Positions 1 to 64,000 of a DNA stretch of 64,000 bases are shown here, one piece after another. Positions within the stretch are counted from its first letter, which is position 1; the number at the start of each line of letters is the position of its first letter. The notes beneath the pieces were generated by a model that was not told the DNA's origin, ran no database searches, and saw nothing but the letters and a program-made list of their open reading frames with translations. Both the position numbers and the translations under genes were made by a program. Source of the stretch: Hyaloraphidium curvatum (taxonomy: Eukaryota > Monoblepharomycota > Hyaloraphidiomycetes > Hyaloraphidiales > Hyaloraphidiaceae); assembly GCA_025558095.1 (NCBI GenBank), contig JAIVFI010000015.1:558001-622000 (forward strand), given 5' to 3'.

Positions 1-3000
1 GCAGATGCTCAAGGAGGACGGCAAGCTCACGATCACGCGTGCGGAGGGCAGGATCCGGGAGCTGGAATCCAAGATCGGCACGCTGGAGCAGGACGTCGCC
101 GCCGCGCGCAAGGCCATGTCCGAGGGCCAGGCGCGGTACCAGGCCGCGCTCAAGGACGTCGACGACGCGCGGCGGGAGGCCAAAGTCGCCGTGGACCAGT
201 ACGAGCGCCGCATCCGGGAGCTCGAGGCCTCGTTCAACGCGCAGCTGACCGCCAAGGAGCAGGATCTGGACGGCCTGCGGGCCGAGATGGACCGCTCGTC
301 TTCGGACGTGGTCGCCCTGCGCCGCTCGATGCAGGAGGAGCGGGACCGCTTCGAGGCTGAGAAGCTGCAGCTCCAAAAGGCCGTCGCGGAGCTGAAACAG
401 TCCGGCGCGAGGCTGGCGAACGAGCTGTCTTCGACCCGCGACGAGCAGGAGTCAGAGCGCCTGCTGCAGGCCGAGGCGCTGAGGGCCAAGGACGAGGCCA
501 TCGACGCCGTCAACGCCGAGATCGCCAAGCTCGAGACGCAGATGGCCATCAAGCAAAAGGAATTCCAGGCCTTCCGCGACCAGTGGACGGCGCAGCACGA
601 GCTGTCGGAGAAGATGCTGGCCAAGCTCCGCTCCCAGAACGACGCCCTTGAGGCGGACCTGCTCGCATCCAAGGAGGAGATGGCCGCCTTCAGGCTCGAG
701 GGTCGGGAACGGGAGAGGCGCCTCGAGTCGGAGGTCTACGAGCGCGACGTCACCGTGCGCCGCCTCGACACCCAGATCGTCGACCTCAAGGCCCGCGTCT
801 CGCAGGGCGATTCGGACATTGCCAAGCTCGAGGAGCAGATCGCCGCGGTGCAGACCTCGCTCCTGGAGCAGGAGGCCATCTCCCAGGCCCTGAAGGACCA
901 GGGGGTGCGCACGGCGGCTGAACACGAGCGCGTGCTGGCCTCGATCCGTGCCGACGCCGCGGCCCGGGAGAGCAAGGCCAAGGCCATGATCGCCGAGAAG
1001 GAGGAGCGGATCTCCGAGGTCCAGGCTGCCAACTCGATCCTCCTCGCCCAGATCACCCAGCACGAGGGCACCATCTCGCAGCTCAACGCCGAGGCGGACG
1101 AACTGAGCAGCCAGATCCGAGCCGTCGCCGAGACGGCCGAGGAGCTGCGCCGCGCGCTCGCGTCTTCCCAAGCCCAGGTCGCCGACAGGGAGGCCGCGGT
1201 TCAGCGCCTCGCGGCCGAGATGGAGAGCCTCACGCAGACGTACGAAGCCAGGTTCGAGCAGTCCAAGTCGGAGCTCGCCGTCCTCCGTCAGGACTTCCAG
1301 GCTGTCTCCCGCGAGCTGGCCGAGGCCAAGGCTTCCATCGCTGACCTGCAGGAGGCGAAACAGAGCGCCGAGGCGGCGATCGTCAAGATGCAGGGCGAGC
1401 ACGAGGAGGAAGCGATGGCCGCGGAGGAAGCCCGCAAGCGCCTTGGGGACGAGCTGGCCGAGGCACAAGAAACCATCGCCGGCCTTCAAGAGGCGAAGCT
1501 TACCGCCGAGGAAACCATCGTCCGCGTGCACGAGGAGTACCAGAGCAAGCTCCAGGCCTCGGAGGAACGGCAGACAGACCTCGACGACCAGCTCAGGCGG
1601 ATCCGGGACGACGTCGAAGCTCTCGACCACGAGAACTCGGAGCTCAAGTCGCGCGTGCGCGCTCTGGACGACGACTTGGAGGAAGCCCGATCCGAAGCCC
1701 GCGAGCTGAGGGAGCGGTCCCGCGAGGCGGAGGAGCGCAGCGCCGGCGACCTTGAGGCCGTGGAGGAGAAGTTGCGTGCTGCCGAGGAGGAGGTCGCGGA
1801 GCTCAAGGACGCCAACGAGGGCTTGCGAGACAGGCTCGCCGAATCGGAACGGGAGGTCGACCAGCTGAACGATGCGCTTTCCGAGGAAAAGGACAACGTC
1901 AGGGAGCTCCGCTCGAAGCTCGACGATGCGGAAGGGGAGGCGGAGCAGGCCAAGGAAGCGCACGAGGAGGAGGTATCGCGCCTCAAGGCCAAGGCCCGGC
2001 AAGCGGGTGAGAAGCACGCTGAGGAGGTCGCTGAGCTCCAGAGCGCGGCGGAGGAAGCCAGCAGGGTGCACGCCGAAACCGTCGCACGGTTGAAGCTGGC
2101 TGCGGATGAGCTGGCTGTCACGCATGCAGAGGAGATGGCCCGACTGAAAGCCGTGGCGGACGAGCTTGCAAAGACCAATGCCGAGGAGATTGCGCAGCTC
2201 AAGGATTCGGTGCGCGAGATCGAGGATCTTCGCGAATCGGACATTGCCCGGCTGCGTTCTTCCATGGAGGAACTGGAGACCCGGCACACCGAGGAGGTCT
2301 CGGAACTGCGACGCGAGGCCGAGGAGCTCGTCGCGAAGCACGAGGAGGCTGTGTCAGATTTGCGGGGCGAGTGGGAGGACAAGGAAGCGCAGATGCGTGC
2401 CGAGGGCGATCAGCTCCGGGATCGCGTCGACGAGCTCGAGGCCCAGCTGGCCTGGGCCGCCGAGAGGGAGGAGGGTCTCGAGGAGCGTGCCGCCAGTCTC
2501 CACGAGCAGCTCATGGAGGCGCGCCGGACGTACCGGCATTTCTCGTGCCTGAAGGAAGCACTTCAAATTTGCGAGAACATGGCTGCCAGCGATGCCCTTG
2601 CGCGAAGGGAGGTCGAGGACGTGAACGCTTTGCTCCTCCAGGAGGTGCATGCCGCCGCCAGTCTCCTGAACCACACGGCCCAGATGCTGATGGACGCCGA
2701 AGAGGAGGCATCGCTGTGGCGCGAGGAGTGTGAGCACTCGAACGAAGCTCGGGAGGTGACCAGGGACATGGCTGCGGACATGGTGGCCGCCGCAATCGAC
2801 GCCGTGAGGGACGAACGGGATGTGGAACGGGAAGAGCAGCAGGACCAGATCGACACGGTCGTCACCATCGCGGACGGGCTGATGGCTCAGCTTGTTGCCG
2901 AACGGGAAGTCGCGGAGGCCATGGCGTCGGCGGACACTTTCCAGGTGAGCCTTCCTGGATCCACACCATCCTCATCCGATCACTCATTCGATTTCGAACA

Positions 3001-4020
3001 GCTCGACGCTTACCGAGCAGCTTTCGAGGAGCAGGTTCAGAAAGTCGCCCTGGAGGCCGAGGACCTGCGGACTCGCCTCAAGGAATCTGAAACTCGCGCC
3101 GCGCAAGAGCGGAGGATGCTCGAGCAGGAAGCCAGCAAGTGCCGTGTCGCGATCCAGTCCCTGGACGAGCAGAAGCGCTCCCAGTCGGTCGAAATGAGGA
3201 AGCACCAGGAAGCCGTGCGGTACCTGGAGGACGCACTCAAGAAGGAGCGGCAGCGATCCGCCGGCTTGGAAGACGAGGTCCGGCAATCGGGGAAGCTCCG
3301 GGACGAGAACTCCCGATTGAGGAGCGAGATCGAGCAAGGCCGGGGCACGGTGCTGGAGGCCGAGCGGCGCATCGCTTCGGTCGAGGCGACGCAGACCCTT
3401 GCCGAACAGCTCGAGCAGGAGAACGGGGACCTGCACAACGAGATCGCCGTGTAGGTTTCGACGCCGGGCTTCTTTGGAACGTTACTAATCATTCCTTCGT
3501 CTAGGCTCAACGACATGATTCGGGAGCTCGAAGAGTCGCGGATGACGGAAGAGGAGGACATGCTGAACCGCGTTGAGGTCATTCTGAAGCAGCGTAACCT
3601 GGCGGAGCACGAGCTCGAAAAGATCAGCGAGATCAATTCGAGCCTCATGGGGCACCAGAACGCAAGACAGAAGATCAAGTACGTGGACAACCTCAAGCGG
3701 GAGAACCTCAAGCTCAAGAAGGTAGGCCGCCTCGGATCGGGCAAAAGCAAACAGCTCACGAGTCATGCGATTCGCAGGACCACGTCGAGCTCACGGCAAC
3801 GACGCAAAAACAACGGATCCTAATCTTGAAGCTCTCGCGCGATTTGGAGGCCCTGAAGGCCACGTCTGGTGGGATGCACAAGTCGCGGAGTCGGTCCCGG
3901 GTGGGCCGCGCGGCATTGTCTTCCCGGCAGGGCATGGACGGTTCCTTTGCCATGTCTCATTCGACATCCTTTGCCGAGTTTGTCGACGGCAAAGAGAACG
4001 ATCGATGGAGCGAGGAATGA
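1..4020 (+). CDS. HMMR-like coiled-coil protein, 5' end outside window
   Basis: Exons <1..3450, 3505..3721 and 3778..4020; introns of 54 and 56 nt, the first with GTAGGT donor and a TACTAAT branch motif. The frame is open at the left edge, so the true start lies upstream. Over 1,100 residues are almost continuous Glu/Lys/Leu/Ala heptad coiled coil, including internally similar segments around 1990-2240 of the DNA. Near the C-terminus the motif HQNARQKIKYVDNLKREN matches the conserved HMMR (RHAMM) C-terminal signature, and the last exon is short, basic then Ser-rich. HMMR family proteins bind microtubules and act at spindle poles and centrosomes; a spindle or basal-body role is inferred. The generic coiled coil alone would not identify it, so the call rests on the C-terminal motif. 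Confidence 0.72.
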
Positions 4021-4144
4021 TGCTCGGGTCTTGGTCTTGTGCACCGGCTTGTCTTGTTCAGATTGGTAGCTACATATGACTATGTACAGTGTAATCTATG
4101 CGGCGCCTTGCAGCCGCTGTCCGAACCGAAGCTTCGTGGGTACA

Positions 4145-6208
4145 TCAGCCAAAGTTGAGCTCTGCCAGCAGCTCCGACAGCAGCCCCTGGGACTTCTCCC
4201 GCTCAAGCTCTGCCGGCGCACTCGGCATCTCCGGCGTTTCCCCGTGCGATGAAGTCAGCCCTTTGCTTCCGTCTTGATTCGCAGAAGCCTTGAAAGGTTC
4301 GCTCGCTGCAACCGCGCTCCCCAAGACCTTTCCTTTGCCGCCGACCTCAATTCGCTTCACGACTGACCTAGCGGGCTCCCGGAATGCAGATGCAACGACA
4401 TGAGGCATCACGGAGGGCACCACTTCCGTCGAAGCATGCACCGTGAACTCAAGGGGCTGCTTGGCTCGATCATCGACCTCTACCGCCTGCTGAGGGGCAA
4501 GTTCCAGCCGGGTCCATTCCTCTGGAGCTTGTATCTGTCCATCGCTACCGACAGTCGATTTCGACAAGGCGGCACACATTCTCCTGAGCGACGCCTAAAG
4601 GAAACATTGGTCAACTTGCGGTCCATGCCTTGACCGAACATGAGCAACATACGAGTCGAAAACGGTCCCGTTCGACGGCATCCTTGTAGTCCGCTTCGAA
4701 GCGCTCCAAGTTGAGGTTCATGACTGAGCTCTTGGCGTCCATCAGACGTTTGAACTTGGCGAGGGAATCGTGAGCATCCCCAAAGCCGGATTCCTGAGCA
4801 CCCTGGTGCGCTTGCGCCGGGACTACGGCACAATCAGATGACGGCGGTGGCTACGCAACACGGGTACACTCACGGGGAGGCAAGGTGGCGTCGACAAGTT
4901 TTGCGTTCGCCTCGCTGACAATGGCAGCAGCGGCAGCCATGCTCGACTTGGCTGTCTCCAGAGCGTTCGTCAAGTCGTTGCTCTTTTCCGCCAGCATGTC
5001 TGTGTCGTCACCTGTCCTCAGCTCATATCGACAAAATGAGAGGAACATAGCAATCTCACCCTTGTACTCCTTTGCTGTACGCTCGAGGAATTGGTTCTCG
5101 TCCAACAGTCTACGGTGTGCGGCTTCCAGCTGGGCAAACTCCTTTGAGTTCGCGTCCGGAGGCGTTTGGGGAACAGCAGGCACAGGCTGGACCGGCATCC
5201 GCGTGGGACTCGAAGGGGCAAGCCGAACGGGCGGTGGCGGCGCGGAAAGCGGCTCCACTTTGCGGTCCCACTTGTTGACATAGTTTGGCACGAATGGTCC
5301 GTGAGGGTTTGAAATTTCAGCCTCTGGAGTTCGCAGTAGCCTGCAAGGGACGGCGTCGAGATCAGGGGCGAATCGCGTCGGCCGTTCGTCGACTCACGTT
5401 CCCGCGGCCGCATGAACTTGCTCTCTCCTCGGCAGCAGGGGTGCTGGCGCATCTCGTCGCTCTTGCTGAGGGCTCGGCACTCCTACAGCCTCCTTGCCAG
5501 GCGATGCGGGCTTTCCTATCGAGTAGTCGAGCTTTCCAAAGCGTTGGCCGGAACCATAGTCGGAGGTCTGCTCCAGCGGCATGCTTTTCGCCAAAGCCCG
5601 TAAATCAGCTTCGAATGAACTCGGAGAAACGGCTGATTTGCTGCCCCAATCTGGCTGCGGTTCATCGGCATTGTACCTCGCCGTGGTCGGAGCCGGAGTA
5701 CTGCAGTCGAGCCATTGGCAATTGGTTACCAAAGCAAAGCCGCAGCAACCCACGTTATCAAGCCATCGTCAGCTGACGTGCTAACCGATTCCGAAGGAGA
5801 CACTGCGGGTTCCAAGCCGCCCCTTGAGCTCTGCACCGGCCGTTTTCGAGGTGTGTATCCCAGCGATGCCGGGCCTCCGACGGGGCTTGGAACCGCCGGT
5901 GGCAATGCGGCGCGTTCAGTATGGTTCAAAGAAGTTTGCAGCGGAGGTAGAGGGAGTGGTTGGGGTTTGGCGAAGACGGTGGATTCCGATTTCGGCAGCG
6001 TTCCGACGGGCCGCGACCGGTAGGCACCATGGTCCGAAGCCGGGGCAACCAGCGACCGCGTAGACCTCCCCGAAGATGGTGGCGAAAGTGTTGCGGGCAC
6101 AGTAGGCTTTGTCGGCCCGGCAGCGAGCTCCTGCGCTGCGGCGGCCGAGGTTGTTTGCCAGACATCCGGGGTGGCCGGCTTCCGCGCAACTCTCTGTGGT
6201 GATGCCAT
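4145..6208 (-). CDS. Pro-rich/coiled-coil protein of unknown function, five exons
   Basis: Complement of 4145..4594, 4653..4822, 4874..5340, 5398..5700 and 5754..6208; introns of 58, 51, 57 and 53 nt, all frame-consistent, giving about 614 aa. Start chosen at ATG 6208 because the reading frame upstream has no conserved look. The N-terminal 250 residues are Pro/Ser/Ala-rich and probably disordered. Residues around 310-400 form a helical coiled-coil segment (FAQLEAAHRRLLDENQFLER), followed by a second short helical block (LNLERFEADYKDAVERDRF). No family is recognised. It ends tail-to-tail 124 bp from the HMMR-like gene, but shared function is only a guess. Confidence 0.7.
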
Positions 6209-6521
6209 TCCGAGCCTCCACGGTGCCAGAAAGGTCCAAGTTCGGTCTCCGGTCGCGATTGGCTCCCTCCGGTGCCAATGGGCCCGGGAAAGTGCGAGAG
6301 AATTCTGGAGTCTGTTTACTCCGGACGACGACCTCGCCAAATCACCCGACGAAATCTGATTGGCCATCGCATTCATATAGGCGTAATACACGGCAACGAA
6401 CATAGCTCAGGAGAGTCTATCTACATTCGATCACTCTCAATGAAGCGGATCTTCTCCGCGACATGCGATCGCACCGGGCGATCCAAGATGAAGTCCGTTT
6501 CCGGCCCGAGGCCGTGGCCGA
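6209..6521. other. Intergenic, no gene seen
   Basis: Between the 5' end of the Pro-rich gene and the 3' end of the next minus-strand gene. Slightly less GC-rich than its flanks; presumably promoter and 5' UTR of the former. No RNA gene or repeat seen. Confidence 0.5.
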
Positions 6522-8384
6522 TCACCCGCGCCGGCACAGCTTCTTGAAGCTCTCCTTCAGCTTCGCCAGCGGACCCTTGCGGTGCAGGAGGGCCTCGGTC
6601 TCCTCCTTGGCCCTGGCGCACATCTCCGTGACGATCGCCAGCGACGGCGGCAGCATGGCCAGCTTGCGGCGCTGGCGCTCGTCGAAGAAGGCGTAGTCGT
6701 CCAGGCCGGAGAGCCAGTCCGTGACGACGCCAGCCGCCTCGGTGAGGATGGCGAGCGTGGAGCGCAGGACCTCGCGGTCCCGCTTGCGTGCGAACTTGTC
6801 CAGCTTCTGCACCGACCCGCAGATCTCGGTCCACCGGGAAAAGAGCGCGGACGAGGCAGAGACAAATTCCTCGACGTTGTTGACCAGTGCCGATTCTGTC
6901 TCGACCGGCGTGCGCGCCACGGCCCCCATGTGGAGCAAGTCCTTGGCCGCCTGGATTGCGCACCACCACTGGCTGTGGGCTCCGGGGATGCCGGCGAGCG
7001 TGTAGCTCAGCTCCTTGCTGCCTTGTTCGCAGGCGAGGAAGTGGGGGGAGGTGAAGGCTTGGTACACTGGTGGGGGAATGCGGGTCAGGACTGGCAGGAG
7101 AGGCTCGTGCAATAGAACTCACGCATCACCTGGAGCGCCTTGATCTCCCACGGCAGGCTCTCTTCGGGAACCTTGGCCGCGTTCTTCCTAATGTGCTCGT
7201 TCCAGTCAAACTGCTCTTCGGCTGCGTCGAGCTTGGTGACGATCTTGGGCGGCTTGGGTTTGGCGGTCTTGACGGCAGGGACGTTGACGGGCTGCTTCTT
7301 CTTGCGAGGTACAACCTCGATCACGGGAACGATGGAGCACACCGAATCCAGGGGAAGAAGCGTGGTCTGGAAATGCAAGCGACGCATTAGCGTGGTGCAT
7401 GAGGGAGCGATGCAAAAGCGCGTACCGGAATGCCGCGTTCGAAGTTCACTTCCATCTCGCGGGCGACCGCGGTGGTTTCGGAAGCATCCGAGTCGTACGA
7501 ATCCTGCGAATGGATGTCAGAAGGGTGCGGAGCACGCATGGAAAGTCAAACTCACCCTTGTCTCGATGTCACTCGCAGCCTCGGTGACGTCGCTGTCGGA
7601 GCCGCAGGGGCTTGCAGGGCGCACAGAGTCGGCGAAGGTGATGAGCTTGCGGACGGGCTCGACGTCGACGAGGAGTTCAATGGCGATGCCGGGGAGGGCC
7701 TGCGGTGCAAAGAACAGGCGTCAACGGCCTGCCGTGCAACGCAGTGACCCTTGGCAAAACGTACCATGAAGCGGCAGACGATGTCCAGGAGACCAGCGGG
7801 CACTTTGGGCACGAGAGCACGGGGGATGACGGCCTACGCGGGCGGAGCAGCGGGTGAGCGGAGAACGAAAGAGCGGCAGCAACATCGATACGCACCTTGA
7901 TGGCATTCGTTGGGATGCTCTGGCCGGCGACGAGGGCGGCGATGAACTGCCGGAGCAGCCACTTGGCCGGGTTGCGGTCGATGCGCACCGTAGACAGTGC
8001 CATCGGGACCTGCGGGCGGCGCACCAAACGATCGAGTTAGAAGAACGCATAAGAAGGGCGGCGGCGGCGTCGCGCTGCCCACCTTGGGGACGAGAGACGA
8101 GGTGCTGGACTGGTTGATGGCGGCGGCGACTATGGCGATGTTGGCCACGCTGGCCTGCGAGAAGACGCGGGCGGCGGTGCGGGCGGCCATCTGCGGGTGC
8201 GAAGAGCGGTCAGCGTCGCTGCGGCGGCGGCGCCGGGGTCGCCCGCTGCGGGGGAAGCGGGACTCACCAGCGCGGGGCCGAAGCCGGCGGCCTTGAAAAG
8301 CAGGGCGGCCCGCTCGACGGCGAGGGTGGCGATGGCGAGAACGATGAACTGGATGAAGCAGACGGCGGCGGCGAGGGCCTGCAT
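6522..8384 (-). CDS. Unknown protein with N-terminal hydrophobic helix, eight exons
   Basis: Complement of 6522..7066, 7123..7366, 7426..7503, 7556..7699, 7765..7833, 7896..8009, 8083..8190 and 8268..8384; 472 aa. Seven introns carry clean GTGAGT/GTGCGT/GTACGT donors and CAG/TAG acceptors, and six are phase 0. Residues 1-40 contain a hydrophobic stretch (FIQFIVLAIATLAVE), a likely signal anchor or single membrane segment. Residues around 40-135 are Ala/Val-rich helices, followed by an acidic Ser/Asp patch, a basic Pro/Lys segment (PRKKKQPVNVP) and a mostly helical C-terminal half with Trp residues ending in a basic tail. I do not recognise the family. It is the most intron-dense gene here, which together with conserved-looking exons argues for a real, expressed gene. 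Confidence 0.72.
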
Positions 8385-9463
8385 GGTGCGCTGAGTGCTC
8401 GATGGCCGATGTTTGAACGAGGATTCGAGTGTCGAGTGTCGTGTGCAACATCGGGGCACGTGCAAACCACCGCAAATCGATGTTCTCCATCCCAGACTGC
8501 CCAGTCGCGGCCGCGACCCGAGACGACGCCTCCTGGCTCCAACGGGCGGCTCCTGCCGAATGCGGGCCGGAGAGGCGCGTGGAGAAACGCTGGCGACGAC
8601 GGAGAGTGCGAAATGGCGAGAGGCGTCACTCCGGTGCACGCGTCCGCGGCCGCGACATGGGGCAGCTCCGCGACGCGCATGGCATCCTCCCAGACTCTTC
8701 TGCCGCTCTGGAAGGCGCCGGCCGCGGCGGCGGGCCCCCTTGAGATCGCGTGCGGGGCTTGGAAGCGCCCGAGATCGCTTTCGCACGCGGCAAACCCGGC
8801 AGCGTCCTCCGCCGCTCGGAAAGCCTGGGACGCTTCCTTGGTTCTTCCGGCGACCGCTGAGTCAGCGCGTTCGGGGTCCCTTGGACCCATGCTCGTCCTG
8901 ATCAAAAGCCGTGCGCGCCTCGCGAAAACGATCGGGATCGATTGGCCATTATTGCTGCCTGCCACCTGGACTGGAATTCATCTCCATCCAAGAGCTCCAA
9001 CTTCAAAGCGACGTTGATGCCACCGGTCTTGAAGCGTCGTGGGGCAGCTGAAGTTGCCTCAGACCCACTGAACACCCGGATCACGTTGTGCACAACTGGT
9101 TTCGTTGCCCTGCTTGGTCGAACGTCGTATCCATCTTGCATTGTTTGGGAACGGAGGCACTTCCGCTCTGTTTGGGTCGCGGCGGAAACACTGCCCCACT
9201 GCCCTCCGGAGCATTCATTCGAATCTGGTACCGCTCCAGCGGCAGGATAAACACAACACGGAGCTGATCCATGTCTCTCAGGCACCGGCGACAGAGAATC
9301 CCGCCTCTGGTTGCCGCTGAATTCGAACGAGGCTCTGAGATGGGGGACGGTGAGCGGACACCAATCAAGTACTGTACGTTGATCGATGTCGAATCTCTGC
9401 TGAAGGTGTCGCTCTTCTATGGACACCTTACACTGGCCTACTTAGCTCTCCTTGTTTCTTCCT
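8385..9463. other. Gap with weak coding remnants
   Basis: About 1.1 kb between two minus-strand genes. The part from 9000 to 9460 is clearly less GC-rich than its surroundings. Minus-strand open frames at 8902..9426 and 9081..9368 contain protein-like stretches (for example LCRRCLRDMDQLRVVFILPL) but in different frames and without convincing splice sites. A decayed gene or unresolved exons are possible; I cannot support a gene call. Confidence 0.35.
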
Positions 9464-11149
9464 TTACGTGCTCGCGGCAGGGATGGCATGCGCTGCATAG
9501 ACCAGCTTTCCCTCGAAGAAGGTCATGACCGCCTTCGTCCCCGCCACCTCGTGCGCCGGCACCGCGAAAATGTCCCGATCGAGCACCGCGATGTCCGCCC
9601 ACTTGCCGACCTCGAGCGTGCCCGCCCCCAAGCCGCGGGCGCTGGCCGCCGTGAACGCCTGGAGCGCCTCCTCGACGGAAAGCGTCTGCGCCCCCTGCAT
9701 CCGCGTCGTCCCCTCAACATCACCCGCCTTTGCGCGGGTGACCATCGTCCCCAGCCCTGACCACGGGTTCATCGAGGTCACGCCCGCGGGCCAGTCCGAA
9801 CCTGCCATGATCTGCGCCCCCGCGTCGCGCAGCTCGCGGAAGGGATACAGCCGTTCCACCACCGGCGCCGACACGCACTTGCCGATATCGCGGACGAAGT
9901 CGTTGCCGCCCCAAAGGTAGGGCGACACCTCGGCGATGGCGTTGAGCTCCCTGAACCGCGGGAGATCCCCTTGGCCCACGAAGCAGCAGTGCGCGACCTC
10001 GTGCGCGGGGCCCGAGGGGCCGTTTGCCTTGCGCGCGGCCTCGACGGCGTCCAGGGTCGCGCGGACGGCACCGTCGCCGCAGCAATGCACCTTGACGGTG
10101 AAGTTGCGGCGGTCGAGCTCGGCGAGGTCCTGCGCGAGAACGGTGTGGCCGACGTGTACCGAGCCGTGATGGTCGTCGGCAAAGCGGCCCTGCGGATCGG
10201 GGAGGTACGGCTCGAGCATGCACGCGGAACGCGAGTCGCTCAGCGGGACGCCGTCGAGGTAGATCTTGACGAATTCGGTGTGTACGTGGGGCGCGGCATA
10301 GGCGTCACGCCACTTTTCGTGCAAGGAATAGTCCAAAGGAACCTCACGGTGCCCGTAAGGCGTTGTCTGCGCGGCCACGACCCGCACCGTGAGCCCCTCG
10401 GCGTCGTCCACGGCCTTGAGCGCGCGCAGAATCCCCTCATTGGCGTCGGCATCGGTCACGCCGGTGATGCCAAAAGAGTTTGCGGTCTTGGCCATCTGCT
10501 GCACGCCCTTCCTGTACTGCTCCGCGGTCCAATCGGGCCACGCCAGCCGCGCGCTGACGTCCGCCTCCTCGTTCAGCAGCCCGTTGGGCTCGCCGTCCGC
10601 CCCGCGCACGATCTTGCCCCCGCGCGGGTCCGGCGAGTCGCGCGAGATGCCGAGGAACTCGAGCGCCCTGGAATTCGCCCAGCCGTTATGCCCCGAGTCC
10701 TCCCGCAAATAGACGATCCGGCCGTGCGAGCGCGCGTCGAGCCAGGCACGCGGCGAGCCCCCGAACTCGGCCGCGTGGTCATCGAACAGCGTCGACGGGT
10801 AGCGGCCGCCCATGACGAACTCTGTGCTGGGGTTCTTCTCCGCAAACGCCGCAAGTGCCGCCTCGATCTCCTTCGGGCCGGCGTCGTACGCGAAGCTGCA
10901 CGAAAACAGGGGATAGATGCTGGCCTTGACGCCGTGGCAGTGTCCATCGATCAGCCCCGGCACAGCACGCCGCCCGTCGAGGTCGACGACGCGCGTGGCC
11001 GGGCCGCGGAGCGAGTTGGCGTCCGCGGAGGATCCGACCAACGCTACGCGTCCCCCGCGCACGGCGAGGGCCTCAACGTCGCTGTCCGCCGACGTAGGCA
11101 AAGTGCGGATCTTTCCATTGATGAGGATCAGGTCGGCAGGCGATTCCAT
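9464..11149 (-). CDS. YtcJ-type amidohydrolase (Amidohydro_3 family)
   Basis: Single exon of 561 aa from ATG 11149; the frame stays open 162 bp further upstream, so an N-terminal extension cannot be excluded. Typical order of the family: N-terminal beta domain (LILINGKIRTL), metal-binding DGHCHG on the first strand, VHCCGD in the middle, SDWPAG near the C-terminus (metal-binding Asp), then the closing beta domain with KWADIAVLDRD. Members are metal-dependent hydrolases acting on amide or ester bonds; the substrate of this group is usually unknown. No signal peptide is seen from ATG 11149. Its GC content and codon use match its neighbours. Confidence 0.88.
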   Translation of the reverse strand: MESPADLILINGKIRTLPTSADSDVEALAVRGGRVALVGSSADANSLRGPATRVVDLDGRRAVPGLIDGHCHGVKASIYPLFSCSFAYDAGPKEIEAALAAFAEKNPSTEFVMGGRYPSTLFDDHAAEFGGSPRAWLDARSHGRIVYLREDSGHNGWANSRALEFLGISRDSPDPRGGKIVRGADGEPNGLLNEEADVSARLAWPDWTAEQYRKGVQQMAKTANSFGITGVTDADANEGILRALKAVDDAEGLTVRVVAAQTTPYGHREVPLDYSLHEKWRDAYAAPHVHTEFVKIYLDGVPLSDSRSACMLEPYLPDPQGRFADDHHGSVHVGHTVLAQDLAELDRRNFTVKVHCCGDGAVRATLDAVEAARKANGPSGPAHEVAHCCFVGQGDLPRFRELNAIAEVSPYLWGGNDFVRDIGKCVSAPVVERLYPFRELRDAGAQIMAGSDWPAGVTSMNPWSGLGTMVTRAKAGDVEGTTRMQGAQTLSVEEALQAFTAASARGLGAGTLEVGKWADIAVLDRDIFAVPAHEVAGTKAVMTFFEGKLVYAAHAIPAAST

Positions 11150-11708
11150 TTCAAGAAGCGGGCCGGATGTGTGGGATGGACACGGACGCACCTCCCCTCT
11201 GATCGTTCGATCGGCCGCCCCCAGAAGAGGCCGCTGGGCGATAGCCGGGGAAAAAGCGACAAAGCATCTCCAGATGGATGGATTGCATGGCCACAACCCC
11301 GCACAGGACAAGAGACAGCGCGCGGCGAACCACGAGTTGGTAACAAGCTCCCTGTACTTCTCGTAAAAGGCCCGTTACATCCCCCCGTTTGCGCCCCTAT
11401 GCGCGCGTGCCTGATAAAGCGGTGGTGTCATACTTGATGGCAGAGATTAGCTGGGGTGGGAGGCAGGTGTGAGCGTCCGATAAATGGAAACCAGAGCGTC
11501 GCGGGCAAGGCTGCGGCAGCAAGGATGATCCGGGCCAGCCGAATAGCATCCGCGGCGATGGCACAATGCAATCTCCGCAGAAGGCTCCAGCGGATGGAGG
11601 CCGGGCTGCGGATGCGGCCGCGAAATGCCTGTCACGGCCCGTCCGACCCCCACCGCCCCATCCGGCCCATTCCGCCACGCCAGCGACCCATCCACGGCCG
11701 CACGATAC
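11150..11708. other. Intergenic, no gene seen
   Basis: About 560 bp upstream of the amidohydrolase and downstream of the COX subunit gene. No open frame of convincing composition and no RNA gene seen; contains the continuation of the amidohydrolase open frame up to 11311. Confidence 0.4.
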
Positions 11709-12077
11709 TCACAATCCGAGCTCCTTCTTCGTCGGCACGCCGAGCTCCTCCAGCATCGGCTTCAGGGCCGAGACGTACTGCTCGTACTGGCCCTTGTTCT
11801 CGGCGCGCTCCTCGATGCCCTCGAGGATGCGCACGGCGGTGGGGAACGAGTTGAGGCGGCGGGTGGCCTTGAGCGCCTCCTCGACGACGCCGAGCGCCGG
11901 CACCCAGTCGTGCACGAAGCACTCGTTCAGCCCGACCTCGAGGTCGGTCTCGTCGTCGACCTCGCGGAAGAAGGCCAGCCACTGGTCGACGAAGGCGTCG
12001 TAGTTCTTCTCGGGGTCGAGCGCCGCCGAGGCGTAGGCGCGCACGGCGGGCGCGGGGCGCGCGGCGGGCTGCAGCAT
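11709..12077 (-). CDS. COX6: Cytochrome c oxidase subunit Va (fungal subunit VI)
   Basis: 122 aa. The first 20 or so residues are Ala/Arg/Pro-rich without acids, a short mitochondrial targeting sequence. The mature part has the family pattern YDAFVDQWLAFF, ECFVHDWVPALGVVEEALKA, RRLNSFPTAVRILEGIE and a C-terminal LKPMLEELGVP; the length is normal. The protein is a nuclear-encoded, matrix-side subunit of respiratory complex IV. No intron is needed inside the frame; a short upstream exon cannot be excluded because the presequence is brief. Confidence 0.93.
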   Translation of the reverse strand: MLQPAARPAPAVRAYASAALDPEKNYDAFVDQWLAFFREVDDETDLEVGLNECFVHDWVPALGVVEEALKATRRLNSFPTAVRILEGIEERAENKGQYEQYVSALKPMLEELGVPTKKELGL

Positions 12078-12558
12078 GCTGGGCGCGACTGGGCGGGGCG
12101 CGAGTCAGCACGGTGTCCGCGAATCCCCTCCGGGCACCGCATAGACGCCTCCCGCCGGGCCTTAAATCGCCCTTAGGCCGCGCGGCCCGGGCGGATTCCC
12201 GCAGCAGCCGGGCGCGGCGCGGCAGCCCGGTGGCGCCCGGCGCCCGCCACGCAATCCCCGACGCTCACCGCGCGCCACGTGCAGCGCACGCAGGTTGATG
12301 GTCGGCGCAACGCGGAACGCGAACCGCTGCATCTCGGCGGCTGGTCGGAGGGCGAGGGATGGACCGCGAGAAGAGATGGAGGAGCCTGACGTTCCCTGAC
12401 TAATCGGCCAACTACCCGAAACTCCTAAGCACCCCCCCAACGCCTCAAAAGAAAAACATCGTCGGGTCCGAACGCGATCCGCAGCCAGTCCGTCTATCGG
12501 TGTTCCTTCTAGCAGTTCTAAGTGCGCCACCGGTGTTTTCCCGCCCTCAATCCGGCGG
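12078..12558. other. Intergenic between two minus-strand genes
   Basis: Holds the likely promoter of the COX subunit gene and the 3' flank of the FYR gene. Nothing further recognised. Confidence 0.4.
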
Positions 12559-14180
12559 CTACTGCTCCCCGATCGCGCCCGAATGCCGCTCCTCGGACGC
12601 CGCCCTGTCGTCCTCCCCCTTGACCGTCCCCGCGGCCTCGGCATGCCCGTTGGCATGCGCCGGCAGCAGCTGCGTCCTTTCCGTCCCCTCTGCCGCCTCC
12701 GCGGCCGCCCGCACCATCCCCAGCACCCTCTCCATCCCCGCCTCGAGCGCCTCCGCCTCCTTCCTCACCGCATCGATCTGGTCCTCCACGCGCGTCCGCA
12801 CCTCGCCGTCCCCCGTGAGCGAAAGCAGCCCCAGGAACCCGCCCTTTTCCCGCTCCGAGGCACGCAGCGCCGCCAGCCTCGCCGCCGAGAGCGCGAACGC
12901 CCCCTCGAGCCTCGCCACCGCCGCTCTGTGCTCCGCCAGCAGCCTCTCGTGCGCCGCCGCGTTCGTGCCCGCCGGCAAAGCGGGCGAATACGGCGACGCG
13001 GCCGCCGACCCGTCCGACCCCGCCCGCCGCCTTTTGCGGGACCCCGCCTCGCTCCCCTCGCTCGACTCCTCCGCCGCCGGCCTCGAAAACATCAGCCCCG
13101 TGAGCGCCTCCACCGCGTCCCGGTCCGCGGCGCTCGGCAGCACCCTCGAGTGCGCCCGCGGGACCGTGTTCTGGTACCCCGCGGGATCGGCGAGCCTATT
13201 GTCCGTGTCCGAGTCGCTGTCCGAGTCGCCGGCGCCGCCCCACGACGGTTGCTGCGGCGGCGGGCGGGAGAAGAGGTCCTCGGGGGCGGCGGCGGGGGCG
13301 CGGGTGGAGCGGGACGGGCGGAGGCGGGCCTCGTACGTGTTGACGACGGGAACCTCGCCGATCCGGACGCGGGGGAGGGTAATGCTCGTGGTGTCGCCTC
13401 CTGCAACGATGGATCGTCAGGTGCCGCTGATCGCGCCTCGGCGCCAACACTCACTCCGCCCGCCGTGGTTCCGCTTGCCGGGCTGATCGATTTCCCACAT
13501 GTCCTTGAACAGAGAAAGAACGAGCGGATGGTTGAGTCCCATCTTCCTGGGTCCGCTGAGGGAGAAAGTGCCTCCGCCCTGTCATGCGTGAGCTGCGCAC
13601 GCCACACGCCGCACAACGGACCCACCAGCCGCTGCCCGCTCGCCACCGCCGCCTTGAACATCGTCGTGGCCGTCGACGCTACAAACACCCTGCCGTCGGG
13701 CCTGTCCAGCGGCCGCAGCTCGTACTTGCCGCTGGGCAGGATGCACGCCGAGTACCAGATCAGGCTGGCCTGGTCCAGGTAGTCGTGGAACCTGACGATG
13801 CACCGGTAGTTGTTGGGGTACTGCGACAGCGTGTTTGTGTACCGGCCCAGCTGCAGGATCCGCACGCCGCCCGCCGAGCCGGTCTTGACGAAGAGCGGCG
13901 TTTGGAGAGTCCGCGCGTTTTCGTCGGAGAAATCAAGGTCCGCGAGCGACGTGTCCTGGGTCAGCTGCACCACCTCGTCGTTGCCATCGAGGGAAAACTC
14001 CCCGCCGCCGTCTGCGGGGTATTCGTGGCCGAACTCGTCGTCGGAGTCCTGCGCCGCGGCCGAGGCGGACATCTCCGCCGCCAGGGATTCCCTGAACGGA
14101 GAGGCCCGCGGGGTCGGGAGCGTCGAAGACGGCTGAGAGCCGTCGGAATTCATGGCGGCGCGGGGGGTGCCGGAGAGCAT
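12559..14180 (-). CDS. FYR (FYRN/FYRC)-domain nuclear protein, TBRG1-like
   Basis: Complement of 12559..13400, 13455..13555 and 13615..14180; introns of 54 and 59 nt, 502 aa. The first donor (13614) is weak and was chosen by frame. An acidic N-terminus precedes a FYRN-like segment (VRILQLGRY, YPNNYRCIVRF, WYSACIL) and a FYRC-like segment. The latter is continuous only after splicing (KMGLNHPLVLSLFKDMWE). A bipartite basic patch (SRKRRRAG) follows, then an Ala/Glu-rich helical C-terminus. FYR domains occur in chromatin proteins such as MLL/SET1-type methyltransferases and TBRG1. No SET or PHD domain is present, so a TBRG1-like chromatin-associated role is the best guess. Confidence 0.75.
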
Positions 14181-14582
14181 GTGCTGCGGGCGCTCCGCGT
14201 CAGGGGATGCGTGCGGGCGTCAAACAGGGGCAGCGCACCGAAACCGCCGAATGCGCGCGTCAGGCCGCGGGGGCAGAGATTTGCGCCAAAATGAAGCGGT
14301 TTGCGCGGTTCCGGAGGCTCGGATAGCGCCGGAGAGGGGCAGAGACGGGGCGGAGGAAACTTGTTTGGGCCAGCTCCTCCGATGCCCAACACACACCCGA
14401 AGTGATCACTCGCCGCCGGGCCAAACAGAGTGACGATTCAATCTCGAAGCCAAGGAAAACGCACCGGGAGCTACTTGGCGGTCTACGGCAACGGATTGGG
14501 GCCGGAGAGCCAGCATCGAGAGGGTGATCACGCGCGCTTTGCGTGCGAGAATCGATGGCTAACATGCTACACGACAAGCGTC
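14181..14582. other. Intergenic, no gene seen
   Basis: Upstream region of the FYR gene and 3' flank of the small SnoaL-like gene. No further structure recognised. Confidence 0.4.
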
Positions 14583-14982
14583 TCAGGCGGCGCCGGCGGC
14601 CACGTTCTTGGCGGAGAACTCGCTGATCTTGACCAGCTTCTCGAGCTCGTTGGCGTCCCAGCTGTAGGCTCCGATCCTGGCCACCTTCTTCGTCGCCGGA
14701 TCCAGCTGCACCCTGAGCACGCCCGTGAGGTCGGACACCGGCGAGGGGGCCTTGAGGGTGTACTTCATGCGAGCAACGCACTGGTTGGGCTGGCGAGGAC
14801 GGTCATCGGCATCAAGGGCTCACGGATGTGAGGTGACGCACCTGGTAAGAAAGGGGCTCGCCGTCCAGCTCCGCGGTTGCGAGGCCCATCTTCAACCAGG
14901 CATTGCTGGCGGCCCTGATGGGCTTAATGCCCTTGAGGATGCCGGTGGCGTGTACCCAGACTGTCTCGTCGGTGTAGTGATT
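14583..14982 (-). CDS. Small SnoaL/NTF2-like protein, 5' end unresolved
   Basis: Supported exons are complement 14583..14780 and 14842 to about 14982, joined by a 61-nt intron (GTGCGT donor). The product contains HYTDETVWVHATGILKGIKP and, after splicing, MKYTLKAPSPVSDLTGVLRV. That pattern fits the SnoaL/NTF2-like cone fold, where a Tyr/Trp-rich helix-strand precedes four beta strands. The initial helix of that fold is missing; a possible acceptor sits at 14983. The missing 5' exon would lie antisense to the membrane-protein fragment that starts at about 14967. Either the first exon overlaps that fragment or the gene lost its 5' end when the fragment arrived. Function unknown. Confidence 0.5.
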
Positions 14983-15741
14983 CTGACGTTCTTGTGCTGG
15001 ATCCTTGCCTGTGTGATCTTTGCCCACACCGGTTGTTCCCGTGCCAGCGTCATCCCAAGTCTGTCAACGATCCGCCTCAACAGCGGGCTGCAGAAACGCG
15101 CCGCGACCCTTGCGCTCTCCCGGGCCCTGCAGCGTTTCCGAAATGCCATCAGCGATTCCGGTTCCGCCCTTCCCGGCCCGGGCGAACCCTACCTTTCCTT
15201 GCACACCGCCCTCACCGATACTTGGACCGCGGGCTCCCTCCAGCTCCCCCTCAGCCGCGTCATGTTTTTCGTCTTCGTGGTCAACGCGGTGGTCGTCTTT
15301 GCCATCAACGGCGTCGCCGGCTGCGTGGCGGCATGGCAGCTGTCCTGGCTCGCCTTCTGGTTCGTCTTTGTCCTTGTGGAGATGCTCACCCTCGCGGAAT
15401 CCAACGCGCAGATCACCGGGGTGACGGACATCTACCACCGCGCGCGGAACGAGCTGATGCAGCTCGGGATCGAGGTCGCCTCCGGATCTGGCGCGGAGGC
15501 CGCGTGCCTGGCCCCGGACCGCACTCAGGCGCTGCTGGCGACGATCACGTGGCACGCAACCGTGTTGGACGGGTTCCAGGACGTCGGGAGGCTGAAGGCG
15601 ACGTTCCTGGGGGTGGCGATCGACTACTCGGTGATCCGGACTGCGGTGGCCACCGTGTTCACCCTGGCGGTCGGGCTCTGGGGCATTCTCAGGGGCGTCG
15701 GAATATCGGTCGTCTTTCAGACCTTTTGCATGGCGCCGTAG
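14967..15741 (+). pseudogene. 5'-truncated member of the multipass membrane family (copy A)
   Basis: The open frame is homologous to the C-terminal half of the proteins at 39613, 32139 and 55270. It has a hydrophobic segment (LTFLCWILACVIFAHTG), then the helical loop, two further membrane segments, the NAQITGVTDIYHRARNEL segment and the hallmark C-terminus (GLWGILRGVGI... FQTFC). The N-terminal half, with the LFP motif, the HP..W motif and the CPC motif, is absent. Sequence upstream is occupied by the SnoaL-like gene on the other strand. There is no internal stop, so truncation may be recent, or unseen upstream exons may exist. In the two-exon member at 55270 the second exon begins at about the same place. 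Confidence 0.6.
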
Positions 15742-15822
15742 AATGCTGCGCGATGTAGTGCGAGAAAGGGAGTCTTGGGGCGATCACAACTCCTGCGGCT
15801 AGAGCGTGACGTGCGGTCCACA

Positions 15823-17806
15823 ATGGACTCCGATGACTCTCCCGCCGCGTCCGATTCAATCGACGGCGCCGACGGCGCGTCGTCTCCACCGCGCGAAGGC
15901 GTGGCCGAGGGCGGCGACGCGTCGGCACGGGCTGTAGAGGCCGAGGACGCGAGCGCGCCACCGAACGCGGACGCCGTTGGGAATGCCGGCGCTGCGGGGC
16001 CGAAAGAGGGCGCCGCGGGGAGCGCAGTCAATGGCGGGCTTTCGGCGGACGCGCACGGCGACGACGGCGCGTCGGACGTGTCGGCGGGAGCGCCCCCGGG
16101 CGAGAACGCGTTCGGTGAAAATGGGGACGGCGACTCGGACGACCGCGAGGAGGAGGAGGACGCCGAGGCGCGCATGCGGCGGTCGCGCGAAAAGGGCAAG
16201 GGAAAACCGCCGGAGCCGGAGGACGAGGCAGCGGAACGTGGGTGGACCGGGCACCCCGCGGGGGCGGCCGATCGACGCGTTCCAACCGCGGGCCCTCCAG
16301 CCGCGATTCTGGCAGACCGCACACCGCACGCGCTGGTGTTTCATTCGCGGAAGCTGTCGAGCGGCAGCCTGATGAGGCAGGCCACGGGCGAGCTGCCGAC
16401 CGAAGGCGGGCGCCGCGGGCCGGGCAAGAGCGACGAACAGGTGTCTTCGCCCGAGTGGTCCGCGCGGGAGAAGCACGTTTTCGTGCTGAGCGCGGCGGGG
16501 AAGCCGGTTTACACGAGGTGTGTCTGTCGACTCGTGTCACGCTCCTGTCCTCACCTTCCCTTCCCCTTCTTTCAAGGTACGGCGACGAGGCGGCGCTGGC
16601 GCCCTTTGCCGCCGTCGTCCACACCATCATCGCCTTTTTCGCCGAGGAAGGCGACTCGATTCGGTGTCTGAATGCCGGGGATCACAAGTTTGTCTTTCTG
16701 CTGCGGTGGCCCCTCTATCTCCTCTGCGTGAGCAGGACCGGCGAGAGCGAGCACCAGGTGGGCCGCATCACTACAACGGGACGTGCTGTTGTCTGAGCAG
16801 CCGCCGCCAGCTCCGCGACCAGCTCCGAACCCTTCACAGCCAGATCGTCTCGCTACTTACCGCCACCCAGCTGCAGCGCATCTTCGAGCAGCGCCTCAAC
16901 TACGACCTCCGCAACCTCCTCGGCGGCGCGGAACGACAGCTGACCCACCTCCCCGACATGATGTCCTCGGACCTGGGCCACCTTATGTCCTCCATCCAAT
17001 CCCTGCGCCTGAAGCCCCAGCTCCGCCAGAAGATCGGCAACGCGCTCTCCGCCCCCGCGCGGCCCAAATCCCTCGTCTTCGCCGTCCTCATCGCCAAGGG
17101 CAAGCTCGTCACCCTCCTCCGCCCGCGGAAGCACAGCATGAACCCGTCGGACCTCCTCCTGATCCTCAACCTCCTCGGCGCGTCCCCCTCGGCGCGCAAC
17201 CCCTCGGCCGGCGAGGCCTGGTCCCCCGTCTGCCTGCCGCGGTTCAATCCGCGCGGGTTCCTGCACGCGTACCTGGCTCCGCTGGCCGAGGACCTTACCC
17301 TCGTCGCGCTGGGTACGGAGAAGGAGGGCTTCTTCGAGGTGCGCGAGTGGCGCGAGGCGGTCGAGGCCGCGCTGGAGCAGGGTGGGCTGCCGGAGAAGCT
17401 GCGGGAGGCCATGGACGCGGACCCGTACTCGCTGGCGTCGACGGGGGTGCCGCACCTCCGGCACTTTGTGTACAAGTCCCGCGCGCTGGTGCAGTTCACC
17501 GAGCCGGGGCTCGAGCCGCCCCACGCGCGGGACAGGGAGGCGCTGGTGCGGGCGTACGCCGCGGCGGTGCGGCTAACGCGGCCGGCGGCGCACGCTGCGC
17601 CGGGCGCGGGGATGCCACCGGCGACTGCGGTGCACCTGCTGGGGGACGTGGCGGTGGCGGCTGCTGCCACGACGACGCACGAGATGTACGGCGTGCTCTC
17701 GCCGCTGTGCTCCCGCGCGCAGGCGCTGGAGGCCATGGAGGCACTCAGGCGGTGGGGACGCAAGGCGGAGGAGGAGTGCTTTGTGCTCGGCGCGCCGACC
17801 TTCTAA
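15823..17806 (+). CDS. MON1: Vacuolar fusion protein MON1
   Basis: Exons 15823..16517, 16577..16757 and 16811..17806, introns of 59 and 53 nt, 623 aa. The start is the first ATG after a stop-free non-ATG stretch. About 200 disordered residues lead into the first longin domain (HVFVLSAAGKPVYTR, joined by splicing to YGDEAALAPF). The MON1 signature GPLYLLCVSRTGES-type segment follows (here WPLYLLCVSRTGE), then the second and third longin domains. MON1 pairs with CCZ1 as the guanine-nucleotide exchange factor for RAB7, driving early-to-late endosome conversion and vacuole fusion. CCZ1 is not in this window. The length is normal for the family. Its stop codon lies 16 bp from that of the converging SurE-like gene. 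Confidence 0.93.
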
Positions 17807-17822
17807 TCGACCGGGCGCCCCT

Positions 17823-18950
17823 CTACATCTTGTTGATCCTCCCCGGCTGCTCCAGCTTCTCCCCCAGCACCGCCTCCCCCTCCCCCGCCGACACCCTGTC
17901 CGCCTCCCCCTCCTCGGGGCTGGCCCCCAGCACCTCGGCCAGCCCGTCCGCCGACGCGCACTCGAAGTTCGCCACCATCGGGCTCACGCTGATGCACCGG
18001 TGCTGCAGCGCGTGGCCGTCCGATCCCGGCTCCGGTTCCCGCCGGGGCACGTGGAACGTCGGGGCCCACTTGAAGGCCGCGGGCTGGCCGGGGGTCGAGG
18101 GGACGGGCTTGTAGAGCGAGCCGTAGTGGCCCTTGTGGATGTGGGTGACGTGGATCGGCGGCGCGGGCGGGGGGACGAGGGGGATGTTGACGTTGAACAT
18201 GTCGACCTGCATCGGAAGGGACGAGGTCAGGGGGTGCGGAAAGCGCCGCAAGGAGGCGGTCCACCTTGCCGTCCTCGGGCCAGTTGTCCCACAGCCGCCC
18301 CACGATCCCCACGGCGCTGTCGACGGCGCTGCGCGTCCACTCCTCGGGGAAGTCGCGGCCGTAGAATGCGAAGCTGAGGGCCACGGCGCGGACGCCGCAG
18401 AGAACGGCGTCGATCGCGGCGCCGACGGTTCCCGAGTTGAGGGTCATGGCGTTGGAGCTGTTGCGGCCGAAATTGGGCCCTGTGGGCGACAAAGCGGAAG
18501 CTCGGAATCAGCTGGCGGAATTCCAATCGCGTCCGCGTCTGCCCACCGCTCAGCACGAGGTCGATCTCGTCCGGCCACAGGTGGTGCAGGCCGATGTTGA
18601 CGCACGCGGCCGGCGTGCCCTCCAAACACGTCCACCACCGGTCCGGCTTGCCGTCCGCCGGAGCCCGGTCGTGCATCGTCCCCGTCTGGCGGTCGTAGTA
18701 GGTCATCGGGACGTGGTCCTTGGTCACGAAGCCCTTGCCGATCCACGATTTCTGCGCCGGCAAGTCAGGACCGGCTCCTGGCCCAGGCAGCGCATCGGGC
18801 CACCTGCGTCGCCGGGATCGCCACGCGGAAGCGCCAGCCGAGGCGCCGCTCGACCTCCTCGATGAAAGGGAGGATGAACGGGGATTCGTCGCCCGGCGGG
18901 CCGTCGTCGTTGGAGAAGAGGACCATGCGGGGGGGCGGGCGGCGCGGCAT
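17823..18950 (-). CDS. SurE-like 5'/3'-nucleotidase or acid phosphatase
   Basis: Complement of 17823..18206, 18265..18479, 18547..18751 and 18804..18950, introns of 58, 67 and 52 nt, 316 aa. SurE motifs are in order: MVLFSNDDGPPG at the N-terminus (metal-binding Asp-Asp), then SGPNFGRN restored exactly across the 18547/18479 junction. SGTVGAAIDA and NVNIP follow. These are the metal and phosphate-binding loops of the SurE/survival-protein fold, which hydrolyses nucleoside monophosphates or polyphosphate. No signal peptide is seen, so a cytosolic location is likely. The C-terminal 50 residues after EPEPGSD are acidic and less conserved. Confidence 0.88.
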
Positions 18951-19150
18951 CGCGTGGCGGAGCAAGGGGGAGAGCCGGGGAGGCGTGGCGGAGGCTGCCC
19001 GGGAGGCACGCGGGACTCGAGATCGGTCGGGTGTTTGGGAGGCCGAATATGCGAAATCCGCTAGGCCCTGCCAGGGCGACGGGTGCGGGGGTTGAAGGGC
19101 CAGATACGAAAACTCCGCCGCCAACCCAACCCGTTCGCCGTCCCCGGTGC

Positions 19151-21512
19151 ATGCAGCTCCGGCAGCTCGCGGGCACCGTCCAGGCGTCGATCGCGCGCGC
19201 CCTGAGCCGCCCCGCCGCCCCGCCACCCCCGCGTGCCCCGCCCGCGTCGCGCTACGCGTCCGCCGCCGCCGCGATGGCGCCCGCCGCGATGCCTCCGCCG
19301 ATTCCCGCCTCAGCGCCCGTCGACACGTCCGGCCGGCTCGAGAAACTGCGCGCCCTTATGAAGGAGCGCCAGCTGGGCGCGTATATTGTTCCCACGGAGG
19401 ACGCCCACCAGGTAAACATGCCCGATCGCGGTCCCTGGGCGCACCCTGAAGGCCATTCGCGCCCGCCAATGATTTCTGCAGAGCGAGTACATCGCGGAGA
19501 TCGACAAGCGCCGCGCCTACATCTCGGGCTTCACCGGCTCGGCCGGAACCGCCGTCGTCACGCCCGCCGAGGCCCTGCTGTGGACCGACGGCCGCTACTT
19601 CCTGCAGGCGTCCAAGGAGCTGGATCCCAAGCTGTGGACGCTTATGAAGAGCGGCATGCCCGACGTGCCGACGAAGGAGGAGTGGCTGGCGGCAAAGGTG
19701 CCGCAGGGATCCGCGGTCGGGATCGACCCCAGGCTGTTCTCCACCGGTGGGCGCTACGGGGTTCATCCTGCTAAGTGCCTCACGTGACACGCCTTTCAGC
19801 CGCCGCCAAGGCGCTCGACGAGGCCCTGACCCCCAAGGGCATCCGCCTCGACGCGCTCCCGGACAACCTCGTCGACGCCGTCTGGGCCTCGCAGCCCCCG
19901 CGCCCCGACAACCCCGTCTCGGTGCTCGAGGTCCGCTACGCCGGCAAATCCGCCGAGGACAAGCTGGCCGCGGTCCGCGAGGAGATGGCCAAGAAGGGCT
20001 GCGGCGCCCTCGTCCTCTCGGCGCTGGACGAGATCGCTTGGCTCTACAACCTCCGCGGGTCCGACATCGCCTACAACCCCGTGTTCTTCGCCTACTCGGT
20101 CGTCAAGGGCCAGGGGCAGCTCCTGTACATGGACGAGAGCAAGCTCGGCGCGGCGGCGGCGCACCTGCCCCCCGGGACCGAGATCAGGCCGTACGAGGCC
20201 ATCTACGAGGAGCTCCCCGCCATCGCCGGCACCCTCGACGCCTCCAAGGAGGTAACATACATCGTGCTCGCGCGGTTGGCCGTCGTGACGCCTTGCGCCC
20301 CCGCAGAAGATCTGGCTCGACTCCCGCAGCAACCTCGCCCTCCTCAACTGCGTCCGCTCCCTCCCCTCCCCGCCGCGCATCGAGGACGGCAAGAACCCGG
20401 TGCTGCTCGCCAAGGCGGTCAAGAATTCGGCCGAAATCGCCGGGTTCAGGGCGTGCCACCGCCGCGACGCCGCGGCGCTGTGCCGGTACGCGGCGTGGCT
20501 GGAGAAGGAGCTGGCAGAGGGGAGGAAGTGGAACGAGTACGACGCGGCGGGGGTGCTGGAGAAGTTCAGGAGGTGCGTGACGCGAGGGAATCGTGATCTT
20601 GGCGCCGAGCTCACGTTGCCTTGCCGTGTCACTCACAGCGAGCAGGCGGACTTTGTCGGCCTCTCGTTCCAGACCATTTCCTCCACCGGCCCGAACGCGG
20701 CCATCATCCACTACGCCCCCGACGCGGAGAAGAGCGACGTGATCGACCGCGATCGGATATACCTGCTCGACTCGGGCGGCCAGTACCGGTATGGACTTCG
20801 AACGCCGGCCGATTAACGGCACCTGACCATACCTCCCATCCAGCGACGGCACGACCGACGTCACCCGCACCTTCCACTTCGGCACCCCCTCCGCCGCCGA
20901 GCGCGAAGCCTACACCCTCGTCCTCAAGGGCCACATCGCGCTCGACACCCTCGTGGTCCCCAAGGGCACCACCGGCTACGTCGTGGACTGCGTGGCCCGC
21001 ATCCCGCTGTGGAAGAAAGGGCTCGAGTACCGCCACGGGACGGGGCACGGCGTGGGGAGCTTCCTGAACGTGCACGAGGGGCCGCACGGGATCGGGACGA
21101 GGATCGGGTACAACGACGTCGGGCTGGCCGCGGGAATGACGGTGACCAACGGTGGGTGCGCCCTTGGGCGGGGCGCGGGACGGTGCTAACACGCTCCGCG
21201 GTAGAACCGGGGTACTACAAGGACGGCGAGTTTGGGATCCGCATCGAGAACGTGCTCGTGGTGCGCGAGGCCATGCCGGGCTTCCTCGGGTTCGAGCACG
21301 TCACGCTGGTCCCGCTGGACCGCGGGCTGATCGTGCCGGAGCTCCTCGACGACGCTGAGAAGAAGTGGGTGGACGCCTACCACAAGGAGTGCTGGGACGC
21401 GGTGTCGCCGCTGCTGGAGGAGGGGAGCGCGGCAAGGGAGTGGCTGAAGAAGAACACGCTGCCGCTGTCGGAGCCTGCGAGCACTCTTGGAAGCTGGAAG
21501 CTTACGTATTGA
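19151..21512 (+). CDS. Aminopeptidase P (Xaa-Pro aminopeptidase), seven exons
   Basis: Exons 19151..19411, 19482..19746, 19800..20251, 20307..20572, 20639..20788, 20844..21151 and 21205..21512; all junctions keep frame; 669 aa. M24B metallopeptidase with N-terminal creatinase-like domains. The catalytic domain's metal ligands are visible: DSGGQYR (Asp), GTTDVTRT (Asp), [16 protein letters not shown] (His), ENVLVV (Glu) and [10 protein letters not shown] (Glu region). It removes N-terminal residues preceding proline. The first 41 residues form a basic, Ala/Pro-rich presequence, and a second ATG at about 19274 starts the conserved part. Dual mitochondrial and cytosolic forms by alternative initiation are therefore plausible, as known for eukaryotic homologues. 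Confidence 0.93.
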
Positions 21513-21553
21513 CGATCGGGATCGTGTTGTATGCGGAGGGAGCACTTGAATGC

Positions 21554-22689
21554 CTATTGGCCCTCCCAGTACTTGCGCTCCCCGGCATCTCGGACCCTCG
21601 CGTTCTCAAAAGCGTCCTTCGCCGCTTCCTCCGCGGCGCCTGCGTCCCTGACTTTCCGCTGCCAGGCGACATACTCCCTGTCGAAGCCAAACAACGTATC
21701 CCAGAAGCGAAAGAAGGTCTGATAGTTGCCTCGGAAATTCTGGTGGTGAAAGCTGGTTGGTTGAGATCAGACGGTCTGACGGCAAGGAAGACGAGTGAAG
21801 CCTACTCATGGTAATTGACGTAGCCAAACACCTGATTCCAGAGGTCCCAGGGCAGCTCAAATCCGCAGTGATTGTGAATCACGGTCCAGAGTCGCCACAT
21901 GCCGAATGTCCACAGCGCCGCGAACGACGTGCGTCCGGCAGCGTTCCCGAGGTAGGCGCCGATCGTGGCCTCGAGGACGGCGTCGAGCGGGTGGAAGTGC
22001 TCCGCGACAAGGATCATTGGCGCTTGGAACTCATGGTGCTGCGCCAAGAAGTTTAACCAGGGACTGAGAATGGAGCTGCATGTTCTCACCTGCTTGTGGA
22101 ACCGGGCGTAGAACCGCGGATGGTGCAGCGCGACATGCGCTGCCCATACGAAGGTATCCCAGACGAAACTGCCCAACGACCCTGTCAGCGCAATCCGCTG
22201 CGCCAACAGCAGAGCTTTCCTTACGCAGCGATCGCCAAAGACTTCCAGAACTGCCACCACGTTTCTCGCCGCTCGTGGACTGCAAAGCCCCCGTCAGATA
22301 CCCGACAGAACGAAGGTCTCAGCTGACTGCCCACTGTCAAAGCCCCTCGCTCGTTGCAACAGGTAGTTTGCCACCTCCAGCGGCAGAGCAAAGGTCAACA
22401 GGCCTTTCCAGGATCTGTTGCCATACTTGGCCTCCCACATGGCCTTTACGTCCTCCTCCGACACTCTCCGTCCCTTCTGTATTCGATACCGGTCGAACCA
22501 TCCTCGCTTGTCCGCAACGATGAAGAACTTGACGGCCGCAGCCCGAACGATTCGGGGAACGACGAACGTGAGGACGAAGAAGGCGCCGCCGTCGCCCAGG
22601 CGCAACCGCCGGGAGAGAAAGTCCGCGGTGGAGTAAAGAGGAGCATACAGGCGGAGAAGCGAAGGAGAGTAGGGCTTCCCTGGTCGCAT
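21554..22689 (-). CDS. Fatty acid/sterol hydroxylase superfamily membrane protein
   Basis: Complement of 21554..21752, 21806..22038, 22090..22168, 22225..22279 and 22335..22689; introns of 53, 51, 56 and 55 nt; 306 aa. The small 55-nt exon is required to keep frame and gives a continuous membrane-helix region leading to HVALHHPRFYARFHKQ. Three histidine clusters are formed only after splicing: HVALHH, HKQHH and YHDFHHQ (HxxHH type). These are the di-iron ligands of the FA_hydroxylase superfamily (sterol desaturases, C4-methyl oxidases, alkylglycerol monooxygenases). The product is an integral ER-type membrane enzyme; the substrate cannot be told. The C-terminus is a charged helix. It converges with aminopeptidase P at 41 bp. 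Confidence 0.85.
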
Positions 22690-22849
22690 CGGGGCTACGA
22701 GTGGTGTGTTTGTCCGAACTGTGGGAGACGCTTCGCAACCCGCGCGCGCGCCACCACCGCGCAGCGGAATCGACGCGTCGAACAGTGATCCCCTCAGACG
22801 CCTGTGGGAACAGGAGAATCGCGTGTGCCTTGTGCTCTTGATTCACGCA

Positions 22850-23902
22850 ATGGAGACGGTGGACGCGATTCCAGGTGCTGCTGGCCCCGCAGCTCGTGCT
22901 TCCAGACCGGACATCGTCAAGATCATCGTCTTTGGCAGAGGAGAGCCGGCGGTCTTTTCGTACCTGCGACGCACATTGCTCGGCTATGCGAACTCGGTGT
23001 TTGGGCGCCACTTTGATCCTGCGTCGCCTTTCCGGAGAGAAGGGGTACCCCCCGCGGAGTTTGCGGACGACTGTCCTTTGGACGTGTTTGAGGCCTGCGT
23101 GGACCCTTTCCTGCGTGGGACGCGGTCCTTTCAGTGGCTGGACGAGGTCAGCCGCCAACGCACGCGCGAGCTGGCCGACAAGTTCGGACTGGACGAGCTT
23201 GTTTCCTTGGCGTCCGCCTCGCCGACTCCGCCGCCCTCCACTGCTCCCATCATCGACTTCTCTCGTGCTTTAGACTTGTGGTCTACGCCTTGGATGTCAA
23301 CCGTTCACGGTCTGAAGATCAGTGACTTCATCGTGCGGTCAAAGGAAAGCTATCTTTTCCAGTTTGACGTCGAATGGACGCCATGGGGTCATCCACCAGC
23401 GTCGGAAGACGACTCCTTCTGCATACCGCTCGGGACCAAGTGGCCCGGCGATGGCAATTTCCCTCTCGCAATCCCCATCGCGCTGCACAGCGTTTCGCGA
23501 GCGACTTTGCTGGACACCTGGGAGCTTTCCGGCGAACCCAAAGAGGAATCAGAGGCCCTGTTTTGGAGCAAGTTTTCGGACGAGTTCTCTTCGATCGCGG
23601 TTCAGGTCTTTGTCGACGACGTTGACGTTCGACACCGCATCGCTCGAGCGGTCCGCTCGGACGCCCCGGACCCCAAGCTGGGAAACACAGACAGCCTGTT
23701 CTGGTACGAGCGGTCCGTGGTGCTCGAATCGTACTCGGCCTACGACAACGAAATCGGCTACCAGACGCAGAAACAGACGGTCACGTTCAGATTGGACAGA
23801 CCGTACATCCGCATTTGGCGCCACGCGGAAGGCGACCAGATGTTTGCCGACTTTTCCGACTCCGTTCTTCCTGATTGGGATCACTATCACGTTTGGTCGT
23901 AG
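22850..23902 (+). CDS. BTB/POZ (T1/KCTD-type) domain protein
   Basis: Single exon, 350 aa from ATG 22850; the frame is open back to 22706 but without a better start. Residues around 20-125 show a T1-type BTB pattern (KIIVFGRGEPAVF, RTLLGYANSVFGRHF, then VFEACVDPFLRGT and a helical end). The remainder is beta-rich (LFQFDVEWTPWG, TVTFRLDRPYIRIW) and not recognised. BTB proteins of this kind oligomerise and often act as CUL3 adaptors. It is divergent from the hydroxylase gene and convergent with the F-box-like gene, whose end is 21 bp away. Confidence 0.6.
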   Translation: METVDAIPGAAGPAARASRPDIVKIIVFGRGEPAVFSYLRRTLLGYANSVFGRHFDPASPFRREGVPPAEFADDCPLDVFEACVDPFLRGTRSFQWLDEVSRQRTRELADKFGLDELVSLASASPTPPPSTAPIIDFSRALDLWSTPWMSTVHGLKISDFIVRSKESYLFQFDVEWTPWGHPPASEDDSFCIPLGTKWPGDGNFPLAIPIALHSVSRATLLDTWELSGEPKEESEALFWSKFSDEFSSIAVQVFVDDVDVRHRIARAVRSDAPDPKLGNTDSLFWYERSVVLESYSAYDNEIGYQTQKQTVTFRLDRPYIRIWRHAEGDQMFADFSDSVLPDWDHYHVWS

Positions 23903-23923
23903 GCCTTTTCTGTGCTTCTACGC

Positions 23924-25039
23924 TCAATCGAAGCCCCAGAAAGCCCTCTTGGATACCCAGCTCACGTCCGGCTCCCTGTGCTCCGCGCAAGCCAGCCCTC
24001 GCCAGAACTCCTCCTCGCGCTTTCCCTCGTCGTCCAGGGTGTCATCGCGATTGCCGCGAAGCGTGAGCCGGACGAGAAAGACGCGGATGCCGAGCGCCTC
24101 GAGGCGCTGAGCCAACTTGGGGCGATCACCGGGGCTCAGGTTCCTCGTGTAGTCCTCCAGGGTGATGGTCTGGAGCGTAGGCGGAAAGAACATGGTGAGG
24201 AGGTCCGATGTGCTGGCAAGGTAGAGCGTGAGGTGCTGCAGGCCCGGAAAGGCGAGCTCTCCACGGGTACTGATGGCGGCGTTGAAGAAGTCGAAGCGCT
24301 TGATTTTGCCCGTCCAGGCGAAGAGGCGGACTTCCGAAAGGTTCGATCTGTTGATCGCCCCCCAGTATGGGATCTCATGATCAGCAATCGTAGCGCTGGC
24401 GAGGTTCCTGCAAATATTCGGAAACTTGCGGAGCGTCAAGGGCCACTTGCTATCGATGTTCAGCTGGTCGACGAGGTGGAACTCGCGAACGCGTGGCAGG
24501 GCTTCCACGCGCTTCAGGAACTTCTTGAAGGCGTTCGCCTCGGTGTCCTTCGTGAGCGAAAGCAGCTTCACCACCTCAATAGTAGCAGGGAGAGGAGCCT
24601 TGCTCTTCAGGCATTCGGGTTCGAAGCAGTCCGAAAAGCAGTCGACCGCGATCTCGAGCCTCTTGAGCGCGGCAGCGGAGGAGAGCGCCTTCCAGAAGCC
24701 CGAGAGGTCGGTCCTGATGCCCGAACTAACGACGGCCATTCGGAGCTCTTGAAGCGTAGGGGCCACCCGGTCGAGGAGCAAAGCATACGGATTTGCGCCG
24801 CCCGCATCGTGCTCCGCGAACTCGATCGAGATCCGCCGGATGTAAGCAAAGTCCGACTGCCACAAGCTGCCGCCGACAAATGAAAGCACGCGTTCTTTGA
24901 CCGGGCTCAGCGCAAACGCGAAAAAGTGGTTCTTGAAGTGCACGTCCCTGAGCAGATGCGGCAGCGCGAGAGCGCGAAGGTCGTGGCTGCACGCCGACAC
25001 GGTCGCGAGCGTTTCGAGCCAGCCCCGCCGCCTGAGCAT
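23924..25039 (-). CDS. F-box/LRR-like protein lacking a clear F-box
   Basis: Single exon, 371 aa. The N-terminus (TVSACSHDLRALALPHLLRDV) looks like the end of a fungal F-box region, followed by irregular leucine-rich repeats (LQHLTLYLASTSDLLTMF, LQTITLEDYT). The canonical LPxEL start of an F-box is not present in the gene or in the 160 bp upstream, so it is either N-terminally shortened or very divergent. F-box/LRR proteins are substrate receptors of SCF ubiquitin ligases. Function here is inferred only from this resemblance. Confidence 0.55.
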   Translation of the reverse strand: MLRRRGWLETLATVSACSHDLRALALPHLLRDVHFKNHFFAFALSPVKERVLSFVGGSLWQSDFAYIRRISIEFAEHDAGGANPYALLLDRVAPTLQELRMAVVSSGIRTDLSGFWKALSSAAALKRLEIAVDCFSDCFEPECLKSKAPLPATIEVVKLLSLTKDTEANAFKKFLKRVEALPRVREFHLVDQLNIDSKWPLTLRKFPNICRNLASATIADHEIPYWGAINRSNLSEVRLFAWTGKIKRFDFFNAAISTRGELAFPGLQHLTLYLASTSDLLTMFFPPTLQTITLEDYTRNLSPGDRPKLAQRLEALGIRVFLVRLTLRGNRDDTLDDEGKREEEFWRGLACAEHREPDVSWVSKRAFWGFD

Positions 25040-25197
25040 TTTTCCAGTGACTCGCTACAAACATGAGATTCGGCTCGCGTTGTCCGAATGTGTGCGATCA
25101 ACAGTAATCAACTATCAAGCAGTGCCTCGCTGCGTCGCCGGCATAGGAAACCACAGGTCTATGCAACATAGCAGGGATACCCGAGTCGACGCCTCCT

Positions 25198-26072
25198 TCA
25201 GAACGGGGCAGGCCAGTCCGGTCCATTCTCCAGAACCCTGCTCTTCGGCACCGGTCCCCCGTCCTTCTTGTCCAAGGCGTCCCAAACGTGTACCCAGACC
25301 CGGAACGCGAGGTAAGTGCAGTCGCCGTGCTCCTCCCGGAAGCCCGCACCGGGATCGAGGATGCCCTCACTGGTTGCGAACTTCGGGAAGCCCAGGCCAA
25401 CCCCGTCTGCGCCGAAGATGCAGTTGTCCAGGGTCAAAGTCGGCGAGCTGTCGTACGGGGAGCCGAAGCCGACCTTGGCCAGCGCCGCCGCGGTCACGAG
25501 CTGCAGGAAGAGGCTCACCCGCTCGGCCGCGTCCGCGGGGTACTCGACGAGGAGGATCCAGGTGGCTCTGCCAATGCTGAAATTGCGAGAAAAGTAGCAG
25601 GTTCCATTTGGGCCCGTTTCGCTGGTGCCGTTGGCGGTCACGGCCTTCACGTTCGGCAGCGCCGTGGGCGGCAGGCTCCCCTTTTGTCCAATGGGAATGC
25701 GCACGACCACACTACTGGCCCTCAGGCGCGCCTCCAGAATCTTGATCTGCTGCCTGTGGGCCTGGTCAGACGCGAAGAGGGCGTTCTCAAGGTTGAAGAT
25801 CTTGGAGGCGCTCGCGACGACGATCAGCTGCTTTCGTCGGCCGTCGGATCCATACGCCCATCCCGTGGGGCCAGGGCCTTTCTGGAGAGCGTCGGGAGGG
25901 CCGCGGCAGAGAGCAGGCGCATCCGGAGCGCGGAAGCCGGCGCGGCCGCGGCGGAGACGCCGCGGCCGCATCCCCTGAACCTCTGCGATTGGGTCCGGAG
26001 CTGGTGGGCGCTGGAGGAGGCATGGAAGGAGCTGGAGGCCAAGCACAAGTTCGCGAGGTCGGACGAGGCCAT
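25198..26072 (-). CDS. TRAF/MATH-like domain protein, RING-less paralogue of the 60.6-kb gene
   Basis: From about 25830 down to 25198 the translation aligns closely with the C-terminal 230 residues of the RING-TRAF protein at 60644. Shared elements are SASKIFNLENALFASD, VVVRIPIGQKGSL, ILLVEYPADAA, GFREEHGDCTYLAFRVWVHV and a DWPAPF ending. This is a short coiled coil plus a TRAF/MATH-like beta sandwich. Upstream, an ATG at 26072 opens a frame that does not match the RING or zinc fingers, and the joining intron is unresolved. The region beyond 26100 is repeats. It is either a RING-less variant or a truncated copy. Confidence 0.5.
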
Positions 26073-26236
26073 GCTCTCCCTCTGGAGAAGGAAGTAGGTC
26101 TTGTTGAATCTGTGTCGCGTGTCTATACCCGCGCAATTGCGCAACCTGTACCCGAAACCTTGCCCAACCAGGCGAACAAATCCGTCCAGAGACAATCCAC
26201 AAAGCCACGCCGCAGATCCGCCATGACCCACACCCC

Positions 26237-26276
26237 GTCCGCCGATCCGTCCGCCGATCCGTCCGCCGATCCGTCC
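26237..26276. repeat. 12-bp tandem repeat
   Basis: Three and a third perfect copies of GTCCGCCGATCC. Confidence 0.95.
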
Positions 26277-26624
26277 ACTGTGATCACGCGCATTGGCGTG
26301 TTGTGCCGAGCCGCCATCAGGCGCACCCCGAGCCGCCACCGGGCTGCCGCCGGCGGCCGTCCACGGGGGAAAGAACTGGGCGCGAAACGTCATATACGCC
26401 CTGCTGCCCTGTAGCTCGGGGCTTCGCCCCTCGCCCAGACCGCTCGCTGCGCTCGCGGGGGCCGCTCCGCGGCAAAAGCTTGCAGGCAGGTAGCGGCGGG
26501 AGACGTGCGTGCCTGCGGCGGCGGGGTACGTGCCCGCTGGCGCGGGGCTCGCTGGCGCTCGCGGGCCGCTCCGCGGCAAAGCTACATGGCAGGTAGCGCC
26601 GGGGGGAGCGATGCCAGCAGCCAG

Positions 26625-26674
26625 ACGACCTGGAATCAGAGACCATTCGCCGCGCGACCTGGAATCAGTGACCA
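26625..26674. repeat. Pair of 21-bp direct repeats
   Basis: Two copies of a 21-bp unit with core CGACCTGGAATCAG, differing at two positions, separated by 8 bp. Confidence 0.9.
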
Positions 26675-26902
26675 CCAGACTCGGAGGCATGTGGACAGTT
26701 CGGGGAGATCGGACGACGTCGATGGGAGGCAAAAAAGGCAGCTCTAGACCACATGCAAACCAGGTCGCACAACATAGATGTCCAAAGACTTTGGTTTATT
26801 TGAGTTTTAGAGGAAGATAACCTTCCGCGTCAGACTGGTGGCGGACGGGGTGGTTGCACTCCGGAACCTACGGAAATAAGAGAGGAGCAGCTGCTTCGTT
26901 CT

Positions 26903-27639
26903 TTAGCCCGCGCCAGGGCACGAGTTCGGGTCCTTCGCGTAGAACGTGAAGCCGTCCTTGAAGATCCCGGTGGTTGGCTCCGAGCAGGCGCTCCAGCCGT
27001 TGCACGTGCTTTGGCCGTTGTACTCGACGTAAAGGCAGCTCGGGGCGCCGCCGCAGGCCGCCTGGCACGCGGCCAGGGTGTCGGCGCTGCCGAGGCTGAG
27101 GGGGTCCCCGTCGCCGCACCCGGTGTTGGCCCCACCGCACTGCGTGAAGGTGGGGGCGGCGTAGCGGCGGTACAGGGCGCCCTGGGAGCCGTAGGTGACG
27201 CAGGCTACCGAGTTGGCCGGGGCATCGGGGTACGCGTATTCGCCTGGGCGCGGGTGGTGGGGAATGACGACGGGGAGCAAGTCAAGGGCGGAGAGGGATC
27301 GCCGTGGGCAGCACCGCTGTTAGCTCGCGTCGGGGGAAGAGCGGCCGGCAACGTACAGAAGGATGACGCGGGGCAGCCGCCGCAGCCGCGCCTGAACAGC
27401 ACGGCAGTGGGGGCTTGATCAGCCGTCTTGGCGCCCACGGGGCTGACGCGCGGCCGGGGTGCGGATCGTCGCGGCGGACGATGGAGGGAGGCCAGGGCAA
27501 CGCGCACACGGTTCCCCGAGCAAAGTCAGCGCCGCGGAGGGGGGATGTCGGGGGCAATCAATCACCTCGCGGCTGCGCCGGTCAGCACGGCGGAGAGGGC
27601 GAACATCGCCGCCAGCAGAAAGAAGTTCCCGCGGGCCAT
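26903..27639 (-). CDS. Secreted Cys-rich (PAN/apple-like) protein
   Basis: Complement of 26903..27243, 27357..27442 and 27566..27639; introns of 113 and 123 nt; 166 aa. The first exon is a signal peptide (ARGNFFLLAAMFALSAVL). The second exon carries FRRGCGGCP. The third starts with EYAYPDAPANSVACVTYGSQ and ALYRRYAAP, then a Cys-rich C-terminal part (TLAACQAACGGAPSCLYVEY) typical of PAN/apple or WSC-like modules. The N-terminal two exons and the start of exon 3 are paralogous to the gene at 54017, including Cys residues and exon order. Likely secreted or cell-surface; function unknown. Confidence 0.7.
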
Positions 27640-28308
27640 GTCGCAATCGTCGTCGCTGGCTTTCGTTCTCGACTGTCGGAGTGGCGCAGGGCGATTCCGC
27701 GTGTCGGAGAACACCAATCGTTGACGGCGGTGCAATTCGCTCGCATCGGGCTCATTGCCGCCGAGCCGCACCTCATGGTCCCTTGCGGGCTTGCCGCACC
27801 CGAGGCCCGAGTCTGTTCGCAACCCATAGCCACCCTTCGAGTGGGAAGGGGCACCAAAATTGAAAGCATGATGATCGGACCGTCCAGGAGGTGCACTTGG
27901 GCGCGGAGGACGGCAAGAGACGAGTGCCCGTTTATGGGGCCGCACCGAGGCCCAGGCCCGGCAACCGCCCGTTCTGCCCTTGCGCACAGACCAAAAGACC
28001 AGTCCACAAACCCCAAGACCCGCCGAGCACAGGCTCTCGCGGTCTGATCGACATACGTCCGCAATCCGTACCCGTTCGAGTGGAAATGGTCCGCCGAACA
28101 CTGCATCGGGTTTGTGAATGTCCGAGATCGGGCGGCAGGAGGCGAAGAAAGAGCAGCAAAACGCAGTTTCTATGGATGAACAGTTCCAGGCAGTCGGACT
28201 AAAAGCACTCGCAAAGCGGATCGAGACTTCCATGACCTTGATCGAGAGGCGCGGGGCCGCCACGCATGTCTGTCCACGACAGCAGTCCCCTCCCCAAAAG
28301 GGAGGAGA
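27640..28308. other. Intergenic, no gene seen
   Basis: About 670 bp between the secreted gene and the transporter gene. Two loosely similar segments (TTCCCACTCGAAGGG near 27830 and TTTCCACTCGAACGGG near 28080 on the minus strand) suggest an old duplication. Open frames overlap in all phases and none is convincing. Confidence 0.4.
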
Positions 28309-29426
28309 TCAACCACCCACGGCCACGCCGAACGCCCTGCCGACGCCGTACGTGACCGCCATGGCCAGCCAGCCCCCCAACAGCACCCTGATGGCGGCCC
28401 GCAGCGGCGGCGCACCCCCCAAAACGGCCCCCATGGTCCCGAAGAATGCCAGCGCGAGGCTCGAGACGCCGATAATTGTCAGCAGCCTCGCCAGAAAGTT
28501 GTGTATGAAGCTCCCCGCGAGGAGCGGTATCGCCGCTCCGACGGAGAAGCTCAGCGCGCTCGTCCACGCGGCCTGGAACGGCCTCGACAGCGCGCCGACG
28601 TCGATCCCCAGCTCGTCCCTGGCGTGGTGCTCGACAATCTCGTCGATGGACTTGGCGTGGATCTCCTCGGCCACCTGGCGCGCGAGCTCGGGGCGCAGGC
28701 CGCGGTTGATGTAGATGGCCACGAGCTCCTCGAGCTCGGCGCGGCGGTGGTCGGGGCCCTTGAGGAACTCGGCGCGCTCGCGGCGGAGGTCGGCGACTTC
28801 GGCGTCCTTTTGGGAGGAGACGCTGACGTATTCGCCTGGAGGGGGGGGGGGGCGGGGGTCAGACGTGGCCTGATCCGAAATGAAATCGGGGCTGCGATGC
28901 ACGCACCTGCGGCCATGGACAATGCACCGGCCACCATGCCGCTCAGGCCGGTCAGGACCATGAGCTGCAGCTCGTCCGCGCCGCCCGAGACGCCCATCAG
29001 CAGCGAGGCGGTCGACACCAGGCCGTCGTTGGCGCCCAGCACGCACGCCCTCAGCCAGGGTGCCCGCGACGAGTAGTGGCTGTGGCCGTACTGCTCGGTC
29101 GGAAGGTCCTCGATCGGCACCTCCGATCCGGCGTCCGACGCTGGGGGGTTCTCGGGCGACGCCCGGCTGGCCTCGACGTCGCCGGCCGGGTGCGGGGGCT
29201 GCAGGCCGCGCAGCTTGCGCAGCGTGGCGATGCCGAGGATGCCGCCGCCGTCGGGCGCCTTCGCCTCGGGCGCCAGCGTGATGTCCTGCGGCAGCGGCAC
29301 GGCCGACGGGCGCGAGCGCAGCACGGCCGGCGGCGGCGGCGACGGGTCCGCGGCGTCCCCGTCCGCGGCGACCTCCGCAGAAGCGGCGGCCTCCTCCTTC
29401 GATGCCATTTCCGGCTGCTCAGACAT
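28309..29426 (-). CDS. CCC1/VIT-type vacuolar iron/manganese transporter
   Basis: Complement of 28309..28835 and 28907..29426, one 71-nt intron (with a poly-G tract on the plus strand), 348 aa. A disordered N-terminus of about 110 residues precedes the family hallmark region: LRACVLGANDGLVSTASLLMGVSG (first membrane helix) and LTGLSGMVAGALSMAAGEYVSVSSQKD, the latter completed by splicing. A metal-binding cytosolic helical domain (RRAELEELVAIYINRGL, ELARQVAEEIHAKS) and three more hydrophobic helices follow. CCC1/VIT1 proteins move Fe2+ or Mn2+ into the vacuole in exchange for protons. All key parts are present and the length is normal apart from the long N-terminus. Confidence 0.92.
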
Positions 29427-29574
29427 GGTTGAGTGGGACTTCTCCGTGACTCCTGTTCAGGTGAGTTTTGGCGCAGCGCGAGATCTTGGTCAGCGCCGGA
29501 TCCCAGCTGCCCGGCTCCTCGGCTCAGCTGCTTCGAACCCTCGCATTGCTCTTAAATCGCCTCCCTGACTTCCG

Positions 29575-30498
29575 ATGGCCTCCGATGTGCCGGCCGCCGG
29601 CGGGCCCGGCCCCCCCAAGGAGCTCCCGGCCCCAACCACCGCGACCTACAAGGTCCTCTGGCTCCTCACGTCCCCGCTCCCGCTGCCGACAATTTCCGCC
29701 CTCCTGCCCCCGGGCTACGCGCCAGTCAACCCCCTGCCCGGCCAGGACCCCTGGAACAAGGCCTCCGGCCACCCGCTGTTCCTGGAGCTGGGCGAGGAGG
29801 TCGACTCCGTTGCCTCGGGCTTCATAATCGGGAACTTTGGCGAGGCCAAGATCGAGGTGCCCTCCGTGCTCCCGCCCGGCGCCCCCGCCGAACGGGCGGC
29901 AAAGTGGCCCGGCGGCGCGGGGCTGCTATACAAGCTGCGGATCGACATGGACGCGGGCTTGGTGATGTCCAGCGGGGCCCGATGGGGCTTCGGGCTCGAC
30001 GCGTATTCGTCGCGCATCTCGTGGACCAAGGACTCGAGCGCGCACAGGTACTCGGTGGAGGCGCGGGAGGAGTCCCTCCTGTGGCGCGCCGCCGCGGCGC
30101 CGTTCCGCCTCTTCTCGGGCGCCAAACCCGCGCCGGCGGACCGCACCGTCTACTCCGCGGACCTCAAAGTGGTCGCATCGCTCCCCGGCGTCTCATTCCC
30201 GGACCTCGAGGCCGGCAAGCACCCGGATTTGCCCCCCTGGGCCGCCCCGCTCGCAGCGCGCGTGCGGGCCGCGACCTCGGCCGCGTGGCAGCCCGCCTCT
30301 TCCCCCGAAAAGGTGGCCAGGCACTACTACGACTACCGGTCCGCCAAGATCACGGCGATCGTGGATGGCACGGCCGAGTTTTCGGCGGGGGTGCTGGGGG
30401 GGAAGCTGCCGGCGAAGGTGGCGGTGAGGGGGGTGGAGGTCGAGATCGGGTGGCGGTCGACGTACCCTGCGGGGTTCAAGGAGGCGGGGTTGGAGTGA
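29575..30498 (+). CDS. Acetoacetate-decarboxylase-like protein
   Basis: Single exon, 307 aa, starting at ATG 29575 only 148 bp from the divergent transporter gene. The N-terminal pattern (YKVLWLLTSPLPLPTISALLPPGY) followed by a beta-rich core (ASGFIIGNFGEAKIEVPSVL, GFGLDAYSSRISW, TVYSADLKVVASLPG) resembles the ADC-like beta-barrel superfamily common in fungi. The catalytic Lys cannot be assigned with confidence, so enzymatic activity is unproven. No signal peptide or membrane helix. An uncharacterised ADC-fold protein is the safest description. Confidence 0.55.
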   Translation: MASDVPAAGGPGPPKELPAPTTATYKVLWLLTSPLPLPTISALLPPGYAPVNPLPGQDPWNKASGHPLFLELGEEVDSVASGFIIGNFGEAKIEVPSVLPPGAPAERAAKWPGGAGLLYKLRIDMDAGLVMSSGARWGFGLDAYSSRISWTKDSSAHRYSVEAREESLLWRAAAAPFRLFSGAKPAPADRTVYSADLKVVASLPGVSFPDLEAGKHPDLPPWAAPLAARVRAATSAAWQPASSPEKVARHYYDYRSAKITAIVDGTAEFSAGVLGGKLPAKVAVRGVEVEIGWRSTYPAGFKEAGLE

Positions 30499-30975
30499 GC
30501 GCCGACATCGGAGGTTTTTCAATGACGATCGCTGCGGCGTGCGCCTTCTGCCAGTGCGTTGCTCGTCCGGGACCGGTCCACACCGCGGATTAATTGAATC
30601 CGCTGCCGTAGCTCGCCGCGCCTTTCGGATCTAGTATTTTGGCATCATTGGGCTTTGCGCGATTGGTGGGAGGGCGAGGAAAACTGATGGCGATGGCGCT
30701 AAGGGGGGCCCTGGACTTGGGGCCAACGCGTGGATACCAGGACTCGTCGGGCTGCAATAGTGCACCAAGAATGTTTCCGACATGTTTCGAACTTGCACGC
30801 TGAACCCAACAAGAAGCACATCAACACTACGCAAAGATGCACGGCCCCATGCAGGCAAAGGACCTCGATCGGGGCGTTTACTTTTTCCGGGTGCTCCGCA
30901 TTTTGGGAGGCCCGCTGGCTTGTCTGACGGCAACTGAGTCCTGCCATCAGCAGCCCCTTGGCTTAGTCGTCGCAC
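30499..30975. other. Intergenic between converging genes
   Basis: About 480 bp, relatively AT-rich for the window. No gene, RNA or repeat recognised. Confidence 0.45.
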
Positions 30976-31743
30976 CTAGGTGCGCTTCGCGGTGGTCGTG
31001 CGCTTCCTTGCGGTCGTGCGCTTCTCGGCGGGCGGCAGTCCCACCCAAGGGACGCACGGTGACCCGCGCTGGGCAGGCGGGCAGTTTGCCGCCGTCCTCG
31101 CCGAGGAAATGATGCCCGGGCTGGCGAACGACGAGTATTCGCACGCGTTGCCCTGGACCCTGCACTCGCCCGTGGCGGGGTTGAAGTTGACGGTGTTGCA
31201 GAAGAGTCCTTCCGCGCGGCACGCGTACTCGCAACGCCGCAGGTCCGCCGTGTGCACGATCTTCAGCGGGTGGCCGCAGCACGTGCGGCCGGAGGGGCAG
31301 GCGACGAAAGGGCGCGCACCGGGCGGCGGCGGCGGCGGGGCAGGGCAGCCGACGGCGGGGCACGCGGCGAGGGACGTGCGGAAGATGACGCCGGGGGCCG
31401 AGCGCGTCGACCGCGTGCAGTCCTCGCCGTAGAACCTGCAGTTGCGTGTGGCGGGATCCCAGCTGAAGAAGCTGCAGGAACTGCTCACGGTGCACCCCGA
31501 CTGGCAGGCCTCGGCGGTGGTGGCTGTCGCCCACGACTCCCAGCCATCGCAACAAGTGAGCCCGGTGCCGCAGTCGCGGTAGGTGTAGCAGTCGTGGAAC
31601 AGGCCGCTCGAGTGGGTGTTCGGCGCTACCAGTGCCGCCGCCGTCGCGTTGCCCGGGAGGGCGGGCGCCGTCGCCGTCGCGGTCACTCCGCTCAGCGCCG
31701 CCGCGAGCAGTACCGCCAGCGCGGCGGCCGCGGCGGGCGGCAT
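30976..31743 (-). CDS. Secreted protein with two PAN/apple-like Cys modules and basic tail
   Basis: Single exon, 255 aa from ATG 31743, which begins a signal peptide (AAAALAVLLAAALSGVTATA); longer upstream frame lacks a signal. Two Cys-rich modules: CGTGLTCCDGWESWATATT with EACQSGCTVSSSCSFFSWDPATRNC, and CGHPLKIVHTADLRRCEYAC with LFCNTVNFNPATGECRV. Each has the spacing of PAN/apple-type folds (Cys-x3-Cys helix followed by Cys-x-Phe-x-W/N-x-Cys). They are separated by a Pro linker. The C-terminus is an Arg/Lys/Thr-repeat tail (KRTTARKRTTTAKRT). Extracellular carbohydrate or protein binding is inferred. Confidence 0.7.
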   Translation of the reverse strand: MPPAAAAALAVLLAAALSGVTATATAPALPGNATAAALVAPNTHSSGLFHDCYTYRDCGTGLTCCDGWESWATATTAEACQSGCTVSSSCSFFSWDPATRNCRFYGEDCTRSTRSAPGVIFRTSLAACPAVGCPAPPPPPPGARPFVACPSGRTCCGHPLKIVHTADLRRCEYACRAEGLFCNTVNFNPATGECRVQGNACEYSSFASPGIISSARTAANCPPAQRGSPCVPWVGLPPAEKRTTARKRTTTAKRT

Positions 31744-32138
31744 GGTCGCACCTTCGACGGGGGCTGGTGGCTGATGCGGGCGCCGCTGGGGAGTGGGGGA
31801 CAGCGGCTGATGAGCCGCTTTCGGCCTCATTTCGCGGCTCGGCGACCTCCCACCGACCGCCGACCGCACCCATGGCATCTTTGCGCTTCCTTTTTTCATC
31901 AGCATCTAACATTGTTGGGCTCGATGTGCGCTCGGTAGGACCGCGGGAAGGCCGCTGTCGGCGAGGACGATTGGGCGATGTTTCCGCCGCCCGTGATTCG
32001 ACGCCAAGGTGGGGATTCGTCGAGAGGCTCCTCGGGGTGCAGGTGCGCTTAATTGAATGCTGCATCATCTATTGACGGAGGGTACAAAGCTCCTTGGGCG
32101 ATCCGTGCTCCTCTCCGTCCCGTGCTATTCAAACGCAA
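31744..32138. other. Intergenic, no gene seen
   Basis: Upstream of the PAN-like gene and downstream of the next membrane-protein gene; likely regulatory and 3' UTR sequence. Nothing else recognised. Confidence 0.4.
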
Positions 32139-33581
32139 TCAATCGTACAGCGGACAAAATGACTCGATGGTAAACCTGACGCCTGCGCCCTTGAGCAGCG
32201 TGAACAGGCCCACGCACACGGTGAACAGCGTGACCAGGAGCGCCCTCACGAACCCCGGGCCGACGTCGATCCCCGCCACGCGGGCCGTGTAGGGTGCTCC
32301 GTCCGCGCAGAGGCGGAGCTGGCGGAGCCGCGCGCGCAGCGTCGGGAGGGCGGGGTGCGAGGGGTCGGCGCGGGCGGCGAGGTCGGCAAGCTGCTTCTCG
32401 GCGAGGGCAAAGAGGCGGGTGACCTTGTATACCTGGGCGTTGCTCGCGGTGAAGTTGAGGAGGGCGGCGAGGAGCTCTCCGAAGCCAAAGATGGGGTAAC
32501 CGATAAGCCACATTGGCAGGCAGCTTCCGGTGGAGACGAAGACGATTCCAAAGACGAAAAAAGTCAGGATGACCATCGATGTCGAGGTAATGAACCGTTC
32601 GATGGTGGACAATCTGCCTTGCCACTCCAAGACAAGAAACCCGTGAAGCGAAGTGAACGTCTCTTCCTTGCGAAGGTCGGCACAATCGCCGGCTGATTGG
32701 GCGGGAACCGAGAGCCGGTTACGGAACCGGCCGACGAGGTCTTGCAGGGAGAGGAGAGCAGCTTGGTGGTGCAAACGGAGGGAAAGCTCCAGTGCCTTCA
32801 TCCCCGGTCTGAGGCAAGCAACGCAGACGGAATAACAAAAAGAGTGCAATGTGTTGAGAGCCACGAAAAGCACCGCAAGTGCGGTGCTCCAGCCGGTGGT
32901 CCAAGTCAGCGAAATGTAGGCACCGTACAGAGCGGTCGAAGTGGGCACAAAGCCGCTGACCGCCAAAGCGCCGACCAATTCGTACGCGACCTCGAGCAGC
33001 CGTCCGAGCCCGACGCCTCCGGGCAAGCTCCCCGCACAAGTGGCCGCAGGGCACGGGCATAGGCCGGCGGGGACGTCCGCATCGTGGCGCAGTAGGGAAA
33101 GAGAGGGCTTTCGCCGTGCGAGCTCGGCCCAGAGAGCCAGCTGCGTCAGGGGATGATGCGGCGGGTCCCGAGAATGCCTGAAAGAAGCATCCAAGGACGG
33201 CGCGGCCAGGATGCTTGGCGTTAGACCGACGAGGAAGACCGCGGTTCCTGCAGCAAGCTGAGTCGTTCCGAATACTGGAATAGCGGAGCGGAAAGCCCAG
33301 CCCGTCGCGATGATGAGCGTCATCTCGACCACCAGGAGCGCGGAAACGGTGAGGAGCTGGGTGAGCGGCGCGAGCGCAAACTGGAGGCGCGTGATTCCTC
33401 TGAGGAGGGGGGTGGGGAGCGCGCCCAGCAGCCAGGCGCGGGTACGCGAGACGCGCAGCTCCGCGGCCGGGTCCGCGGGCAGAGGTGCCAGCGGCGATTC
33501 GCTGGCCGGCAGGTCGGGGAAAAGCAGGAGGAATTCGTCGGGAGTGAAGCAGAGAGGCGAAACGGGCTGTGGTGTCTCCAT
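32139..33581 (-). CDS. Seven-hydrophobic-segment membrane protein, family copy B (intact)
   Basis: Single exon, 480 aa. A cytosolic-type N-terminus carries the family LFP motif (EFLLLFPDLPASES). Hydrophobic segments lie near residues 75-98, 105-125, 200-225, 230-255, 330-350, 355-380 and 450-470. A loop after the second carries HPLTQLALWAEL and CPCPAATCAGSLPG. A long helical loop (RLHHQAALLSLQDLV) separates segments 4 and 5. The protein ends shortly after segment 7 with LLKGAGVRFTIESFC. Layout and the C-terminal signature are shared with copies D and F. No named family is recognised; the topology resembles gustatory-receptor-like proteins, which is inference from hydropathy only. A receptor or channel at a membrane is the best guess. 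Confidence 0.7.
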   Translation of the reverse strand: METPQPVSPLCFTPDEFLLLFPDLPASESPLAPLPADPAAELRVSRTRAWLLGALPTPLLRGITRLQFALAPLTQLLTVSALLVVEMTLIIATGWAFRSAIPVFGTTQLAAGTAVFLVGLTPSILAAPSLDASFRHSRDPPHHPLTQLALWAELARRKPSLSLLRHDADVPAGLCPCPAATCAGSLPGGVGLGRLLEVAYELVGALAVSGFVPTSTALYGAYISLTWTTGWSTALAVLFVALNTLHSFCYSVCVACLRPGMKALELSLRLHHQAALLSLQDLVGRFRNRLSVPAQSAGDCADLRKEETFTSLHGFLVLEWQGRLSTIERFITSTSMVILTFFVFGIVFVSTGSCLPMWLIGYPIFGFGELLAALLNFTASNAQVYKVTRLFALAEKQLADLAARADPSHPALPTLRARLRQLRLCADGAPYTARVAGIDVGPGFVRALLVTLFTVCVGLFTLLKGAGVRFTIESFCPLYD

Positions 33582-33766
33582 CGTTGCGGGTCCGTGGGCG
33601 CGTGCACAACGCCGCGGGAGGGGCAGTCGGCCGGTGTGTCAACAGGGGGACACAACGCCGTCAGATCGTTTCGGAAGTGTCCTTGGCGGAAGAGGCCAGG
33701 CCGTGGGCGCAGGGCGCCAGGTTGAGTAGACGGGTGGTGGTGGGGCTGTTTCGGCCCATGGCCGTG

Positions 33767-34236
33767 ATACTGTATAGCTCAGAGAGCTTCGAACAACACC
33801 CTCCCTGTGACTCTCCGGACCTCACGTACAGCACGCGATGTGACCGTGACCGTACGAGAAATTTCGTACACGATGCGCCCGTGTGACGCGTGACCGTGTA
33901 CGAGGTTTTGCGGCCGTCCCATTCCTCTCCCCACCGCTTTCGGAAACTGAGGCCGGGGCATTCTCATCATCCAATTGATCCGAATCGGACTCATCGTCTT
34001 CGCTTTGAGAAGCAGAAGACATTGTGGAGGGAGACGTTTCGGTGTTTGGTTGCTTATCGCGTGGAGGACGGGAGATCACGCACTCCGGTTTAGTCACCGC
34101 GATCTGGCCGGCAGTGTGACCAGGGGAATATAATTCGTACAGCTTCTAGAATGACCGTGACACCTGTACGGTAAATTTCGTACAGTTTTTCGGGTTGTGA
34201 CGCGTGATGTTCGAAGCTCTCTGAGCTATACAGTAT
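33767..34236. mobile_element. Short non-autonomous terminal-inverted-repeat element (MITE-like)
   Basis: A perfect 29-bp terminal inverted repeat: 33767..33795 begins ATACTGTATAGCTCAGAGAG, and 34208..34236 is its exact reverse complement. The similarity extends imperfectly about 12 bp further out on both sides. Just inside each end lies a palindrome around AAATTTCGTAC (33851..33870 and 34164..34185) and a copy of GTGACGCGTGA (33883 and 34197). The 470-bp interior has only a short acidic open frame (complement 33822..34097) and no transposase. No clear target-site duplication was found. The flanks 33582..33766 and 34237..34314 hold no gene. Confidence 0.8.
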
Positions 34237-34314
34237 CCGGCCACGGTGTCCACTTCCTCTAGCTGCGGATCTTTGTCTTGTCTTGCTGCGATCTACCAAT
34301 TCCGTCCCGCCAAA

Positions 34315-36045
34315 TCAGGTATCCCTCCTTGCCTCGGGCCAGAACCTCACCCCCTTCCTCGCCATTCCTCCTCCGACCCCGATCGCCGTCCCGTCCGCCC
34401 TCCAGCACGCCGCCCCCTGCATCGCCCCGTCCTCACCGAACGCCACCGCGCACATCCCGCCGCCGACCGTGGCGACCCTGACCGCGTCGTGCCCGCGCTT
34501 CTTGAGCTCTTCGACGACCGCGGCCGCGATCCCGGGCTCGATCTCGAGGTCGTACCCCTGCGTCCATACCCGCGGGGCCTCGACGGCCTCCTGCAGCGAC
34601 ATGCCGTGATCGAGCAGGTTGACGACGGCCTGCATCGCCGAGGGGAAGATCTTGAGCCCGCCGGGCAGGCCGAGGGCCAACCTGGGCTTGCCGTCCCGGG
34701 AGACGATCAGGGGCGACATGGAGGAGGTGACGCGCTTGCCGGGGGCCAGCGAGTTGGCGCGGCCGGGGTGGGGGTCGAAAACATACAGGTAGTTGTTGGG
34801 GATCATGCCCGTTCCCGGGACCATGTACCTCGCGCCGAAAAGCGAGTTGATGGTGAAGGTGCAGCAGAAGATCATTCCGGACGAGTCGGCGACGGTGAGG
34901 TGGGTGGTGTGCGAGTGCGGGTCGGCGACGCCGGGGCCGGCAAGGGGGGTGCCCGCCTCCACGCCGGGTTGGTAGCTTTGGGCGCGCTTCATGTCGAGCT
35001 CTGCGCGGCGCTCGGCGGCGTACTCGGGGGAGAGCAGGCGGGCGACGGGCACCGTGACGAAGGCCGGGTCGGCAGTTGCGGCGAGGCGGTCCGCAAAGGC
35101 GATCTTGGTCACCTCGGCGATCAGGTGCACGCCGTCGGCGGTGCCGAAGCCGGTATCGGCCACGTCCAGGCCCTCGAGGATGCCGAGCATCTGGCCGATG
35201 TGGAGCGGGCCGGCACAGGGGGGCGGGGGCCCGCGGATATCGTGCCCGCGGTAGGTGAAGTGCAGGACGTCGAGGTCGTGCGTGCGGTATCCGGCCAAGT
35301 CGGCCTCGGTCATGTGGCCCCCGTTGGCGGCCATGTCCTCCGCCACCTTCTTGCCCAACGGGCCGCCATACAGCGCACTGGGGCCGTCACGGACGACGGC
35401 CTCGAGCGTGCGGGCATAGTCGGCGTTGACGACGCGGTCGCCGGCCTTGATGGGCTTCCCTCCGGGGAGGAACACCTTGGAGATTTCGGGGTCCAGCGCC
35501 ATGTCCGCCGCGCACTCGGCCACGCAGCTGGCAAGGTACTCGGTGGCCACGAACCCGCGCTCGGCGTGCCTGATGGCCGGCGCCACCACGTCCGCCAGCG
35601 GCATCGTGCCCCACCGCTCCAGCATGGTGCACCACGCGAGCAGGTTCCCCGGCACGCCGACGGCTGCCCTGCCCACCGAGTTTTTCCTGCCCACGGCATC
35701 GAGCGAACCCTTTTTCGCTTCCGGATCGGGGGTAAAGGTCGTCGGGCCGACTGTTGCCGGGCAGCTAGCCTGCCCCTCCAGCACGTGGTGCGAGCCGTCG
35801 GCCAGCCGCACATGGGCGAAACCCCCGCCGAGCAGACCGACCATCATCGGCTCGACGACGGTGAGGGCAAACAGCGCGGCGACGGCGGCGTCGGCGGCGT
35901 TGCCGCCCGCCGCCAACATCTCGGCCGCGGCCGCCGACGCGAGCGGGTGGTTCGTGACGGCCATCCCGCGGCTGCCCGACGCGGGGCGCTTCTCGGTGGT
36001 GAACTGCGACCCCGCGCGGGCGCGCCACGAGGAGGAATCGGCCAT
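34315..36045 (-). CDS. Gamma-glutamyltransferase family protein
   Basis: Single exon, 576 aa from ATG 36045; the frame stays open upstream but the conserved part starts here. Family landmarks: MAVTNHPLASAAAAEMLAAGGNAADAAVAA, VVEPMMVGLLGGGF, and AAVGVPGNLLAW. The nucleophile region DPHSHTTHLTVADSSG follows, with the autoprocessing Thr at the start of TTHLTVAD. Then come NNYLYVFDP-type substrate loops, VTSSMSPLIV and GLPGGLKIFPSAMQAV. It is an Ntn-hydrolase cleaving gamma-glutamyl bonds such as in glutathione. No N-terminal signal peptide or anchor is visible from this start, so a cytosolic location or an oxamate-amidohydrolase/acylase-like relative is possible. Confidence 0.9.
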   Translation of the reverse strand: MADSSSWRARAGSQFTTEKRPASGSRGMAVTNHPLASAAAAEMLAAGGNAADAAVAALFALTVVEPMMVGLLGGGFAHVRLADGSHHVLEGQASCPATVGPTTFTPDPEAKKGSLDAVGRKNSVGRAAVGVPGNLLAWCTMLERWGTMPLADVVAPAIRHAERGFVATEYLASCVAECAADMALDPEISKVFLPGGKPIKAGDRVVNADYARTLEAVVRDGPSALYGGPLGKKVAEDMAANGGHMTEADLAGYRTHDLDVLHFTYRGHDIRGPPPPCAGPLHIGQMLGILEGLDVADTGFGTADGVHLIAEVTKIAFADRLAATADPAFVTVPVARLLSPEYAAERRAELDMKRAQSYQPGVEAGTPLAGPGVADPHSHTTHLTVADSSGMIFCCTFTINSLFGARYMVPGTGMIPNNYLYVFDPHPGRANSLAPGKRVTSSMSPLIVSRDGKPRLALGLPGGLKIFPSAMQAVVNLLDHGMSLQEAVEAPRVWTQGYDLEIEPGIAAAVVEELKKRGHDAVRVATVGGGMCAVAFGEDGAMQGAACWRADGTAIGVGGGMARKGVRFWPEARRDT

Positions 36046-36442
36046 TTCGCGCGGGGCGGGAAAGCAGCGGGGGGCACTTCTTCTGTCGGTTCCGGGGCGA
36101 GTCGACGGCGAGGAATCAATCTCCGGCGCGATATTCGACGTGGTCTTTGTCGCGATGTTGCCCGGCAAGACGCCCTCGCCGCGATGCGCTGCCGCGGGAG
36201 GCTGTACTCGGGGTTGGTAATGCCGGCGCCGATGCCTCACCCAAATTGCAGCCGAATCTCGATGACGACGGCTCGGAATGCGGACGACCAGCTAGCAGTG
36301 GAGATATATCCGTCCAGCCCGTCAAGATCATGAACCGCGGGCGCTCCCGCCCGTGACCATCCACCCGACCCTTCTGCTGCGCCCGATGTCTCCTCGCCCT
36401 CACACCCGGCTCGCGCGCGACCCACAGCAGCACTACCCGATG
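36046..36442. other. Intergenic, no gene seen
   Basis: Between the gamma-glutamyltransferase start and the membrane-family pseudogene; contains the in-frame upstream extension of the former up to 36240. Nothing else recognised. Confidence 0.4.
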
Positions 36443-37066
36443 GGTAACGTGCCGGCGCTCGCAGTTGCCAGGAGGCTGCACCACCGGGCCGTCAAGATCG
36501 CCCTGGAGGACCTGCTTTCTCGGTGCGCGACGGGCTCTGAGGTGCCGGATCCGTCCACGGAAGATCCCTACGTCCAGCTGCACTGGACCCTGTGCGCAAC
36601 CTACACGAACCAGCTGCGCTTCCTCTCGAACGGCCAGGGGTTGATAGTCGCCGCCCTCCCGCTTCTCGCGGTGTGCGGTATCGTCAACGCCGCCGTAGGC
36701 CGCTGCGTCCCGGCCTGGATAGCCCTCATCTTCTGCTACTTCGCAGTCTGGTTCGCCGTGCCCACGGCCATGGTCGCCGTCTGGAACCGCAACATCGTCT
36801 CGGTCGCGGAGCTGTACCGCAACGCGCAGGAGAGGCTGGTGCTCCTCGAGCCCGAGTCGGCATCTCCCGCGGCGCAGGAGCGGCACGGGAGGCGTTGGGC
36901 CTGCTGAGGGAGGGCATCGCCGCGCACAGGGGAACGTTCATGGGGTTGACGGTCCGGCTGGGAACCGTGAGAACTTACCTGGCCACGCTCTTCAAGGCTG
37001 CTGGGCCTGTGGACGCTGGCGGGGGGCCGGGATCGCGATCGCGGTCGACTCGGTCTGCCCGGGGTA
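36443..37066 (+). pseudogene. Truncated and frameshifted membrane-family copy C
   Basis: Near-identical at DNA level to 40462..41085 of copy D, only a few percent different, from PALAVARRLHHRAVKI to the C-terminal signature. The 5' half is missing. At least three small deletions break the frame: one base near 36890, two bases near 36993 and two bases near 37018, each judged against copy D. Homology begins abruptly at about 36443. This is a recent, dead 3' fragment of copy D or of a common ancestor. Confidence 0.85.
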
Positions 37067-37106
37067 GATTACATATGCGAACGTGACAGAGTGCAACAAG
37101 GCAAGA

Positions 37107-38552
37107 TCACGCCGCCACCGCAAGCGCTGCCATTGCAACCAGTGTCCCCATCCATCCGGAAGCCCCCGAGGCTCCGACCCGCACCGCGCCCGACTCGGGC
37201 CTCGCATCCGTCGGCGGGGGGGGCTCCCCCGGGCACGACTCCACACGTCCCGTCGCGAAGACCAGTTCCGCCCTATCACACCACGCGGCCCTCTGGGTGC
37301 CATTGGTCCGCTCCGGGCACAGAAAGCCGGCGACGACGCGATTGTTTACCAGGGCCGCCGGCGCGGGCTCGCTGGGGGCCAGCTCTGTGCATTCACCGTC
37401 GACGAACCACGAGCATGCCGGGCCCGAGAAAAACGCCAGATCCGGGACGAAGGTACCGTTCCGCGGGCCGGCGCAGGCGACCCGCGGGCCGCGCCCGCCG
37501 TCCGCCGGGGTCAGCTCGGCGGCGAGGAAGTAGTGCCCCTGGTCATCGGGGTGGTAGGAGCGCAGGCACCGCGTGGTGCCTGCCTCCGGTGGGCATCCGG
37601 GCTGCTCGCAGAGGGGTTCGGGCGGGAGGGTGTCGTTGAGCGCCAGGGCGAGCGCGGCGGGGCACCACGGGAAGGTCGATGCCATGCCGTTGCAGGCGAC
37701 GTTGTTCGGAAAGCCTTTCACAGCGAGGCTGTAGTCGGGGCCGGGGAAGAGATGCGTGCATCCTTGGTCGCAAAAGTAGGCGCAGGAAAGCTCGGTTCGG
37801 AGCGGAAGCCCGTTCGGATTCGAGGGGAAGCCCGTTGCGCACTGGCCGTCCGTTTGGTTCCCGAAGCCGATGCGGCGAACCGATATGTACAGCCCCGGTA
37901 AAGGGCCGTCGCAGGTGCGCATGCATGTCCAGTCGCCGGTCCAGGGCGTGTTGTTGGCGACCAGGTGGGACAGGTCGGAGCAGCTGGCCGATTCCGGGAC
38001 CGGCGTGCCGAACAGCGACGAGTGCGCCTCGACGCACCACGGCACAAACGAGGTGATGTTGGTGATGTTCTTCTCCCCGTCCGGCCCAATGCATTCGGTC
38101 GGCCCGGCCGACTGCGGTGCCGGGCCGATGGCGTCGAGGCACCACGGGTCCGAGAAGAGCGTGCAAGTGCCGTTCCCCCGGCAGGCAACCGACGCGCTGC
38201 CGTACCACCCCGCCGCGCGTGCGTCCTCGACAGCGACGAACGCGCAGCCCAGGGACGGGATGCGCACGCAGCTGCCGCGCCGCTCGCACTCGGCCGGCCC
38301 CGGCGCGAAATCCCGACCGCGCACCCGCCGGCCGACGCCGACCACCCGGTCGCCGCCCTCGCACGCGCCGACGCAGCGCACCCGCGACCCGCCGTAGCCG
38401 CTGTCAGACCAGCGGCCGTAGACGCAGTTGATGAGGCCCGTGGCGGGGTCGAGCCATTCCTGCTGGTTGAGGCCGCTGTGCGAGGCCCGGGAGGCGGGCA
38501 CAAGGACGAGGAGGGCGACTGCAGAGAGGTAGCAGACAGTGAGTGTTCGCAT
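37107..38552 (-). CDS. Cys-rich secreted protein, probable GPI-anchored surface protein
   Basis: Single exon, 481 aa. An N-terminal signal peptide (LSAVALLVLVPASRA) is followed by more than 35 cysteines, several N-glycosylation sequons (NGT, NIT, NQT, NDT) and many Trp/Pro. At the C-terminus a Gly/Ser spacer is followed by a terminal hydrophobic run (WMGTLVAMAALAVAA) with nothing after it, the layout of a GPI-attachment signal. Internal segments of the type WC..A..L / PWC..A..S suggest an ancient Cys-rich repeat. No known domain is recognised. It lies between dead copy C and relic genes. Confidence 0.7.
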   Translation of the reverse strand: MRTLTVCYLSAVALLVLVPASRASHSGLNQQEWLDPATGLINCVYGRWSDSGYGGSRVRCVGACEGGDRVVGVGRRVRGRDFAPGPAECERRGSCVRIPSLGCAFVAVEDARAAGWYGSASVACRGNGTCTLFSDPWCLDAIGPAPQSAGPTECIGPDGEKNITNITSFVPWCVEAHSSLFGTPVPESASCSDLSHLVANNTPWTGDWTCMRTCDGPLPGLYISVRRIGFGNQTDGQCATGFPSNPNGLPLRTELSCAYFCDQGCTHLFPGPDYSLAVKGFPNNVACNGMASTFPWCPAALALALNDTLPPEPLCEQPGCPPEAGTTRCLRSYHPDDQGHYFLAAELTPADGGRGPRVACAGPRNGTFVPDLAFFSGPACSWFVDGECTELAPSEPAPAALVNNRVVAGFLCPERTNGTQRAAWCDRAELVFATGRVESCPGEPPPPTDARPESGAVRVGASGASGWMGTLVAMAALAVAA

Positions 38553-38743
38553 AGGTGTGTTTGGTTCAGTTTTGTCGTGTGACTCAGTGAGGGGCGGAGC
38601 AGCGGCAAGTTCGGGAAGGCGGGGGGGGGTTTCTCATTCAATCCGCGGATCCGGGAGACAGTCGCTTGGACACGGACCCAACCAGAATCAATCGTGCATC
38701 TGCCCGGCATCCGCCGAGGCTCGTCTCGGGCCCCCCTCGGTTC

Positions 38744-38845
38744 TGGGGCTTGCATGGCCCTCGCCGCCCGCGCAGCCGTGGTGACCCGCTGCGGCGAGTG
38801 CGACGCCAACGCGCACTGCGAGTACAGCGTGGTGTTCGGCGAGCA
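38744..38845 (+). pseudogene. Fragment of the EGF/PAN secreted gene at 43148
   Basis: About 100 bp nearly identical to 43176..43278, encoding the end of the signal peptide and RCGECDANAHCEYSVVFGE. Similarity stops abruptly at 38845, where unrelated sequence follows. The start codon region is altered. A broken duplicate. Confidence 0.8.
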
Positions 38846-38999
38846 AGAAGAGTTGCTGCCGCTGCAACTTTGTTCCAGAACCTCCACAAAGATCAACTTC
38901 CGCAGGGCAACCATGGAGCCCTACAATGCAAACCCTCCCTTCCCGCATGCGTGCTCTTGGCTTGAACAACAGAAACTCCATCACGAAGATCTGGAAACA

Positions 39000-39497
39000 A
39001 AGTCCTCGAAACAAAACCTGGGACCCGGGTACTCTTTTGCCTGGCCACCTGCCCCAGAGACAGCGGACGCCTTTGCCCCGGTGGTCTCGTCCTCGATGCA
39101 GTGGACGAACGCGTCCACCACGCCTTCCATGGGTGTCCAGACCTCCAGACGATTTGAACATGCTTGCAAAAGTCGGATTCTCTGAAATGGCGTCGGGGTC
39201 GTCACCGAACGTCTTGAACTGGCGATCGATGGCGTTGGCTCCAAACGAAGGCATCATGTTCGAGCAGCCCAACGTACCCAGGACTCCAAACAAAGCCCGG
39301 TAGTACAGCAGAATATCGGATTGGATACGGCTCCTTGCCGGCGTTCTTTGCATCCCACTCGAGGCAGGATTGGGTGTTGACCACGAACTGGCCACGATCC
39401 GCGAGGTCAGGCGATCCCCGAAGTGAAGCACCGCACTCGAAGAGACCGTGCTTCCGCCCGTAACCAGAGCGGCTTTGCCGCGGATTTCGAAAACCAT
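39000..39497 (-). pseudogene. Decayed short-chain dehydrogenase (SDR) gene
   Basis: The minus strand from ATG 39497 reads VFEIRGKAALVTGGST, the start and Gly-rich nucleotide-binding turn of an SDR, but then loses the usual GIG motif and changes frame. SDR-like pieces continue in other frames: a NENPTF-type segment (SENPTFASMFKS) and, shifted by one, TPMEGVVDAFVHCIEDETTG followed by KASAVSG, typical of an SDR C-terminus. The central catalytic Tyr-x3-Lys region is not recognisable. Interpreted as an inactivated gene with deletions; unresolved introns are a less likely alternative. Confidence 0.6.
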
Positions 39498-39612
39498 TGC
39501 CGTTACTTGTTGCCCGCGGTGCAGGCCGTCTCGGAATGTTCGCACGATCGACGCGATCGCGTCAGCCATCCTCCTCGCGGTCCCCGCAACAGCGCTGTTT
39601 GTCTTCCAGGCG

Positions 39613-41085
39613 ATGGCAGTGCTATTCACGGACCGCGAGTGGCTCGCCCTGTTCCCGGCCCAACCTCCGCCGGACCCGTCTCTCTTCCGCGGGCCACTTC
39701 CCGACCCGGCAAGGGAGCTCCGCGCCGCGGACGCGCTTTCCTTCGACGCGCTCGTCTCCAATCTGCCGGACGCGCTCCTGCGAGCGCAGGTGATCGCCGC
39801 GCGCCGCCTGGAGCCGCTGGCCGCCCGTTTCATTGTGCGCTACTCGGCGCTCGGCGCACTGACAATGGCGCTCTACGGCGCCGCAGTGGCCTTCAACGAC
39901 GGGCGGTACGGAGGGCCGCAGGTCGCCACGGGCTTCGCGACCATCGCCGCGCCTTTCGCCTTCCTCATTGGGACCATCGCGGCTACCCGCTTCCGCGAAG
40001 GCAGCTGGGCCCGCATCTACCGCCCCGTCGGCGAGCTCAAGAAGGGCGAGGTTCCGGCTCCCGCGGAAGACTTTAGCGCCCACCCTTTCGCGGGCATTGC
40101 CCGCTGGACCCAGCTGGTCTCCTTGCCGCCCAAGGCGGACGCCAAGGACGAGGAGAACGGCGGCGCGTCCGCGCCGACGGACAAGCTGACGGCGCACGAC
40201 CCGGACGACCCGGATTGCCCCTGCGGCCTTGCCACATGCCTCGGAGACGCGCCGAGATCGGCCGGCAGGCAGCGCGTGGTCCAGGTCGTCGTCCAGCTTG
40301 TGGAAGAGCTGGTGCAATTCGTTTTGACCGTGTGGACGCCGCTCGTGGTGCTCGGGGCGTCCGTGTGGACCTCGCCGTGGTCTGCACCGATCGCGGCGCT
40401 GTACTGCTGCGTGCTCGTGGTGCACGCCCCCGCGACCACCTTAGGAACGACGCAGACCAATTTGCCGGCGCTCGCGGTTGCCAGGAGGCTCCACCACCGG
40501 GCCGTGAAGATCGCCCTGGAGGACCTGCTTTCTCGGTGCGCGACTGGTTCCGAGGTGCCGGATCCGTCCACGGAAGAGCGCTACGTCCAGCTCCACTGGA
40601 CGTTGTGCGCGACTTACACGAACCATCTGCACTTCCTCTCGAACGGCCAGGGGTTGATTGTCACCGCGCTCCCGCTTCTCGCAGTGTGCGGGATCGTCAA
40701 CGCCGCCGTAGGCCGCTGCGTCCCGGCCTGGATAGCCCTCATCTTCTGCTACTTCGCAGTCTGGTTCGCCGTGCCCACGGCCATGGTCGCCGTCTGGAAC
40801 CGCAACATCGTCTCGGTCGCGGAGCTGTACCGCAACGCGCAGGAGAGGCTGGTGCTCCTCGAGCCCGAGTCGGCATCTCCCGCGGCGCTGGAGCGCCACG
40901 GGAGGCTGTTGGGCCTGCTGAGGGAGGGCATCGCCGCGCGCAGGGGAACGTTCATGGGGTTGACGGTCGGGCTGGGGACCGTGAGGACGTACCTGGCCAC
41001 GCTCTTCACGGTGCTGCTGGGCCTGTGGACGCTGCTGCGGGGGGCCGGGATCGCGATCACGGTCGACTCGGTCTGCCCGGGATAG
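39613..41085 (+). CDS. Seven-hydrophobic-segment membrane protein, family copy D (intact)
   Basis: Single exon, 490 aa; ATG 39613 chosen because the LFP motif (REWLALFPAQPPPDPSLF) follows directly and sequence upstream belongs to the SDR relic. Hydrophobic segments are at about 73-94, 105-125, 237-252, 258-275, 348-367, 371-394 and 457-478. The loop between segments 2 and 3 carries HPFAGIARWTQL (157-168) and CPCGLATCLGDAP (202-214), which may form a metal-binding or disulphide knot. A basic helical loop (RRLHHRAVKIALEDLL) follows segment 4. The C-terminus ends GLWTLLRGAGIAITVDSVC. It shares these features with copies B and F. Copy C is its dead partial duplicate. Function unknown; receptor-like topology is inferred. 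Confidence 0.75.
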   Translation: MAVLFTDREWLALFPAQPPPDPSLFRGPLPDPARELRAADALSFDALVSNLPDALLRAQVIAARRLEPLAARFIVRYSALGALTMALYGAAVAFNDGRYGGPQVATGFATIAAPFAFLIGTIAATRFREGSWARIYRPVGELKKGEVPAPAEDFSAHPFAGIARWTQLVSLPPKADAKDEENGGASAPTDKLTAHDPDDPDCPCGLATCLGDAPRSAGRQRVVQVVVQLVEELVQFVLTVWTPLVVLGASVWTSPWSAPIAALYCCVLVVHAPATTLGTTQTNLPALAVARRLHHRAVKIALEDLLSRCATGSEVPDPSTEERYVQLHWTLCATYTNHLHFLSNGQGLIVTALPLLAVCGIVNAAVGRCVPAWIALIFCYFAVWFAVPTAMVAVWNRNIVSVAELYRNAQERLVLLEPESASPAALERHGRLLGLLREGIAARRGTFMGLTVGLGTVRTYLATLFTVLLGLWTLLRGAGIAITVDSVCPG

Positions 41086-41311
41086 ATAGCCCGACAGCAC
41101 ATGCTATGCACACGAATGTAACGCAGATTGCACGAAGGGACAACCACGACGCCGCTGCAAGGCCGGCCACAATTACTAGCGCCACTATCCGTGCTGTGGA
41201 ATTCAATCAGTCAATGGAGGATTTGACTTCGTTGATTGCACCAGCCTTGGAATGACTGACTGACAGACAGTGCGCAACGCGTGAATGGCACCGTGGGGTT
41301 CGTGCGCTCAA

Positions 41312-42844
41312 ATGGAACCTTGGGTGCGGAGCACTCTCCTCTGCGCCGTGCTATCGGTCGCTTTGGCGGGCGGGGCGGCGGGGGCGCCGTGCACTCTTGA
41401 CGGAGGGTGTGTGGCGCTGCCAGCGCATCTGCCGCCGCTGGCCTTCTTAGTGCCTACCGTCCCTGCTTCGATGCAGCCGGTTCATCGAATCATGCACCGA
41501 CGTCCGGCTGGACGGCTCTGTCGTGCGCGCGTCGTGCATGAACTGCGCCGGCAGAGCATCGTCCGCGGACTTCGACCTGCGGGCCGCGGTCGGCAACACG
41601 GACGGGCAGCTCTTCTTTCCGGGCACAGGATTGACCTCGTCGTGTGTTCTACGCTCTCTTTCGGTCGCGGGCGGCCGGGCGATGCTGGCGGCATCCTGCT
41701 CGGACCACAAAGGGACGCCGCGGGAAACGAGCCTGGATCTCAACTACGTGCTCAACAACGGCTGCGGAGTCCTCAAAGTATTTCGCTCGGATTGCACCGT
41801 CGAGGGCTCTATTGCGTCCTCTAATCCCGGAGCCACTTGCAGCTTGGATGACAAGTTGGTCGTGCTCTCCCCTTTGAAGGCGGACGAACTGAACCCGAGC
41901 CGTTCCGCTCACAGCGGGTTCTCGCAGTCGTGCTCGGCCATGAGGCTGGACGGTTTTGTTCTCCGCGCGTCATGCATCGCCTGCGACGGCACAACGTCTT
42001 CCACGAACATCGACCTGAGCAGAATCATCACCAACAGCTTTGGCACGCTCTCTTTTCCGGGGCAAGATTTTGCCCTGACGTGCAGCTCTGTTTCGCTAGT
42101 TTCGTCCAACGGTCCGTCCCTGCCCTCCGCCACCAGGTGATAGTGCTGATTTCGCGACGATCGGCCTCCGCAGGTGGACCAAACAAGACTCTCAGCGCAT
42201 CCTGCCGCGACGGCAAAGTCAGCACGCTGTACGCAACCCAGATGGATCTGGACTACATCCTGGCTAATCGGTGTGGACGCCTGGCCGCCGCCGGATCGGG
42301 TTGTACGTTCGTCGGCTCTTCGTCACTGGCTTCACCGCCCGCCGCGCAGCCTGTCGCACAACCTTCCGCCCAGCCCGTCGCGCAACCCTCCGCGCAGCCA
42401 GTCGCGCAACCCTCCGCCGCCGCTCCTACGATTTCCCAACCGGTCTCGGGCCTATCCATGGGCGCGATCGCCGGGATCGCGGTCGGCGCTTCGGTTGGCG
42501 CAGCCGCCCTTGGCGCCGGCCTGTTTGTTCTGCTGCGTCGGCCCGCTCACGGCTCACACGTCCTCGAGGAGCCCGAGGCGGTAGCATTGCCTCCTCACGA
42601 TGCCTCCCCGGACTTTGGGTCCAACGGGGACGCCCCGGCCCGCCCTTCTCCAAACGAAGACGTCGCGGCCCGTCCCCCGCCCAACGAGGACGCCGCGACC
42701 TGCGTGATCTGCATGGACCGGCCGAAGAACACCGTGGTCCGGCCCTGCAAGCACCTGGCCATGTGCGCAGAATGCGCCGCAACGGTCGAGAGCTGCCCGC
42801 TGTGCCGCGGAAGGGTGGCCAGCGTGGAGACGCTCTTCGTGTGA
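41312..42844 (+). CDS. Cyanovirin-N double domain / transmembrane / RING receptor-like protein
   Basis: Exons 41312..41406, 41477..42111 and 42174..42844; introns of 70 and 62 nt, both needed to keep frame; 466 aa. Signal peptide (residues 1-24). CVNH domain 1 spans about 37-133 (SCTDVRLDGSVVRASC, TSLDLNYVLNNGCGVL). CVNH domain 2 spans about 178-279 (GFSQSCSAMRLDGFVLRASC, TNIDLSRIITNSFGTLSF, MDLDYILANRCGRL). A Gln-Pro-Val-Ala stalk of three 8-residue repeats (300-323) leads to one membrane helix (338-364), a Pro/Asp-rich cytosolic linker with two PNEDxAA repeats, and a C-terminal C3HC4 RING (420-454: C-x2-C-x11-C-x-H-x3-C-x2-C-x6-C-x2-C). CVNH domains bind mannose-rich glycans; a RING suggests E3 ligase signalling inside the cell. 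Confidence 0.82.
42344..42418. repeat. 24-bp coding tandem repeat
   Basis: Three near-identical 24-bp units encode the AQPVAQPS repeats of the extracellular stalk of the CVNH-RING protein. Confidence 0.9.
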
Positions 42845-43147
42845 CCGCGGTGCGTTTGGGGTGGAGTAGAAGGAAAAGGTGCGTGTGAAGGACCTTTCTA
42901 TCCATGCATAATCCACTGTGCAATGCCATGGCATGCATGCCCGCCATGCGGCGTGTCCGTGCGCTCCAGGCGGTTCGTTAGTCAGCCAGCGCGGAACGTC
43001 CGGCGGGAGACGCGACCAAATGCCTGAAACGAAAGTCAGTCAGTCAGGGCCAGGCACTCCCGATACTACGCAAGAAGGTGCGCGGCTGCTTCGCCGGGGC
43101 TCGCGCAGGCGGGATGCGCTGAATGCTGTCCGCCGTCGTCGCGGCAG
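42845..43147. other. Intergenic, no gene seen
   Basis: 3' flank of the CVNH-RING gene and promoter side of the EGF/PAN gene. A short GTCA tetranucleotide run at about 43034 is the only feature. Confidence 0.4.
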
Positions 43148-43855
43148 ATGGTCCTCTGGTCGGCGCTGCTCCTCGGGGCGTGCCTGGCCCTCGCGGCCCG
43201 CGCAGCCGCGGCGAAGCGCTGCGGCGAGTGCGACGCCAACGCGCACTGCGAGTACAGCGTGGTTTTCGGCGAGCACTGCGTGTGCGACCGGGGGTTCAGC
43301 GGGTCGGGCGCGGCGGGCGGCTGCCGCGAGGACGCGGCCGCGCAGCTGTACGACCTCTGCCACGCCGGCGGGCGGTGCTGCGCGGACCCGCTGGGCAGCA
43401 CGGCCGTGACGTCGCGGCGGGACTGCGAGGCCGCCTGCGACGCGCACCCGGGGTGCAAGTACGTCGCCTTCGACGCCTCCGGCGGCGGTTGCCACCTCTT
43501 CGGCTCGTGCTCGGCCCGCACCCACGGCGGCCCCTGGGAGCTGCGCGCACGCAACGGGTCGGCGTCGTGCCCCGCCAGCGCGGGCTGCAGGGCCGACCTG
43601 CGGATCACCGCCACCCACGCCTCCGTGCGCAGGGGAAACTCAGTCACCCTCCGCGCCACCGTGCGGCTCGCCGACACCAACAAGCCGGCCCGCAACATGC
43701 GCATCACCTTCGCCGTGCGCGGCACTGCGGCGGGGAGCGCAACGACCGACCGCCAGGGGGTGGCGACGGTCAGGTTCAGGTACCCGGCGGGCTTTCCGAA
43801 GGGGCGGCAGAGCTACACGGCCGCCCACGCCGGGTCGTCGAGCTACAACGCGTAG
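43148..43855 (+). CDS. Secreted EGF-like / PAN-like / bacterial Ig-like protein
   Basis: Single exon, 235 aa. A signal peptide (WSALLLGACLALAARAAA) is followed by an EGF-like knot (RCGECDANAHCEYSVVFGEHC). Then comes a PAN/apple-like module (DLCHAGGRCCAD, DCEAACDAHPGCKYVAFDA, GGCHLFGSC). The C-terminal beta-rich domain (SVTLRATVRLADTNKPARNM with ATTDRQGVATVRFRYPA) has the pattern of bacterial Ig-like (Big) folds. The Big-like C-terminus stops shortly after its last strand. A partial copy of its 5' end lies at 38744. Likely a secreted adhesive protein; the module calls rest on Cys spacing and short motifs. Confidence 0.65.
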   Translation: MVLWSALLLGACLALAARAAAAKRCGECDANAHCEYSVVFGEHCVCDRGFSGSGAAGGCREDAAAQLYDLCHAGGRCCADPLGSTAVTSRRDCEAACDAHPGCKYVAFDASGGGCHLFGSCSARTHGGPWELRARNGSASCPASAGCRADLRITATHASVRRGNSVTLRATVRLADTNKPARNMRITFAVRGTAAGSATTDRQGVATVRFRYPAGFPKGRQSYTAAHAGSSSYNA

Positions 43856-44127
43856 CAATCAGATGGGACCCTGAACGTCAGCTGAGGCGTCTCTGTCTCG
43901 GGCAGGCGCCTTCACATCAAGTTGGAGAACATTCGTCACGTTTGAAAGCTTCTGAAGAACAACAGCTTGGTAATGTTCAGCTTCACAGAGTCAATACGCA
44001 TCGTCCGCACTGCGCGTGCAGAGCTTCCATGCCCCGCGATAAAGCCCCCCCGACACCCGCGCGCCGCCAACCAGTCCCCCAACCATGCACCACCTCCGCC
44101 AAACCCATTCCCGCGGCACCACCGCCC

Positions 44128-47100
44128 TCACGGCGCACAATATACCCTCAGATCGTCCAGGAAGTTCATGTCCTTGACGACGATGTCCACCCCGTCGAAC
44201 GCCGGCGCGATCGCCGCCTCGGCGTCCGCGCCGCTGCCCTCCAGCTCGTCCGGCCCGTCCGCACCCAGGAACAGCCGCGACCTCCCCGCCTCGTAGTCGA
44301 TCTCCAGCACCGCGTCCCTGGTGCTCGTTATCGGCTTGCCCGAGCCCCACTCGCCCTCCAGGTTGGCACCCAGGATGGCCCACTCGCTCCCGTACGCGGC
44401 CCCCACGCCCCCGGCCACCGCCCCGCCGTCCTTCAGCCGGACGTTGGGCGCGCCGTCCCCCACCGCCCCAAAATTGGCCCTGAACGCCAGGTACCCGCGC
44501 CTGCACGAGTTTGCGTCCACCCGCGACGCCAGGGGGCGGAGGCACCCGCGCAGCGCCGCGCCCCCGGAGCCGCCGGTGCTCCCGACCGCGCGCTCGTTCC
44601 TGACGGCGAGGGAGGGGAACCACGTCGCGCTGCGCGACCAGGCGGCGGACCAGCCGCTGCCCCCCGAACGGCCGGCGAGGTCGCCGTTGGGATACGAAAA
44701 GGATTCGGAGGCCCTTTGGGTGGGGACGGGGCGCGCGGTCGTCGTGGTTGTCGTTGTCGTTGTTGTAGTCGTAGTTGTCTGTCGTTTTCCGGTGCCGTTG
44801 AGCGATGGGAACGGCAAGGTTCGGTGGGGGAAGGGTAAAGAGCAAAGGGGGCCGACCGTCAGCTTCCCCGTCAGCAAAATTCCCGCGAATCCACGCACCG
44901 TGGTGGTAGTGGTAGTCGTTGTAGTGGTCTGCGATTCGGCGGCGAGGGTTTCGAAGGGAGGGCAGGGGACGGCAATGTGCCCCGGGCGTGGGGGAACAAG
45001 GTCAGCTGCCGCGCGCCCGCAAAACTCCCCCGCAACGCACCGTGGTCGTCGTTGTTGTCGTCTCTGATGTCGTCGTAGTCGTTTCCGAGGTCGTGGTCTG
45101 CATGCGGAGCGGGCCACGGGCGGGGGGGGGGGGATGCGGGGACCCGGGGATGCGAAGGGGCATCGTCAGCATCCTGCGGCATCCTGCGCGCGAGGACATC
45201 CAGATCCAAAACGCACCGTGGTCGTCGTCGTCGTTTCGGAGGTCGTCGTGGTGGGTTCGGTGGTTGTTGTCTGCGGTTGGACGGGGTGCGGCGGGGTGGG
45301 ACGCGGGGACGGGGGAGAGGCCGAATCAGCCCCGGCGCACGGGATGATCGCGGCATGCAAAACGCACCGTGGTCGTCGTGGTGGCCTCGGACGTCGTCGT
45401 TGTAGTCGGCTCGGACGTCGTGGTCTGCATTTCGGATCGGGTGGCGAGGGCCCGCAAGGAAAGGCACCGTCAGGTCTCGCCCGCCGCGAAAACGCCCCAG
45501 CAAACGCACCGTCGTCGTCGTTGGCGGCGGGTCCGTGGTCGCGGGGGTGGTCTCGAAGGTCGTCGTCTGCGGTGCGGAACAGTGGGCGACGGTGCGGGGA
45601 TGCGAGGCGCAACGTCAACCTCCCGCGCGCAAATATCGCAACATGCAAACGCACCGTGGTCGTCTCCGAGCTCGTCGTCGTGGTTTCCGAGCTCGTCGTG
45701 GTGGTTTCGGGCGGCGCGGGCGTCGTCTCGACCGGCGGCGAGGTGGTCGGAGGCGGGGGCGGCGGATCGGTCGTCGACGGGGGCGCCTCGGTGGTCGGAG
45801 AGGGCACGTCCGAGGTCGTGGGGAGCGGAGGAGGTGCTTCCGTTGTTGTCGGAGGCGGGGGAGGCGGTTCGGTGGTTGTTGGAGGGGGAGGAGGGGGTTC
45901 GGTGGTGGGGGGGGGCGGCGGAGGCGCCTCGCTGGTGGTCGGAGGCGCCTCAGTGGTGGGAGAGGGCGCATCCGAGGTTGTTGGAGGCGGAGGCGGCGCT
46001 TCCGTAGTCACCGGTGGCACTTCCGTGGTTCTGGGAAGAGCATCGGTGGTCGTTGGCGGCTGAGGCGGGGCCGCCGTCGTGACAGGCGCATCGGTGGTCG
46101 GCAGCGGGGGTGGGGCCTCTGTTGTCACAGGAGGCGTCTCGGTGGTAGTGAATGCGTCCGTCGTCGACGCTGGCGGGGGAGGCGCATCGGTGGTCGGCAG
46201 CGGCGGCTCCGTGCTGATCGGCGGCGGGGGTGCTTCCGTCGTCGACGCGGGCGGAGGGGCCGCCTCAGTCGCGGTCAGAGGCGCGTCGGTCGACGAAGGA
46301 AGCACCGCGCTGGTCGACGCGGGCGGCGGCACGTCGCTGGTCGACAGCGGTGCTGCGCTGGTCGTCGCCGGCGCCACCGTGCTCTTGACGGACGCTTTGG
46401 TCGTCGCGGGTGCCGCCGTGCTCTTGACGGGCGCCTTCGTCGTCACCACGGGCGGGGGCGGCGCCTTGGTCGTCACGATGGGCGGCGGCGGCACCGCCGT
46501 CGGCCCCGGCGGCGCAACCGAAGTCGCGGGCGGCGGCAACGGCGGCACTTCCGTTTCCGGCGCCGGCGGGATCGGAGCTTCCGAGGTGGGTACGGGGCCA
46601 GGAGCCTCCTCCGTCGGCGCGAAGGTCGGTTCCGGGGCGGGGGCAAGCGGCGCCGCGGTCGTCGGCGCGGGGACGAGACCGGTGCTTCCAGCTTGAGGCG
46701 GTACGTCCGGGGTTGTCGCATCCAGTGCCGCCGTGGGGGTCACCGCGATCGGCGGCGCGGCGGATGTCGCCGGCAGAGCACCCGTGCTCGGCTCGGGAGC
46801 CGCGGTGCCCGTAGCCGGCGGCGCGGTCCCCAGCACCGACAGGACAGGCGTCGGCCTCGGCACGATGGGCAGGGTAACCGTCCGCTCCGCGTCCGATCCC
46901 GCGTCCTCCGTCTCCAGTGCGGCCACGGTGATGGTGCCCGTTCCGAGCGGCGTGTTGGGGACGCTGTCGTTGGGATCGGGTGCCGGTGCGGGTGTCCCCG
47001 TTGGGGAGGCCGCCGACGAGGGTTGCGGCGCGGGTTGGGGAGAGGCCGAGGGCACCGCTGCCGGGGCGGAGGTCCCCAAGAGCTGGGGCTGAGAGGCCGA

Positions 47101-47586
47101 GGGCACTGCCGGGGCACCCGTGGCCGATAGTGCCTGCGATGGCCGATTCGCCGGCGGCGAGGCCGTCCCGACTGTCTGGCTCGCCGCCTGCCCCGTGGTC
47201 CCCGTTTCAGCCTCCACGGTGCCGCTCGGCTGCAGCAGGGGCACCAGCGGCACGGGCGGGGGCGGCGCCGGCGGGGGCAGCTCGCGAGCGGCCTCAAAAT
47301 ACTCGTTCGCGTGCAGCAGCGGCGGCGCCTCGTGTTTGAACATCATCCGCTCCTCGTCGCGGACGATCTGCGCGAGCGACGGCGATCCCGGCAGGTGCCC
47401 GCGCATGGCGCTCTCTGCGGCGGCGCCGGCCTTTTTCTGGTGCGTGTGCGCGAAGTTCACGCGGGCCATGGCCGCCATCATGAACCGGCGCTCCATGGGG
47501 CGCCGCGGCACCGCGACGCCGCCGGCCACCCCGGCCAATGCAGCCAGCGCAGCCAGCAGCCACGCCAACGCCACCGCGGCCCGCAT
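44128..47586 (-). CDS. Mucin-like surface protein with C-terminal LamG/ConA-like domain, seven exons
   Basis: Complement of 44128..44778, 44899..44928, 45041..45097, 45217..45270, 45368..45424, 45510..45566 and 45655..47586; every intron is phase 0; 945 aa. Exon 1 encodes a signal peptide (AVALAWLLAALAALAGVAGG), about 100 ordinary residues and then a long Pro/Thr/Ala-rich mucin-like region with repeats of the type TTEAPPPPPTT. Five mini-exons of 30-57 nt add a pure Thr/Ser/Glu stalk. Exon 7 continues the Thr run and ends in a beta-rich domain (SFSYPNGDLAGRSGGSGW, ANSCRRGYLAFRANFG, DVVVKDMNFL-type end) resembling LamG/concanavalin-A-like lectin folds. Heavily O-glycosylated extracellular stalk plus lectin-like head is inferred. 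It starts 109 bp from the divergent ion-channel gene. Confidence 0.75.
44899..45566 (-). repeat. Tandem array of five Thr-rich mini-exons with their introns
   Basis: Mini-exons 45510..45566 (57 nt), 45368..45424 (57), 45217..45270 (54), 45041..45097 (57) and 44899..44928 (30) are separated by introns of 85-119 nt. Every donor reads ACG then GTGCGT and every acceptor CAG then ACN ACN. All are phase 0 on both sides, encoding TTTSE/TTTTEP-type peptides. Intron interiors have diverged while splice sites and exons are kept. The pattern is that of repeated exon duplication. Confidence 0.85.
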
Positions 47587-47695
47587 CTCGGCGTCGGGCT
47601 GCGGGCGGCCTCGTCGGGAGAACAGCGGCCAAGCCCCTCAAGGGATTGGATCGGCCGACAGTTGCACCGCCAATCAGGTCCACCCATCGCTCGCG

Positions 47696-48964
47696 ATGCC
47701 GGCGTCTGTGGGCCGCCGGCCACCGCGGGGGCGCCTCCTCGCCGCGATCGCCGTCTTGGCGGGGCTGCTGGCCGCCGCCGCCGCGCCCGCCGATGCCTTT
47801 GTTTCGACCGGCGGAGTGGTCCCTCGACTGGACGACCCGCCCGAGAACTCGACCGTCGTGCTCGTCGGCATATTCGTGCGCAAGGTGTACGACTTCGATC
47901 CGACCACGGACACGTACCAGGTCACCTTCGACCTGTGGCTGACCTGGCCGGACGCCGGCCCCAACGGCACCGACCCCTCGCAGTCGGTCTCGATCTCCAA
48001 CGCCGTCGACCTCGGCTCCGCCGTGCTCAGCCGCGCATTCGACGCCCCCCGCGCAGCCAACGGCACCCTGACCGCGCTCTTCCGCGCGCAGGCCCGCCTG
48101 GCCCGGGTCTTCGACATGCGGCCCTTCCCCGCCGACCGCCACACGCTCGACATCGTCATCGAGGACGAGTCGGACCCGACAAACTACTACCTCCCCGACG
48201 AGGCCCGCTCCGGCTTCGGCGCCGGCTTCTCGATCCCCGGCTGGCTCGCCGGGCCCATGCGCGCCGTGCCCGCGCTGCACGACTACGCCACGGACTTCGG
48301 CACCTTCCCAAACGGCACCCTGTTCCCCGCCGCGGTCTTCAGCATCCCCATCTCCCGCGGAAACTTCCTCCTCGCGTGGCAGCTCGTCCCCCTCATCTTC
48401 GTCCTGTGCCTCTCGTGGCTCAGCCTGCTGATCAACCCCGCCCGCGCCGACTCGCGGATCGCCCTCGCCACCACCGCCCTCCTCACCGCCGTCTTTTTGC
48501 AACAGGCTGCGCTGTCTCTCTTCAACCGCACCTACCTCGTACTCCTCGACCAGCTGTACGCCATGGCCTACGCCTTCTTCGCCGCAAATCTCATTATGGT
48601 CCTCTTGGACGAGCTGCAGTACTCCGAATTCTTCGAGAACCCGATCCGCAACGAACCCCGCGCGCAGCGCGACCTCGAGGACGCGGCGGAGGGTGCCGAC
48701 AAGCCCGACGGCGAATCCGTCCTCCTCGTGCCCAACCCCGCTCCCCCCGAACTGCCCGCCGGCGAATCCCCCCGCGAGCCGTGGTTCGCCCCCCTCTCGC
48801 GCGGGCGCAGGGGGTGCAGGCAGTGCCTGGGCCCGTGGTTCCTCCCGCGCACGGCGGAGGGCGCCGCGGCGGCGATCAAGACGAGGGACCTGGCGCTGCT
48901 GGCGGCGGAGCTCGTGGCGTTCCCGGTGGCGACGGGGATCCTGTGCGGCACGGCGATGAACTAG
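47696..48964 (+). CDS. Pentameric ligand-gated ion channel subunit without Cys-loop cysteines
   Basis: Single exon, 422 aa from ATG 47696. A signal peptide (1-34) is followed by a beta-rich extracellular domain with family landmarks: VTFDLWLTWPD (78-86 region) and RPFPADRHTLDIVIED, the position of the Cys-loop, here with FPADRH and no flanking cysteines. Four membrane helices follow: TM1 LLAWQLVPLIFVLCLSWLSL (225-246), TM2 ALATTALLTAVFLQQAALSL (256-275), TM3 (281-304) and TM4 (398-419), with an intracellular TM3-TM4 loop of about 90 residues holding CRQC. The lack of the disulphide is typical of prokaryotic-type channels. Neurotransmitter-type ligand and ion selectivity cannot be told from sequence. 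Confidence 0.85.
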   Translation: MPASVGRRPPRGRLLAAIAVLAGLLAAAAAPADAFVSTGGVVPRLDDPPENSTVVLVGIFVRKVYDFDPTTDTYQVTFDLWLTWPDAGPNGTDPSQSVSISNAVDLGSAVLSRAFDAPRAANGTLTALFRAQARLARVFDMRPFPADRHTLDIVIEDESDPTNYYLPDEARSGFGAGFSIPGWLAGPMRAVPALHDYATDFGTFPNGTLFPAAVFSIPISRGNFLLAWQLVPLIFVLCLSWLSLLINPARADSRIALATTALLTAVFLQQAALSLFNRTYLVLLDQLYAMAYAFFAANLIMVLLDELQYSEFFENPIRNEPRAQRDLEDAAEGADKPDGESVLLVPNPAPPELPAGESPREPWFAPLSRGRRGCRQCLGPWFLPRTAEGAAAAIKTRDLALLAAELVAFPVATGILCGTAMN

Positions 48965-49419
48965 GCGCGCAGGACGGGGATGTGGACGGCCGGACCGCCG
49001 CGCGGCGCGTGTGGATGGCATGGGAAGGCGCGGCGGGCAAAGCCGTGCCTCGGTTGGATGCAAGCATGGTGTATGGTTATTCCGGAGTATGAGGAATCGC
49101 GTTTCGATGCCGCGATGCCATCCCTGCCGGGATCTCGTCTAGGAGGCTGGTGAGCTGAGCCCCCGATGGGGACGCTCTTCGGACATCCCTACTGCAGCAT
49201 CGCGATCCGTTTCGCGCCGAGAAGAGAAATGCTAGCTCTTCGGGAAGTCGGAATCACTTGTAGGACCGAGCAGGTCAAGATCCGGGTGAGTTTCTTGGAT
49301 GAGCGCGGACGATGGCGCGCGTTACGCATTCCGCGCGCCATCTGCGACACAAAAGCACCCCTTGACGACTCCGCATCAAACGAATCTACTCCCCTACTGC
49401 CAATCTCTTCTTCGCCTGC
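48965..49419. other. Intergenic, no gene seen
   Basis: Between the ion-channel gene and the kinase gene, both on the plus strand; presumably 3' UTR and promoter. Nothing else recognised. Confidence 0.45.
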
Positions 49420-51333
49420 ATGGCTGACGCTGCCGGAGACGCGCCCGCTCCGCGCGACCGACGCAAGCGGAGCGCCGCTGCGCTGCCCGACGCCGGGGCC
49501 AAGCGCCGGCGCCACCCGGGGCACGTGCTCAGCTCGGCGCGCGCCGTCGCCCTCGCGAGCTCCGTCGTGGAAGCCGTGCGGCGCGCGGTCGGGGCGCCAC
49601 GCGAGACAGACAACCCGCACACGCCCGAGGCCGCGTACCGCCGCGCGATGGACCACAAGGACGGCACGGGCCTGCGGGAAGAGGACCCGGCCGAAGCCGC
49701 GCGGTGGTTCGCGAGAGCTGCGCAGGGCGGCCACGTCGGGGCCGCGGTGGAGCTCGCGTGGATGTGCTGGGAGGGCGAGGGGATGGACGGCAAGGACTTG
49801 GATGCGTATGCGCGGCTGGCCGCGTTTGCGGCCGAGAAGGGCCACGTCGACGCGATGGTGATGCTCGCGGGCGCGTACAAGTTTGGCGACGGCGTCGAAG
49901 AGGACTCGGATCAGGCCTACTACTGGTTCCGGCGCGCGGCGGGGGAGGGCGACGTGCCGGCCATGACCGAAGCCGCACGCATCCTGCTCGAGAGCCCTAC
50001 CCGCTCCTCCGACGACGTCGAAGAAGCGTTGCAGCTGCTCCGAGGCGCAGCGGACCCGCAAGAGGCCAATGACACAGACGCGCAGCTCATGCTAGGGGAA
50101 CTGCACTTCAAGGGCGAGCTGGTGCCGCGGAACCTGGTCGAAGCCAGGAGCTGGCTGGAACTCGCGGCGGTCAAGCGCGGCGTCGACCATGGGCTGCTCC
50201 CCGAAGACGAAAAGGAGGAATACTACCAGGCCGAGCACATGGCGATGAACGAGGCGGCGCCGCTCCTGGAGCAAGTAAAGGAAATGCTGAAGGAGGAGTT
50301 GTGGCAGGCGCAGGAGGCTTTGGCGAGGATGAGGATCGTCTACTCGGATCTAGTCTTCGACGAAGGACCGCCTTTTGCCCGGGGTGGGTTCGGAGAAGTG
50401 CATCGGGCCGTTCTCAAGGGGGCGACCGCGGTGGCGGTCAAGAGAATCACAAGGAACGACTTGCGGGCTAGGGGGATCTTCAAGGACGAAGTTACCGCGT
50501 GGATCTCGCTTGTGCACTCAAACAGTGAGCACCTCATCGGCTCCGAGGTCCCCGGCTGACCCGCCTTCTCCGCCGCAGTCAACCCGCTCATGGCCTTCTG
50601 TGACAGTCCCCTCCTCATGGTATCGGAACTGTGCCCCGACGGCAACATGCAGACGTATCTGTCCAAGCAAAACTGGGCTCCCGCGCTCGGCGCCTCCCTC
50701 CTCGCCGGCGTCGCCCAAGGCATGGCCCACCTGCACTCCCACGACATCATCCACGGCGACCTCAAATGCGCCAACGTGCTCGTCGGCCGCGGCGGAACCG
50801 CGCGGATCTCGGATTTCGGACTGGCGAAGCTGCGGCGCACCGTTGCGGCCGGGACCGGGAACGGTGCGGGCCCGGGCGGGACGCCCGCGTTCATGGCGCC
50901 GGAGCTGCTCTCGGGAGGCGAGCCGGAGAAGCCTTCGGATGTGTACGCGTACGCCATGCTGTGCTACGAGGTCGTCACCAAGGGGATGATGCCGTTCTTT
51001 GGGCACCGCATGCCGGGGCTCGATAGCATCTTGGCTAAAATGGCTTTGGCGATGGACAAGGAAAAGGTGCTCCGAGGCGAGAGGCCCAAGGATCACCTTG
51101 ATGCGGCCGAGGAGGGACTGCTGGTGGAGATCATGGACAAGTGCTGGCAGCAGGATCCAAGGGAAAGGCCGCGGTTCGTGGATGTCGCGAAGATAATGGA
51201 GGACGTGGCCGTTGAGGCCCGACTGATGGCAGATGGTGCAACGGCGTCATTTTCGGAGCTAAGCAGGTCGTATTCAGGAGCAGGCGGCGAAGACGGGGGA
51301 TCGATGGCGCCAGCCAATAATGTAACCAAATAG
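49420..51333 (+). CDS. Protein kinase with N-terminal Sel1-like repeats
   Basis: Exons 49420..50524 and 50579..51333, one 54-nt intron, 619 aa. A basic N-terminus (DRRKRS, AKRRRHP) may be a nuclear localisation signal. Residues 75-260 hold Sel1/TPR-like repeats (AARWFARAAQGGHVGAAVEL, DQAYYWFRRAAGEGDVPAM, EARSWLELAAVKRG). The kinase domain follows: FARGGFGEVHRA (Gly loop), AVAVKRI (Lys), HGDLKCANVLV (catalytic loop Asp), DFGLAK, and GTPAFMAPELL. The spliced junction restores HSNINPLMAFCDS. All catalytic residues are present and it belongs to the tyrosine-kinase-like group by its HGDLKxxN loop. Sel1-kinase fusions are expanded in several early fungi. Substrate unknown. Confidence 0.88.
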
Positions 51334-53209
51334 CTCGAAGCAGGTTGCCGACTGCCCGCGCGCGAAGAAAACAACGCGCCCCAAAGCGAGCAGTGCCGCA
51401 GTGCTCGAGGTCACTGGATTACCTCCTGAGCCCGGAGGCCCAAGAGCGGGAGGTCTGCCAACTCCCAACCGATGCCCTCGCCTTACCGGTCTCTTGGCGA
51501 GCGGCGGCCCCGGTCGACGTCGACGTTGACGTTACTCACGGAATGGCACGCGGGGGCGGGCGATCGGCGATTGCGCCATGCCGAAGCCGCTCACTGCCAC
51601 AAGCCTCTGCCGGTTGGCGTTGCGCTAGCAGGCGATCGCGCAACGCAGAACCTGCTGAGGCAGGGCGCCCATGGAGGCGAACAACAGGCCAGTACCGTCG
51701 ACGTTGATTCCCAAGACCAGCGGCAAGGACCGGGCTTGGATGATTTCGAAAAACCCCCGTAGGCGCGCTGGTTGGCACTGCCGCAGTCGTGCAAGAACGA
51801 AACGTAGCAGGCGGCGGAGTGAGAGCCAAGGACCAGTCCGTGTGTACGGAATGAAGCCCTGGTTGGAAGAGACGGAAGGGGCCAAGTGGCGATCGGAGAG
51901 TATAGTGCGGTTGAATCCAGAGGTCACGTAGCCGGGCACGTGCTGGAGCACCTCGCCGACCACGAGTCTGAGCAGCCCCTCCAGGCGCGGCATGTCGAAC
52001 CGGTTGAAGTACGACGGCTTCTTGGGCAGCTTGGGCTCGCCATAGCGGGTCGCGTTCCAGGGGTGCACGTAGTGCGCCCGGAGCTTGAGCGTCGCCTCGC
52101 GGAAGGTGTCGGCAGCCGGTTCAAGCGGTCCCTGTAATGTTCCCGCCAGTGCCAGGCGGACGACTGGCCGGTGCTCAAGGCAGTCCGCGACGGGATGGGA
52201 TCCAGCTGCGTCTAGCCTCGATCGGCCGTGCTGTTGCGCGGTCGTGGATCCGTATCTTGAGCGGGTCACCGTCGTCGCCGAAGGGTACGAGGAGGATATA
52301 ATTTGGTACTCTATCAATGCTATGCGCTGGCCTAACCCTATTAAATTAGGGGAACCTCAAGCTGAGCTGCCGCATCGTCGGCCGCGGTCGAAGTCGGGGG
52401 TCGTCGGGCTGTGCGCCGAGCGGCTCGTACGTCCCTCACGGCTACGGATGAGGGGCCGTCCCTCCGCCCATGCAGGTTGGCAGCGGGGTAACCCATACGA
52501 CCGGCCGTGGGACAACATCCGATGATCCAGTCGTCGAGTTCCTGGAGCTCGGCACTCCAGCGCGGCCACCCTGGCGGAAAGGCTGGACGGACACCCCGCG
52601 GGATCGCCCGCGCCACGGATCAGGTGCGCGGCGAAAACTCCATCATTTGCTCCCGTGTTGTGCCTCTGCCGGGAGGAACGGAATGGAGATTGCGCGCAAG
52701 GGCGTTCGGGAACTCATCCCTCAAAGGGACCTTTCCCTCGGAATGGTCCCCGCGCCGGTCGCTTTTGGTTTGAATGTAGATGAGGAACTGATTCTTGGGG
52801 CGTAGGGGGACTTTTAAGTGTTTGGTGGGATTGCTAGCTCCTCATTACACACGACGCGCACCTCGGGAGACATCCCGCAACCTCTCTTCCCCGGCTACAG
52901 TCAAGTACATTCAGCGCCGTTCGCTTATTCACATCCAGGGCCTATCCGACCCGAAGAGCCAAGCGGGATTCGCGCGCCGGGTTAGAGCTTCAGGCCCGGT
53001 TCTGACCCGGACCGTCGCACACCACATAAAGGCGAGGCCGAGAGCCGTAGACAGAGACTGAAGCTGCCCGCTGTACTGCGCCCGTATAGAACTGTACTAA
53101 CGGATTGGTCCGCACACCGCCTCGCGGGGCGTCACTCCTGCCATCTGGCTCGGCACCGCCGAGACGCGGCCTCACCGCCGCCGCCCGTCGCCGCTGGGCT
53201 GGACGGAGC
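51334..53209. other. Gene-poor region with one doubtful open frame
   Basis: About 1.9 kb of lower, uneven GC content without an intact recognisable gene. The only long frame is complement 51625..52317 (listed separately). The rest has no convincing coding bias, splice sites or repeats and looks like decayed sequence. Confidence 0.5.
51625..52317 (-). CDS. Hypothetical protein or gene remnant
   Basis: 230-codon open frame. The middle portion (LRAHYVHPWNATRYGEPKLP, SYFNRFDMPRLEGLLRLVVG) has protein-like composition and GC bias like neighbouring genes, while both ends look random. No family is recognised. It may be one exon of a larger gene or a relic. Confidence 0.3.
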   Translation of the reverse strand: MIEYQIISSSYPSATTVTRSRYGSTTAQQHGRSRLDAAGSHPVADCLEHRPVVRLALAGTLQGPLEPAADTFREATLKLRAHYVHPWNATRYGEPKLPKKPSYFNRFDMPRLEGLLRLVVGEVLQHVPGYVTSGFNRTILSDRHLAPSVSSNQGFIPYTRTGPWLSLRRLLRFVLARLRQCQPARLRGFFEIIQARSLPLVLGINVDGTGLLFASMGALPQQVLRCAIAC

Positions 53210-53660
53210 CCGGGCTGCCGTCCGCCGCCCGCGAGCTGCAGCTGCAGCGCCACGTAGGGCTCGTTGGCGGTGGGGATCGAGGTGCCGGCTAGCCCGCGGG
53301 CGGCGTCGCGGTGCCGTTTCAGCATGTCCGAAAGGAGCAGGTCGACGGCGCGGTGCTGCATGCGGCCGGCGAGCTTGAGCATCTGCGGGTTGGGGGAGTT
53401 GTGGGCGAGGAAGATGTGCGTAGGGAGCGTCTACAGCATGGCTGGCTGCATGATCCCGGGTTCGCGGGAGCACCAATCAGAGGACGATCTGACCGGCTAG
53501 GCCATCCATCCACCCATCGTAGAGGACAAAGACGAGGATCCTCCCCCAAGTCGACCATATGAGCGGGGTGAACGTGAACATGACGTAGATGGTCCAGTTG
53601 GAGAACACCTTGCCCAGGGACTCAACGACGAGCTCCGTGCCCAAATTCGCCGTCTGCTGA
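53210..53660 (-). pseudogene. Internal fragment of the membrane family, copy E (dead)
   Basis: Closely similar to the middle of copy F: ELVVESLGKVFSNWTIYV and STWGRILVFVLYDGWMDG in one frame, then, after frame changes, MLKLAGRMQHRAVDLLLSDM to YVALQLQLA. It retains sequence corresponding to the 84-nt intron of copy F, so it arose by DNA duplication, not via mRNA. Both ends are truncated and stops interrupt it. Copy F lies 2 kb to the right on the same strand. Confidence 0.82.
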
Positions 53661-54016
53661 TCCATCTCTGGAATCGAGATCCTCGCTGAATGCGGCGTCG
53701 GGATGATTTAGGGATTGTTGCAGGTGCCGATCGTCCTCGCACGATTGGGCCTGGATCCAGAAGCGGCTGGGGATCCCATCGCTCCAGATAGCGAAAGAGG
53801 TTTGTCGCAAACCGACTCATGCCACTGCACACTCCTCGACAGACCATTACCTGGCATAGACGGCGCGGGTTCCGCGAGCGTACTTTCCAAAGATTTCTTC
53901 GTCGGGGAGATTTCGAGCATCAGCCGCCATGGTGTGTCACTAGCCCTCTGCCGTGAGGGACGAGGACACAGATCCCCCAAAAAAACCTGTTCCGCGACCA
54001 AAGCACTGCCACCACG
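53661..54016. other. Intergenic, no gene seen
   Basis: Promoter side of the secreted gene at 54017; nothing else recognised. Confidence 0.4.
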
Positions 54017-54959
54017 ATGAAGCTCCTGGCGCTCTTTCTTCTCGCCGCTGTGGCCGCCGCCGCGGCGCCGCACGCTTCCGCCGCGCCGTCGGTTACCGTA
54101 GAGTCCCCGCGCCACATCGCACCCTGACGTCCTCTTCTACACAGGGCCGCCAACAACGCCGTGGTGTACCGCCGCAGTTGCAGCGAGTGCTCCGACGACG
54201 TCGGCACGTTCTGGTGGGCGCCCTCCGGCCGGCGTGGTGCGGGATCCCGGACTGACTCACTTCGACAGCGAGTTCAACTACCCGGGGGCCCCCGAAAACT
54301 CTGTCGCCTGCGTCAGCTACAGCGCCGGCCCCCGCGAGCTGTACAGGCGCTATACCCCCCCCGTGTGCCCCCAGGGCGGCTATGTCTCGGCGATATTCAC
54401 CGGACCCAACTACGCCTACGTGGACAGCGAGAGCTACAACGGAGCCGGCTCGATTGCGGTTGTTTTCAGCACCGGATCATCTGTCGTTCCCTGCAACAAG
54501 GTAAGCGGGCAGGGGCGCCCGCGGCTCCCAGTGCTGACCATTGCGCCCCGTTAGATCACTGGTGTCGTCCCGACATATCAAAACACCGGTACCGTCGGTT
54601 CCTCGGTCAGTTTCCGTCTCGACCTCCGCGGCGTGTCGGGGGGTCTGCCCTCGTCCACGCTCTATGCCTCCGACACGATCAGCTTCACCTCCGCGGCCGG
54701 CGGAGACCTGATCATCATCGGCACGCAGCTGACAAACATCGGAGCATACGTTCTTTCGCCTTCAACTCAGTACGCGCTCGTGATGTACGACCTCCAGGTC
54801 GTCGGGGGTGCGAGCACGTCGATCTGGGTGCTTAAGAACGACGCCACATCCCCTTCCACCTCCGTCACCTATGCCCAGGGATTCAACAGCGCCTCGTACG
54901 TCAAGGACGGGGCCACCTATGCGGGCACCATCGCCCTCTCGTTCGGCTTCTCCTTCTGA
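54017..54959 (+). CDS. Secreted protein, paralogue of the 26.9-kb gene in its N-terminal half
   Basis: Exons 54017..54087, 54145..54213, 54269..54500 and 54555..54959; introns of 57, 55 and 54 nt; 258 aa. Exon 1 is a signal peptide (LLALFLLAAVAAAAAPH). Exon 2 encodes NNAVVYRRSCSECSDD. Exon 3 begins with a Cys built across the junction, then EFNYPGAPENSVACVSYSAG and ELYRRYTPP, aligning with the 26.9-kb protein. Exon 4 is a Ser/Thr/Val-rich beta domain (GSSVSFRLDLRGVSGG, DLIIIGTQLTNIGAYVL) with no Cys and no known family. The first and second donors (GTCGGT, GTGGGC) were chosen by frame and by comparison with the paralogue. Likely secreted structural or adhesive protein. Confidence 0.68.
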
Positions 54960-55269
54960 GTTGGTCGAGCGGCTGGGTGAAGGCAGCGGGGAATTATTTG
55001 GCTCTAAGGGAAAAGGGTGTACACTCGAGAGAACGAGTTCTGGTCATCGTTATACGAATAGCTGAACTTTGGGAAACCGAATCGTGCACATTTTAGCCTC
55101 CTGCTTTTGTTTGATTCTCTCAATGAATCAATGTGAACAATTGGAGGACAATGCGAAGGTTCCCCATCTCCACGATCTTGAGCAGGGTCGGCGACGTAGG
55201 TCCTGTCGGCAAAGGTCCAATCAGATCGTACAGCATTTCCAGCCCCTCATTCGGCGGCCCACGACCGCT
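54960..55269. other. Intergenic between converging genes
   Basis: About 310 bp, AT-richer than average, consistent with 3' UTRs. Nothing else recognised. Confidence 0.45.
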
Positions 55270-56850
55270 TCACCCCGCACAAACCGTCTCCACGGTGAAG
55301 TACATCCCCGCTGCCCTGAGCACGGTCCACATCCCGAACCCCAGCGTGATCCACGTGACCACGTACGTCCTCACCAGGCCGTACCCCACCTCGAACCCCA
55401 TGAACGTGGCCTTGAGCCCCTCCGTCCCGGCAAAGACCCCGAGCAGCTCCGCGTGGTCCGCGAGCGAGGCGGCGACCGCCGCCGGGGGCCGCCGCGAGCC
55501 CATCAGCAGGATCGAGGTGCGCGCGCGGCGGTACAGGTCGGCGACGTGGGCGATCTGGGAGTTGGCGGCGGCGATGCCCAGCAGGGACTTGAGGAAGACG
55601 GTGAACCAGAGCAGCAGCAGGACGGGGTTCCAGACGGGGACGCAGCCGGCAAAGGCGGCGTTGGCCAGGATCCCGGCGAACATGAAGAAGCCCAGCACGG
55701 TGAGCGGGCCCCGGCCGGTGGACATGAAGGCCAGCTGCGTCGGCCATGCGGCGGCAAGCTGCAGCTGCAGCGCCACGTAGGGCTCGTCCGCGGCGGGGAT
55801 CGGGGTGCCGGCGAGCCCGCGGGCGGCGTCGCGGTGCCGGTTCAGCATGTCCGAGAGGAGGAGGTCGACGGCGCGGTGCTGCATGCGGCCGGCGAGCTTG
55901 AGCATCTGCGGGCTGGGGGCGTTGTGGGTGAGGAAGATGTGCGTGGGGAGCGTGTACAGCAGGGCGGCGGTGGCTGGCGGTCGGGCGGATGTGAGCGGGA
56001 TCGGCGGGAGCACGATGATATGGAGAACTGGCCGGCTTGGACCATCCATCCACCCACCGTAGAGGACAAAGAGGAGGATGCTCCACCAGGTCGACCACAT
56101 GAGCGGGGCGAACGTGACGTAGATGGTCCAGTTGGAGAACACCTTGCCCAGGTACTCGACGACGAGCTCCGTGAACGGCTCTGCGGCGCGCATCACGGAC
56201 GCGGTGCCCGGCAGCTTCCCCGCGCAGGAATCCAGCGGGCAGGGGCAGAACGGGTCCGCGGGATCGTGCGCGACCAGCGCCGGAGGTCCCCCAGGGGAGG
56301 TGAGGAGCTCCTTCCAGCGCGCGAGCACGGCAAAGGGGTGCGTGTCGAACGACACGGGGGTGACGAAAAAGGACGCGGGCCTGGCTCGCGCGTTGAAGGA
56401 GGAAAGGAGGCCGGTTGCAGCGAGAACCGCAGTCGGCACCTGGAACAGCAGGAGGGCGGCGGTGGCACCGGCCACGTGCCGGCTGCTGAACATCTGCAGC
56501 TCGCCGTTGAAGACCCACAGCGGGACGAGCAGCAGCGCCCACGCGACGGTGTCGACGAACAGGCGCGCGGGCGACAGCGTTGCCAGCGGCGCGGCGGCCA
56601 GGTGGACGCGCGTGCAGAGGCCGAGCAGCGGCAAATCGCCCATTCCCGCGAGCAGCGCGGCGGCGTCGAGCGGCGGCGGGCCCGCCGGTGGCGCTTCGGG
56701 GGTTTCGTCGCCGCAACGCGTCTTTCGGAAGAGGACGTCGTCGGCGGGCCGCTCGGGGAACAAGGCGCGGCGCTCCGCCGGCGAGAGCGCGAGCGGCGCG
56801 GCCGGAGGAAGCGGGAGGCGGTCGCCGTCGCCTGTTTCCATGGTACTCAT
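55270..56850 (-). CDS. Seven-hydrophobic-segment membrane protein, family copy F (intact)
   Basis: Probable exons complement 55270..55973 and 56058..56850, giving 498 aa. The 84-nt intervening sequence has GTGGGT donor and CAG acceptor but also stays open in frame, so an unspliced 526-aa form is possible. Start at ATG 56850 (a second ATG is at 56841). N-terminal SPAERRALFPERPADDVLF (LFP motif), THPFAVLARWKELL, and CPCPLDSCAGKLPG in the loop after segment 2. Removing the intron aligns segment 4 with copies B and D. The final segment ends GMWTVLRAAGMYFTVETVC. Seven hydrophobic stretches and a long charged loop between segments 4 and 5 match the family. Its dead relative E is nearby. Confidence 0.72.
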   Translation of the reverse strand: MSTMETGDGDRLPLPPAAPLALSPAERRALFPERPADDVLFRKTRCGDETPEAPPAGPPPLDAAALLAGMGDLPLLGLCTRVHLAAAPLATLSPARLFVDTVAWALLLVPLWVFNGELQMFSSRHVAGATAALLLFQVPTAVLAATGLLSSFNARARPASFFVTPVSFDTHPFAVLARWKELLTSPGGPPALVAHDPADPFCPCPLDSCAGKLPGTASVMRAAEPFTELVVEYLGKVFSNWTIYVTFAPLMWSTWWSILLFVLYGGWMDGPSRPVLHIIVLPPIPLTSARPPATAALLYTLPTHIFLTHNAPSPQMLKLAGRMQHRAVDLLLSDMLNRHRDAARGLAGTPIPAADEPYVALQLQLAAAWPTQLAFMSTGRGPLTVLGFFMFAGILANAAFAGCVPVWNPVLLLLWFTVFLKSLLGIAAANSQIAHVADLYRRARTSILLMGSRRPPAAVAASLADHAELLGVFAGTEGLKATFMGFEVGYGLVRTYVVTWITLGFGMWTVLRAAGMYFTVETVCAG

Positions 56851-56989
56851 GGTGGGTGACACCGCGACGGGTGCGGTGACGAACTTTCCCAGGGCGCAGA
56901 CGCATGGATTCCACCTTCCACAACCGTCAGCGAGATCTGCAACGATTCGCCGAGCTCCTGACGGCGACTCGACGACATCCAACGCACTA

Positions 56990-58323
56990 CTACATGACCT
57001 GGTACGCAAACTCGCCCGTCGTCGGCGGCTGCTTGGCCGCGCACTGCTTGTTGTACTCGGCCACCCAGTCCGGATCGCAGGCATCGGGGGGATCGTCCGA
57101 CTTGCACGCCTTGGACGTCGGGGGCAGGACCGTCTTGGGGCTGCACGCGCCGGCCATGTACGTCGCGTACGCGGGTGTGCCCTTGACGAAGTAACGGAAC
57201 CGGCGGTTGATCTTGGCCGTGTCGGAAGGGTGCACCTCCAGCACGCCCTTTTCGAACTCCATCCGCCCCTTGGTGAGCGTCGCGGATGTCGGGAACCCCA
57301 GCGCGGCCTTGAGCCCGCGCCCCTTCCACACCTTGAAGTGCGACGGCGGCCACAGGATCGGGTCCGAGGTCAGCTGGATCTGCTTCGCCTGCGCCTCGTA
57401 GGGTATCGAGGCGTACTTGAACCCGTTGGTGCAGAAGGTGTACAGGTAGTTGTACGCGAACGGGACGATGCCGGAGCCGGCGGCGTCGTACTGCCGCACG
57501 TGGATGAGCTCGTGCGTGAGCAGCCGTGTGCGGGCGTGGAAGTCGGGCTGCCGGCGGGGGGCTGCGGTGAGCCACAAGGGGAAAGGGGAACGCGCATTCG
57601 GGCTCGGCGCACCTGGAGGAGCCACTTGCCGATCCCCGTGCCGTTGTCCAGCGGCGCGTTGCCCAGGCCCTTCTTGCCGTTAAAGTAGATGAAGTTGTCC
57701 ATCGTCACGGCCGACTTGGTGAACCCCGGGGCGAACTTTGCGTTGTACACAAGCACGCCCGCCGGCACCGGAACGTGGTCGACCGCGCGCACAAAGAACA
57801 GCTGGTCGTCCGTCAGGCCCTGCACGTACGGCCCGCCGAGGTTCCGGGTGAAGAACCACGAGGCGGCGGCGAGGTAGCCCGGCAGCGCGCCCGCGGCGAA
57901 GAGGTTGCACGCCGCCGGGCCGGGCGCCCTCCTCGCCAGCCGCCGATCCAGGGACGGGCCGGCGCCCAGGGCGGCCAGCACGTTGTCTGCCAGCGATTGC
58001 GCCGTGGTGCCGGCGGGCAGCCCGGGTTTGCCGGCGGCCGCCAGCTGCGCGTTGAGCTGCGGCACGGCGGCGGCGATGGCGGCGACCACGGCGGGGCGGA
58101 AGTTTGCGTCTGTCGCCGGCCCGCGGAAGGCGGCGAGCGCGAGGTCGATCTTGGGCAGGGGCAGGCTGCGGGTCAGCGGGTGCGCGCGGGTGAGGTTGGC
58201 GGCGCGGAGGGCCAGAAGCGGGTAGGTGCCGGTGAAGGGCGGGGCGGCGGCGCAGGGGCCGAGGAGCGCCGCCAGCGCAAGGGCGGCGAGGAGCCCGAGG
58301 GCCGGCTGTGCGGGGTGGCGCAT
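56990..58323 (-). CDS. Secreted protein with HExxH (HELIH) metalloprotease-like motif
   Basis: Complement of 56990..57547 and 57613..58323; one 65-nt intron; 422 aa from ATG 58323, which opens a clear signal peptide (ALGLLAALALAALLGPCAAA). The first exon is Ala/Leu-rich helical and then contains MDNFIYFNGKKGLGN. The spliced junction leads to FHARTRLLTHELIHVRQYDA, a HELIH zinc-binding motif followed by Tyr-rich sequence and PYEAQAKQI. This order (HELxHVxQ, then YExQA) is like the DUF4157-type metalloprotease-like domain known mostly from bacteria. The C-terminus has four Cys. Peptidase activity is inferred from the motif only. Confidence 0.65.
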
Positions 58324-59294
58324 CGCTTGTTCGGGGGAAGGACGGCGCGGGCCTGTTTCACGTGGGGGAATGGCCTCGCAGGAACGATGTCTTTTTGGGG
58401 GCGCGGTGCCGCTGTGTCCGTGGGGATCGTTCGCGGAAGGCGCTGTGGAGGGCGAGCCTGGCCTACGGCGGGCGGGATGACGCGGGGGATCTTCCGCCTC
58501 CCTAACTGTGCGCAGAAATTGGGGTGTTCCGTGTCCAAACCTGCGCGCAACAATGCTGGAAGAGCCCGTCGAGGAATGCTGCAGCGGATGTTGCCTGCGG
58601 AGGCGCACAATGAGAGGTGTCCTTCAAGCTTGCGGGCGGCAATTGTTCGGGGCGACGATTAAAATGCCGTTCCTTTCGGAAGGAACCATAGAGCTTTGTC
58701 TTGGAAACTCTCTGTAGTAAGTTGACTTCGAGTCCGATTGCGGGGTCCTGTTTCGCGCGATTGTCACGTCATCGGCAAGGCAGACGGCTTCGTTTCCTCG
58801 CATACCAGATTCATATGAGAGAGCGCGCGCTTGGAGGATATGGCTCGGCGTATCTGTCGCACGAGCGACGTGCCTTGCCTCGGCGGGAGGACAGCAGTCC
58901 GCAGCATTTCTTGGGGGCGTCCTCGATTGATTCGACGATTGCGCCTCCGACGCCAACGCATTCCCGCTCCTGCTCCCGCTGCTCTTGGTTTCGATGTCTT
59001 GCGGCTTGTCACCAAAATCTGGGCCAAGTTCGCCGAAATCTGGGCCAGGTTCGCCAACTTGCTGGGCACGCAGGCAGGTTTCGGCTTCGCTGCGCCGCGC
59101 CAACTAGGTTTTCCCTAATCCCACTCCCCGCAGCCTAATTTTAGACATAATTTGAGCTCAAATGTGGAGCAGCTGAGCCGATCAGTTTGTGCGTGAGGGG
59201 CCGGGGAACAGGTCTGAGCGCCAGGGAGTGTCGAGTGACCCTTCCCTTGTCGACGCGTCCCCCACTATCCCATGCCCCCACGCCCGCCATCCCC
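58324..59294. other. Gap with no supported gene
   Basis: About 970 bp between two divergently oriented genes. A 21-bp near-perfect tandem duplication (AATCTGGGCCAAGTTCGCCG-type) lies at about 59019..59060. A minus-strand frame at 58624..59103 lacks coding character. Nothing else recognised. Confidence 0.45.
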
Positions 59295-60461
59295 ATGGCG
59301 CAACGCGGCGGTACGCGGCTGGGCGCGGTGCTGCTCCTCGCGCTCTGCGTCTTCGTGTACTCGCGCCGCCCGCCGCCGGCGGACCCGCGCGCGGCGTGCC
59401 CCGGCCTGATGCCCGCGCCCGACGTCGTCCGCGGCGTGCGCGCCGAGCTGCTCGTCGCGATGAGGGTCGCACTCGCCGGCATCCGGAAGGCCGTGCTGGT
59501 GAAGCTGCCGATGCAGGCGAACAAGGGCGACTCGGCCATCGGCGCCGGGGAGCTCGAGGTCCTGCGGCTGCTGGGAATCAACCTGGTGCACGCCGGCATC
59601 GAGGAGGTCGACGACGACGTCGAGGCCGCGAAAATCAATTCCGTCCTGTCGAACGACTCGTCGTCGGCCGTGCTGTACCACGGCGGCGGGAACCTCGGGG
59701 ATGTGTGGCCGCGGCCAAACAGGATGCGGACCAACCTCATGTGGCGCCTCAACGGCGCCCGGCGGTCGGTGCTGCTGCCGCAGACGATCCACTACACCTC
59801 CCCCGAAAGCGTCAAAGACGCCGCGGTGCTCTTCGACTCCTTCTCGGACCTGACCCTCATGGGGCGCGACGCGCCCTCCTTCTCCTTCCTCCAAAACAAC
59901 TTTGCCGCCCGCCACCGGATCGTGCTCTCCCCCGACTCGGCGTTTGCCCTGGGCCCGCTGGACAGGACGCACTTTGCCGCCGTCCCCGAGCTCGATTTCC
60001 TGTACTTCATCCGGACGGACAAGGAGGCCGTGATCGGCCCCAACATGACCACGCGCCCCGAGGACCTCCACCCGGGGCGCAAGGTCGAGGTCAGCGACTG
60101 GCTCAAGTTCGGGGAGGACGAGGCCAAGCTCGTCACCGACCCCGCGGCGGCGGTGCGCAAACGGACCGCGCTCGGGCTGCAGTACCTGGCCCGCGCAAAG
60201 GTCGTGGTGACGGACCGCCTGCACGGGCACATCCTGTGCCTGCTCTTGGACCTGCCGCACGTGCTGCTGGACAACAGCTACGCCAAGGTGATGCGGTACC
60301 ATTCCATGTTCACGCTGAGGGCGGACAACGTGCGGACGGCGGGGAGCGTGGAGGAGGCGGCGAAGATGGCCGAGGACATGCTGAAGCGGGATTATGCGGC
60401 GGAACGGAAGAAATATGAGGGGAGCGGGGGGTGCAGGGCGGAATGGAGGGCGGGGGGGTAG
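59295..60461 (+). CDS. Polysaccharide pyruvyl transferase family protein
   Basis: Single exon, 388 aa from ATG 59295. The short basic N-terminus and hydrophobic stretch (LGAVLLLALCVFVYS) form a type II signal anchor, placing the enzyme in the secretory lumen. Family motifs: KGDSAIGAGELEVL, YHGGGNLGDVWP, SVLLPQTIHY, a typical DxxxMGRDxxS region (LTLMGRDAPSFSF), SPDSAFALGP, and VVTDRLHGHILCLLL. These enzymes add pyruvate ketals from phosphoenolpyruvate to sugars; in fungi a Golgi homologue (Pvg1 type) pyruvylates surface glycans. The length is normal and no residue seems lost. The last 20 residues are low-complexity. Confidence 0.9.
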   Translation: MAQRGGTRLGAVLLLALCVFVYSRRPPPADPRAACPGLMPAPDVVRGVRAELLVAMRVALAGIRKAVLVKLPMQANKGDSAIGAGELEVLRLLGINLVHAGIEEVDDDVEAAKINSVLSNDSSSAVLYHGGGNLGDVWPRPNRMRTNLMWRLNGARRSVLLPQTIHYTSPESVKDAAVLFDSFSDLTLMGRDAPSFSFLQNNFAARHRIVLSPDSAFALGPLDRTHFAAVPELDFLYFIRTDKEAVIGPNMTTRPEDLHPGRKVEVSDWLKFGEDEAKLVTDPAAAVRKRTALGLQYLARAKVVVTDRLHGHILCLLLDLPHVLLDNSYAKVMRYHSMFTLRADNVRTAGSVEEAAKMAEDMLKRDYAAERKKYEGSGGCRAEWRAGG

Positions 60462-60643
60462 CGCGCAGAGGGGGCTAAGCAGCGCCTCCAATAGATTGGA
60501 CGGTAGCTCTTGCCAGACTTCAGCCTTTGCGAATTTTCACGGGATGAACGATCGTCATTGTGGGGAAGTGCAGCGCGTTCGGTCTACAATCGCATGCCGG
60601 TCCGCCTCCCGTTGATGACTCGACGCCGCGGCAAAAGGCAGCG

Positions 60644-62050
60644 ATGTCCGCCCCCATGCCCTCCTGGAGCACCTGCTCCGTCTGCCTCCACGACATCCTC
60701 CCCTCCGCCGAGCCCGTGTTCCTCGCCGGTGGGGACGGAAACGCGGTCTGCCAGCACCTCTTCTGCCGCGCGTGCGCGGTCCCCGTCAAGGCCGGGAAAC
60801 GCCCCGCGGAGCGCGAATGCCCCACCTGCCGCGCCGCATGGGAGGACGCCAGGCCGCTCGAGACGAGCCCGGTCATGTGGATGCTGTACCGGACGCACGT
60901 GCTCGCGTGCCCGTGGGGGTGCGGCGGACACGTGGCGGTGCAGGAGCTGGAGGCGCACGCGGCGGCGTGCCCGAAGCGCCGGTGCGGTTTGTGTGCGGCG
61001 TATCTCGGGCTGCCGACGACGGTGGAGGTGAGTGGGGAGCGGCGGTGCGGCCTGCGCGGACGGGGACTTGACTTGCGGGGGCCGGTGGCTTTCCAGGAGC
61101 ACGTCGCCGCGTCGTGCCCCGAGGCGGTCGTCGAATGCGTCAACGCCGGGTGCGGGGTCACCATGCGCCGCAAGGAATTGGAGAAGCATGCCGCGACGTG
61201 CCCCAAGAGGATCCTGACGTGCGAAATGCCGTTCTGCGGCTTCAAGGTGGGCCGAGCCGGGGTAAGAACGGCCGTTTAGCGAGGCTCACGCCGAAGCATC
61301 CAGGGCTCCCCGGACCAAATGAGGGAGCACGACGAAGACGCGGTGAAGCAGCACCTATCGGCGGCCCTGCGCAAGATTGTAGATATGGACAAGGCTTTCA
61401 CCTCGAGCGCCTCCAAGGTCTTCAACCTCGAGAAGGCGCTGGCGGCGTCGGACCACGAGCTTCAAGACCTGCGCAAGTCCAACGAGACGCTCAAGGCACG
61501 CCTCAAGGCCGGCAGCATGGTCGTGCGGATCCCGATCGGGTACAAGGGCAGCCTGTCACCCGACCCGTTCCCGACCCTGCCGGACCAGCTCGCCGGCCTC
61601 GGCAGCTGCGAAACAGGCACCAACGAGGTGCGCTACCTCTCTCCCACCGTCCGATCCGGCGGGGCCGCGTGGAATCTGCTCGTGGAGCACCCCAGGGACC
61701 CGGCTGCAGCCCAGGGCGCCGGCGTCTTCCTCCAGCTGCAGCCTGGCGGCGACCGCCGCCGCGTGCTCGCCAAGTGGGGCATCGGCCCCCTATCCGCCCA
61801 CGCCCCGGTCAAGGTCCTCCCGTGCTGCCAGTTCGCCCCGGACGGGGGCTACCTCGGCTTCCCCGGGTTCGGCGCGCGCGCGGGGATCATGGACCCGGCG
61901 GCGGGGTACCGCGAGGAGCACGGCAAGTTCGCCTTCCTCGCGTTCCGGGTGTGGGTCCACGTGAGGGATGCGCTGCCGAAGAAGGACGGGGGGGCGGTGC
62001 CGCAGACGCGGATCCTGGAGGGCGAGCCGGACTGGTACGCGCCTTTCTGA
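60644..62050 (+). CDS. RING / TRAF-type zinc finger / TRAF-like domain protein
   Basis: Exons 60644..61027, 61097..61246 and 61304..62050; introns of 69 and 57 nt; 426 aa. The N-terminal RING-type finger (CSVCLHDILPS, CQHLFCRAC, CPTCRAAW) is followed by TRAF-type zinc fingers (CPWGCGGHVAVQELEAHAAAC, VECVNAGCGVTMRRKELEKH, CEMPFCGFK). A short coiled coil (KVFNLEKALAASDHELQDL) and a C-terminal TRAF/MATH-like beta sandwich (VVRIPIGYKGSL, AWNLLVEHP, FLAFRVWVHVRDA) complete it. This is the layout of TRAF-family E3 ligases, trimeric adaptors in signalling. The C-terminal part is paralogous to the 25.2-kb gene, which lacks the fingers. Confidence 0.85.
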
Positions 62051-62281
62051 GCGGGGCGGTGCACGGGGTCCGGGTGGATAAGGGGGCTTTGAGGGAAGAC
62101 ATAGGCCGTTGGCTTCAATGAGCGTATAGAGCCAGCCGGCCCGTGTCGGCGATTACATGTCTGGGCTTCCGTCCGGGGTCCGCGTGCCGGGTCGGCCCCG
62201 GCCCATGTGAGATTGATTCGATCTTGAAATGAAGACGGATTGAGGTGCTTCTGTACCGCCAAGTCATCGAGCGATCACTTC

Positions 62282-64000
62282 TCATAGTTTAGGTTTCTTT
62301 TGAAGTTGGTTGTTGGTACAAACGCCGAACGAAAAGCCCGACGCCATGGCAAGCGTCTGGTCCCGCTTCGACCGGAAGCGTTTGTCGAGCACGTGGCGGC
62401 GGAGTCCGCCGCCATCGAGGAGCTCCGCCGCCGCGGCGGCGGCGGTGCCGTGCGCGCGGGCGAGCTGCCCGAGTGCGCGCAGCGCATCCTCCTGCTGATG
62501 CGGCCCGCCGGCGCCCTGGGAAACGGCGACGTCGCGGAGCTCGGCGGCTGCGCGGCTCCCGGCCTGGGGCACCGCGCCCGAGGCGCTCGTCGCCGAGCTC
62601 TTCCTGGACTGCTTCCGCGCCTCGTTCGGCTTCGTCCGCGCCTGCCTTTTCGACTTGCAGACGCGTACTCCAAGGTCAAGCGAGAGAAGCAGGGGCACGG
62701 TCCGCTGGCGGGGCCAAAAGACCACGATCGCGGACTGGAACCAATGCGTCAACGTCGCGGTGTCCTGGATGATGCGTCAGGGGAAAGACGCACGATCTCT
62801 CGCTCGCCGGCAAATACCTTGTCGTATTCCTTCTCGTCCGGATCTTCGCCGAACAGGTCGCCGACTGCCGTTCCGATGAGCTCCCGATCGAGGTCGACGT
62901 TCAGCTTGCGCGGCAACATGGCGAGACCGCCGTCGGGTGCGACGTTGATCCAATGGAGCGTCCCCAGCTCGGTCTCCTCCAGCTCCGTGATGCTCGCTCC
63001 GCCCGGGTAGGAATCGTCGTCCGAGTCGACGTCGTAGTAGCCCAACAGGTCTGTGTAGCCCCGCCTCATGGGGCTCCAGTCCGTGTACCCCCTTTCCGTC
63101 CTTTCCATCAGGACCACGTGCACGCCAAACAAATAGTCGCCTTCAGGCCCCGAGGCGCTCGCGAGAAAGCCGACGACGGCCTTGTCGGCCCCCTTCAGGG
63201 CCGAGTACTCGATCTTGTCCTCCACGTACTCGCCCCGGAGCGCAAACGCCAGCTTGCCGCACCCTTCGCAGTCGGCAAGCCATTCCTAAGCCGCCTGGAT
63301 CAGTCTGGGCAACTGCAGCACCGCCGCGCTCCCCGATAGGCTCGGCGGCGAGCCCTCCGTGGTCCTGACCAGGACTTACACCAGTGCGAGGCGCATGCCG
63401 GTACGCAGAGGCTTGACGGCCACCCGGCATTCCGAAAAGAACGCCGTAAAGTACATCTGATCCGCAGAGCATTCCGACGAGTCGAAGCTGTCCTCCTTCG
63501 GTCCGTACGCGACGACCATATCGCCCCCCGTGTGCTCGGCGGGGAGCTGCACGAGGAGAGACGCGAAACCGTCCACAGCTTCTCCGCCGAGCCGATGTCG
63601 AAAGTCGCACCCGGCCTCGAAAAGCAGGAGATCGCGGAGGCGTGCCTGGACCCCGAGCTTGCCCCTGTCCAGGTGAAAGGTGTCGCAAACGCTCTGAACG
63701 ACGTTCAAAAACTCTCCGTCCCAGCCGGGCCCGCCAACAACGACTCTTTCGGCCGGAATGCTCGAAGGTCCGCCCACGTCCTTTCCAATGCCTGTGACTG
63801 CAGCTCCCCCGCCGGCAAGTGCCGCCTTCGCGGGGGATACGACGGTCGCGGCCTGCTCGCGGCACAGCGGGAATGCGAGCCGGCCGACACCCTCGACCGA
63901 GACGGCGGGAGGCCTCAACGCAGGCAAAGGGCCCCCGCAAACAAAGTCCAGGCCGGAGCCGTCCTCAGCGACGGCCTCCAGGGCGGCCACAATGTCCTGC
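62282..64000 (-). CDS. 2-oxoglutarate/Fe(II) oxygenase-like protein, 5' end outside window
   Basis: Supported exons are complement 63382..64000 (open at the right edge), 62818..63285 and 62764 downwards to about 62282; introns of 96 and 53 nt. The N-terminal part (DFVCGGPLPALRPPAVSVEG, GRLAFPLCREQA) and GGDMVVAYGPKEDSFD followed by YFTAFFSECRVAVKPLRTGM follow the pattern of fungal prolyl-hydroxylase-like 2OG proteins. In that pattern one expects an HxD before the GG.LVV strand and a His in the DCEH segment. Here they read HRL and ECRVAV, so both iron-ligand positions appear changed. The last exon after FWPRQR may contain a further intron or be degenerate. The family call is by pattern only. 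Confidence 0.5.

Follow-up and report, generated by a model that had tools for sequence, protein, structure and literature searches.

A gene of Hyaloraphidium curvatum combining tandem CVNH domains, a predicted membrane helix and a C-terminal RING finger

CVNH proteins are known mainly as soluble lectins. Among membrane RING ligases that carry a sensor on the lumenal or extracellular side, those described so far have mainly PA-type ectodomains. A locus of Hyaloraphidium curvatum, contained in a window of 64,000 nucleotides (the whole stretch of DNA analyzed, positions 558,001 to 622,000 of contig JAIVFI010000015.1), raises the question whether a lectin and a RING finger may be joined within a single receptor. 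A preliminary, sequence-only reading had described there a type I protein of an architecture without known precedent, and had suggested that it signals directly from glycans to ubiquitin. The features of the locus are reported in Table 1.

Joining of the three exons (41312-41406, 41477-42111 and 42174-42844), separated by GT-AG introns of 70 and 62 nt, results in a stop-free translation of 466 aa. In agreement with the sequence-only reading, a signal peptide, two CVNH domains, one transmembrane helix and a C-terminal C3HC4 RING were recognized in this product by translation, Pfam and structure matches, the hydrophobic segments being located at residues 9-27 (signal) and about 340-364 (helix, followed by RR). 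Both proposed introns are supported by their GT-AG borders and by the open frame; removal of the second one is needed to obtain a complete CVNH2, with the CVNH profile match spanning the exon junction, and a matching intron is found in a paralogue. Exon 1 is supported by C27, which is the eighth cysteine of domain 1. The fusion is independent of splice prediction, because the final third of CVNH2 is encoded together with stalk, helix and RING by exon 3 alone, in one open frame; for the same reason, splicing of the CVNH and RING parts into separate genes, which would have contradicted the preliminary description, is largely excluded. The order signal peptide-CVNH-CVNH-stalk-helix-RING can be firmly assigned, at the sequence level, to one gene.

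Table 1. Sequence features of the CVNH-RING locus, in window coordinates
Feature	Position	Strand	Basis and remarks
TGACTGACTGACAGA element	41253..41267	+	45-59 nt upstream of the CVNH-RING start codon; inverted partner 41203-41213
Exon 1	41312..41406	+	start codon, signal peptide at about residues 1-25, C27; translation, hydrophobic run, eight-Cys pattern
Intron 1	41407..41476	+	GT-AG, 70 nt; removal required to keep the frame; paralogue introns 70, 60, 53 nt
CVNH domain 1, residues 33-138	41478..41795	+	Pfam CVNH; genome scan E 3.7e-12; PDB 2jzj 1e-14
CVNH domain 2, residues 179-243 (its first two thirds, on exon 2)	41916..42111	+	Pfam, genome scan, structure matches
Intron 2, within CVNH2	42112..42173	+	GT-AG, 62 nt; CVNH profile unbroken across the junction; corresponding intron in paralogue
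CVNH domain 2, last third, to residue 280, start of exon 3	42174..42283	+	translation, Pfam
Proline-rich stalk, three PVAQPSAQ units	42335..42448	+	24-bp tandem repeat 42338-42418
Single predicted TM helix, residues 340-364, then RR	42461..42535	+	hydrophobicity; G at 340, 344, 348, 352
C3HC4 RING, residues 418-460	42695..42823	+	Pfam PF13920 1.1e-13; cIAP1 RING 1.4e-10
C-terminal RING tail RGRVASVETLFV	42806..42841	+	linchpin R455; aromatic F465 at +11 from last Cys

Profile searches of the two parts, suggested as a check by the sequence-only reading, recognized both. For CVNH (PF08881), an E-value of 3.1e-31 was obtained (108.6 bits, against a curated cut-off of 24.5), the best stretch covering residues 180-280, and a separate genome scan detected the domain, above the curated cut-off, at 41481-41777 (E 3.7e-12) and at 41919-42122. 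Among solved structures, domain 1 matched Ceratopteris CVNH (2jzj, 1e-14 on residues 34-136) and domain 2 a CV-N tandem dimer (1e-14 on residues 179-286). In an AlphaFold model of CVNH1, of low confidence (pLDDT 50), the top Foldseek matches were CV-N and CrCVNH, with a TM of about 0.33; a low-confidence model of exon 3 alone (pLDDT 46) was left unused.

The four CVNH domains of the host genome, two from this gene and two from the paralogue, were aligned to CV-N and CrCVNH. Six cyanobacterial CVNHs, retrieved with a Cyanothece CVNH query, were used as alignment rows only, and one of them (L052) was dropped since it aligned only in part. The cysteines of the classical pairs C8-C22 and C58-C73 (CV-N numbering) are all present in both domains of the CVNH-RING protein, as they are throughout the four. 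Each of the four also carries four added cysteines, one before the domain, one after it and two at the positions of T25 and D95, which are sugar contacts of site A in CV-N; the latter two cysteines are probably joined by a disulfide that spans site A. The eight-cysteine CVNH is thereby a separate variant of a lectin fold that has been studied in depth.

The binding of mannose-rich glycans, claimed in the sequence-only reading, is only partly backed by the alignment. At site B, both domains of the CVNH-RING protein retain N42 and S/T57. Neither has E41, E56, R76 or Q78, and one of them also lacks D44; in the host domains E41 is replaced by G or T, and R76 by H or G. Dimannose binding by CV-N is abolished by mutation of N42, strongly weakened by that of T57 and weakened by E41A/G (PMC8091458). 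CrCVNH, listed as a mannose-binding lectin of CVN fold (PMC6359319), is itself devoid, according to the alignment, of E41, D44, E56, R76 and Q78, so that binding of glycan by the CVNH-RING ectodomain appears plausible. With T25 and D95 both replaced by cysteine, mannose binding is only putative; these replacements, together with the losses at E41, E56, R76 and Q78, indicate that binding could be weak or directed to another ligand.

The ectodomain is followed by a stalk where, as proposed, an eight-residue unit is repeated three times: a 24 bp tandem repeat, present in 3.4 copies, encodes the PVAQPSAQ units, and the region resembles the Pfam PT disordered repeat at 1.2e-4, below the curated cut-off. 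Runs of glycine at every fourth position favour helix pairing. Four such successive glycines occur in the transmembrane segment, an arrangement only moderately unlikely by chance, as it is reached in 1.35% of shuffles of the helix residues. The mature ectodomain contains 16 cysteines, in two sets of eight, and all seven cysteines of the tail are RING ligands, as expected for a chain oxidized outside and binding zinc inside. A GPI anchor and a reversed topology were considered and rejected, given the helix followed by RR and by a RING with all its zinc ligands, and the signal peptide and 16 cysteines upstream.

The RING was detected by zf-C3HC4_3 (PF13920) at residues 418-460, with an E-value of 1.1e-13 and 51.2 bits against a cut-off of 27, its ligands being C420, C423, C435, H437, C441, C444, C451 and C454; the matching solved structures are those of cIAP1 (9e-10 on residues 416-461), cIAP2, ML-IAP and XIAP. 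R455 directly follows the last ligand and F465, at +11, is one residue from the end of the chain (TLFV). Among 30 inspected loci of the genome, 11 RINGs of this family, the present one included, were chosen by tail length (ending 12-13 residues after the last Cys); all 11 carry an Arg at +1 and an aromatic residue (F, Y or W) at +11. Features shared with the C-terminal RINGs of cIAP/XIAP/ML-IAP and MDM2 are the C3HC4 spacing with H-x3-C, the linchpin Arg, found likewise in cIAP1, and the aromatic residue at the very C-terminus, which has the same +11 place in cIAP1 and MDM2; the CVNH-RING protein differs from them in being membrane-anchored and in lacking a BIR or p53-binding part. The linchpin Arg primes ubiquitin (PMC8897509). 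In RINGs of the RNF4/ML-IAP type, the C-terminal aromatic residue stabilizes the closed E2~Ub as well as the dimer (PMC5702613); such a residue acts both in dimer stability and in E2~Ub activation (PMC5702613, PMC8897509). Judged by ligands, linchpin Arg and +11 aromatic residue, the RING groups with the dimeric RINGs of cIAP/MDM2 type. Only two lysines are present in the cytosolic tail, both within the RING, which makes a simple self-ubiquitylation of the tail not obvious and hints at substrates being ubiquitylated in trans; the hint is weak, because lysine is rare throughout the protein (8 of 466 residues).

A whole-genome scan of the 31.9-Mb assembly revealed CVNH in just two places, the CVNH-RING gene and a gene on another contig, C1 (locus L005, 3015-4071). 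The latter, for which a splice model of our own with three GT-AG introns (70, 60 and 53 nt) was built, encodes 290 aa. Its product starts with a signal peptide, contains two CVNH domains (2.6e-36) with the same 8+8 cysteine pattern, and ends eight residues past the last cysteine, without helix and without RING; its 53-nt intron lies within CVNH2, at the place corresponding to intron 2 of the CVNH-RING gene. The genome thus holds a soluble version and a membrane-RING version of the same ectodomain. As a secreted tandem eight-cysteine CVNH, the paralogue is a candidate new form of cyanovirin-type lectin. Among the 30 RING loci inspected, only one other (L020, C7:618192-618392, minus strand) showed a clear helix before the RING. 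Its RING is the closest to that of CVNH-RING (48% identity); the protein has a coiled-coil-like N-terminus in place of the ectodomain, and no CVNH. The sole match of CVNH2 in viral contigs, located within a phage tail-gene stretch, was rejected as a short chance similarity around FPGQDFA.

The reading preferred here, because all parts fit it, is that of a type I lectin-E3 with paired RINGs that would act once glycans have clustered the receptor, a proposal to which we would give an even chance. The protein would be a single-pass membrane protein, located at the cell surface or in endosomes or phagosomes, with two cysteine-rich CVNH domains binding glycans, probably multivalently, a stalk keeping them away from the membrane, and a helix able to pair with that of another copy. 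The cytosolic RING, of the dimeric cIAP/MDM2 type, would bind E2-ubiquitin, and the C-terminal aromatic residue of the partner would activate transfer. A multivalent glycan, present for example on a prey cell, on a microbe or on a bound glycoprotein, would cluster the receptors and bring the RINGs into pairs. Ubiquitin would then be attached to membrane proteins nearby or to the receptor complex that has been captured, leading to endocytosis or signalling. Direct glycan-to-ubiquitin signalling is a fair hypothesis, which the predicted anatomy, with a dimeric-type RING, a helix with glycine at every fourth position and up to four potential glycan sites, would allow. That glycan clustering outside pairs and activates the RINGs inside, so that sugar recognition would be turned into ubiquitylation by one protein, with no kinase or adaptor, is suggested tentatively, the odds being somewhat against it.

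The same parts could also form an intracellular quality-control or sorting E3 of the ER, Golgi or endosomes, where the CVNH domains would hold high-mannose glycoproteins and the RING would mark membrane-bound clients, as a one-chain analogue of OS9/XTP3-HRD1. Man-alpha-1,2-Man ends are typical of early secretory glycans. These ends are favoured by CV-N (PMC4926178), the ER lectins OS9 and XTP3 bring their clients to the membrane E3 HRD1 (PMC4021871), and the PA-TM-RING protein RNF13 is named as an endosomal ligase in a title cited in PMC4021871. However, the C-terminus (TLFV) carries no retention motif, a single helix provides no retrotranslocation channel, and the paralogue sharing the ectodomain type looks secreted; an intracellular quality-control or sorting ligase is considered unlikely. 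Rather improbable is a CVNH part which no longer binds sugars and acts as a disulfide-stabilized scaffold for a protein ligand, within a protein-sensing E3 receptor like RNF43/ZNRF3: the cysteines at T25 and D95 in all four domains and the loss of several site-B contacts would agree with it, but the equivalents of N42, S/T57, N93 and S7 are kept in four domains out of four, and the mannose-binding CrCVNH shows comparable losses. A gene-model error or a non-functional fusion, with a secreted CVNH gene and a RING gene joined by chance, is very improbable, because, although the locus lies in a rearranged stretch, where the end of the upstream gene is duplicated at 36450-37069 with 94% identity, the frame is uninterrupted through exon 3, with no stop between the parts, the RING ligands and tail are intact, and the GC content by codon position (GC1 0.62, GC2 0.58, GC3 0.756) fits coding DNA of the host genome.

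A lectin-E3 receptor as preferred here resembles the PA-TM-RING ligases (GRAIL/RNF128, RNF13, RNF167, Goliath) in its signal peptide, lumenal or extracellular recognition domain, one helix and cytosolic RING. That family is defined by a PA domain, a transmembrane segment and a RING-H2 (PMC4021871), whereas the CVNH-RING protein contains tandem CVNH in place of PA, a C3HC4 with cIAP/MDM2 tail in place of RING-H2, and stalk repeats; Pfam detected no PA domain, and its best RING model is C3HC4_3, not RING-H2. The likeness is best read, on domain content, as one of layout and not of descent. With the CVNH lectins (cyanovirin-N, CrCVNH, fungal CVNH, CVNH-LysM type III) the protein shares the profile, C8-C22, C58-C73, N42 and S/T57, and it differs from them in being membrane-anchored and RING-fused, and in the four extra cysteines per domain, including those at the T25 and D95 positions. 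A fusion of CVNH and RING finger was not found among 5.39 million open-access papers, where only one unrelated secretome paper came up, and nothing fitting the broader combination of lectin and RING was found there in title or abstract; the domain order is upheld, with no counterpart found in that set of papers. New here are the predicted secreted-only CVNH paralogue, the eight-Cys CVNH, the putative cIAP/MDM2-type RING and the helix with glycine at every fourth position.

The element found upstream of the start codon is repeated elsewhere in the genome but is rare: TGACTGACTGAC gives only 95 matches, many of them overlapping, in the 31.9 Mb, against 33 for a reversed-pattern control. It is also present 80-125 nt upstream of the C1 CVNH gene (L005, 2893-2928), and is likewise carried by the downstream neighbour of the CVNH-RING gene (43036-43046). 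The motif occupies 17 distinct loci; at 14 of them an ATG frame of 100 aa or more starts 40-140 nt away, as compared to 44% of control positions. Both CVNH genes, the downstream neighbour and several LRR, kinase-like, MIB/HERC2-like or secreted genes, whose families were judged by eye, have the TGACTGAC repeat element 45-130 nt before their start codons. From this distribution, it is probably a promoter element common to a limited set of genes. Co-regulation of the two CVNH genes is one possibility; alternatively, both may simply have inherited one promoter.

The genes flanking CVNH-RING are involved in a local duplication. The 3' end of the upstream membrane-protein gene is present at 36450-37069 and 40463-41087 (94% identical) and a piece of the downstream gene, in the same order, at 38745-38845 and 43175-43275 (92%), an unrelated minus-strand secreted ORF (37107-38633) occupying the place of CVNH-RING in the duplicated copy. 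The ORF directly downstream (43150-43855) is secreted and cysteine-rich (CGECDANAHCEYSVVFGEHCVC...), and has no Pfam match at 0.001. The Polysaccharide pyruvyl transferase domain is better known from bacteria and yeasts; one (PF04230, 1.1e-21) is found in the window at 59151-60458.

If active, the CVNH-RING protein would lead from the recognition of glycans to ubiquitylation within one molecule, and would illustrate a way in which glycosylated prey or partners may be sorted, or responded to, by a free-living protist. It would also provide a natural template for degrading surface proteins under the direction of glycans.
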